Virus record (IMG/VR): IMGVR_UViG_3300043331_002226 | Span: 1 to 33,798 of that record | Length of the DNA stretch: 33,798 nt | Origin: a virus | Direction: 5' to 3' (one strand) | In this document: in pieces, positions 1 to 33,798 of the stretch | Layout: each line of letters begins with the position of its first letter | How positions within the stretch are numbered: the stretch's first letter is position 1 | Notes under the pieces: model-generated | Seen by the model: only the letters and a program-made list of their open reading frames with translations | Told to the model about the DNA's origin: nothing | Databases searched by the model: none | Made by a program: the position numbers and the translations under genes

Positions 1-1
1 C

Positions 2-166
2 GCGCGCATGACCGGGCGGCAGGTCGCGCGGTACTGCCCGCTGTCGGGAGACGGGCGGACCCTGCTGGGGCGGGCCGTGGATCGTCTCGGGCTGTCGGTT
101 CGCGCTCACGACAGGCTGGTGAACAGCCGCCGGTCAGTTCTGAACCGTCCCGGTATACCCTCCTAG
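2..166 (+). pseudogene. comM: 3' fragment of ComM/YifB Mg-chelatase-like AAA ATPase, truncated
   Basis: The open frame enters from the left edge and gives 54 residues. It contains CPLSGDGRTLLGRAVDRLGL followed by SVRAHDRL, matching the C-terminal region of the ComM/YifB family, where a Cys-Pro-Leu segment precedes LGLSARAYDR. In the family this is normally followed by an ARTIADL motif and about 30 more residues. Here the similarity ends at about base 118 and a non-homologous tail runs to a TAG at 164-166. The family acts in natural transformation as a branch-migration helicase. The abrupt loss of the conserved end is consistent with insertion, deletion or decay. No matching 3' remainder was recognised at the right of the window. 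The N-terminal part lies outside the window. Confidence 0.65.
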
Positions 167-194
167 TTCCCGCCAGCCGGGGGCGGGGGCGGCG

Positions 195-1745
195 ATGACC
201 CCCGCGGCCACGATCCCCCTCGGCTTCGAGGTCGGAACCGGCGTGCCCGTCGCCCTCCCGCTCAAGCACCTGGCCATCACGGGCCAGACCCAGGAAGCCG
301 GAAAGACCACGACCCTGGAGGCCCTGATCACCCGGGCCGGCCTCCGGGCCATCACCTTCGTCACCAAGCGCGGCGAGGCCTCGTTCCAGGCCGCCCGGCG
401 GATCGACCCCTACTTCCGGGAGCAGGCCGACTGGCAGTTCGTGGCGTCGATCCTGGAGGCCAGCCGGGGCGAGAAGCTGAAGTTCGAGCGCGCCTGGATC
501 ATCCGGGCGAGCCGCGGTGCCCGGACCCTGGCCGACGTCCAGGCCAACGTCCGGGCCGCCATGGAGAAGGCCCGGGGCATGAGCGCCGACGTCTACCTGA
601 CGCTCGACGCCTACCTCGAGGTCGTGGTCCCCCAGATCGCGCGGATCCGGTGGGCGCCCGGCGTGGCGCTCCAGCCCGGCGTCAACGCCATGGACCTGAC
701 GGGCCTGGCGACCGAGATGCAGCACCTGGTGATCAAGTCCACTCTCGACTGGGTGCACCAGCGCGAGGCGGGCGTCGTCGTCGTGGTGCCGGAGGCCTGG
801 AAGTTCCTCCCGCAGGGCCGGGGCACGCCGGTCAAGCTCGCGGCCGAGGCCTTCATCCGTCAGGCCGCCGGGCTCGGCAGCTACCTCTGGCTCGACAGCC
901 AGGACCTGGGCGGGATCGAGAAGACGATCCTCCGGAGCGTGCCGGTCTGGGTCCTCGGCGTCCAGCGAGAAGCGAACGAGATCGCGCGAACGCTCGCCAA
1001 CATCCCGGCCGGGATCGCGAAGCCCCGGCCCGCCGACATCGCGACCCTGGAGCTCGGCCAGTTCTACGCCTGTTGGGGTCGCCACGTTCTGAAGACCTAC
1101 GTGCAGCCCGCCTGGCTCGATCCCGAGGCCGCGCGGGCCGTCGCCCGTGGCGGGCCGGTGCCGCCCGCGCCCCCGATGAAGGAGGAGCCCGACGTGACAC
1201 CCGCCGAGGCCGAGGCCCTTCGGACCGAGAACGCCCAGCTCCGGCGCCAGCTCGACGAGCTGACCGCCGAGCTCCGCCGACTACGCCAGGATCCCCGGGC
1301 GGCGCCGCCGACCCGGACGACAGCACCCCCGCCACCCGTGGCGACCCTGCCGCGGGTCTTCACCGCCACCGAGAGCCTCGACCACGAGCAGCTCTACCAG
1401 GCCATCAAGGCGCGGCTGATCGCCGAGCTCCCGGGGGACGCGCGCGTGCTGGCCGTGGTGACCGCGCGGCCCGAGCTGTGCGTCGAGGTCGAGCGTCACG
1501 TGATCAAGGTGGACGGCGCCTCCCTGCGGGGGCGGATCGCGCGCCTGATCGCGGACGGCTTCTTCACCCAGGCCCGGACGAGCGCCCAGGTCCTGGACGA
1601 GCTCCTCCGTCGCGGCGCCGACCGCCCGTCGAACATCGAGCTCGGGAACGAGCTGAAGGCGTTGTGTGAGATGGGCTTCTTCACCCGGGACAACAAGTGG
1701 TACTCGCTCGTGGCCGGGATGGCGGTCAACGTCGTCGAGCGATGA
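195..1745 (+). CDS. HerA/FtsK-like P-loop ATPase with coiled coil and C-terminal winged-helix region
   Basis: A 516-residue protein. A Walker A-like loop near residues 30-40 reads ITGQTQEAGKTTTLEAL, and a Walker B-like strand near residue 195 reads GVVVVVPEAWKF, with Glu in the catalytic position as in HerA/DUF87 ATPases. Residues about 335-365 (AEALRTENAQLRRQLDELTA) form a heptad-like coiled coil, followed by a Pro/Thr-rich linker. The last roughly 130 residues look like two small helical DNA-binding units (SLRGRIARLIADGFF, then NELKALCEMGFF). No membrane segment is evident. HerA-type enzymes move DNA or assist resection; the phage role here is unknown. It lies just right of the comM fragment and converges with the toxin-antitoxin operon. 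ATG 195 is the first good start. Confidence 0.6.
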   Translation: MTPAATIPLGFEVGTGVPVALPLKHLAITGQTQEAGKTTTLEALITRAGLRAITFVTKRGEASFQAARRIDPYFREQADWQFVASILEASRGEKLKFERAWIIRASRGARTLADVQANVRAAMEKARGMSADVYLTLDAYLEVVVPQIARIRWAPGVALQPGVNAMDLTGLATEMQHLVIKSTLDWVHQREAGVVVVVPEAWKFLPQGRGTPVKLAAEAFIRQAAGLGSYLWLDSQDLGGIEKTILRSVPVWVLGVQREANEIARTLANIPAGIAKPRPADIATLELGQFYACWGRHVLKTYVQPAWLDPEAARAVARGGPVPPAPPMKEEPDVTPAEAEALRTENAQLRRQLDELTAELRRLRQDPRAAPPTRTTAPPPPVATLPRVFTATESLDHEQLYQAIKARLIAELPGDARVLAVVTARPELCVEVERHVIKVDGASLRGRIARLIADGFFTQARTSAQVLDELLRRGADRPSNIELGNELKALCEMGFFTRDNKWYSLVAGMAVNVVER

Positions 1746-1753
1746 GACCGGAT

Positions 1754-1954
1754 CTACGACACGGGCCGGCCCGCCTGGGTGAGCGCCTGTTCAATCCTCC
1801 GCCGAATGCCGGCGTGCTGGAACTCGTCCGGCCTCATCGCCCGCTGGAGGCTCTCGTAGGCCTCAGCCAGGACCTCGGTCAGCTCCGTTGTGCTGCTGTG
1901 CAACGCGCACTCCGGCTTGATCCGGCAGCCGTACAAGCAACCGTAGTCGGTCAT
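1754..1954 (-). CDS. Small hypothetical protein, third gene of the HigBA operon
   Basis: A 66-residue protein not recognised as a known family. It starts with MTDYGCLYGCRIKPECALHS, where three Cys residues in 16 positions could bind metal, followed by a mostly helical acidic or basic region. A strong AGGAGG ribosome site lies just upstream of its ATG. It begins only 15 bases after the HigA-like stop on the same strand, so it is probably co-transcribed with the toxin-antitoxin pair. Its stop lies 8 bases from the convergent end of the ATPase gene. Confidence 0.55.
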   Translation of the reverse strand: MTDYGCLYGCRIKPECALHSSTTELTEVLAEAYESLQRAMRPDEFQHAGIRRRIEQALTQAGRPVS

Positions 1955-1969
1955 TGTCGTCCTCCTGGA

Positions 1970-2344
1970 CTATCCGGTCGCCGCCCTACGCACACGCGGC
2001 GTCTTCGGCTTGGCCGTCACCTGACTCTTCGCCGGCGGCTTCCTGGGCGTGTTGTCCATCACCCGCACCTCGAGCCGCCCGCCCAGCGCCAGGACGTGGC
2101 GGATCAGAGTCCGGAGCTCCACGTTCTTCGCCCCGCCCGACTCCGCCTTGGCGATCGCCTGCTGAGTTACGCCGAGCGCCCGCGCGAGCTGGGCCTGGGA
2201 CAGCCCCCGCGCCTCACGAAGGTCGTAGAGCTGCTGCTCGAGGTCCATCGCCGCGAGCTCCTCCTCGACACGCCGCTTGAAGTCGGCGTCCTGCCGCTCC
2301 AGGCGCTCGACCCACTCCATCGCATCCCGTCGCTGCTTCTCCAT
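1970..2344 (-). CDS. higA: XRE-family antitoxin, HigA-like
   Basis: A 124-residue protein with an N-terminal charged helix (about residues 1-40) and a helix-turn-helix at about 43-70 (ARGLSQAQLARALGVTQQAI). The HTH is followed by a region typical of HigA antitoxins, with LGGRLEVRVMD near residue 90 and a basic tail. It should neutralise the upstream toxin and repress the operon by binding the palindrome at its promoter. ACAGGAG precedes the ATG at 2344. The gene order, toxin then antitoxin, is the HigBA arrangement. In a phage it may also act as an addiction or exclusion element. The family call is solid; the partner assignment follows from adjacency. Confidence 0.8.
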   Translation of the reverse strand: MEKQRRDAMEWVERLERQDADFKRRVEEELAAMDLEQQLYDLREARGLSQAQLARALGVTQQAIAKAESGGAKNVELRTLIRHVLALGGRLEVRVMDNTPRKPPAKSQVTAKPKTPRVRRAATG

Positions 2345-2413
2345 GCTCCTGTGCCTTTCCGGCTCCGCCTGTGCGCGGCGGCGCCTTCACCAAGGCTGAG
2401 TCCGGCGGATCCC

Positions 2414-2776
2414 CTATCCACCGGGTCGTGCGGTTCGGCGTTCCCACGCGGGTACGTCGGCCAGCAGCCGGCGCAGCCGCGCCATCATGGCCGGCGGCAC
2501 CTCGTCTTGCTTCTTCACCATGCCGTCCAGCAGCACCGCCAGATGGCCGGGGCGGAAGGTGTAGAAGATCCGCACCTGGTGGCGGCGCATTTCCCAGAGC
2601 CCCGCCTCCAGCGCCGCCGAGTGCGGGCGCCGGAGCGCGTTGCCGAGCGCGGCCAGCTTCCGGATCAGCGCGGCGGCCTGGTCCGCCTGTTCGCCCCGCA
2701 GCCCGTCCAGGAAGGCCTGGGTCGGGCATTCGCCGGCTGCCGTCGCGTACATCAGGACCGTCCATCCGTTGGCCAT
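2414..2776 (-). CDS. higB: RelE/HigB-type toxin (phage Gp49-like, DUF891)
   Basis: A 120-residue protein with the Gp49-like/HigB pattern. It has WTVLMYATAAGECPTQAFLD at the start, a central GLWEMRRHQVRIFYTF, then LAVLLDGMVKKQDEVPP. Such toxins are ribosome-dependent or free mRNA endonucleases of the RelE fold, with conserved basic and aromatic residues (here RR, R, FY and KK). The frame is open upstream to 2815, but ATG 2776 is preferred because GGAGGG precedes it and similarity begins there. It is the first gene of a three-gene leftward operon, 69 bases before the HigA-like gene. Confidence 0.8.
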   Translation of the reverse strand: MANGWTVLMYATAAGECPTQAFLDGLRGEQADQAAALIRKLAALGNALRRPHSAALEAGLWEMRRHQVRIFYTFRPGHLAVLLDGMVKKQDEVPPAMMARLRRLLADVPAWERRTARPGG

Positions 2777-2818
2777 CGTGTGGACCCTCCTGGATCCCAC
2801 CCGAACCGGGCACAACTC

Positions 2819-2847
2819 ATACTATACAACCTAATGGTTGTTGTCAA
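2819..2847 (-). promoter_or_regulatory. Promoter with palindromic operator for the higBA operon
   Basis: On the minus strand a perfect TTGACA (2847-2842) is followed at 17 bases by TAGTAT, or at 15 bases by TATAGT. Between them lies the palindrome ACAACC-TAAT-GGTTGT (2826-2841), perfect over 6+6 bases. An operator in the spacer is the usual HigA autorepression layout. The transcript would begin about 30 bases before the toxin start codon. The site lies between the divergent toxin-antitoxin and early phage genes and could influence both. Confidence 0.65.
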
Positions 2848-2870
2848 GGGAGTGGGACGGGTGGGCGTCG

Positions 2871-3941
2871 GTGGCTGAGCGGACGGCGATCGGGTGGACG
2901 GACCACACCTTCAACCCCTGGTGGGGCTGCGTCGAGGTCTCGCCCGGGTGTGATCACTGCTACGCCCGGACGGACGCCACGCGCTACGGGCACGCCGTCT
3001 GGGGCGCGAAGGCGGACCGGCGCTTCTTCGGGGAGAAGCATTGGGCCGAGCCGCTCAAGTGGAACCGGAAGGCGGCCGAGGCCGGCGTGCGGCGCCGCGT
3101 GTTCTGCGCCTCGATGGCGGACGTGTTCGAGGAGCAGATCTCCTCGTCGGAGACCGGGCGGGGCATCGACGACGCGCGTCGGCGGCTCTGGGACACGATC
3201 CTGTCCACGCCGTCGCTCGACTGGCTGCTGCTGACGAAGCGGCCGGCGGGGATGCGGCGGCTCCTCCCGCCGGCCATTGCCGCGCTCGTCAATGTCTGGC
3301 CGATGGTGACGGTCGAGAGCCAGGACTATACCTGGCGGATTGACGAGCTGCTGCGGCTCGATTGCGCGGGGCCGCGCGGCGTGTCCTACGAGCCCGCGCT
3401 CGGGCCGGTGGAGTTCCGGCGGTGGCTGAGGCCGGGCCACGACTACTTGCACGGCGACGGGGACTCGACCGTCGATTGCGCTCGTCGCTGCGGTGCGTGG
3501 GCGGGCCCGTCCCGATCTGGCGGGCCGACCGGCAAGGAGCCTCCCGAAGTCGGCGGCTTCGGCCCGTGTCCGAAGGCACCCCGGCTCGACTGGCTCATCG
3601 TCGGCGGCGAGAGCGGCCCGGGGGCGCGGCGGTGTCAGGTGCGGTGGATTCGCTCTGTGCGCGATCAGTGCAGGGCGGCCGGCGTCCCGCTCTTCATCAA
3701 GCAGATGGGCGCCGCCGTCGTAGACCGCAACGACGCCGGCTTCACGGGCTGGGACGACGGCGACGGCTGGCCGGATGGCACGGAGATCGAGGAGCACATC
3801 AACGGCTATCGCGAGGACTACCAGGGCGCCCCGGTTCGAGTGAAGCTTCGCGACCGCAAGGGCGCCGATCCGTCCGAGTGGCCCGCCGATCTCCGGGTGC
3901 AGGCGTTTCCGACACACGAAAGGAGCGTGACCCATGGGTGA
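2871..3941 (+). CDS. DUF5131 family (phage Gp37/Gp68-like) three-Cys protein
   Basis: A 356-residue protein. Near the start it reads IGWTDHTFNPWWGC, then a C-x6-C-x2-C cluster ending CDHCYA (about residues 20-32), the hallmark of DUF5131/Gp37-Gp68 phage proteins. These are radical-SAM-like in pattern but biochemically poorly defined. A later segment, LDWLIVGGESGPGARR, then LFIKQMGAA, is also characteristic of the family. GTG 2871 is preferred over the upstream TTG because similarity starts at AERTAIGW. Family members often accompany a three-Cys-motif partner (TcmP), but none was seen here. It opens the rightward early operon and overlaps the next gene by 8 bases. Confidence 0.8.
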   Translation: MAERTAIGWTDHTFNPWWGCVEVSPGCDHCYARTDATRYGHAVWGAKADRRFFGEKHWAEPLKWNRKAAEAGVRRRVFCASMADVFEEQISSSETGRGIDDARRRLWDTILSTPSLDWLLLTKRPAGMRRLLPPAIAALVNVWPMVTVESQDYTWRIDELLRLDCAGPRGVSYEPALGPVEFRRWLRPGHDYLHGDGDSTVDCARRCGAWAGPSRSGGPTGKEPPEVGGFGPCPKAPRLDWLIVGGESGPGARRCQVRWIRSVRDQCRAAGVPLFIKQMGAAVVDRNDAGFTGWDDGDGWPDGTEIEEHINGYREDYQGAPVRVKLRDRKGADPSEWPADLRVQAFPTHERSVTHG

Positions 3942-4308
3942 GGGGACCGACGTCAAGCGACTCCGCCTCTCCGACATGCACGAGGGCGCGGCAGAGGAGC
4001 TGTTCCAGGATGCCCTCGTGCGCGTGCTGGAGAACGTGGCCGACCCGAACACCGACTACCGCGCCAAGCGCGTCATCGCGATGACCTTCACCTTCAGCGT
4101 CGACGAAGCGCGCAAGGTGGGCGCCGTCGTCGTGGCGGCGACCACGAAGCTCGCCGGGGTGAAGGGCGTCATCGTCCCCGTGTACGTGGGCCAGCACGAG
4201 GGCGAGATCCTGATCGTCGAGGCCCCGAGTCAGCGCGAGATGTTCCCCACGCCGAAGCCGGCCGGGCCGCGTCGGGTCGCGGCGGCCGGGGAAGGAGACC
4301 CCGCATGA
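3934..4308 (+). CDS. Phage replication-terminator-like protein
   Basis: A 124-residue protein with the pattern seen in phage or ICE proteins annotated as replication terminator proteins: LRLSDMHEGAAEELFQDAL, VLENVADPNTDYRAKR, and a beta-rich middle (IAMTFTFSVDE). The tail is basic and low-complexity. The annotation in databases is itself weakly grounded, so the function is uncertain. AGGAG precedes ATG 3934. It overlaps the DUF5131 stop and its own stop overlaps the next ATG, so the three genes are translationally coupled. Confidence 0.6.
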   Translation: MGEGTDVKRLRLSDMHEGAAEELFQDALVRVLENVADPNTDYRAKRVIAMTFTFSVDEARKVGAVVVAATTKLAGVKGVIVPVYVGQHEGEILIVEAPSQREMFPTPKPAGPRRVAAAGEGDPA

Positions 4309-5057
4309 GCGCCGATGGGACGTTCGTCACCGAGCTCGCCGCGAAGCTCCACCAGCCCCAGGTCCTGGAGGGCGAGGGCCGGCCACGCCTGGTCACGCCG
4401 CCGGGGTGGACCGCGCTGGAGTGGAAGCGCCCCAGCCCCGCCCCCCTCAAGGTCGGCACGCTGTCGGCCCTGGTGGACTACCTCGAGCACAACCACGACG
4501 GCGTGCGCGTCGACGAGGTCCTCGTCCACATCGAGAGCCCGAGCCACGTCGCCCTCCGCGCCGCCCTCGAGGATGAGGCCGCGGGCTTTCGCCGGCACGC
4601 CTACCTGGTGGCGACCACCGAGCTGGTGGGCGTGGCCCCGTTCCCGTTCGGCCAGTACCTGGACGCCGAGGCCTTCGTCATCGGGCTCCAGACCGCCTTT
4701 GTGGGGGCCGACGACCGCGACAAGCTCCTGCTCTTCGTGGCGTCCATCCGGGAGAACAGCGTCCTCGAGGTGGTGGACGACACCGTGAGCCAGCAGGTGA
4801 AGACGGCGCGCGGGGTCGCCCTGGTCGACAACGCCCGCGTGCCGAACCCGGTCACGCTGCGACCGTTCCGCACGTTCCGGGAGGTCGAGCAGCCGGCGTC
4901 GGCGTTCGTGCTGCGCGCGCGGCCGGCCCAGCAGGGGAGCAAGCCCACGCTCGCGCTCTTCGAGGCCGACGGCGGCGCCTGGAAGGTGACGGCCATCGAG
5001 ACGATCGCGCGGTACCTGCGGGCGGCGATCATCGGGTCGCCGACGATCCTGGCGTGA
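4305..5057 (+). CDS. DUF2303/YfdQ-like phage protein
   Basis: A 250-residue soluble protein. The C-terminal third carries LRPFRTFREVEQPASAFVLR followed by LFEADGGAWK and a closing helix, matching the end of DUF2303 (YfdQ) phage proteins (PYRTFxEVxQPxSxFVLR). The N-terminal part has VGTLSALVDYLEHNHDG and a beta-rich domain. The molecular role of the family is unknown; members occur in early or recombination regions. GGAGA precedes the ATG. The start overlaps the upstream stop as ATGA, and the end overlaps the RusA start as GTGA. It contains no Cys. Confidence 0.65.
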   Translation: MSADGTFVTELAAKLHQPQVLEGEGRPRLVTPPGWTALEWKRPSPAPLKVGTLSALVDYLEHNHDGVRVDEVLVHIESPSHVALRAALEDEAAGFRRHAYLVATTELVGVAPFPFGQYLDAEAFVIGLQTAFVGADDRDKLLLFVASIRENSVLEVVDDTVSQQVKTARGVALVDNARVPNPVTLRPFRTFREVEQPASAFVLRARPAQQGSKPTLALFEADGGAWKVTAIETIARYLRAAIIGSPTILA

Positions 5058-5476
5058 CGATCGCCGTCCGGGTCTTCGGGATCCCGGTGCCGCAGGCGCG
5101 GGCGGGGCGTCGCGTGCGGACGACCGCCACCGGCGTGCCGTTCGTCCAGTCCTTCGATCGGCCCGAGTGCCAGGACTGGAAGCGTACGGTCCAGGCCCAG
5201 GTCCTGCCCGTGAAGCCCGACGTCCCGCTCGAGGGGCCGCTCTGCCTGCGGCTCCGGTTCTGGTTGCCGCGCCCGGCGTCGCTCCCGAAGCGCGTCCAGT
5301 TCCCCGTGAAGAAGCCGGACGCCAAGAATCTGCTGTGGGGCGTCGAGGATGCGCTGCGGGGGATTCTCTACCGGGACGACAGCGCGATCGTGGACCTGGA
5401 CGTGTCGAAGCGGTACGGGCCGAGCCCGGGGGTCGAGATCACGGTGGAGGCGGTGGGGGCGACCACACCGAGCTGA
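5054..5476 (+). CDS. rusA: RusA-type Holliday junction resolvase
   Basis: A 140-residue protein, close to the RusA norm of about 120-140. The conserved core KPDAKNLLWGVEDALRGILY followed by RDDSAIVDLDVSKRYG supplies the metal-binding Asp residues (KPD, EDA, RDD) and the C-terminal Lys-Tyr segment. RusA dimers cut four-way junctions symmetrically; in phages this resolves recombination or replication intermediates before packaging. Start GTG 5054 overlaps the previous stop. It ends the early operon, and the following 390 bases are non-coding. Confidence 0.85.
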   Translation: MTIAVRVFGIPVPQARAGRRVRTTATGVPFVQSFDRPECQDWKRTVQAQVLPVKPDVPLEGPLCLRLRFWLPRPASLPKRVQFPVKKPDAKNLLWGVEDALRGILYRDDSAIVDLDVSKRYGPSPGVEITVEAVGATTPS

Positions 5477-5630
5477 GCGCGCGGCAGGGGGGCCGCGTTC
5501 GACAGATGAGTGATCGAGGACGCCTTTGGAAACAGAACGGCCAGGATACCTCTCGGCACCCTGGCCATCTCCGTCATCCGGTCCCGACGTCGGGAACCGG
5601 GAAGCGCGTGACACCCGCCCCGAACGTTAC

Positions 5631-5655
5631 CCTTGACTCCTCTGACGAGTCAAGG
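5631..5655. repeat. Perfect 9-bp inverted repeat
   Basis: CCTTGACTC at 5631-5639 and GAGTCAAGG at 5647-5655 are exact reverse complements separated by 7 bases. The repeat lies just downstream of the tRNA-like 3' end on the minus strand and could be its processing or termination structure, a protein-binding site, or part of an attachment site. Confidence 0.7.
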
Positions 5656-5679
5656 GGTCAAGGCGAGGCAATGGGCGTT

Positions 5680-5785
5680 TGGACGCGCTGGCGGGATTCG
5701 AACCCGCACCCCGAAGGCGGAGGTCGGTGGTTTGGGTGTCACGCGCCTCCCGGCACCTTTCGGTCCACTCCAGATTGTCAGCGCT
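5680..5785 (-). tRNA. tRNA-like element with canonical 3' half (possible tRNA-Arg CCG, remnant or att core)
   Basis: On the minus strand the T arm is canonical: GCGGG-TTCGAAT-CCCGC (5707-5691). It is followed directly by a 7-base acceptor strand CAGCGCG, a U-type discriminator and an encoded CCA (5680-5682). A partner acceptor strand AGCGCTG lies at 5785-5779 and pairs at six of seven positions. The best anticodon arm has a CCGA/TCGG stem (5727-5711) with loop CTCCGCC, which would give U33 and anticodon CCG (Arg), but position 37 is not a purine and the variable loop is short. No normal D arm is visible, and the element is about 30 bases too long. It is therefore noncanonical: a degenerate phage tRNA, or tRNA sequence captured at an attachment site. 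The T-arm and acceptor end are secure; the rest is not. Confidence 0.35.
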
Positions 5786-5867
5786 GGCCCCAGTATAGTG
5801 ATGCCTCCCGACTCCGCAACCGCAAATGTGTCCCACCTTGGAAACGTCCGTCGGGGTCTCTGCCACG

Positions 5868-6878
5868 ATGAGTGACCGGGGTCTCTACCGGGGCGTCCAC
5901 TCCAGCCTCCTGGACGACCGGGAGTTCCGCCAACTTGAGCCCGAGGCGCGGCACGTCTTCCAGGACCTGCGGCTGGGCCGGGAAGCCGGGCCCGGCTGCA
6001 TCTGGCAGATGGACGAGCCGACCCAGGTGTCGCTCCTCGCCGGACGGACGGGCTACCGGCCGGCGGTGGTCCGACGGGCCCTCGATGCCCTGACCCGCAA
6101 GCCGACTCCCCAGAAGCCTTGGCTCTTCCGCGACCTCGAGGCGGGCGTGTGGTGGGTCCGGAACGGTCTGCGGCACGATCCGAACATGAACTTGACCAAC
6201 CCAACGCAGCTTGTGTCTGTCGTGCGTTCCGTCCTCGGACTACCGCCGAGCCCGCTGGTGGAGAAGTTCTTGGATTACTACGGAATCCGGAAGGCCCATG
6301 CTCTAGCCCATCGACGGGGCCTCAAGGCCCTATCCCATGGGGTCGCGCGCGCGCGCGCGTCCGAAGACCGAGAACGAAGACCGAGAACGAGAACGAAGAC
6401 CGAGAACGAAGGGGGGAGTGCAGGGGGGGGGCAGGCTGCTGAGACGCCGAAGGCAGCCCAGCCCACCGGGTCGGCCCCGGGTCACTCTCGTGACCAGGGC
6501 GGAGCGGACCCGAGCCCCTGCGCCGTCGAGCAGGGCAGCATCGGGGGCGACACGGCGTACCAGTGCTCGGTGACCGGGCGGACGTGGTCGCAGGGGTCCA
6601 CGGTCCCCGCGCGGTGTCCCGGGCATCCCTCAGCGAACGGACCGCCCGGGGCGAGACAGGGAACCGAACGGCTCGATGCGGTCTTGTCCCGCGTGCTGGC
6701 GGACCAGCCGAAGCCGGCCGGACCGGACGCGAACGACGCGCCACCGACAGGGCCGGGCGGCCCGGACGCCGTAGGTGTCCAGGCGCCCGGCCGGCCGGGG
6801 GTTGCCGGGCCCCTGGGATCCGCCGGCCGGAGCGGGTCCGCGCGGACGCCCGGTTCGATCAGGTCCCATGAGCCGTAA
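5868..6878 (+). CDS. Putative phage replication initiation protein, winged-helix N-terminus
   Basis: A 336-residue protein. The N-terminus (MSDRGLYRGVHSSLLDDREF, then LEPEARHVFQDLRLG) resembles phage replication or DnaD-like winged-helix proteins that begin with a statement on conditions and cell-type helices. The fold continues to about residue 145 (FLDYYGIRKAH). After that the sequence is low-complexity, first Arg/Glu/Thr-rich and encoded by short DNA repeats, then Pro/Gly-rich, with one CPGHP motif. ATG 5868 is preferred to the upstream GTG because similarity starts there. It follows the early genes and precedes terminase, as replication genes often do. Lambda O is a parallel for an origin within an initiator gene. 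The C-terminal half has no recognisable domain. Confidence 0.5.
   Translation: MSDRGLYRGVHSSLLDDREFRQLEPEARHVFQDLRLGREAGPGCIWQMDEPTQVSLLAGRTGYRPAVVRRALDALTRKPTPQKPWLFRDLEAGVWWVRNGLRHDPNMNLTNPTQLVSVVRSVLGLPPSPLVEKFLDYYGIRKAHALAHRRGLKALSHGVARARASEDRERRPRTRTKTENEGGSAGGGQAAETPKAAQPTGSAPGHSRDQGGADPSPCAVEQGSIGGDTAYQCSVTGRTWSQGSTVPARCPGHPSANGPPGARQGTERLDAVLSRVLADQPKPAGPDANDAPPTGPGGPDAVGVQAPGRPGVAGPLGSAGRSGSARTPGSIRSHEP
6344..6431 (+). repeat. CG tract, 13-bp iteron-like repeats and G-runs inside the initiator gene
   Basis: An alternating CG run of 16 bases (6344-6359) is followed by three exact copies of CGAAGACCGAGAA at 6362-6374, 6375-6387 and 6394-6406, with a partial CGAGAA unit between copies two and three and a CGAAG remnant after. 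Then come G6 (6411-6416) and G9 (6423-6431). The repeats sit mid-gene in the putative initiator, as lambda ori iterons do. They could instead be a simple coding expansion (Arg-Thr-Lys-Glu). The DNA repeats are certain; origin function is inference. Confidence 0.6.
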
Positions 6879-7443
6879 ACGGCTAATACCAAAGGCCCAA
6901 GCGCCACCGGAGGCGGAGAAGCCGGCCGGCCGGGATGTTCCGCTGCCGCTCGTGACGCGCTTCCAGGTCGCCGAGTGCCTCGGCGCGGACCCGACCACGG
7001 TGGCGAAATGGGAGCGGGCGGGCCTGCCGGTCGCCGAGCGAGGGTCCGGCGGCCGGGCGTCGAAGTACGCGCTCCCCGCGGTGATCCGCTGGTACGTGGC
7101 GCACGAGCGCGCGAAGTACGAGCGGGAGACCGGGACGCTGAACCTCGACGACGAGCGGGCGCGGCAGGCGAGGGCCCAGACACGCAAGACCGAGCTGGAG
7201 ATCCGCCGCCGGGAGGGGGAGCTGGTGGCCGTCGCCGAGGTCACCGCGCTGTGGAGTGAGCTCCTGGGGACCCTGCGAGCCACGCTACTGGCGCTCCCCG
7301 CCGCCCTCGCGGCGCCGCTGGACGCGACGGCCAAGGACAGCGGACCGCGGGCCGTGGAAGCGCTCCTGCGAGACCGGATGACGAGCGCGCTCCACGAGCT
7401 GGCCCGGTGGCGCCCGTCCGTCGCGCCCGAGGCCTCGACGTGA
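6868..7443 (+). CDS. Terminase small subunit, Nu1 family
   Basis: A 191-residue protein with a winged-helix DNA-recognition domain at about residues 28-75 (VTRFQVAECLGADPTTVAKW, then RASKYALPAVIRWYV), typical of lambda Nu1. It is followed by a charged helical segment (ERARQARAQTRKTELEIRRR) and a C-terminal region for large-subunit contact. It recognises the packaging start site and stimulates the large subunit. ATG 6868 overlaps the end of the upstream gene by 11 bases. The stop overlaps the terminase large-subunit GTG. The Nu1-GpA order supports a cos-type packaging system. Confidence 0.8.
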   Translation: MSRKRLIPKAQAPPEAEKPAGRDVPLPLVTRFQVAECLGADPTTVAKWERAGLPVAERGSGGRASKYALPAVIRWYVAHERAKYERETGTLNLDDERARQARAQTRKTELEIRRREGELVAVAEVTALWSELLGTLRATLLALPAALAAPLDATAKDSGPRAVEALLRDRMTSALHELARWRPSVAPEAST

Positions 7444-9293
7444 GCGTGGCGGTCGTGAAGCTCGCCGAGGTCCTCGCCGTCCTCGAGCCCCCGCCGCCGC
7501 TCACGGTCAGCCAGTGGGCGGACGCGGAGCGCCGGCTGCCGATCGGCAGCAGTGCCACGCCGGGTTCGTGGCGGACCGAGCCCTACCAGCGCGGGATCCT
7601 CGACAGCGTCCACGAGGGTGCCGAGACCGTCGTGCTGATGGCCTCCAGCCAGCTCGTCAAGACCGAGTTCTTGCTCAACCTGATCGGCTACACGATCGCC
7701 CACGACCCGGCGCCGATGCTCCTCGTCGAGCCAGCCGAGCACCTGGCCAAGCGCATCGCGAAGAACCGGCTCCGCCCCATGTTCGCCATGACCCCGGCGG
7801 TCCGGGCCCGCGTCGGGGACGGCCGGGGCCGCCAGAGCGGCGCGACGTTGCTCCTCACGCGCTACCCTGGCGGCCACCTGGTCCTCGCCGGCGCGAACAG
7901 CCCCACGCCGCTCGCCTCTGATCCGATCCGGATCGTCCTGTGCGACGAGATCGACAAGTACCCGCCCTACGTCGGCGACGAAGGCGATCCGCTGGCCCTC
8001 GCGATGAAGCGCACGACGACGTTCTGGAACCGGCTCCACGTGCTCACCTCGACGCCGACGATCAAGGGCATCTCGCGCATCGAGGCGTGGTTCGGGCTCA
8101 GCGACCAGCGCCGGTACTTCGTGCCGTGCCCGCGGTGCGCGGTGGCGTTCGTCATGGCGTGGCAGCACGTCCGGTGGGAGGGCGGCGCCGCCGGCGACCC
8201 AGAGACGGCGCACTTGGTCTGTCCGAGCTGCGGCGCCCGTATCGCCGACCACGAGCGGCTCGGCATGATCGCGCGGGGCGCGTGGCGCGCGACCGCGCCG
8301 TCCCGCGGGGTGATCGGGTTCCACGCCTGGGAGATCCTGTCGGCGCGGGCCACGCTGGCCCGGATTGTCCGGAACTTTCTCGCGGCCCGGGTCCGAGGCG
8401 TCGAGGCGCTCCGGGAATGGGTCAACCAGACGCTCGGCGAGACCTGGGAGGAAGCCGGTGAGCAGGTGCGGCCAGACAGGCTCCTGCTGCGACGCGAGGC
8501 GTACTCGGGTGAGGAACTTCCCGCCGGCATCGTCTGCCTCACGGCCGGCGTCGACGTCCAGGACGACCGGCTCGAGGCGCTGGTCGTCGGGTGGGGCCTG
8601 GGCGAGGAGTCTTGGGTCATCGAGGCGCGGACGCTGCCCGGGGATCCGGCGCGGCCCGAGGTGTGGCTCCAGCTCGATGCGGTCCTGACCACGCCGTACC
8701 GACACGCGGACGGCTCCCAGCGGACGATCCTGGCGCTGTGCTGCGACACGGCCGGACACCGGACGGACTACGTCTACGACTACGTGAAGCGCCGGCAGCA
8801 TCTCCGGGTCTTCGCCACGATCGGCCGCGACGGGGAGGACCGCCCGCTGGTCTCCGCCCCGAGCGAGAAGCGGAGCGGGCGAGATCCGCGCCCCGTGCGG
8901 CTCTACACGATCGGCGTCGACCTGGCCAAGGCGCTGCTGGCGTCCCGCCTCCAGCTCACCGCGAAGGGGCCCGGCTATGTGCACTTGCCGACGGGCGTCG
9001 ACGAGGAGTTCCTGGCGCAGCTCACCGCGGAGAAGCTCGTCACCCGCTACACGCATGGCGTGCCGCATCGGCAGTGGATCCAGACGCGGCCGCGGAACGA
9101 AGCGCTTGACACGTTCGTGCTCGCGATCGCGGCGCTGCGGCTGCTGAACCCTCGGCTCGAGATCATGGCTCAGCTCGCCGCCCAGCAGGCGCCGGCCGGG
9201 GCCGCGGCGCCCTTGGCGGTGTCGACGTCGAGCTCGCTCGAGCCCGCGCGGTCGCCGGAGCGGCGGGTCAGTCAGAGCCGGTACCTGTCGTGA
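7440..9293 (+). CDS. Terminase large subunit, GpA family
   Basis: A 617-residue protein, near the lambda gpA length. The N-terminal ATPase begins with LTVSQWADAERRLP and has a Walker A-like MASSQLVKTEFLLN and Walker B IRIVLCDEIDKYP. A zinc-ribbon pair CPRC and CPSC follows at about residues 230-265. The nuclease half has TAGVDVQDDRLEALVVGWG, LCCDTAGHRTDYVYDY and a closing DTFVLAIAALRLLNP. It powers DNA translocation into proheads and cuts the concatemer, acting with the small subunit and portal. GTG 7440 overlaps the upstream stop (GTGA). The GpA family generally makes cohesive ends. Confidence 0.92.
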   Translation: MSVAVVKLAEVLAVLEPPPPLTVSQWADAERRLPIGSSATPGSWRTEPYQRGILDSVHEGAETVVLMASSQLVKTEFLLNLIGYTIAHDPAPMLLVEPAEHLAKRIAKNRLRPMFAMTPAVRARVGDGRGRQSGATLLLTRYPGGHLVLAGANSPTPLASDPIRIVLCDEIDKYPPYVGDEGDPLALAMKRTTTFWNRLHVLTSTPTIKGISRIEAWFGLSDQRRYFVPCPRCAVAFVMAWQHVRWEGGAAGDPETAHLVCPSCGARIADHERLGMIARGAWRATAPSRGVIGFHAWEILSARATLARIVRNFLAARVRGVEALREWVNQTLGETWEEAGEQVRPDRLLLRREAYSGEELPAGIVCLTAGVDVQDDRLEALVVGWGLGEESWVIEARTLPGDPARPEVWLQLDAVLTTPYRHADGSQRTILALCCDTAGHRTDYVYDYVKRRQHLRVFATIGRDGEDRPLVSAPSEKRSGRDPRPVRLYTIGVDLAKALLASRLQLTAKGPGYVHLPTGVDEEFLAQLTAEKLVTRYTHGVPHRQWIQTRPRNEALDTFVLAIAALRLLNPRLEIMAQLAAQQAPAGAAAPLAVSTSSSLEPARSPERRVSQSRYLS

Positions 9294-9487
9294 GTTTTCG
9301 CGTCGAGGTCGTCAAGCGCCAGGTCCTGGTCGTCGAGGCGGACTCCGCCGAGCAGGCGCGCGCCCTCGGCATGATCGTGGCGGATGGGGCGGCGAGCGCC
9401 GCGACCCTCCGCCGGGTTCGGCTGGTGGCGTGCACGCTCGCGGTCGAGGACTGCCACAAGTTGACCGACGTGGCCGAGGGGAGGTAG
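9290..9487 (+). CDS. Small hypothetical protein
   Basis: A 65-residue protein of unknown family. It has a beta-rich start (FRVEVVKRQVLVVEADSAEQ), an Ala-rich helix, and LVACTLAVEDCHKL near the end. The GTG overlaps the terminase stop (GTGA), supporting translation as part of the late operon. The end resembles small phage proteins between terminase and portal. No motif fixes a function. Confidence 0.5.
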   Translation: MSFRVEVVKRQVLVVEADSAEQARALGMIVADGAASAATLRRVRLVACTLAVEDCHKLTDVAEGR

Positions 9488-9492
9488 ACTGC

Positions 9493-9624
9493 GTGCGGTC
9501 ATTCGGGGCGGTTCCGAAAGGGCAACGCTCCGACGTGCCAGCGCGGATCCGAAAGGGCAACGGGCTGGCGCACCGACGCCGGGATCGGTGTCGGAGTCGG
9601 GGGGAGGACCCCGGATGGCGCTGA
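9493..9624 (+). CDS. Possible small basic protein
   Basis: A 43-residue frame starting at GTG 9493 behind a strong GAGGGGAGG ribosome site. The product is very Arg-rich (RRRDRCRSRGEDPGWR at the end) and contains a short internal repeat (VPKGQ, IRKGN) encoded by a 15-base direct repeat. It overlaps the next small frame by 10 bases. It may be a real small DNA-binding protein, or the ribosome site may be incidental. Confidence 0.3.
   Translation: MRSFGAVPKGQRSDVPARIRKGNGLAHRRRDRCRSRGEDPGWR
9513..9562 (+). repeat. Two copies of a 15-bp direct repeat
   Basis: TCCGAAAGGGCAACG occurs exactly at 9513-9527 and 9548-9562, a 35-base period (about 3.3 helical turns). It lies between the terminase and head-tail genes. 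Helical phasing would suit a protein-binding pair such as terminase sites, but this is inference. Confidence 0.7.
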
Positions 9625-9722
9625 TCGTTCCGCTCGGCTGTCCAACCTGCCGCAAGCTCACGCCGCTCCACCACGAGTTTGGCGCCTGCCCGCTCACCCG
9701 GACACTCCCGAGGGCCGCCTGA
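9615..9722 (+). CDS. Small Cys-containing protein
   Basis: A 35-residue frame, MALIVPLGCPTCRKLTPLHH followed by EFGACPLTRTLPRAA. GGGGAGGA lies six bases before the ATG. A C-x2-C pair and a further Cys suggest a tiny zinc-binding peptide. It is followed after 1 base by the gpW-like start. No family recognised. Confidence 0.5.
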   Translation: MALIVPLGCPTCRKLTPLHHEFGACPLTRTLPRAA

Positions 9723-9723
9723 C

Positions 9724-9945
9724 GTGGCCTGGACCCAGTCCGACGTCGACGCGCTGCGGGCCCACATCGCCGCGCGGCTCGCCGGCGGCCAGGGCCGCCG
9801 GGTGCAGTTCGCCGACCGCTCGGTCGAGTTCGACGCGCTCGAGGACTGCTACAAGCTCCTCCAGGTCATGGAGGCGGACGTCAAGGCCGCCGGGGCCACG
9901 CCGCGGCCCCGCATGTACTTTCTCGACGCGGGAAAGGGGATCTGA
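9724..9945 (+). CDS. gpW-like head-tail joining protein
   Basis: A 73-residue protein, close to the 68 residues of lambda gpW. It shows the family pattern: WTQSDVDALRAHIAARLAGG, then RRVQFADRSVEFDALEDCYK. gpW binds beneath the portal after DNA packaging and stabilises the filled head. GTG 9724 is chosen because it is the first start at the family N-terminus and lies just after the upstream stop. Its own stop overlaps the portal ATG. Position between terminase and portal matches lambda. Confidence 0.8.
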   Translation: MAWTQSDVDALRAHIAARLAGGQGRRVQFADRSVEFDALEDCYKLLQVMEADVKAAGATPRPRMYFLDAGKGI

Positions 9946-11480
9946 TGCTGGGTGGAATCGCGCGCACCTTCCGGGGGACGTGGCAGACGTCGCTCGCGAC
10001 GAGCGTGGCCATCCGGAACAGTTACGACAGCGCAACCCGCGGCCGCCGGGCCCGGCAGTGGAGCGCGCCGACGCTCGGCCCGAACGCGGCCACGCTGCCG
10101 AACCTCACCACGCTCCGGGCCCGGTCGCGCCACGCCTATCGGAACGACCCCTATGGCGGCGGCGCGATCGACATCCGCGTCGAGCAGCTCGTCGGCACGG
10201 GCATCGCCCCGAAGTCGATGGCCGAGGACCCGGCGTTCCGCGCGCAAGTGCAGGCCCTCTGGCGGCGATGGGTAGCGGAATGCGACGCCGACGGGCGGTT
10301 GAACTTCTACGGCCTGCAGGCCCAGGCGACGCGCTGCTGGCAGGAGGCAGGGGAGGTGTTCATCCGGCTGCGGAAGCGCCGGCCCGAGGACGGCCTGGCG
10401 GTGCCGCTCCAGCTCCAGGTCCTGGAGCCGGAACTCTGCCCGCTCCACCACGTCGGCGCGCGTGGGGCGAACACGATCCGCGCGGGGATCGAGCTCTCGC
10501 CGATCGGGGCGCGCGTCGCCTACTGGTTCTATCGCGCCCACCCCGCCGACGCGGATCCCCGCCTGTCGGCGGCCCCGCTCATCGCCCTCCCCGCAGAGAG
10601 CGTGCTCCACGTCTACCAGCCGGAGCGCGCGGGCCAGCTCCGCGGGGTCCCGCACCTCTACCGGGCGCTGCTCACCATGCGAGATCTCGACGTCGGAGAC
10701 GACGCCACACTTCTCCGCTGGCAGCTCGGCAACATGTTCATGGGCTGGATTCAGCACGCCCCCAGCGGCGCGGACGGCACGCTCAACCCGATCACCGGGC
10801 AGCCGATCGAGCGGGACGCCAAGGACCAGGCGCTCGTCTCCATGGAGCCGGGCGCCATGGCCGATCTCCTGCCCGGGGAGGAGCTGCAGTTCAACGACCC
10901 GCCGGAGGCCGGCCAGACCTACGAAGCCTTCATGCGCCAGCAGCTCCGGAAGATCGCCGCGGCGGCGCGCGTGCCGTATCACGCGCTCACCGGCGACATG
11001 GCCCAGGTCAACGATCGGACCATCCGGGTGATCCTCCAGGACTTCCGCCGGTCGCTCGAGCAGCTGCAGTGGGCGGTCCTTGTGCACCAGCTCTGCCGGC
11101 CGGTGTGGACCGCCTGGTTCGACGCGGCCGTCGTCAGCGGGGCGCTGACCGTGCCGGCGGCGTACTTCGCCGATCCAACGCCCTGGCAGCCGGTCGAGTG
11201 GCATCCGGATCGGTGGGGATACATCCACCCCGTCCAGGACGTCCAGGCCGACGAGAACCTCGTGCGGGCCGGCTTCGACAGCCGCGCCAACGTCGTCAAG
11301 CGCCGGGGCTACGACGTCGAGGATATCGACCGGCAGCGTGCGACCGACAACGCGCGCGAGGACCAGCTCGGCCTCGTCAGCGATTCCGATCCTCGGAAGA
11401 CGAGCCGCGCCGGCCTCACCCAGGCGCGGCCCGAGGGAACGGAGCTGCCGGACACCACCACCCCCGCGGCGGCAGAGTGA
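9945..11480 (+). CDS. Portal protein, lambda gpB family
   Basis: A 511-residue protein, near the lambda gpB size. Family features are SRHAYRNDPYGGGAIDIRVE and LVGTGIAPKS in the N-terminal part, GEVFIRLRKR and LQVLEPELC in the wing region, then VLHVYQPERAGQLRGVPHLY, and the C-terminal GDMAQVNDRTIRVILQDFRR. It forms the dodecameric ring at one head vertex through which DNA enters and exits. Its start overlaps the gpW-like stop, and its end overlaps the HTH gene start. No frame break is seen. Confidence 0.92.
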   Translation: MLGGIARTFRGTWQTSLATSVAIRNSYDSATRGRRARQWSAPTLGPNAATLPNLTTLRARSRHAYRNDPYGGGAIDIRVEQLVGTGIAPKSMAEDPAFRAQVQALWRRWVAECDADGRLNFYGLQAQATRCWQEAGEVFIRLRKRRPEDGLAVPLQLQVLEPELCPLHHVGARGANTIRAGIELSPIGARVAYWFYRAHPADADPRLSAAPLIALPAESVLHVYQPERAGQLRGVPHLYRALLTMRDLDVGDDATLLRWQLGNMFMGWIQHAPSGADGTLNPITGQPIERDAKDQALVSMEPGAMADLLPGEELQFNDPPEAGQTYEAFMRQQLRKIAAAARVPYHALTGDMAQVNDRTIRVILQDFRRSLEQLQWAVLVHQLCRPVWTAWFDAAVVSGALTVPAAYFADPTPWQPVEWHPDRWGYIHPVQDVQADENLVRAGFDSRANVVKRRGYDVEDIDRQRATDNAREDQLGLVSDSDPRKTSRAGLTQARPEGTELPDTTTPAAAE

Positions 11481-11710
11481 GCGTCGCTCCGCGGAGCCCG
11501 AGTGAGCTGCTCCCTCTGGACGCCCTGGCACAGCGACTCCGGGTCAGCCCGAAAACCGTGAAGCGACTCGCCCGAGAGTCCGGGTTCCCCCTGTTCCGGC
11601 TCACCCCGACCAGCCTTGCGCTCTACGCGTTCTGGCCCGAAGTCGAGCGCTGGATCCGGAAGCACGCGACACCCTGTCAAGTGGACAAGTCGGGACACCG
11701 CCGACCCTAG
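11477..11710 (+). CDS. Small HTH protein, excisionase/MerR-like fold
   Basis: A 77-residue protein with a helix-turn-helix unit LDALAQRLRVSPKTVKRLAR followed by FPLFRLTPTSLALYAFWPEV and WIRKH, the pattern of HTH_17/excisionase-type domains. GTG 11477 overlaps the portal stop. A DNA-binding protein between portal and protease is unusual in lambda-like clusters; it may regulate late genes or be a displaced excisionase. No integrase is visible in the window. Confidence 0.55.
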   Translation: MSVAPRSPSELLPLDALAQRLRVSPKTVKRLARESGFPLFRLTPTSLALYAFWPEVERWIRKHATPCQVDKSGHRRP

Positions 11711-11727
11711 GCGGGACACAGCCCGCC
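11710..11727 (+). terminator. Short GC hairpin after the HTH gene
   Basis: GGCGGG (11710-11715) and CCCGCC (11722-11727) form a 6-bp stem with a 6-base loop, immediately after the TAG of the HTH gene. CTTCCC follows rather than a T-run, so it is at best a weak terminator or RNA processing site. Confidence 0.35.
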
Positions 11728-11764
11728 CTTCCCGGTTCGCGCTCGAACCCACCCCATACCCTGT

Positions 11765-11793
11765 CTCGCGTGAGCACCACCCGTCCACGCGAG
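11765..11793 (+). promoter_or_regulatory. Hairpin in the leader of the protease gene
   Basis: CTCGCGTG (11765-11772) and CACGCGAG (11786-11793) are perfect 8-bp inverted repeats separated by 13 bases. The hairpin ends 3 bases before the GGGGAGGGG ribosome site (from 11797) of the capsid protease. It could set expression of the protease-scaffold relative to upstream genes, or bind a protein. Confidence 0.4.
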
Positions 11794-11810
11794 TCCGGGG
11801 AGGGGCGGAT

Positions 11811-12866
11811 GTGAAGACGCGGACCTGGTATCGCATCGTCGCGCAGGCCGACTCCGACGTCGCCGAGCTGTTCGTGTTCGACAGCATCGGGAAGTCCTTC
11901 TGGGACGACAGCACGGTCACGGCCAAGCAGTTCGTCGCCGACCTTGCCGCGCTGCCCGAGTCGGTGCAGACGATCCGCGTCCGGGTGAACAGCCCGGGCG
12001 GCGACGTCTTCGACGCAGTGGCGATCGCCAACGCGCTGCGTGCGGAGCGCACGGAGAAGGGCCGAACGGTCGAAATGTCGATCGAGGGGCTCGCGGCCAG
12101 CGCGGCCACGATCATCACGATGGCGGGCGATCCGATCCGGATCGTCAAGAACGGGCTCGTGATGGTGCACAACCCGCACGGCTTCGTCTACGGCACGGCC
12201 GAGGACATGCGGAAGATCGCCGGCCTGCTCGACAAGGTGCGGGACACCATCGTGGCCACCTACCAGTGGCACTCGTCGCTCGACGCCGAGACCCTCGTCG
12301 CGCTCATGGACGAGACGACCTGGATGACTGCCGAGGAGGCGATCGAGAAGGGCTTCGCGTCGGAGCTCGTCGAGGACGCCGCGCAGGCAACCGCCCAATT
12401 CCGGCCGGCCGCGCTGGTGCCGCTGGGGGAGATCCCGGCGAAGCACCGCCCGGCGGTGGATGCCTGGACCGCCAAGCCGGCGGCGCCGCCCGAGCCGGCC
12501 AAGCCGGCGGCGGCGAAGGACGTGCTCGCCCGGTGCAAGGCGGCACACCTTCTCGAGCTGGCGGAGCCGCTCCTTGACGCTGCCCTGTCGCTCGATCAGG
12601 TCGACGCTCGGCTGGCGGCCGCGACGGAGATCCGCGCGCTCTGCACCACGGGCAAGTTCCCCGAGCTCGCCGCCGGGTACATCCAGGCAGCGACGCCAGC
12701 CGCCGTCGTGCGGGCGCATCTCACGACCCTCGGGGCGAAGTTCGACGCGATCGAGATCGACAGCCACGTGCGGCCGGATCCGGAGCGGACCGCCGCCACA
12801 CGGGCGGCCCTGAATCCCGCGGCCATCTACGCCGAGCGGAATCAGCTCGGCGCCCGGAAGGAGTGA
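11811..12866 (+). CDS. ClpP/S14-type head maturation protease with C-terminal scaffold-like region
   Basis: A 351-residue protein. The protease fold spans about residues 1-200: VRVNSPGGDVFDAVAIANAL, the nucleophile-Ser segment IEGLAASAATIITMAGD, the His segment VMVHNPHG, and MDETTWMTAEEAIEKGFASE. These match phage ClpP-like prohead proteases. A Pro/Ala linker follows at about 225, then a helical segment (AAHLLELAEPLLDAAL), likely to be a scaffold-type domain as in lambda C/Nu3. The enzyme processes portal or capsid-associated proteins during assembly. GTG 11811, behind GGGGAGGGG, is preferred over a distant upstream ATG. The stop overlaps an alternative GTG of the next gene. Confidence 0.85.
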   Translation: MKTRTWYRIVAQADSDVAELFVFDSIGKSFWDDSTVTAKQFVADLAALPESVQTIRVRVNSPGGDVFDAVAIANALRAERTEKGRTVEMSIEGLAASAATIITMAGDPIRIVKNGLVMVHNPHGFVYGTAEDMRKIAGLLDKVRDTIVATYQWHSSLDAETLVALMDETTWMTAEEAIEKGFASELVEDAAQATAQFRPAALVPLGEIPAKHRPAVDAWTAKPAAPPEPAKPAAAKDVLARCKAAHLLELAEPLLDAALSLDQVDARLAAATEIRALCTTGKFPELAAGYIQAATPAAVVRAHLTTLGAKFDAIEIDSHVRPDPERTAATRAALNPAAIYAERNQLGARKE

Positions 12867-12871
12867 CGCCC

Positions 12872-14032
12872 ATGAAGCGCTTCGGCGGAGGCCTCTCGTT
12901 GCTGCCGGTCCTCACCATCCTGGCCGCCCTGTTCGCGCAGGTCGACAACGCGACGAAGGCGCTGTGGGCCCGACTCCGGCGGGTGCGCCAGACGCACGCC
13001 GCGGGCCTCGCGTGGCTCCAGGCGCTCCGGCTCACCGGCTTCGGCGCGTGGCGAGTCGTCCCGATCTGCGGCGGGGCGTCGCTCACCGAGGGCCAGCACG
13101 CCGGCGAGTTCCTGCTCGGTGAGACGTCGCCGGGCAAGCGGGAGAGCGTCGTGGTCCTCTCGGGCCAGAACCTGAAGGGCGGCGCGGTGGTCGGGCGGGT
13201 GAACAAGGGCGTCGGCCGCGCCTCCACGCCGACGGTGGTCGGGACGGGCAACGGCACGATGTCCCAGGTCTTCGCGGGGCCCGAGGTGGAGAAGGGGAAC
13301 TATGTCGTCAAGCTGATCACGGCGGTCACCAACGGCGGCGTCTTTTCGGTGACCACGCCCAGCGGCCGGCCCCTCCCGGACTTCACGCTGACCCCGGGAG
13401 CCGGCGGTACCACGGCCTACACGGCGGGCTGGCGGCATCTCCGGTTCTCCATCACGGACGGCTCGACGGACTTCGTGGTCAACGACACGTTCACGATCGT
13501 CGTCGATGCGACCGCCCCGCTCGTCATCGGCACCGGCAACGGCACGGTGTCCGGCCTCTCCCTCGGGCCTGATGCCAAGACCGGCACCTATCGAGTCGAG
13601 ATCACCGCGGCGATCACCAACGGCGGCGAGCTGAAGATCATCGGGCCGGATGGCGACGTGGTCGACGTCGGGTTCATCGTCGCTGGCGCCGGCGGCACGC
13701 TGGTGCTCGCCAACCGGCGTCAGCTGAACGTCACCATCACCGAGGGCAGCACCGACTTCGCGGTCGGCGACGCCTTCAACATCGCCGTCTTCAACGAGCT
13801 GGCCGGCGGCAAGGTCGTCGCCTGGGACCCGGTGACCTACGACGGCCGCGACGACGTGGCGGGGATCCTCTACGACAACGTGGACGCCTCGGGCGGGGAC
13901 AAGCCCGGCGTGCTGGTCAGCCGGGACGCCGAGGTCGCGAAGAGCCTGCTGCAGTGGGCGGCGGCCATCACCGCCGCACAGAAGGAGTCGGCGTACCTGG
14001 ACCTGGCGAAGCGCGGCGTGATCGCCCGCTAG
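12872..14032 (+). CDS. Head decoration protein with N-terminal extension and two inserted repeat domains
   Basis: A 386-residue protein, far longer than lambda gpD (about 110). The decoration fold appears split. LTEGQHAGEFLLGETSPGKR to VVGRV (about residues 71-108) is its start; VVAWDPVTYDGRDDVAGILY to the end (about 312-386) is its remainder. Between them lie two tandem copies of a roughly 90-residue beta domain, each starting VxGTGNGTxS and ending GSTDFxVxDxFxI. Residues 1-68 are a separate extension with a hydrophobic stretch LLPVLTILAALFAQV. Decoration proteins cap the capsid threefold axes; inserted domains may be surface-exposed and adhesive. ATG 12872 has AGGAG at good spacing. The extension may be an in-frame fusion of a small upstream gene. 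Confidence 0.75.
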   Translation: MKRFGGGLSLLPVLTILAALFAQVDNATKALWARLRRVRQTHAAGLAWLQALRLTGFGAWRVVPICGGASLTEGQHAGEFLLGETSPGKRESVVVLSGQNLKGGAVVGRVNKGVGRASTPTVVGTGNGTMSQVFAGPEVEKGNYVVKLITAVTNGGVFSVTTPSGRPLPDFTLTPGAGGTTAYTAGWRHLRFSITDGSTDFVVNDTFTIVVDATAPLVIGTGNGTVSGLSLGPDAKTGTYRVEITAAITNGGELKIIGPDGDVVDVGFIVAGAGGTLVLANRRQLNVTITEGSTDFAVGDAFNIAVFNELAGGKVVAWDPVTYDGRDDVAGILYDNVDASGGDKPGVLVSRDAEVAKSLLQWAAAITAAQKESAYLDLAKRGVIAR

Positions 14033-14054
14033 CGCGCGAGGGAGGGCCACCGCA

Positions 14055-15044
14055 ATGCTCGACGTCTTCAAGTCCGACGCCTTCTCGACGGTCTCGCTCA
14101 CGGCGGCGATCCTCAAGGCCCCGTTCAAGCCGGGCCGGATCGGGGAGCTTCGGCTCTTCCGCGAGGCCGGCATCATGACGACCACGGCCGTCGTCGAGGA
14201 GGTGGCCGGCCGGCTCAATCTGATCCAGACCACTCAGCGCGGCGCGCCGGCCGTGGCCTCCGAGGGCCAGAACCGACGGACGGCACGGAGCTTCCTGGTG
14301 CCGCACATCGCGAAGGAAGGCCGGATCACCGCCGACCAGGTCCAGAACGTCCGCGCGTTCGGCTCCGAAGACCAGATGGTGGGGGTGCAGCAGCTCGTCG
14401 ACCAGGAGCTGGCGACGCTGCGCGGCGAGCACGAGGTCACCCTCGAGTTTCATCGGATCGGCGCGCTCAAGGGGACGATCCTCGACGCCGACGGGAGCAC
14501 GCTCTTCAACCTGTTCACCGAGTTCAACGTCGCGCAGCAGACCAAGGACTTCGCGCTCTCCAACGCGAACCTCGACGTCCGGAACGAGGTGGTGGCGGCC
14601 GCCCGCCTGATCGAGGGCGAGCTGGGAGCCGACCGGTACATCGGACTCCGGGCATTCTGCAGCGCGGGTTTCTTCGACGCGCTGGTGGGGCACGCCCAGG
14701 TCAAGGAGTCGCTGAAGTACCAGGAGAGCGCCACCCTGCGGGCCGACCTCCGGAGCGGGTTCGCCTTCGGGGGCGTGATGTGGGAGGAGTACCGGGGCAG
14801 CGTGAGCGGCCAGGCATTCATCCCGGCCAACGAGGCCATTCTGTTCCCCGAGGGAACCGGGATCTTCGCCACGTACTTCGCCCCGGCCGACTTCATCGAG
14901 GCGGCCAACACCATCGGGCTCCCGATGTACGCGAAGGCGGCGCCGGACGAGAAGTTCGCGCGGTTCGTGGACCTGCACACGCAGCAGAACCCGCTGAACC
15001 TCTGCCTGCGGCCGCGGGCCGTCCTGAAGGTCACCAAGTCGTAG
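14055..15044 (+). CDS. Major capsid protein, lambda E family
   Basis: A 329-residue protein, close to lambda gpE (341). Characteristic segments are LDVFKSDAFSTVSLTAAI near the start, VASEGQNRRTARSFLVPHI, and DADGSTLFNLFTEFNV in the middle. The C-terminal third has MWEEYRGSVSGQAFIPANEA and FATYFAPADFIEAANTIGLP. It forms the HK97-fold shell. GAGGG precedes ATG 14055. It follows the decoration gene as in lambda (D then E). Confidence 0.93.
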   Translation: MLDVFKSDAFSTVSLTAAILKAPFKPGRIGELRLFREAGIMTTTAVVEEVAGRLNLIQTTQRGAPAVASEGQNRRTARSFLVPHIAKEGRITADQVQNVRAFGSEDQMVGVQQLVDQELATLRGEHEVTLEFHRIGALKGTILDADGSTLFNLFTEFNVAQQTKDFALSNANLDVRNEVVAAARLIEGELGADRYIGLRAFCSAGFFDALVGHAQVKESLKYQESATLRADLRSGFAFGGVMWEEYRGSVSGQAFIPANEAILFPEGTGIFATYFAPADFIEAANTIGLPMYAKAAPDEKFARFVDLHTQQNPLNLCLRPRAVLKVTKS

Positions 15045-15051
15045 GACCGGC

Positions 15052-15378
15052 ATGGCCGACCTGCGCCCCCCGCTCGCGCCCGCGCTGGCCGGGCTCGGCC
15101 AAGCGGCGACCGTGACCCCGAAGGGCGGGGCGCCGGTCGCCACCCGCCTCATCGTCGCGGGCGTGCCTGCCGACGAGCCGGTGCTCGACGCGGACCCGGA
15201 GGGACGGCCGGATCACCGCTATACCGTCGCCATACCCACGGTCGACGTGCCCGTGCTGCCGCTCGGCAGCACGCTCAAGGCGGATCTCGACGGCAGCGGC
15301 CCCAGGACCTGGACGGTGGAGTGGGCCCGGGCGTTGGGTCGGGACGAGCTCCGCGCGCTCGTGACGGCGGCAGACTGA
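15052..15378 (+). CDS. Head-tail connector-like protein (FII-like by position)
   Basis: A 108-residue beta-rich protein, similar in size to lambda FII (117). It contains RLIVAGVPADEPVLDAD, a central HRYTVAIPTVDVPVLPLGST and a closing DELRALVTAAD. Sequence evidence alone is weak. Position directly after the capsid gene and before the gpZ homologue suggests a head completion or stopper protein. It lies 7 bases after the capsid stop and overlaps the next ATG at its own stop. Confidence 0.5.
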   Translation: MADLRPPLAPALAGLGQAATVTPKGGAPVATRLIVAGVPADEPVLDADPEGRPDHRYTVAIPTVDVPVLPLGSTLKADLDGSGPRTWTVEWARALGRDELRALVTAAD

Positions 15379-15989
15379 TGGACCGCCTGACGATCAGCTT
15401 TGCGGGCATGGAGGACGTCCGGCGGCGCCTGTTCCTCCTTGGTAAGGACGCCCCACGCGCGATTGTCCGGTCGCTCAACCGCACGCTGCAGGCGACCCAG
15501 ACGCGCGCGCTTCGAGAACTGGCCGCCGACACCGGCCTCACGCAGAAGGTCATCCGCCGGTCGCTGGCTGCCCAACGGGCGACGTTCGGCCGCCAGGAGG
15601 CCCTTCTCCAGGTGACCGGTCGACGGATCCCGCTCGTCGCGTTCGGCGCTCGGGGCCCGGAGCCGTCCCGGGGGCGCGGGCGCGGCGTGACGCACCGGCT
15701 CCGGGACGGGACGAGTCCGATCAAGGACGCCTTTTTCGCCACCATGCAGAGCGGCCACCGCGGCGTGTTCAAGCGGATCGGGACGGCGGAGCGGAGGTCT
15801 CGCGGGGCGTGGTCGAAGAACCTGCCCATCGTCGAGCTGCACGGGCCCTCTTTGCCCGGGGTTGTCTCGAAGCCGGAGCTGCTCGAGCCGATGCTGGCGT
15901 TTTCCCGCGAGACCCTCCGGAAGCAGGTGGACCACGAGATCAACTTCCTCGCCAGCCAGGGCCGCCCGGCCCCGGCCGGCGGGAGCTGA
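15378..15989 (+). CDS. Minor tail protein Z homologue
   Basis: A 203-residue protein, near the lambda gpZ size (192). It has family features: RAIVRSLNRTLQATQTRALR, DTGLTQKVIRRSLAAQRAT, a basic Gly/Arg segment, then KDAFFATMQSGHRGVFKRIG and an ending helix. gpZ completes the tail-head junction and is needed for DNA to enter the tail tube. ATG 15378 overlaps the preceding stop (TGATG). Confidence 0.82.
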   Translation: MDRLTISFAGMEDVRRRLFLLGKDAPRAIVRSLNRTLQATQTRALRELAADTGLTQKVIRRSLAAQRATFGRQEALLQVTGRRIPLVAFGARGPEPSRGRGRGVTHRLRDGTSPIKDAFFATMQSGHRGVFKRIGTAERRSRGAWSKNLPIVELHGPSLPGVVSKPELLEPMLAFSRETLRKQVDHEINFLASQGRPAPAGGS

Positions 15990-16002
15990 GGAGCGCACAC
16001 CC

Positions 16003-16500
16003 ATGCTCAGCGGCGTCGTCAAGGTCGTCCTCGGGCTGGTCGAGACGAAGCCGATCGATCTCGGCGCGGGGTCCTTCCCACTCAATCGGGAGTTCGCCTG
16101 GAGGATCACGAACGGAGTGGGGGCGGGCCAGGCGGATCTCATCTGGACGGACACCCGGACGCTGGGAGCTGGCGCGAACGAGGACCTCGACCTGGCGGGG
16201 GTGCTGTCCAGCATCTTCGGCGCGACGCTCGCCGCCGCCCGGCTCAAGGGGCTGTTCGTCGAAGCGGCTGCGGCCAACCCGAACGCGCTGACCCTGTCGC
16301 GGCCGGCGGCCAACGGGATCTCCCTCTTCGCGGCGGCCGGCGACGCGATCACCATCCGCCCGGGCGGCGTCTTCGCCTGGTGGGCGGAGGACGCGACGGC
16401 GGTGCCGATTGCCGGAGGCTCGGCGGACCTCTTGAACCTTCTCGCCGGCGCCGGCGGGAACCATGTCTACGACGTCGTGGTGATCGGAGCCTCCGCCTGA
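16003..16500 (+). CDS. Hypothetical structural protein of the tail module
   Basis: A 165-residue protein of unrecognised family. It is Ala/Gly-rich, with beta strands such as FPLNREFAWRITNGVGAGQA and an ending HVYDVVVIGASA. It has no signal or membrane segment. GAGGAG precedes ATG 16003. It lies between gpZ and a Com-like gene, where lambda has gpU and gpV, so it may be a structural accessory such as a virion surface or terminator protein, but nothing fixes this. Confidence 0.5.
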   Translation: MLSGVVKVVLGLVETKPIDLGAGSFPLNREFAWRITNGVGAGQADLIWTDTRTLGAGANEDLDLAGVLSSIFGATLAAARLKGLFVEAAAANPNALTLSRPAANGISLFAAAGDAITIRPGGVFAWWAEDATAVPIAGGSADLLNLLAGAGGNHVYDVVVIGASA

Positions 16501-16733
16501 TGGGCCTCGCGCTGGCGACGGACGCGCGGTCGGGCCCGGGCGCCACCGGACTGCGGAGCTTCCACTGCTCCGGCTGCGGGCGCCGGCTGTTCGAGTACGC
16601 CGCCGACACGCTGGGGCGCGACGCGGTCATTCGGGTCCGCTGTCGGGACTGCAAGACGACAAGTGAGTTGCGGGGTGCGGATGTCGCCGCGCTCCTCCAC
16701 GCGCTCTCGCACGGAAAGGGGGTGGCGTCGTGA
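16500..16733 (+). CDS. Com-like zinc-ribbon protein
   Basis: A 77-residue protein with CSGCGRRLFEY followed 18 residues later by VRCRDCKTTSEL, giving C-x2-C ... C-x2-C. The spacing and residues resemble Com of phage Mu, a zinc-binding protein that activates mom translation by opening mRNA structure. No Mom-like modification gene is nearby, so a different RNA target or a purely structural role is possible. ATG 16500 overlaps the preceding stop, and the stop overlaps the next GTG. Confidence 0.6.
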   Translation: MGLALATDARSGPGATGLRSFHCSGCGRRLFEYAADTLGRDAVIRVRCRDCKTTSELRGADVAALLHALSHGKGVAS

Positions 16734-17152
16734 GCCAGTTCGCGAAGGGCACACAGCTCAAGGTCGGCAACGGCGCGAGCCCCGAGGTGTTCACGCTCAT
16801 CCCGCACATCCGGTCGGTGGAGGGCCCGCCCCTCGAGCGCGACGAGCTGGAGTCGACGACTCACGACACCCCGGAGAACCTGCGCGACTGGGTGCCGGGC
16901 CTGCTGGACATTGGGCTCATCTCGTTCGAGTTCCAGTGGGTGCCAGGGCAGGCGCTTCACGCGCAGCTCATCAGCGACGCGATGACGGGGACGGAGCGGA
17001 ACTATCAGCTCGTCTACCCCGACGCCGGCAACTGGACGATCTCCTTCCGTGGCTTCGTGAAGAGCATCTCCCCCGCGGCGCCGTTCGACCAGCTGCTCAC
17101 CCGATCCGCCCAGATCCGGATCAAGGGCGACCCCGTCCCGATCATCACCTAA
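16730..17152 (+). CDS. Major tail tube protein
   Basis: A 140-residue protein with the tube-protein pattern: an early beta segment (FTLIPHIRSVEGPPLERDEL), ESTTHDTPENLRDW, then a long beta run FRGFVKSISPAAPFDQL and a closing TRSAQIRIKGDPVPI. Similar lambda gpV-like proteins polymerise in hexameric rings around the tape measure. It precedes the chaperone pair and tape measure, as expected. GTG 16730 overlaps the Com-like stop. No C-terminal Ig-like domain is present. Confidence 0.78.
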   Translation: MSQFAKGTQLKVGNGASPEVFTLIPHIRSVEGPPLERDELESTTHDTPENLRDWVPGLLDIGLISFEFQWVPGQALHAQLISDAMTGTERNYQLVYPDAGNWTISFRGFVKSISPAAPFDQLLTRSAQIRIKGDPVPIIT

Positions 17153-17217
17153 CACGGCGCCGGGGCCACCGGCGCAGCGCGCCCGGGGTGGGCGCAGAGC
17201 GCCAGAGAGGATGAACG

Positions 17218-17598
17218 ATGGCGACGCTGATCCTGAACGGCACCGCCCGGGACCTCCGGCTCGACTACCCGGCCCTCCGTGACGCCGAGGCGCAGATGGC
17301 ACGGTCCGTCCTGCCCCGCTCCATCCTCGAGGTCGCGGGCCGGCACGGCTCCTTCTTTCGGATCGACGAGCTGGCCAGCCTCTGCTGGGCGGCGTGGCGG
17401 CGCGATGACCCCAAGCTGACCCCGGCGGCGGTCCATGCGCTGTTCGAGCAATACCTGGGCGAGGGCGGCGATCTCCTGACGATCCAGCAGGCCGTGACCG
17501 ACGCCCTCCTGGAGGCCGGGCTGGTGACCCGTGAGGGGGGGGCACCGCGCCCTCCGAAGGCGGGGGCGACGCCGGCCCCCGCAGCCTCGCAGAGTTGA
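17218..17598 (+). CDS. Tail assembly chaperone, gpG-like
   Basis: A 126-residue protein with an N-terminal beta strand (MATLILNGTARDLRLDYPAL), a helical core (LTPAAVHALFEQYLGEGGDL) and a variable Pro/Ala tail after the G8 run at 17535-17542. Position between tube and tape-measure genes, plus the -1 slippery heptamer, fits lambda gpG. gpG-type chaperones coat the tape measure and recruit tube subunits. GAGAGGA precedes ATG 17218. The downstream frame is open from the G-run onward, so a G-T fusion is expected at low frequency. Confidence 0.75.
   Translation: MATLILNGTARDLRLDYPALRDAEAQMARSVLPRSILEVAGRHGSFFRIDELASLCWAAWRRDDPKLTPAAVHALFEQYLGEGGDLLTIQQAVTDALLEAGLVTREGGAPRPPKAGATPAPAASQS
17535..17541 (+). 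promoter_or_regulatory. Programmed -1 ribosomal frameshift site
   Basis: In the gpG frame the codons GAG GGG GGG GCA give the slippery heptamer G-GGG-GGG. A -1 slip enters the gpT frame, which is open with no stop from here to 17969. Slippage yields a continuous Ala/Gly-rich linker then RSLAELIAQHEALAYDLGLR, matching the gpT domain. Lambda uses GGGAAAG at the same place. A downstream GC-rich stem (GGCGGGGGC/GCCGGCCCC region) could stimulate it. Confidence 0.75.
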
Positions 17599-17969
17599 TC
17601 GCCCAGCATGAAGCGCTGGCGTATGACCTGGGGCTCCGGCCGTGGGAGTTCTGGCAGTGCACGCCGGCGGAGCTGGACCGGCTCGTCCAGGCCGAGGTGC
17701 GGCGCCGGAGCCGTCAGGCGGACGCCCGTGCGTGGATGGTCGCGCACGTGATGGCCGCGCTCGGGACGGTGCCCAAGGGCCTCCGGCGCGTGGACCAGGT
17801 GCAGCACTGGCTCCTCGGTCGCGCGCCCGGGACGGTGCCGGGTGAGGCCCGCGCCGCGGCGCCGACCGGCGCGATGTCCCCCATGCAGAGCGCCGAGTAC
17901 GCGGCCCTGTGGGTTCGCGCCCTGGGCGGGCAGGATCGCCGGTCGGGAGCGACGGGTGGCGAACGGTAA
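17595..17969 (+). CDS. Tail assembly chaperone, gpT-like, expressed by -1 frameshift
   Basis: A 124-residue reading frame whose only early start is a TTG overlapping the gpG-like stop. It is more likely translated as the C-terminal half of a frameshifted G-T fusion. The conserved part is IAQHEALAYDLGLRPWEFWQ then CTPAELDRLVQAEVRRR, typical of gpT-like domains. It binds tube subunits or the tape measure during assembly. The frame is open upstream to the G-run at 17535. It overlaps the tape measure start by 14 bases. Confidence 0.75.
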   Translation: MIAQHEALAYDLGLRPWEFWQCTPAELDRLVQAEVRRRSRQADARAWMVAHVMAALGTVPKGLRRVDQVQHWLLGRAPGTVPGEARAAAPTGAMSPMQSAEYAALWVRALGGQDRRSGATGGER

Positions 17970-19653
17970 TCACGAGGTCACCATTCGCTTCCGCGCCGAC
18001 AGTGCGGACGCGATTGCCAAGGTCGAGAAGCTCGCCGACTCCATCGACCGCGCCTTCGGGAAGGTCGCGGCGAAGTCGAAGGAGCTGAACACCACCCTCG
18101 GCCGCGGGTTCCTCGAGCAGTTTGACAAGAAGGCCGGCGAGGTGGCGAAGCCGGGCGGCAGCCTGGACGTCCTCGACCGGACCGTCTCCCGGGCCGCCGA
18201 CCGCGTCTTCCCGGGCCTCGGCAACGTGGTCCAGACCGCGACGCGGGCGCTCGGCGCCTTCGGCCTCACGACCGGCGGCCTGATCGTCGGCGGCGCCTTG
18301 CTCTCGCGCCATCTCAAGCAGCAGGCCGAGGCCTGGTCGGCCCTGTCGGCCAAGATCACCGAGGCCAACCAGTCGATGGCGGGCACGCCCGGCCGCATGG
18401 CCCGGGGGCGCGACATCAGCGCCGCGCTGGCCCGCGGGGACGAGATGGGGGCGGCGACCCTCACGAGCCAGGGCGAGCTCCAGGCCCTGGCCGAGGCGCG
18501 CGACAAGCAGATCGCGGCGGCCGAAGAGGCGAACCGGAAGGTCCGCGAGGGCTTCGGGGCCCTGACGCTCCACAAGCTCGGCCTGATCTCTACCGTCACG
18601 CAAGCCGACTTGGAGATGAACGTCGAGCGGTCGAAGGCGACGGTCGAGTACACAGAGAAGGCTGCCGAGGTCGAACGCCGGCTCGGCGAGAAGCGGACCG
18701 AGCTGGCGAAGCGGGCGGAGGAGGAGGCCAAGCGGGTCTCGCTGGCCTGGCAGCAGTCGGAGCTGGACCGGCTGCGGACGAGCGAGGACATCGCCCGCCA
18801 GCTCGACCGAGGCCGCGGCGCGGCCCGGATCGAGGCTCGGGCGGCCGCCGGCCGCGCGACGGGCAACCCGCTGGTCGCCGTCGAGACCAGCCGGGACAGC
18901 GCCGCCGCGTCCCTGACGCAGGCCTTCGAGGACCAGATCCGGCAGTGGGACGAGCTGGTGCTCAAGGGCCAGATGCTCGACACCGACTTCTTCCGGAAGC
19001 GGCAGGAGCTTCTCGACCTCACGAACCAGAAGCTCGCGACCCTGTTCACCGACACCGAGACGCAGGCCCGGACGGCGAGCACGAACATCGACAGCACTCT
19101 AAGCGCCCTGACCGAGAAGCTCGGGCCGCAGTTCGAGAATCTCCAGGAGCGGCTTCGGATGAAGGGCCTCATCCGCGAGAGCGCGGCCGAGTTCAGCGCA
19201 CTCGCGACCGCCTTCCAGCAGGGCGACGTCCGGGCCGACGAGGCGAACGAGGCGATCCGCCTCATGACGGAACGGCTGACCGCCCAGGGCATCAAGATCG
19301 ACGACATTGCCCGGGTGGTACCGCCCGTCCTGTCGAACCTGACGAGCCTCTTCCGGTCGAGCAGCCAGGCGGTCGGCGAGATGGCCGATGAGGTCGGGGC
19401 GGTCCAGACCGCGACGAACCAGCTCTCGACGCAGCCGCTGGTCGTCGTGCAGGACTCGTGGCGGCAGCTCACGGAGCAGGCCCGCGGCTACCTCCAGGTC
19501 ATCCACGACATCAACCGCACGGGGGTCCTCACGCCCCGGGGTGGCCTGGCCGAGTTCCCGAATCCTGAGGGCGCGGGCCAGGGCCGGTCCCCCGGGGTGG
19601 AAGGGACCGCGGCCGCGATCGCCGACGGCCAGCGGCGTGGGGCGATTCCCTGA
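17956..19653 (+). CDS. Tape measure protein
   Basis: A 565-residue, strongly helical protein. It starts NGNHEVTIRFRADSADAIAK, has a hydrophobic stretch GAFGLTTGGLIVGGALLS near residue 100, and long coiled-coil regions (EEAKRVSLAWQQSELDRLRT). The last 60 residues are Gly/Pro-rich. Tape measure proteins set tail length at roughly 0.15 nm per residue, so about 85 nm is expected here, an inference. GTG 17956 overlaps the gpT frame. The gene is short for a siphovirus of this class but uninterrupted. Confidence 0.82.
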   Translation: MANGNHEVTIRFRADSADAIAKVEKLADSIDRAFGKVAAKSKELNTTLGRGFLEQFDKKAGEVAKPGGSLDVLDRTVSRAADRVFPGLGNVVQTATRALGAFGLTTGGLIVGGALLSRHLKQQAEAWSALSAKITEANQSMAGTPGRMARGRDISAALARGDEMGAATLTSQGELQALAEARDKQIAAAEEANRKVREGFGALTLHKLGLISTVTQADLEMNVERSKATVEYTEKAAEVERRLGEKRTELAKRAEEEAKRVSLAWQQSELDRLRTSEDIARQLDRGRGAARIEARAAAGRATGNPLVAVETSRDSAAASLTQAFEDQIRQWDELVLKGQMLDTDFFRKRQELLDLTNQKLATLFTDTETQARTASTNIDSTLSALTEKLGPQFENLQERLRMKGLIRESAAEFSALATAFQQGDVRADEANEAIRLMTERLTAQGIKIDDIARVVPPVLSNLTSLFRSSSQAVGEMADEVGAVQTATNQLSTQPLVVVQDSWRQLTEQARGYLQVIHDINRTGVLTPRGGLAEFPNPEGAGQGRSPGVEGTAAAIADGQRRGAIP

Positions 19654-20402
19654 TGCCCGCCCCCATCCTCCTCCCCACGAACCGCCTGGAGGCCGGCACC
19701 GTCACGGTCACGGGCGCCGCGGCCGGGAAGCCGAAGGAGCGCCTGTTCGACCGGGACATCACGCTCCCGTGGGTGGACAGCAGCGCCAGCGGCAACCGGG
19801 ATGTGAAGCTCGACCTCGGCCCCGGTACGACCCTGGCGATCGACACGCTCGTCCTGGCCGCCGGCCACAACCTGACCGGCGTCTCGTGCGCGTGGGCGTC
19901 GTCGCCGGATGACGCCGTCTACACGGACCGGGCGACGTTCGCCCCGGCCAGCGCGGCCCTCGTCCGGCAGGCCTTCGCCAGCCAGACGTTCCGGTACTGG
20001 CGCTTTCGGATGGCCTCGCCCGGCGTCCCGCCGTCGATCCCGGAGCTCTTCGCAAGCCTGGCCGTCGCGCTCCCGGACGCCCCCGCGCTCGGCGGAGACG
20101 ACGGCCTCCGGGCCAACGTCCTCGACCACGAGAGCTATGCCGGCTACGTGTGGTCCCTGAAGCGCGGCGCCGAGCGCTGGGTCGCGCGGTACCCGTTCCC
20201 GCTGCTCCCCGCGGCCGACAAGACGGCGCTCCTGGCCGCGTTCTCGGCGCTCGCCGGGGGGGCCAAGGCGTTCTACCTGGTGGACCGCGAGGGCACGACC
20301 CGCTGGGCCCGCTGGCCCGCCCGAGAGCCGCGCTTCCGGTCGGTCGGGACGGGTCAGGGCGTCCACTACAGCGGCGTCCTCGAGCTGGAAGAGGCGCTGT
20401 GA
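19653..20402 (+). CDS. Distal/minor tail protein, hypothetical
   Basis: A 249-residue beta-rich protein with DVKLDLGPGTTLAIDTLVLA, a galactose-binding-like pattern, then TFRYWRFRMASPG and FPLLPAADKTALLAAF, and an ending GVHYSGVLELEEAL. Position straight after the tape measure is where distal tail proteins lie. No family is confidently recognised. ATG overlaps the tape-measure stop, and the stop overlaps the next GTG. Confidence 0.5.
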   Translation: MPAPILLPTNRLEAGTVTVTGAAAGKPKERLFDRDITLPWVDSSASGNRDVKLDLGPGTTLAIDTLVLAAGHNLTGVSCAWASSPDDAVYTDRATFAPASAALVRQAFASQTFRYWRFRMASPGVPPSIPELFASLAVALPDAPALGGDDGLRANVLDHESYAGYVWSLKRGAERWVARYPFPLLPAADKTALLAAFSALAGGAKAFYLVDREGTTRWARWPAREPRFRSVGTGQGVHYSGVLELEEAL

Positions 20403-23400
20403 AGACGTTCAGTGCCCTGGCCGAGACCGCCCGCACCCGCCGGTGGGCCGAGCTGGACCTCCTCTTCGAGTGGCAATTGTTCAGGGACAAGTTCGGGGCC
20501 AGCCCCAGCAGCATCACCCTCCGGATGCGCGCGGCCGCGGCCGTCTCGGTCATCGGGCAGGAGTGGCTGCCGCTGGTCCAGAACATCGAGGCGATCGGCG
20601 ATGCCCTCGACGCCCTGGAGACCGGCGGCACGAACGCCACGCTCGACCTGGTCCTGAGCAACACGACCCGGATCGACACCGCGGCCGTGAGCGCGGCCCG
20701 GCTCGCCGATCTCCTCCGCGTCGGCCTGAACGGCGGCGCCGGGACCTACGACGTCCAGTTCAGCGAGCTGCTGATCAAGCTGCTCCTGGTTCCGGGTGGC
20801 GCCGCCGGCGACGCGGTCACGCTCTTCCGCCTGCAGGGGGAGGAGGTGGTGGGCCTCACCCACGACCAGCTCACGGTCCACTTCTCGGGCGTGGAGCTGG
20901 GCCTCGAGGACCTCGACGACCTCTACCGCATCAGCACGGCCGACTTCCCCCTGTGCGACCCCGACGTGGTCGGCGAGCCGATCACGCCGGTGATCGGGAG
21001 CGTCACCGAGGTCCCCGCCCAGGGGCTCGTCAGTGGGATCGTCCACAAGCTGGCCCTGGACATCACGGCGACGGACCCGCCGACCGGCGGCGCGCTGCCG
21101 GTGTCCGACCTCGACCTCCTGGTCCGGATGCCGGTCACCGGGACGATCCAGACCGACGAGGAGCGGATCACCTACACGGGCCGGGATCTCAATGGCCTGA
21201 CCTTCACCGGGATCGTCCGGGGGGCCTTCGGTGACGCGCCGCAGCCTCACACCAAGGGCGCCGTCGTCTTCCAGGTCCTGAGTGAGTACGTGCTCGGGCT
21301 CGGGTGCAACCTCGGGGCGCTCCCCACGAAGGGCGTGCTGCGAGTCAAGTCGGACGGCGCCCTGGTGGCCCCCACGAGCTACACGGTCGAGCTGGCGAAT
21401 ACGACGGTCAAGCCCGGCCGGAGCCTGGTCCTGCTGCGCTTCCCCGTGAAGCCGATTATCAAGAAGCAGATCCAGCTCGCCGTCGAGGACACGATCATCG
21501 TCCAGGACACGATCAACGTCGATGACTCGGTGCCCCTCGGCGACTCCATCGGCGTCGTGGACTCGCCCTTCATCAACACGCACGGGGCGGAGCAGGTGGC
21601 GGTCCGGCTTCCGATCACCCCATTCCCGCTCACGCTGGCGTTGAACTTCCACACCGGGATCGCGGAGTCGGCCGCGCCGTTCTTCTCGACCGGCCCGATC
21701 CCCATGCCGCAGTTCCCGCCCGGCAGCGGCGGCACGATCCTCGTGATCTGGGAGATCGCGTGGGAGTTCGCGCAGAACTCCGTCGGCGGACCCCAGGTCG
21801 ACCAGATGGCCAGCGTCCGGCTGACGTGGAACACGCTCCCCAGCGGGGCGCTCGTCACGTTCTTCCTCCGGAACGGCGCGCCGAACGTCCAGTCGTTCCC
21901 GAGCCACCCGATTGACACCCGCCCGCTGTTCATCACGCAGGTTGTGAGCCCGAGCGCGTACCCGACGCATACAGTGTTCACGCTGCGGCAGTGGGCGTCG
22001 TCGATCGGACTCCCGGCCGGCAACGCCGGGACGCAGCCGACGATCATCCGGATCACCAGCGTCAAGGCCACCGTCCACCGGACCCTACCGATCGACCGGA
22101 TCCCCGCGAGCAAGGCGGGGACGGTGGTGAAGCAGCGCCCGGCGATCAAGATCGGGCAGGCGGTGAAGGTCGGCGGCGTCCAGCTCGTCGGCAACACCTC
22201 CGCCGAGACCGTCCTCGGCACCATCACGGCCGACGTCGAGGGCCTGACCGACGACGGGAGCGGGACCATCAGCAGCTTCGTCGGCGGACCGGGCGCGTCC
22301 CAGCTCCTCCGTCATCCCGCCGAGGTGACCTACGCCCTGATGCGCGAGGTCTACGGCGAGACCACCCCGGCGAACTTCCATCAGGCGCGCTGGCAGGCGA
22401 CCCGCACGGCCCAGGTCGCCCAGGGCTACACCTGGGGCTTCAAGTGGTCGCCGCTCCGGTGGTCCGAGTTCCGGCGCCTGGCGGGCCTCCAGGGCTTCGC
22501 CGATCTCTTCCAGGAAGGCGGGCAGTGGATCTACGCCTACCGGGCGTTCGGGGCGCCCGTCGTGACCTTCGACGGCCGGAACACGATCGGCCCGCCGGCC
22601 GTGTCCTGGACGCCCCGGACCGAGCTCGTGACGGCCCTGGTCGCCCCCTACGACTGGGACCCGGCCGCCCAGCGCTACCGCGCCAGCGTGGAGCGGCGCT
22701 CGACCCGGCACGCCGAGCGGTCTGGGATCCGCCGGCGGCAGGACGCCAAGACCCGCGAGGTGACGGACCTGCCGCTCCCCTGGGTGCGGGACGTGAACAC
22801 CGCCCATCGGCTCGCGACGGCCTGGCTCGAGCAGCTCGAGCAGCCCCGGATGCGGGTGACCTGTGCCGGACCGTGGGAGAGCCTGGTGCTCGAGAAGGCC
22901 GACATCATCGCCCTGGACCTCACGGCCTGGCCGCACCTCACGCCGTTCGGCAACGTGGGCTTGGCGATCCGGGGGAAGCGCTACCGCCTGGCCCAGGGGC
23001 TCGTCGAGTTCGACGCCGTCGAGCTGGACCAGCTCCCGTCCGAGGTCCAGAAGCTGGCGGCCTACTTCCTCCGCCACACGGCGACGCCGCAGCGCGGCGC
23101 CACCTACCGGCTGCTGCTGACCAAGGACCAGGTCAAGGGCGCGACCTACCGGCTCGTCACGGCGGCCGAGCTGGCCTGCCTGGCCGAGTTCCGGCTGACC
23201 CTCGAGCAGACCCCGGAGAAGGCCGGCGAGTACCGGCTCCAGCCGATCCTCACCACGACCCTGTCGGCGGCCTACTCGATCGCCACCGCCTACGACAGCG
23301 GCGTCCTGTACGACGGGACCGCGTTCTACGACGGGCAGCAGGACGTGTTCAACGCCTACGACGGGGGGCCGAACGGCATCCTCTACGACGCCGAGGAGAC

Positions 23401-23413
23401 CTATGACCTGTAG
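20399..23413 (+). CDS. Large tail tip / baseplate hub-type protein
   Basis: A 1004-residue protein. The N-terminal region (LLFEWQLFRDKFGASPSSIT) starts a structural part with beta domains. Around residues 360-385 is a repeated Asp-rich motif (EDTIIVQDTINVDDSVPLGD). The C-terminal half resembles tail hub proteins: HPAEVTYALMREVYGETTPA, LAGLQGFADLFQEGGQW, then WVRDVNTAHRLATAWLEQLE and DIIALDLTAWPHLTPFGNVG. Near the end, Tyr-Asp repeats (YDGTAFYDGQQDVFNAYDGG) look fibre-like. It follows the distal tail gene and likely occupies the tail tip. GTG 20399 overlaps the preceding stop; an upstream extension in the same frame is rejected as it lies within the previous gene. Confidence 0.65.
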   Translation: MKTFSALAETARTRRWAELDLLFEWQLFRDKFGASPSSITLRMRAAAAVSVIGQEWLPLVQNIEAIGDALDALETGGTNATLDLVLSNTTRIDTAAVSAARLADLLRVGLNGGAGTYDVQFSELLIKLLLVPGGAAGDAVTLFRLQGEEVVGLTHDQLTVHFSGVELGLEDLDDLYRISTADFPLCDPDVVGEPITPVIGSVTEVPAQGLVSGIVHKLALDITATDPPTGGALPVSDLDLLVRMPVTGTIQTDEERITYTGRDLNGLTFTGIVRGAFGDAPQPHTKGAVVFQVLSEYVLGLGCNLGALPTKGVLRVKSDGALVAPTSYTVELANTTVKPGRSLVLLRFPVKPIIKKQIQLAVEDTIIVQDTINVDDSVPLGDSIGVVDSPFINTHGAEQVAVRLPITPFPLTLALNFHTGIAESAAPFFSTGPIPMPQFPPGSGGTILVIWEIAWEFAQNSVGGPQVDQMASVRLTWNTLPSGALVTFFLRNGAPNVQSFPSHPIDTRPLFITQVVSPSAYPTHTVFTLRQWASSIGLPAGNAGTQPTIIRITSVKATVHRTLPIDRIPASKAGTVVKQRPAIKIGQAVKVGGVQLVGNTSAETVLGTITADVEGLTDDGSGTISSFVGGPGASQLLRHPAEVTYALMREVYGETTPANFHQARWQATRTAQVAQGYTWGFKWSPLRWSEFRRLAGLQGFADLFQEGGQWIYAYRAFGAPVVTFDGRNTIGPPAVSWTPRTELVTALVAPYDWDPAAQRYRASVERRSTRHAERSGIRRRQDAKTREVTDLPLPWVRDVNTAHRLATAWLEQLEQPRMRVTCAGPWESLVLEKADIIALDLTAWPHLTPFGNVGLAIRGKRYRLAQGLVEFDAVELDQLPSEVQKLAAYFLRHTATPQRGATYRLLLTKDQVKGATYRLVTAAELACLAEFRLTLEQTPEKAGEYRLQPILTTTLSAAYSIATAYDSGVLYDGTAFYDGQQDVFNAYDGGPNGILYDAEETYDL

Positions 23414-23426
23414 GGAGGCATGACCG

Positions 23427-24623
23427 ATGGCCAAGCGGCTCTACAGCAAGGGGCATCCCGCGCAAGGCGTGCAGGTCACCTCACCCGAGCTGCGCCAGAA
23501 CTTCCTCGCCCTGGACGACCGGATCATGGGGGCGAACGCGAAGGCGCAGGGCACGCCCGGGATGACGGTCGCGGTCGACGCCTTCGAGTACCTCGGCTCC
23601 GACAACATCAGCTGGAAGGCCTACGCCGGCGGGAACTCGCCGGCCATCACGGCGCCGACCACGAACCCGCGCATCGCACTGCTGACGGTCGACGACACCG
23701 GGGCGTTGGCCTGGACCTACGGCGCCGAGGCCGCCAGCCCGCTGAAGCCCAACCCGCCGGCGGGGAAGGTGCCGATCTGCTGGGTGTACGGCCGCGTGGC
23801 CATGACCCTGATCAACGACGAGGACTCGGGCTCCCACGGCTTCATCCTCGCTCAGGCGTCGGCGCTCCGCCCGATCCCCAGCGCCGCCTCGCTCGTCCCC
23901 AAGGGCCAGTGCCGGCTGACGAAGAGCGGCTCGAACCTGCTGCTGTCGCCCTTCCAGGGGAACCTCCTGACGACGAACTCCGTCGACCGCATCATCCCCG
24001 ACGCGGGCGTCACCCTTGGGACCGGTGGCCTGTCCGCGAGCACGACCTACTTCATCTACGCCTTCGACAACGCGGGCACCCTGACGCTGGAGGCGAGCAC
24101 GACCGCGCCCGTCGTGCAGGCCGGCACGGGGATCCGGATCAAGGGCGGCCCGGACGCCACGCGCACGCTGGTCGGCATGGCGCGTACGACGGCGGGGACG
24201 GCGTGGATCGACGACGCCGAGAACCGATTGGTCATCAGCTACTTCCACCGGCGGACCATCCATCTCAAGAAGGACGGCCCGGGCGGCACGACGACCGCGA
24301 CGAGTCTCACCGAAATCAATTCGGGATTCCGCCTCACCTACCTGACCTGGGCGGACGAGGCGGTGCACATCGGCTACTCCGGGGCGGCTTCGAACAACAC
24401 CGCGAACCAGTTCGTCGGGGTGGGGCTCGCGCCGGATGGCACGCCCATCAACCCGCTGGTCTTCCAGCAGGACGCGACGGCGAACAACAACGCTTCCATC
24501 ACGATCAGCACGCTGGTCTCGCAGACCGAGGCCGTCCATGACCTGCGGCTCTTCGGGATCGTCCAGTCTGGCACCGGGACCTACCGGGCCGACGGGACCC
24601 TGTGGGCCGCGATTCGGGGGTGA
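23427..24623 (+). CDS. Tail fibre-like protein
   Basis: A 398-residue protein. It opens with LYSKGHPAQGVQVTSPELRQ NFLALDDRI, which is common to phage tail fibre or tip-attached proteins. The middle is beta-rich and Thr/Gly-rich. The C-terminal roughly 130 residues (ISYFHRRTIHLKKD, FRLTYLTWADEAVHIGYSG, FGIVQSGTGTYRADGTLW) are clearly related to the end of the protein at 25062-25871, so this looks like a shared exposed domain. The gene is 13 bases after the tail-tip stop with GGGAGG before the ATG. Receptor binding is inference. Confidence 0.6.
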   Translation: MAKRLYSKGHPAQGVQVTSPELRQNFLALDDRIMGANAKAQGTPGMTVAVDAFEYLGSDNISWKAYAGGNSPAITAPTTNPRIALLTVDDTGALAWTYGAEAASPLKPNPPAGKVPICWVYGRVAMTLINDEDSGSHGFILAQASALRPIPSAASLVPKGQCRLTKSGSNLLLSPFQGNLLTTNSVDRIIPDAGVTLGTGGLSASTTYFIYAFDNAGTLTLEASTTAPVVQAGTGIRIKGGPDATRTLVGMARTTAGTAWIDDAENRLVISYFHRRTIHLKKDGPGGTTTATSLTEINSGFRLTYLTWADEAVHIGYSGAASNNTANQFVGVGLAPDGTPINPLVFQQDATANNNASITISTLVSQTEAVHDLRLFGIVQSGTGTYRADGTLWAAIRG

Positions 24624-24625
24624 CC

Positions 24626-25057
24626 ATGCGACGAGTCCTCATCCTCCTCTTCACCGTCGGCCTGCTGGGCGGCACGCCCGCCGCGGGGGCCGGGCCGCTT
24701 CAGTCCGTCATCACGGAGGTCCTCCTCACCGTGCCACCGGGGCAAGACCGGGCCATCGTGTCACTGCCCGTGGCCATCCCCCCGGGGGCCACGAGGCTCG
24801 TCGGCTGGAAGCACCGGGTGGTCTACCCGACCCATCTGGCGAGCTACACGACGATCGAGACCGTGATCCGCCACCGCGGGAAGATCGACACGACGGAGCT
24901 CTTCAACGCCTCCTGGGACAACGACCCCGCCCCCGTGATGGCGCCCGCGGGACGCGGCTGGGCCGTCGACGCCGTCGACGATCCCTGGCTCTGGCTCTTC
25001 TGCTGGGGGCCGCCCGGTGCCCAGTGCCTGCCGGTGGTCCTGCTCCACTTCGAGTGA
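24626..25057 (+). CDS. Secreted hypothetical protein within tail fibre region
   Basis: A 143-residue protein with a clear signal peptide: MRR, hydrophobic ILLFTVGLLGG, and a TPAAGAGP cleavage region near residue 24. The mature part is beta-rich, with ends WLWLFCWGPPGAQCLPV and a Cys pair. It sits between two paralogous fibre genes. A secreted protein in a fibre cluster is unusual for a phage; it may be an envelope-directed accessory or a virion component exported during infection. No family recognised. Confidence 0.55.
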   Translation: MRRVLILLFTVGLLGGTPAAGAGPLQSVITEVLLTVPPGQDRAIVSLPVAIPPGATRLVGWKHRVVYPTHLASYTTIETVIRHRGKIDTTELFNASWDNDPAPVMAPAGRGWAVDAVDDPWLWLFCWGPPGAQCLPVVLLHFE

Positions 25058-25061
25058 GCGC

Positions 25062-25871
25062 GTGCCGACCCCCGACCTGACCCAGGAAGCCCGGATCCGG
25101 CCGGCCGGCTGGTTCCTCCACGGCCAGTGCCGGCTTGAGGGGGGCCCCTTTGACCCCACGCTGGTGCTGCGGCCGCACGGCGGGTCCTACCTCTACATCG
25201 ACCGGCTGCCGCGCATCATCCCGCCGTTTGGCGTCGGCCTCGTCGTCACCGGGCTCACCCCGCTCCAGTGGTACTTCATCTATGCCCGGTGGATCGACGA
25301 CGGCGGGGGGCTCGGCCATATCGACCTGATCGCCGACACGCAGGACCACGTCACCGAGCCCGACCTCGGGATCGAGGTCGCCACCCACAATCCACGCTGG
25401 ACGCTGGTGGGCCAGGCCTTCATCGAGGCGTCCGGAGCGACCTGGCAGCAGTCCCTGAGCTGGTTCAATCGCCGGAAGAAGACCATCTCAAAGCTCGCGC
25501 TGGACGCGATCACCTTCTCGAATACCACGCCGGCCGAGGCGTCTGCGGGCCTCCGCGTGACCTTCATCACCTGGGGCGGGGCCACGGTGATCGCGGCGGG
25601 CAGCGTCTCCCAGAACACCGCCGGCGCCACGGTCGCGGTCGGCGTCGCCTTCAACCAGACGAACCCGGCCCACCGCGAGCTGCGCTGGGTGCCCAGCGCC
25701 AACACCGAAGTGGGCGCCATGACGCTGAATTACGAGATCGACGGCCTCAGCGAAGGGTTTCTCCATTTCGCCACAGTCATCGCCTACGTCAGCGCCGGAC
25801 AGGGCACGCTCGTGGGAATCAATACCACCGACCCGCGCAACTGGCGCCTCACGGTCGAAGTGGAGGGCTGA
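25062..25871 (+). CDS. Tail fibre-like protein, paralogue of the 23427-24623 product
   Basis: A 269-residue protein. Its C-terminal part (SLSWFNRRKKTISKLALD, GLRVTFITWGGATVIAAG, FATVIAYVSAGQGTLVGINT) aligns by eye with the end of the fibre gene upstream. Both share a WFxRRxK/YFHRRT start, an FITW/YLTW core, a gap of similar length and a closing beta strand. The N-terminus (ARIRPAGWFLHGQCRLEGGP) differs. GTG 25062 is chosen because it follows the upstream stop and precedes conserved text. Probably a virion surface or fibre protein with a duplicated domain. Confidence 0.6.
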   Translation: MPTPDLTQEARIRPAGWFLHGQCRLEGGPFDPTLVLRPHGGSYLYIDRLPRIIPPFGVGLVVTGLTPLQWYFIYARWIDDGGGLGHIDLIADTQDHVTEPDLGIEVATHNPRWTLVGQAFIEASGATWQQSLSWFNRRKKTISKLALDAITFSNTTPAEASAGLRVTFITWGGATVIAAGSVSQNTAGATVAVGVAFNQTNPAHRELRWVPSANTEVGAMTLNYEIDGLSEGFLHFATVIAYVSAGQGTLVGINTTDPRNWRLTVEVEG

Positions 25872-25875
25872 CCGG

Positions 25876-25959
25876 GTGCTCTGCTGGAACGGCAATTTGG
25901 CCGTCGGCAAGTACGGGCGGTGCCCGCATCCGGCCGGCGTGGTGAAGGGGAGGGCCTAG
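25876..25959 (+). CDS. Possible small Cys protein
   Basis: A 27-residue frame, LCWNGNLAVGKYGRCPHPAG then VVKGRA. It starts at GTG 25876, 4 bases after the fibre stop, and overlaps the start region of the next gene. Two Cys could form a disulfide. The position suits a translationally coupled small protein, but evidence is thin. Confidence 0.3.
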   Translation: MLCWNGNLAVGKYGRCPHPAGVVKGRA

Positions 25960-26480
25960 CCATCGCTGCGACAGTCGAGCTCGATGAAAGTAACCACTCC
26001 GGCGGCGAGGTCGTCACCCACGGGATCACGAACTCGAACTACGGGAGCGTGGACCAGGTCAACCTGAGCGCCCCGGCCAACCCGATCACGCCGGGGCAGA
26101 ACTCGTTCGAGAAGTGGTGCCGGTGGCACGTCACCGCCCTGGGCGGCGCCGTCAGCGTCCGAGCCTTCCGGTTCTTCTCGACGGTGCCGGCGGCCGACAC
26201 GACGCATCACTTCAACGGCTCGACGGTCCAGGGCACCTACGACTCCGCGAACCACAAGCAGACGGCCTACAGCCAGCCGGCGACCAGCGCCACCCGCACG
26301 TCCGAGGCGGTCCCGACGGTGGCGCCGTCCACGGCCAACATCGGCGTCGGCGGGTCGCTGACGGGCGAGCTCACCGCGCCCGGCTCGACGGACTACCTCG
26401 TGAGCCAGATCCGGACGGGGGCGCCGGCGGTCGCGGGGACGGTGCTCACGAACTCGTACAGGTACGAAGAGATCGCCTGA
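25920..26480 (+). CDS. Tail-associated structural protein, hypothetical
   Basis: A 186-residue protein. After an unsupported start it has AATVELDESNHSGGEVVTHG, a beta-rich Thr/Asn/Ser middle (SKWCRW-type motif EKWCRWHVTALGGAVSVRAF), and an ending RTGAPAVAGTVLTNSYRYEE. The composition (Thr/Ser/Ala/Asn, few charges) is like surface or fibre proteins. The only in-frame start near the conserved text is GTG 25920; a shorter start would need CTA, so a non-standard or misread start is possible. Family unknown. Confidence 0.55.
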   Translation: MPASGRRGEGEGLAIAATVELDESNHSGGEVVTHGITNSNYGSVDQVNLSAPANPITPGQNSFEKWCRWHVTALGGAVSVRAFRFFSTVPAADTTHHFNGSTVQGTYDSANHKQTAYSQPATSATRTSEAVPTVAPSTANIGVGGSLTGELTAPGSTDYLVSQIRTGAPAVAGTVLTNSYRYEEIA

Positions 26481-26482
26481 CG

Positions 26483-26734
26483 ATGGGCCCCTTCGGCATC
26501 CTCGACCCGACGGCCGCGACCCACACGCCGGGCGCGAGCTGCGCCAGCTGCCTCGAGGGCTGGCCGCGGCCCTGCCCCCGAGTGGCCGAGCGCGGCTTCC
26601 AGGGGACCTACGACGACGCGGGGCGACAGCTCAGCTCAGCCTGGGTCGAGACGCGGTGCTCGGGCGAGGTTCACGCCGAGGTGGTCGGTGGCGCGATCGA
26701 GACGCGCTGCTCGGCCTGTGGCGTGACCCGATGA
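26483..26734 (+). CDS. Small Cys-rich hypothetical protein
   Basis: An 83-residue protein with CASCLEGWPRPCPR near residue 20 and ETRCSGEVHAE then ETRCSACGVTR at the end. Several Cys pairs suggest a zinc-ribbon-type fold. It lies 2 bases after the upstream stop and overlaps the next ATG by 4 bases. No family recognised. Confidence 0.5.
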   Translation: MGPFGILDPTAATHTPGASCASCLEGWPRPCPRVAERGFQGTYDDAGRQLSSAWVETRCSGEVHAEVVGGAIETRCSACGVTR

Positions 26735-27213
26735 CCCTGGCCACCCATGCCCAGCGGATCGCGTCCCCGAATCCCTGCCATCCCTTCTTGTGGGAGGCCC
26801 GGTATGAGAAGGGCCGCCTCAAGCAGTGGGACTTCGACGGGTGGAAGGCGTCCCGGGACATCGACCGCCGGCGCCTCCGCTCCCTCGTGATCCACGGCCA
26901 CCCCGCGAGCCCCATCGAGCTCCATCTGCCCTACGCCCCCTGGCCCGAGGGCCCGGCGCCGACCGAGATGATCGTCCAGGCGACGACGGACATCCGGGAG
27001 TCGGTCGAGCTGGGGACCGGGCAGAAGCGGACCGAGGTCGCGACTTGGTGCTTCTTCGGGGTGCGCTACCGCCCCGACGAGGCCCATGTGGTCCAACTCG
27101 ACCCGCACGGCCACGTGCTCGCGGCGATCGTGGACGTCGTCGCGCCGGTCCCGTGCGACCGCTGCGGCCCGCAGCCAGGCGACCGGCCGGGAATCCTGGT
27201 GCCGCTGCCGTGA
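26731..27213 (+). CDS. Hypothetical protein of the late operon
   Basis: A 160-residue soluble protein with FLWEARYEKGRLKQWDFDGW, SLVIHGHPASPIELHLPY, and GTGQKRTEVATWCFFGVRYR followed by a C-terminal CDRCGPQPG. Unknown family. ATG 26731 overlaps the preceding stop. It is the last rightward gene before a minus-strand moron, so it probably ends the tail operon. Confidence 0.55.
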   Translation: MTLATHAQRIASPNPCHPFLWEARYEKGRLKQWDFDGWKASRDIDRRRLRSLVIHGHPASPIELHLPYAPWPEGPAPTEMIVQATTDIRESVELGTGQKRTEVATWCFFGVRYRPDEAHVVQLDPHGHVLAAIVDVVAPVPCDRCGPQPGDRPGILVPLP

Positions 27214-27215
27214 GC

Positions 27216-27602
27216 CTACGGGGACGCGCCGGGCGGTGGGCCGAGGACCCAGACCCTGACATGCGGACCCCCCGTGATCCCCGGCGTGGTCGTCACGATC
27301 GCAGACCCCTGGAAGATCCCGCAGCTCACGGCAACGCCGCCTCCGAATCTCGGGTCATAGGCGTCCCACTCTCGGACGAAGATCGGCCCCGAGAGGTCCA
27401 GCACCCACGCCCGGACTCGTGGCGGGGCGCCGGTGGCGCGGGCGGTGATCACCCAGGGGAAGCAGAACGCCACGTTGACCCCGCCCGCGTCCTCGGGGTC
27501 GAAGGCGAACCACTCCAGGAAGAGTTCTGGGGCCTGTGCGTCCGTCGGCATCGGCGCGAGCCCCACGAGCAGCGCGAGAACAAGACCGAGACGCCACGCC
27601 AT
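27216..27602 (-). CDS. Secreted hypothetical protein, candidate moron
   Basis: A 128-residue protein with a signal peptide (MAWRLGLVLALLVGLAPMPT, cleavage near DAQA). The mature part has Trp- and Asp-rich strands (EWFAFDPEDAGGVNVAFCFP) and GPHVRVWVLGPPPGAS. GGGAGG precedes the ATG on the minus strand. Its orientation opposes all surrounding late genes, and it ends 3 bases from the upstream gene's stop, the usual look of a lysogenic-conversion or moron gene. No promoter or terminator could be assigned confidently. No family recognised. Confidence 0.6.
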   Translation of the reverse strand: MAWRLGLVLALLVGLAPMPTDAQAPELFLEWFAFDPEDAGGVNVAFCFPWVITARATGAPPRVRAWVLDLSGPIFVREWDAYDPRFGGGVAVSCGIFQGSAIVTTTPGITGGPHVRVWVLGPPPGASP

Positions 27603-27646
27603 GGAAGCCTCCCGAGGGGATGGATGGGGTCTCGTCAGGGTACACC

Positions 27647-28102
27647 ATGAGCTCCAGCCTCCGCGCCCGCCTGCTTGCCCAGTTCGAGGCCGTCGAGGGC
27701 TACCGCCGGTTCCCGTATCGGGACACCGAGGGCGTCCTGACGATCGGCATCGGGCGGAACCTGGAGACCAAGGGGATCAGTCACCCCGAGGCGGTGGGCC
27801 TGGCCGAGAACGACCTGGACGACGCGATCGAGGCGGTCGCGGCGCGGTGGCCCTGGACGGGCAGCCTGGCCGAGGCGCGCCTGGCCACCCTGATCGAGAT
27901 GTGCCTGAACCTCGGGCCGGCCGGGCTCGCCGACTTCCGTCAGATGTGGGCGGCGCTGCGCGGCGGCGACTTCGAGCGCGCGGCGGCCGAGATCCTCGAC
28001 AGCGACGCGGCGCGGTCGCCCGACGCGCCGGGCCTCCGCACGCGCTACCAGCGGCTCGCCCGCCAGATGCGGGCGGGCACCTTTGACAGGGAGGACCCAT
28101 GA
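27647..28102 (+). CDS. T4-type lysozyme (GH24-like endolysin)
   Basis: A 151-residue protein with the active-site pattern E-8-D-5-T: FEAVEGYRRFPYRDTEG then VLTIGIGRNLE, the classic T4 lysozyme family signature. The remaining helical domain has LIEMCLNLGPAGLADFRQM. It has no signal peptide, so it needs a holin. It degrades peptidoglycan for host lysis. ATG 27647 is close behind the moron gene. The next gene's ATG overlaps its stop. Confidence 0.88.
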   Translation: MSSSLRARLLAQFEAVEGYRRFPYRDTEGVLTIGIGRNLETKGISHPEAVGLAENDLDDAIEAVAARWPWTGSLAEARLATLIEMCLNLGPAGLADFRQMWAALRGGDFERAAAEILDSDAARSPDAPGLRTRYQRLARQMRAGTFDREDP

Positions 28103-28365
28103 GACGACTCGGCGTGCTCCTGTGCGCGATGCTGGCGCTCGCCGCCTGCAAGGACAGCAGCGGCGGCTCCACCACCAACTTCTTCGGCCCGGTGACCATC
28201 TCGGGCTGCTCGGTCCTGATCCTGCCGGGCGGTGCGACGGTCGGGGCCGGGGACCCGCGGGTCGGTGACCTCGGCGGGGGCCAGGTCGCCTTCGGGGGCT
28301 CCACGTTCACGATCGCGCCGGACTGCTCGCTGCGCCCGGTGGCCGTCGTGCCGCCGGTGGCCTGA
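28099..28365 (+). CDS. Small lipoprotein in lysis cassette
   Basis: An 88-residue protein with MRRLGVLLCAMLALAACKDS, a clear lipobox (LAAC) with Cys17 as the lipidated residue, and an Asp/Ser at +2/+3. The mature part is Gly/Val-rich with one later Cys pair-like position (ISGCSVLILP, PDCSLR). Its position between lysozyme and holin-like genes suggests an o-spanin-like or other outer-membrane accessory, but it lacks the Pro-rich feature of Rz1. ATG overlaps the lysozyme stop (ATGA). Confidence 0.6.
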   Translation: MRRLGVLLCAMLALAACKDSSGGSTTNFFGPVTISGCSVLILPGGATVGAGDPRVGDLGGGQVAFGGSTFTIAPDCSLRPVAVVPPVA

Positions 28366-28369
28366 GGCG

Positions 28370-28630
28370 ATGCCCGCGCCCGAGTGGTTGTCGTGGCTCG
28401 GCGACTTCATCAAGAACGTCGGCATCCCGGGCGCGATCGCGTTCTTCGTGCTCTGGCGGTTGAATGGGACGCTGAAGTCCCTGCGGGACAGCAACGTCGA
28501 GGTGGTGGTGGCGCTCAAGGCGCTCTCGGGCAACCTCGACCAGTTTCGCCAGGGGACGACGGAGGCCCGGGAGAAGATCATGGAGACGCTCGGGCGCATC
28601 GAGCGGCATCAGGGGAGGGCCGGCGCATGA
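28370..28630 (+). CDS. Small membrane protein with coiled coil, holin-like
   Basis: An 86-residue protein. Residues about 12-30 (VGIPGAIAFFVLWRL) form one membrane helix, followed by a charged helical region (LKALSGNLDQFRQGTTEARE) likely to be a coiled coil. This resembles phage holin-associated XhlA/BhlA-like proteins. It lies 4 bases after the lipoprotein stop and overlaps the next gene by 4 bases. Role in membrane lesion formation is inference. Confidence 0.5.
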   Translation: MPAPEWLSWLGDFIKNVGIPGAIAFFVLWRLNGTLKSLRDSNVEVVVALKALSGNLDQFRQGTTEAREKIMETLGRIERHQGRAGA

Positions 28631-29301
28631 CCATCGATCTCCTGCTCTTCATCGGCGGCGTCCTCGGGGCGCTCGCCAACCGGCTGGCCGGGGCGAACCC
28701 CACGCGCTCGTGGGCCACGGTCGGCGAAGTGGCGGTGTCGGGCGCCATCATGGTCGGGCTCGTGGCGCTCGGCCTCGTCCCGGCCGAGTGGCGCGCGGCG
28801 ATGGAGGCCAACCCCTTGCGCGTCGGCCTCTTCGCGTTCGCGGCCGCGTTCCTGATCGGCCCCGGGCTCATCACCCTCGGGAAGAGCTTCTTCTACCGGC
28901 TGACGCCGAAGAACGGGAACGGGGACAAGACGAGCCCGGGGGTGAAGCTGGGGGGGCTGCTCCTGGTCGTGGCGCTCCTCGGGACCGCGGCGTGCGGCAC
29001 CGCGAAGGGGCTCTTCGACAGCGGGCCGCCGATGGTCTCCGCGCCGCGGACCGACGTGGAGAACGCCCGGGTCCGGTTCGCCCGGGTCCTGGGGAAGATC
29101 GAGCAGTGGGCCGAGGGCAAGTGTACGGCGGGCGACCTGACCAAGGACGAGTGCCGCCGGGCCCGCGAGGTGGTGGCCCAGATCGAGGCCGCCAACGCCG
29201 CCTACGAGAAGAGCGTGACGGCCCAGGGCGGCACGATGAACCTCGAGCCGCTGATCGGGACCCTGGAGAAGCTGCTCCCGCTGTTGCTCGGGGCGCTGTG
29301 A
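28627..29301 (+). CDS. Membrane protein with holin-like N-terminus and internal lipobox
   Basis: A 224-residue protein with membrane helices near residues 4-17 (LLLFIGGVLGALAN), 35-52 (VAVSGAIMVGLVALGLV) and 65-85 (VGLFAFAAAFLIGPGL). After a short basic linker comes LLLVVALLGTAACGTAKG near 115-130, which looks like a second signal with a lipobox (TAAC), then a helical soluble region and a hydrophobic C-terminal end (IGTLEKLLPLLLGAL). It may be a fusion of a holin-like module and a lipoprotein, or one protein with late topology. ATG 28627 overlaps the upstream stop. Confidence 0.5.
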   Translation: MTIDLLLFIGGVLGALANRLAGANPTRSWATVGEVAVSGAIMVGLVALGLVPAEWRAAMEANPLRVGLFAFAAAFLIGPGLITLGKSFFYRLTPKNGNGDKTSPGVKLGGLLLVVALLGTAACGTAKGLFDSGPPMVSAPRTDVENARVRFARVLGKIEQWAEGKCTAGDLTKDECRRAREVVAQIEAANAAYEKSVTAQGGTMNLEPLIGTLEKLLPLLLGAL

Positions 29302-29657
29302 TCGCGCGCCTCCTCGTCGCCCTCCTCGCCTGTTGGACGGCCCACGTCGTCGGTGTGGAGCGCGTGATCGACGGGGATTCCGTGGTCCTCGAGCTGGCGA
29401 TCTGGCCGAAGGTCGTCGTGACGGAGACCGTCCGGGTCTTGGGCGTGGACGCGCCCGAGCGGGCCGACCTCCTCGCGTGGCGGAAGGCGCGCGGCTACAC
29501 CGAGGAGTGGCTGCGGACCTCGGGGACCACGACGGTCCGGGCGTGCAAGCGAGATAGCTTCGGGCGGCTCTTGGGCACCGTCGTGAGCCAGACCCACGGC
29601 GACCTCGCCGCCGCGCTGATCACCGCCGGCCACGGGCAGCCGTACGAGCGGCGATGA
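29298..29657 (+). CDS. Secreted staphylococcal nuclease-like protein
   Basis: A 119-residue protein with a signal peptide (MIARLLVALLACWTAHVVGV) and the SNase/thermonuclease core: ERVIDGDSVVLEL, then VRVLGVDAPERADLL with the Arg and Glu catalytic residues, and DSFGRLLGTV with the second catalytic Arg. The conserved C-terminal ending LITAGHGQPYERR is present. Such enzymes cut DNA and RNA. In the lysis region it may act on extracellular or periplasmic nucleic acid, or be a moron. GTG 29298 overlaps the preceding stop; the ATGA junction with the next gene is also present. Confidence 0.75.
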   Translation: MIARLLVALLACWTAHVVGVERVIDGDSVVLELAIWPKVVVTETVRVLGVDAPERADLLAWRKARGYTEEWLRTSGTTTVRACKRDSFGRLLGTVVSQTHGDLAAALITAGHGQPYERR

Positions 29658-29767
29658 TCCCGCCCGACCCCGACCCGCCGCGCGCCTCGTTCGAAGCCTG
29701 GTGCGTCCTCGCCCTGGTCCTGGGCTACATCCTCCTGGTCATCACGCTGCTCGCGGGGTGGTGGTGA
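29654..29767 (+). CDS. Small single-pass membrane protein, possible pinholin-like
   Basis: A 37-residue protein. Residues about 13-36 (AWCVLALVLGYILLVITLL) form one membrane helix after a Pro/Asp-rich start. ATG 29654 overlaps the nuclease stop (ATGA), so it is likely translated with it. It is the last gene of the lysis cassette. A small phage membrane protein here could be a holin or regulator. No family can be assigned from the sequence. Confidence 0.5.
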   Translation: MIPPDPDPPRASFEAWCVLALVLGYILLVITLLAGWW

Positions 29768-29885
29768 GCGAGAGCCTGAGCGGCTGGGTCCCGTGGGGGG
29801 CGGTACCGGCGGGCGGCGGAGAAGCTTAGCAAGCGGGGCATGCTGTCAGCGGGCACGCGGGTGTTGCGGACTGCTGGCCTGAGAA

Positions 29886-29921
29886 ACAAGAACGGCCGAG
29901 CACCGAGGGGCACTCGGCCGT
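29886..29921 (-). terminator. Terminator between late genes and the leftward cluster
   Basis: ACGGCCGAG (29892-29900) and CTCGGCCGT (29913-29921) form a perfect 9-bp stem with a 12-base loop. On the minus strand the stem is followed by TCTTGTTTCTC, a T-rich tail, as in a rho-independent terminator for genes to the right. On the plus strand the following bases are not T-rich, so rightward termination is less certain, though the strong stem could work in both directions. Confidence 0.65.
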
Positions 29922-29930
29922 CCCCGAGAC

Positions 29931-30107
29931 CTACCGTGAGGGCTGCTTGCTATCGCTCGGCTGTCCTTGCTGTGGCGGCGGCGCCGGCCGGTTCTCCGGG
30001 GTGCCCTTGATGGATTCCGTGATCTGAATCCGCCCGGACTCCAGGAGTACCTGCCGCACCGCCGTCTCGCTCTGGGTTTGAGTGAGGGCTTCGCTGACCT
30101 TCTTCAT
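29931..30107 (-). CDS. Small hypothetical protein, leftward cluster
   Basis: A 58-residue protein, MKKVSEALTQTQSETAVRQV then LLESGRIQITESIKG and a Pro/Gln-rich tail (PAPPPQQGQPSDSKQPSR). A Gly-rich GGGGGG element lies upstream of ATG 30107. It begins 25 bases after the Ntn hydrolase stop and ends just before the terminator, so it is likely the last gene of that transcript. Function unknown. Confidence 0.5.
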   Translation of the reverse strand: MKKVSEALTQTQSETAVRQVLLESGRIQITESIKGTPENRPAPPPQQGQPSDSKQPSR

Positions 30108-30132
30108 GGGTGCCCCCCAGGTTGCTCTTAGT

Positions 30133-30969
30133 TTACTCCGCTTGGCCGGGGTGGTGCAGCCTCTTTCCGGGGAGGAACGAGATGCCTGGGTCCGGGGCCA
30201 TCTGTAGGATCATGACGTCAATCGGACCCCCACAGGCTGGGGTGTCTGGGAGGAAGCGATCCATCTCGACCTGAACCTTGGCCAGAAACACGGCGAGGTC
30301 AACGGCGTCCTGGATCGGCATCCCTGGTACGCTGCTCAGTTTGTCGATCGGCCGGAGCACGCCGAGCGATGTGGTCTTCTGGGCGACGGCCGTCAGGTCG
30401 ATCCCGACCGTCTTCGCCACGGCGTCGAGGATCCCCGGATGATATCCGTAAAGCAACGTATAGACCTCGGCGAACGCACCTTCCAGCCAGATGCCCCGCT
30501 GCCCCGACAGGGCTTCCGACGTTGTCTTCTGCGCGTGCTCAAGCGTCACGCGCCACAACCGTGGTCCAGCACCATCGGCCGTTGATGGGAGACCCAAGAG
30601 TATCGTGGGGCCCGGCCACTGGTCCTTCGGTACCGGCGTCTTCGACCAGTGCTCCTCATTCAGCTTTGCCATCTTTTCGACCAGCTCGCCGATCTGCTGA
30701 TCCTGGGTGGCTGGGGAGTCGACCAGGGGGATCGCCTGTCGTTGGATGAAGTCCGTGGCGGCGCTCGGTCCGACGTTCGCGTGGCCCGCGACCATCGCCA
30801 TCAGAAGCCGGTTGCGGTCATGAGCCACCTTCGTGGCATTGTCGTACGTCTGCTCGACCCAGTTCGGCGTGCCGTCGGGGTTGAGCCCGGCCACACCTCG
30901 AGTCGTCACCTTGCTGTCGGCAGCGAAGACGAGGGCGGACTCCGTCTTGACGGCCACCGCAATGGTCAT
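30133..30969 (-). CDS. Proteasome-superfamily Ntn hydrolase
   Basis: A 278-residue protein that begins MTIAVAVKTESALVFAADSK. After removal of Met, Thr1 is the N-terminal nucleophile and the Asp in AADS is at 17, exactly as in proteasome beta and HslV proteins; a Lys in TKV (position 46) could be the Lys33 equivalent, with an insertion of about 13 residues. Further fold-matching segments are LLMAMVAGHANVGPSA, TILLGLPS followed by PRLWRV, and IWLEGAFAEVYTLLYGY. No membrane or signal segment. It may be a self-compartmentalising or solitary peptidase, distinct from Anbu/HslV in length. The start has no clear ribosome site. It precedes a small gene and a terminator; no ATPase partner is adjacent. 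Confidence 0.7.
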   Translation of the reverse strand: MTIAVAVKTESALVFAADSKVTTRGVAGLNPDGTPNWVEQTYDNATKVAHDRNRLLMAMVAGHANVGPSAATDFIQRQAIPLVDSPATQDQQIGELVEKMAKLNEEHWSKTPVPKDQWPGPTILLGLPSTADGAGPRLWRVTLEHAQKTTSEALSGQRGIWLEGAFAEVYTLLYGYHPGILDAVAKTVGIDLTAVAQKTTSLGVLRPIDKLSSVPGMPIQDAVDLAVFLAKVQVEMDRFLPDTPACGGPIDVMILQMAPDPGISFLPGKRLHHPGQAE

Positions 30970-31324
30970 GGTGGGAGGCGCCCTGGCTCCACAGTGGGGC
31001 GAGAATAGCCCAGGTCTCTCCTCGTTGACAACCCGGGGTCAGCTGCCGAGGCGCTCCTCCGGCGGCGTGATCTTGAACGCCTGATGGGGCATCCTCAATG
31101 GACTCGCCTTTCACCGACGCGGCCCCGACGATGGCGTCCCATCGTATCAGCATCCTCATGCCCTTCCACGCACCCGGGACGTCCTTGAACTCACCGTCCT
31201 TCACCGTCGACACCGTTTCAACTTCAATCCAGACGCCCGCCTTCGGCCATTCGCCACGCACGATGCCGAAGACGTAGTTATTCCCCCGAGTGGAGATGTA
31301 GATGCTCTCGCCCTCAAGATACAT
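30818..31324 (-). CDS. Hypothetical protein with possible C-terminal frameshift
   Basis: The open frame has 168 residues, starting MYLEGESIYISTRGNNYVFG with a GGAGGAAGG ribosome site. A convincing protein portion runs to about residue 78 (GMRMLIRWDAIVGAASVKGE). After about base 31092 the frame becomes low-complexity and runs 150 bases into the Ntn gene. A one-base shift near there would give RMPHQAFKITPPEERLGS and a stop at 31039, a more natural end before the Ntn promoter. A sequencing or real indel is suspected. Otherwise it would be a long overlap. No family recognised. Confidence 0.45.
   Translation of the reverse strand: MYLEGESIYISTRGNNYVFGIVRGEWPKAGVWIEVETVSTVKDGEFKDVPGAWKGMRMLIRWDAIVGAASVKGESIEDAPSGVQDHAAGGAPRQLTPGCQRGETWAILAPLWSQGASHHDHCGGRQDGVRPRLRCRQQGDDSRCGRAQPRRHAELGRADVRQCHEGGS
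31002..31031 (-). promoter_or_regulatory. Candidate promoter for the Ntn hydrolase gene
   Basis: On the minus strand TTGTCA (31031-31026) and TATTCT (31007-31002) are spaced 18 bases, five and four matches to sigma70 consensus. Transcription would start about 25-30 bases before the Ntn ATG, leaving a very short leader without a GGAG site. The element lies within the far end of the upstream frame, supporting the idea that that gene ends earlier. Confidence 0.4.
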
Positions 31325-31426
31325 GGGCCTTCCTCCACCTCCGGCCGCCGTTACCGCCGCCGCCGGCTCGGCCGTCCCGGCCCCTCCTCCCCCGCCACGC
31401 CGCCCTCAGTTCGGGCCGCCCCGGGG

Positions 31427-31663
31427 TCAGCGTGGCCCCGGGCGTTCCAAGCCCTCTTGCGCAGCGATCCCAGAGTCAACGATCTCTCGGAGCAGCGTCC
31501 GCGCCACCCGCTCCTCCTCGGTCCCGGAATAGTGGGTCGCCTGGCCAGTCTCGAGCCGCACGACGCCGCCCGGCAGAATCTCATAGGTGGCCGTATAGAC
31601 CTTGCCGTCCTTCTCCACAGTGACCCGACCTGTCGCCAGAACGCGCTCCTTCTTCCGCGCCAT
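31427..31663 (-). CDS. Small hypothetical protein
   Basis: A 78-residue protein, MARKKERVLATGRVTVEKDG then KVYTATYEILPGGVVRLET, a small beta-rich fold, and a helical end (ERVARTLLREIVDSG). GGAGGTGAAG precedes ATG 31663, preferred over an upstream start at 31729. It is co-directional with the Ntn region. Function unknown. Confidence 0.55.
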   Translation of the reverse strand: MARKKERVLATGRVTVEKDGKVYTATYEILPGGVVRLETGQATHYSGTEEERVARTLLREIVDSGIAAQEGLERPGPR

Positions 31664-31697
31664 GGTCTTCACCTCCAGTGTTGGGGGCTTCTTCCGC

Positions 31698-31997
31698 CTA
31701 TGGACGTCTGGGCCGCGGATCGACTGCATCGGGTAGGCACTTATACTCCCTGGATCTCGCCACCGTCGGCGTGATCGTATAGATCGTCATCCCCGCCCGA
31801 TAACTCGGGCTGCCGGCGCTCCGTTCGAAGGTGGGATACGGATCAAGGTAAGGACGGGCAAGGTCCAGACAGAGCTCCCGCGTCTCAGCGGCATCGATGA
31901 TGGCCCACTCGCGACCTGTGAACGAACCGAGGTCGACGCTCTCCAGCCAGAGCACCCAGGCCAACGCACCTAGTGCCGCGTGTCGGGACCCGATCAT
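31698..31997 (-). CDS. Small protein with short export-like N-terminus
   Basis: A 99-residue protein. The start ALGALAWVLWLESVD is hydrophobic, then EWAIIDAAETRELCLDLARP and YKCLPDAVDPRPRR at the end. I recall a similar WVLW...TRxEC...CLPDxVDPR pattern in small secreted proteins from Rokubacteria-like genomes, but cannot check it. The signal peptide looks short, so the true start may lie upstream in another frame. ATG overlaps a tiny upstream frame's stop. Confidence 0.5.
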   Translation of the reverse strand: MIGSRHAALGALAWVLWLESVDLGSFTGREWAIIDAAETRELCLDLARPYLDPYPTFERSAGSPSYRAGMTIYTITPTVARSREYKCLPDAVDPRPRRP

Positions 31998-32122
31998 CGC
32001 CGACGCCCTCTCGGCCGCCCCTCATCCGCCCGCCACGCGGCCCCGAGCTCGGGCGCGCCTGACCTCGCCTTGGGTGCGGCCGCGATCCCGCGAAGCACCG
32101 AGACCGTCATCTCAATCCCCAT
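31994..32122 (-). CDS. Very small basic reading frame
   Basis: A 42-residue frame, MGIEMTVSVLRGIAAAPKAR then SGAPELGAAWRADEG with a basic end. Its stop overlaps the ATG of the next gene (ATGA), the only positive sign. No clear ribosome site. Possibly the lost N-terminal section of the downstream gene. Confidence 0.2.
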   Translation of the reverse strand: MGIEMTVSVLRGIAAAPKARSGAPELGAAWRADEGRPRGRRR

Positions 32123-32237
32123 CAGGCGCCACAAAAGGAGAGGTGTGGATGTCGCGATCCAGGCCGCTAGAATGGGCCTCAGCTATGCCGGCAGTGACCA
32201 CCAGGAGCAGCTGAATGAAGGGAATGGACCGAACCAT
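32112..32237 (-). CDS. Small possible secreted peptide
   Basis: A 41-residue frame with signal-like MVRSIPFIQLLLVVTAGIAE then AHSSGLDRD. A GGGGGGAT element lies upstream of ATG 32237. It may be the separated signal peptide of the downstream 99-residue protein, with a frame break between, or an independent peptide. The rest of 32238-32352 holds nothing I can support. Confidence 0.3.
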   Translation of the reverse strand: MVRSIPFIQLLLVVTAGIAEAHSSGLDRDIHTSPFVAPDGD

Positions 32238-32352
32238 ACCAGATCCCCCCCGAGGGAAGGCTGGAGCGTGGGGCTGACTTTAGGCGCCGAGCGGCAGCGT
32301 GTCAAGCTTGGCTGGCTGCGCGGACGTACGTGATGGGTCCACCCGGACCGTC

Positions 32353-32739
32353 TTACACCTGCCGAGGCCTGCGCGCCTCGAGCGCGGCGCCGACCGTGAG
32401 GCTCAACATCTCGAGGAGCACCGGCTTCGACAGCACGGCGAAGACGCCGAACTCGCGCGCCTGCGCGAGGAGCGCCTCCGTGACGAGGGTTGCGCAGACG
32501 ATCCGGGAAGTCCGCGGCGCCGCGCCTTGCAGGGCGGCGAGGAGGTCCAAGCCCGTGAGGTCCGGCAGGTCGTAGTCGGCGACGACCACTGGGTAGGGGC
32601 GGTCCGCCAGTGCCTCGAGCGCGTCGGCCATCGTGCGCACGGCATCGACCTCGAACCCGGCGTGGCGAAGGCCCGTGCTGACGCGCTCGAGCGTGGCCGG
32701 GTTGGTCTCCACGAGGAGCACCCGGTCGGCGCCAGGCAT
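32353..32739 (-). CDS. Single-domain response regulator (REC)
   Basis: A 128-residue protein with VLLVETNPATLERVSTGLRH, a phospho-acceptor Asp in VVVADYDLPDLTGLDLLAAL, a T in CATLVTEALL and Lys in VFAVLSKPVLLEML. All receiver-domain positions are plausible, but the first acidic pair is E-T rather than D-D, so phosphorylation chemistry may be altered. No output domain. It follows the next gene by 10 bases in an operon. Typical chromosomal protein rather than phage. Confidence 0.8.
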   Translation of the reverse strand: MPGADRVLLVETNPATLERVSTGLRHAGFEVDAVRTMADALEALADRPYPVVVADYDLPDLTGLDLLAALQGAAPRTSRIVCATLVTEALLAQAREFGVFAVLSKPVLLEMLSLTVGAALEARRPRQV

Positions 32740-32749
32740 GGACGGGTCC

Positions 32750-33106
32750 TCAGCTCGGCGGTGTGGGGGTGCGGGATCCGGTGCGGCCTCCCTGAATGGA
32801 CGGCGGGTGGCGCATGCCGAAGTTGGGACTCGTGTCTCGCGGCTGCAGGATTGCGGCTTGCGGGGGGATCGTGGCGACCTCCACGACGACGTAGCCCTGG
32901 GGCAGGGAGACCAGCTCCCCTGCGACGCGGCGCTGGCGGACCCGGCGCTCCCCGGGGACCGGGACCCGGCGGCGGCGGCGATCGGTGTACCGGCGGTCGA
33001 ACATGATCGCCGTGCCGGCCGGCCACCGCGCGCGCGAATCCAGGATCGCCCGCATCACTTCCGGGCGGTCGCGCCGGACGATGACCAAGCGGTAGGGCCA
33101 GGACAC
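32750..33106 (-). CDS. Hypothetical protein with Arg-rich segment
   Basis: A 118-residue protein: YRLVIVRRDRPEVMRAILDS, AIMFDRRYTDRRRRRVPVPG then ERRVRQRRVAGELV, and a low-complexity end. The DRRxxDRRRRxxP...ERRxxxRR motif is common in short bacterial proteins of unknown role. Start GTG 33106. It is the first gene of the pair with the REC protein. Confidence 0.5.
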   Translation of the reverse strand: MSWPYRLVIVRRDRPEVMRAILDSRARWPAGTAIMFDRRYTDRRRRRVPVPGERRVRQRRVAGELVSLPQGYVVVEVATIPPQAAILQPRDTSPNFGMRHPPSIQGGRTGSRTPTPPS

Positions 33107-33354
33107 GGCGGCTCAGATGAGCAGGCGGCGTGCCAACGGGGCCCGCCCCATGAGGATGGCGGGTTTGGCCGCGCGTCGCCCCTGCGCCTCGCCTCGAGGT
33201 GGTCGCCGGCTGGCCACTGCCGCGCGGGAGCCGGCTCGCAATCAGCCAGGCCGGGCTCACACCGCTCGGCCTGCGTCCCGGCACCGGCCTTCGATGGCCG
33301 TGTTCCCGCGTGGCCCGCCTCTTGCTCACCCGTGATCGATCAGGAGACCCCATC

Positions 33355-33441
33355 ATGGGACGACAGGACGTTCGGGACATCATCGTCCTCCTGTGCGCGA
33401 TCGGGCTCGTGGGCGCACTGGCCGCGGTGGCCCAGTGGTGA
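33355..33441 (+). CDS. Tiny single-pass membrane protein
   Basis: A 28-residue frame with IIVLLCAIGLVGALAAV forming one membrane helix. CAGGAGACC precedes ATG 33355. Its stop overlaps the ATG of the response regulator (TGATG), suggesting coupling. Function unknown. Confidence 0.5.
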   Translation: MGRQDVRDIIVLLCAIGLVGALAAVAQW

Positions 33442-33798
33442 TGGAGATTACCGACGCGTCGGCCCGGCCGCCCGGCGCCTGGGACGCATCCATCCCGAAG
33501 TGGATCCTGGTCGCGGACGACGACGACGCGATCCGGACGCTGTGGACGCGGGTGCTCACGCGCGCGGGGTACCGCGTGCTCACGGCCGCGAACGGCCGTG
33601 AAGCTCTCGACCTCATGCACGGCGTCGTCCCCGATCTGCTCATCGTGGACCTGCGCATGCCCGAGATGACCGGATCGACGCTCCTCGACGCCCTGGGGCG
33701 CGCGCCCGAGCTCGCGCACCTCCCGGTGCTCATCGTGTCGGGCTCCCTCGCGGACGAGTCGCCCCGGCGATGCCTCAGCCTCAACATCGTCGGCCGCC
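33441..33798 (+). CDS. Response regulator, REC domain, truncated by window edge
   Basis: The open frame runs past the right end. ILVADDDDAIRTLWTRVLTR carries the acidic pocket, LLIVDLRMPEMTGSTLLDAL carries the phospho-acceptor Asp, and VLIVSGSLADESPRR follows with the conserved Ser/Thr position. The C-terminal Lys and any output domain lie outside. Chromosomal rather than phage in character. Confidence 0.8.
   Translation, partial: MEITDASARPPGAWDASIPKWILVADDDDAIRTLWTRVLTRAGYRVLTAANGREALDLMHGVVPDLLIVDLRMPEMTGSTLLDALGRAPELAHLPVLIVSGSLADESPRRCLSLNIVGR

What the first reader, a model, noticed from the sequence alone, without database searches (positions are those of the whole stretch)
30133..30969. 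Proteasome-like Ntn hydrolase beside a phage lysis cassette
Sequence shows Thr directly after Met, Asp exactly at mature position 17, and segments fitting the proteasome beta/HslV fold. Known proteasome-family bacterial enzymes (HslV, Anbu, BPH) occur with other partners. Here the gene lies leftward next to a phage lysis region with small unknown genes and no unfoldase. It may be a phage-encoded or prophage-cargo peptidase acting on host or virion proteins, or a defence component.
Basis: partly seen in the sequence, partly recalled or inferred. Interest (0 to 1): 0.82.

Follow-up and report, generated by a model that had tools for sequence, protein, structure and literature searches.

The report
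Prophage proteasome-like peptidase with small partner
A bacterial virus integrated in its host carries, as an accessory gene at its right end, a divergent relative of the proteasome's protein-cutting subunit followed by a tiny partner gene, a pairing that recurs on many unrelated phages, phage satellites and plasmids and for which no functional test was found.

Summary
ORF 30133-30969(-) encodes a 278-residue proteasome-family Ntn hydrolase. Thr2 follows Met; Asp18 and Lys47 match proteasome Asp17 and Lys33. Across 58 non-redundant relatives the nucleophile is Thr/Ser in 58, Asp in 57, Lys in 58. The AlphaFold model matches 20S proteasome subunits best (E 8e-7). The kind is not new: Fuchs, Alva and Lupas (2021) described prokaryotic proteasome homologues with insertions ('PMI'), function unknown. 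By architecture the window protein resembles PMI-2 and its ~400-residue phage relatives (phrog_5990) resemble PMI-4; I could not check this against their sequences. The gene looks like phage cargo: antisense to the late genes, in a low-GC patch between the lysis region and a probable host flank. In P. aeruginosa LESphi2-like phages a distant relative occupies a slot empty in phage F10. Not found in the literature read: in 40 of 52 loci a same-strand small ORF (45-80 codons) follows directly (control ORFs 25/320; fresh bacterial genomes 5/14), under purifying selection where measurable. The window has one (58 aa). Best reading: an accessory, regulated threonine peptidase used in conflicts between mobile elements. 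Biochemistry and defence role are inferred, not shown.

The parts
30133..30969 (-). Proteasome-family Ntn hydrolase, 278 aa. Codons: Thr2 30964-30966, Asp18 30916-30918, Lys47 30829-30831, Gly62 30784-30786
29931..30107 (-). Small downstream ORF, 58 aa, starts about 26 nt after the peptidase stop codon; probable partner protein
   Evidence: recurrent position in relatives, coding-like GC by codon position, resemblance to the partner of L042 (shuffle frequency 0.016)
31002..31031 (-). Promoter-like sequence TTGTCA-18-TATTCT upstream of the peptidase; suggestive only
   Evidence: 3 promoter-like sites found in the region, 0.4 expected
29900..32300 (.). Low-GC patch (about 0.63-0.68 against about 0.72) that holds the peptidase: likely cargo region at the prophage right end; limits approximate
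31427..31729 (-). Small ORF of unknown function upstream on the same strand (100 aa, real start may be internal); not shown to belong to the unit
27536..28102 (+). Phage lysozyme-type endolysin (context)
11616..12866 (+). ClpP-type protease between portal and capsid genes, probably the phage's own head protease (context, argues against a virion role of the Ntn protein)
32353..32739 (-). Response-regulator receiver gene, probable host flank (context)

Best explanation
The gene encodes a proteasome-family threonine peptidase that is accessory cargo of a lambda-like prophage, paired with a small downstream protein. Proposed working: methionine aminopeptidase removes Met1 and exposes Thr as the nucleophile, with no propeptide needed; the Asp17 and Lys33 equivalents activate it. 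The subunits probably oligomerise, but the extra segment between helices 3 and 4 makes a classical stacked double ring uncertain. The adjacent small polar protein, whose gene in many loci overlaps the peptidase gene and so is probably translationally coupled, controls the peptidase as inhibitor, assembly factor or adaptor. The unit is expressed in the lysogen and acts in conflicts between mobile elements, most likely by degrading proteins when a rival phage triggers it. Shown: fold (predicted), conserved catalytic residues, spread over phages, satellites and plasmids, recurrence of the small ORF and purifying selection on it in relatives. Inferred: activity, oligomer, expression, role of the partner, defence function.
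For: Catalytic residues conserved in 57-58 of 58 relatives; proteasome fold; spread on phages, satellites, plasmids; found in only about 2-2.5% of genomes sampled; window gene antisense to the late genes in a low-GC patch; empty site in phage F10 against LESphi2-like phages; enrichment near contig ends; partner ORF in 40/52 loci against 25/320 controls, replicate 5/14, with purifying selection.
Against: No PADLOC match and no published defence test found. The partner association is weaker in bacterial genomes (5/14) and absent in some members. The window protein is very divergent (branch 4.28) and lacks two family motifs (positions 128-129 and the C-terminal W-x-x-R-K-x-Y). The H3/H4 insertion could prevent proteasome-like assembly. 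The right attachment site was not mapped.
Confidence: 0.45

Rival explanations
1. Specific processing enzyme or ligase: like connectase, it cuts or joins one dedicated substrate, possibly the adjacent small protein, and is not a general protease.
For: Connectase belongs to the same family and is a highly specific monomeric ligase (PMC8665760); a dedicated small protein is encoded next door; insertions may hinder ring stacking.
Against: The small proteins share no motif across subgroups that could be a common cleavage or ligation site; the connectase signature insertion between strands 3 and 4 was not identified in the model.
Confidence: 0.2
2. Lytic-cycle helper: a phage protein that trims host or phage proteins to aid lysis or burst timing.
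For: It often lies next to holin or endolysin genes.
Against: It is antisense to the late genes in the window and in LESphi2-like phages; it occurs on satellites and plasmids without lysis genes; related phages lack it. The end of the lysis region is also a common site for unrelated cargo (general knowledge).
Confidence: 0.11
3. Host chromosomal peptidase: the gene lies just outside the prophage, in host DNA carried over at the contig end.
For: Probable host genes (response regulators) start about 1.4 kb to the right; chromosomal relatives exist; the right attachment site was not found.
Against: The low-GC patch separates it from the probable host flank, whose GC is about 0.72; many relatives are on mobile elements.
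Confidence: 0.14
4. Virion maturation or structural protease of this phage.
For: Phage-encoded peptidase near late genes.
Against: A ClpP-type protease already sits between portal and capsid; the gene is antisense to the late genes; relatives occur on satellites and plasmids and are absent from syntenic phages.
Confidence: 0.04
5. Catalytically inactive or decaying copy: the window member is degenerating.
For: Very long branch and loss of two common motifs.
Against: Intact ORF, catalytic triad kept, coding-like GC by codon position.
Confidence: 0.06

Closest known systems
PMI proteasome homologues, PMI-2 and PMI-4 (Fuchs, Alva and Lupas 2021, PMC8665760)
   Same: Proteasome core with Thr1, Asp17, Lys33; no propeptide; H3/H4 insertion (short form, PMI-2-like) or H1/H2 plus H3/H4 insertions (long form, PMI-4-like); broad bacterial distribution, phage occurrence noted for PMI-4.
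   Different: Sequence membership not tested because the published alignments were not available; the window protein is very divergent; a small downstream partner gene is not mentioned in the text read.
PHROG family phrog_5990 (unknown function)
   Same: The ~400-residue long relatives match it at E 2e-83 to 7e-152; the LESphi2 member weakly.
   Different: The window protein itself has no hit and lacks the H1/H2 helical insertion.
HslV, Anbu and BPH (bacterial proteasome homologues)
   Same: Same fold and catalytic residues.
   Different: Larger, with an insertion; no HslU-type unfoldase recognised nearby; not retrieved by sequence; the closest solved structures listed are 20S proteasome subunits.
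Connectase (archaeal protein ligase)
   Same: Proteasome-family monomeric enzyme acting on a dedicated substrate, a possible functional analogy with the small partner.
   Different: Its two-helix S3/S4 signature insertion was not identified here; archaeal; no sequence match.
LESphi2 'proteasome subunit beta' (WIL01424.1, Pseudomonas phage)
   Same: Same wider family by profile and tree; antisense to late genes at the phage end.
   Different: About 340 aa, separate clade, extra segment after the first strands; its downstream 67-codon ORF is only tentative.

Membership tests
Proteasome-like Ntn hydrolases | N-terminal Thr/Ser/Cys nucleophile exposed by processing | tested here: met
   Thr2 directly after Met; T 55/S 3 of 58 relatives. 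Processing itself not tested.
Proteasome-like Ntn hydrolases | Asp17 and Lys33 of the catalytic triad | tested here: met
   D18 57/58, K47 58/58
Proteasome-like Ntn hydrolases | Two-sheet core flanked by helices, proteasome topology | tested here: met
   AlphaFold model and Foldseek against PDB; medium-confidence model
Proteasome-like Ntn hydrolases | Oxyanion-hole Gly47 | tested here: inconclusive
   G62 present in the window; column G 42, N 12 of 58 in an uncertain alignment
PMI-2 (Fuchs et al. 2021) | Insertion between helices H3 and H4 and none after H1/H2 | tested here: met
   Window model: extra helix and loop at about 189-218, no long insertion after H1/H2
PMI-2 (Fuchs et al. 2021) | Sequence clustering with the PMI-2 set | not testable with these tools
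   Published sequences not held
PMI-4 (Fuchs et al. 2021) | Long insertion after H1/H2 as well as H3/H4 | tested here: not met
   Absent in the window protein, present in the long relatives
HslVU-type ATP-dependent protease | Adjacent or partner AAA+ unfoldase | tested here: not met
   No AAA+ unfoldase among the window ORFs searched; not every ORF was searched
Known anti-phage defence systems | Match to a PADLOC model | tested here: not met
   None for the window protein; only chance-level matches for relatives
Known anti-phage defence systems | Protection against phage | not testable with these tools
   Needs plating assays

The most novel reading that the evidence does not exclude
A new class of mobile-element conflict system: a two-gene unit of a proteasome-like peptidase plus a dedicated small, probably disordered protein that gates or targets it, spread by prophages, satellites and plasmids. 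It would be a minimal protease system without an unfoldase, loosely reminiscent of Pup and the bacterial proteasome.
Probability: 0.3. Interest if true: 0.85.

Novelty: new variant of a known kind. Interest (0 to 1): 0.58.

Why it matters
The function of the newly catalogued proteasome homologues is open, and the 2021 survey found no genomic context to suggest one. A recurrent partner gene, plus repeated carriage by prophages, satellites and plasmids, gives a direct handle: co-expression, pull-down and phage-challenge tests on a two-gene unit. If it is a defence or superinfection-control system, proteasome-type proteolysis would join the known effector types used between phages.

Tried and rejected
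Single-protein searches of the window protein in viral contigs, phages, Pfam, NCBIfam, PHROGs and PDB found nothing significant; relatives came through genome contigs and then alignments. A PDB profile hit to a DegV protein and the DUF7316 hit were judged chance. No tRNA was found in the window. Direct repeats at the right end were short and imperfect, so no attachment site was called. The extra DNA beside the tail genes of phage Ostro looks like host DNA by its annotation, so it says nothing about defence cargo. The virion-protease reading was rejected because of the ClpP-type protease. Placement of the window protein in the tree is unreliable because of its long branch. A recurrent XRE/ImmA-like neighbour in three loci is too little to use. 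A search of a Streptococcus defence-island paper for proteasome-like proteins found none.

Full report
WHAT IS THERE. ORF 30133-30969 on the minus strand is intact and encodes 278 residues starting MTIAVAVKTESALVFAADS. A lysine at 47 sits where proteasome Lys33 would be, in the motif YDNATKV. No curated family recognises the single sequence.

IS IT MORE THAN CHANCE. Four bacterial relatives (Polyangiaceae, Chloroflexota, Mycolicibacterium, Dyella; 25-29% identity) were found first. Alignments of these reached further short forms in viral contigs. The Polyangiaceae relative also reached about 400-residue forms in annotated phages and plasmids, and through one of those 51 viral contigs. In a set of 58 non-redundant members the nucleophile column is T 55/S 3, Asp17 is D 57/E 1, the following Ser is 58/58 and the Lys33 column is 58/58. 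Short and long forms are homologous at profile level, E 4.5e-35. The window model (pLDDT 74.9, pTM 0.75) retrieves proteasome subunits as all 50 listed PDB hits, best E 8.3e-7 with probability 1.00. A long relative (pLDDT 85.3) also retrieves proteasome-family structures. In the viral library the named hits include phage proteasome- and HslV-like proteins. The fold claim therefore stands. TM scores are moderate (about 0.6 on the target), as expected with insertions and a medium-confidence model.

CONTEXT IN THE WINDOW. G000 is an IMG/VR virus record. From left to right it carries RusA, gpA-type terminase, lambda-type portal, a ClpP-type protease, capsid E, a weak tape-measure match and a lysozyme-type endolysin, all on the plus strand. 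The Ntn gene and a few small ORFs run leftward to the right of these. GC falls from about 0.72 to 0.63-0.68 between about 29.9 and 32.3 kb and then recovers. Beyond lie response-regulator genes, probably host DNA. A promoter-like sequence lies 33 nt upstream of the start codon, which is only suggestive. The ClpP-type protease in the usual head-protease position argues against a virion-maturation role.

CONTEXT ELSEWHERE. The family is accessory. The long form was found in 9 of 398 genomes of one bacterial phylum sample; other samples gave similar rates of about 2-2.5%. It lies beside lysis genes in Stenotrophomonas phage BUCT708, Providencia phage PSTRCR_117lys and Streptococcus phage Javan85, near the end of Streptococcus satellites Javan103 and Javan468, and on Enterococcus and Rhizobium plasmids. 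Endolysin or holin-like neighbours recur in further loci; these were recognised by eye from clustered sequences. On 26 isolate-derived viral contigs it is enriched toward contig ends (10 in the outer 20%, binomial p 0.023; KS p 0.013). In P. aeruginosa LESphi2 and relatives a more distant member lies antisense to the tail genes next to the integrase. The related phage F10 has only 233 bp between the last tail-region gene and the integrase. That is an empty-site comparison: the gene is dispensable cargo there.

A PARTNER GENE. In most viral loci the Ntn gene is followed directly, often with overlapping ends, by a small same-strand ORF. With a definition set after first seeing it (ATG, 45-80 codons, start within -40 to +30 nt of the stop), it is present in 40 of 52 non-redundant loci against 25 of 320 other open frames of 230 or more codons in the same loci, Fisher p 6e-26. 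In an independent sample from bacterial genomes the fixed definition gave 5 of 14 (p 0.005 against control). Some of the misses have a slightly longer or more distant ORF. The association is therefore strong on mobile elements and weaker elsewhere. Depositors annotated such genes independently in five of the records viewed. Pairs close enough to measure show dN/dS 0.12-0.33; others have saturated synonymous sites with pN well below pS. The small proteins (median 60 aa, charged, almost no cysteine) match no Pfam or PHROG family convincingly and resemble each other only within subgroups. The window copy is 29931-30107(-), 58 aa. Its codon-position GC looks coding, and it resembles the partner of L042 (SETAVRQV against SETAVRQI; shuffle frequency 0.016). 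In such GC-rich DNA this single copy is probable, not proven.

WHAT IS KNOWN. Fuchs, Alva and Lupas (2021, PMC8665760) described 22 new proteasome homologue subfamilies and found no genomic context suggestive of function. By their description PMI-2 has an H3/H4 insertion, and PMI-4 has H1/H2 and H3/H4 insertions and phage occurrence. The window model has only the H3/H4 insertion; the long form has both. I therefore call the short form PMI-2-like and the long form PMI-4-like by architecture, without sequence proof. Few papers in the library cite the survey; the one proteasome review among them that I checked mentions neither phages nor Anbu or connectase. Literature searches found no functional study, but the library lacks most subscription journals and preprints.

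HOW IT PROBABLY WORKS. Shown: predicted fold, active-site conservation, mobility, partner association. Inferred: N-terminal Met removal (Thr in second position is a good methionine-aminopeptidase substrate, general knowledge), oligomerisation, and regulation by the partner, whose overlapping start suggests translational coupling. A role in conflict between mobile elements is inferred from the company it keeps, not from data. Specific processing of the partner is a live rival.

CAVEATS. The window protein is the most divergent member (branch 4.28). It lacks two common motifs (128-129 Gly-Tyr/Phe, and the C-terminal W-x-x-R-K-x-Y), so results from relatives may not transfer. The control open frames were not filtered for being true genes. 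The right end of the prophage was not mapped. The small-ORF definition was chosen after inspection, which is why the 5/14 replicate should carry weight.

Noticed in passing
window 29300-29657, + strand (within ORF 28710-29657): The C-terminal part reads like a staphylococcal-nuclease (thermonuclease) domain (VIDGDSVVLEL...VRVLGVDAPERAD...RDSFGRLLGTV), placed at the end of the lysis region. Judged by eye; no family search was run on it.
   Followed up: no
window 2838-3941, + strand: DUF5131 protein (Pfam E 3e-59) in the early region of the phage.
   Followed up: no
window 30818-31324, - strand: ORF overlapping the start of the Ntn gene in another frame; its first ~80 residues look protein-like and the rest does not, possibly a small gene or a frameshifted one upstream of the peptidase.
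   Followed up: no
L016, L063, L065, L078: Ntn genes split over two reading frames, apparently broken copies or sequencing errors.
   Followed up: no
L013 (Rhizobium gallicum plasmid pRgalR602b), 5615-8121: About 1.4 kb downstream of the Ntn gene lie a multiubiquitin-domain protein and a ThiF-like adenylyltransferase, a ubiquitin-like conjugation cluster.
   Followed up: no
L004, L005, L052: An XRE-type regulator (L005: followed by an ImmA/IrrE-like peptidase ORF) lies within about 0.4-0.6 kb of the Ntn gene in three unrelated loci.
   Followed up: partly
L057 and L065, downstream of the Ntn gene: Similar IS1-like transposase ORFs follow the Ntn unit in both.
   Followed up: no
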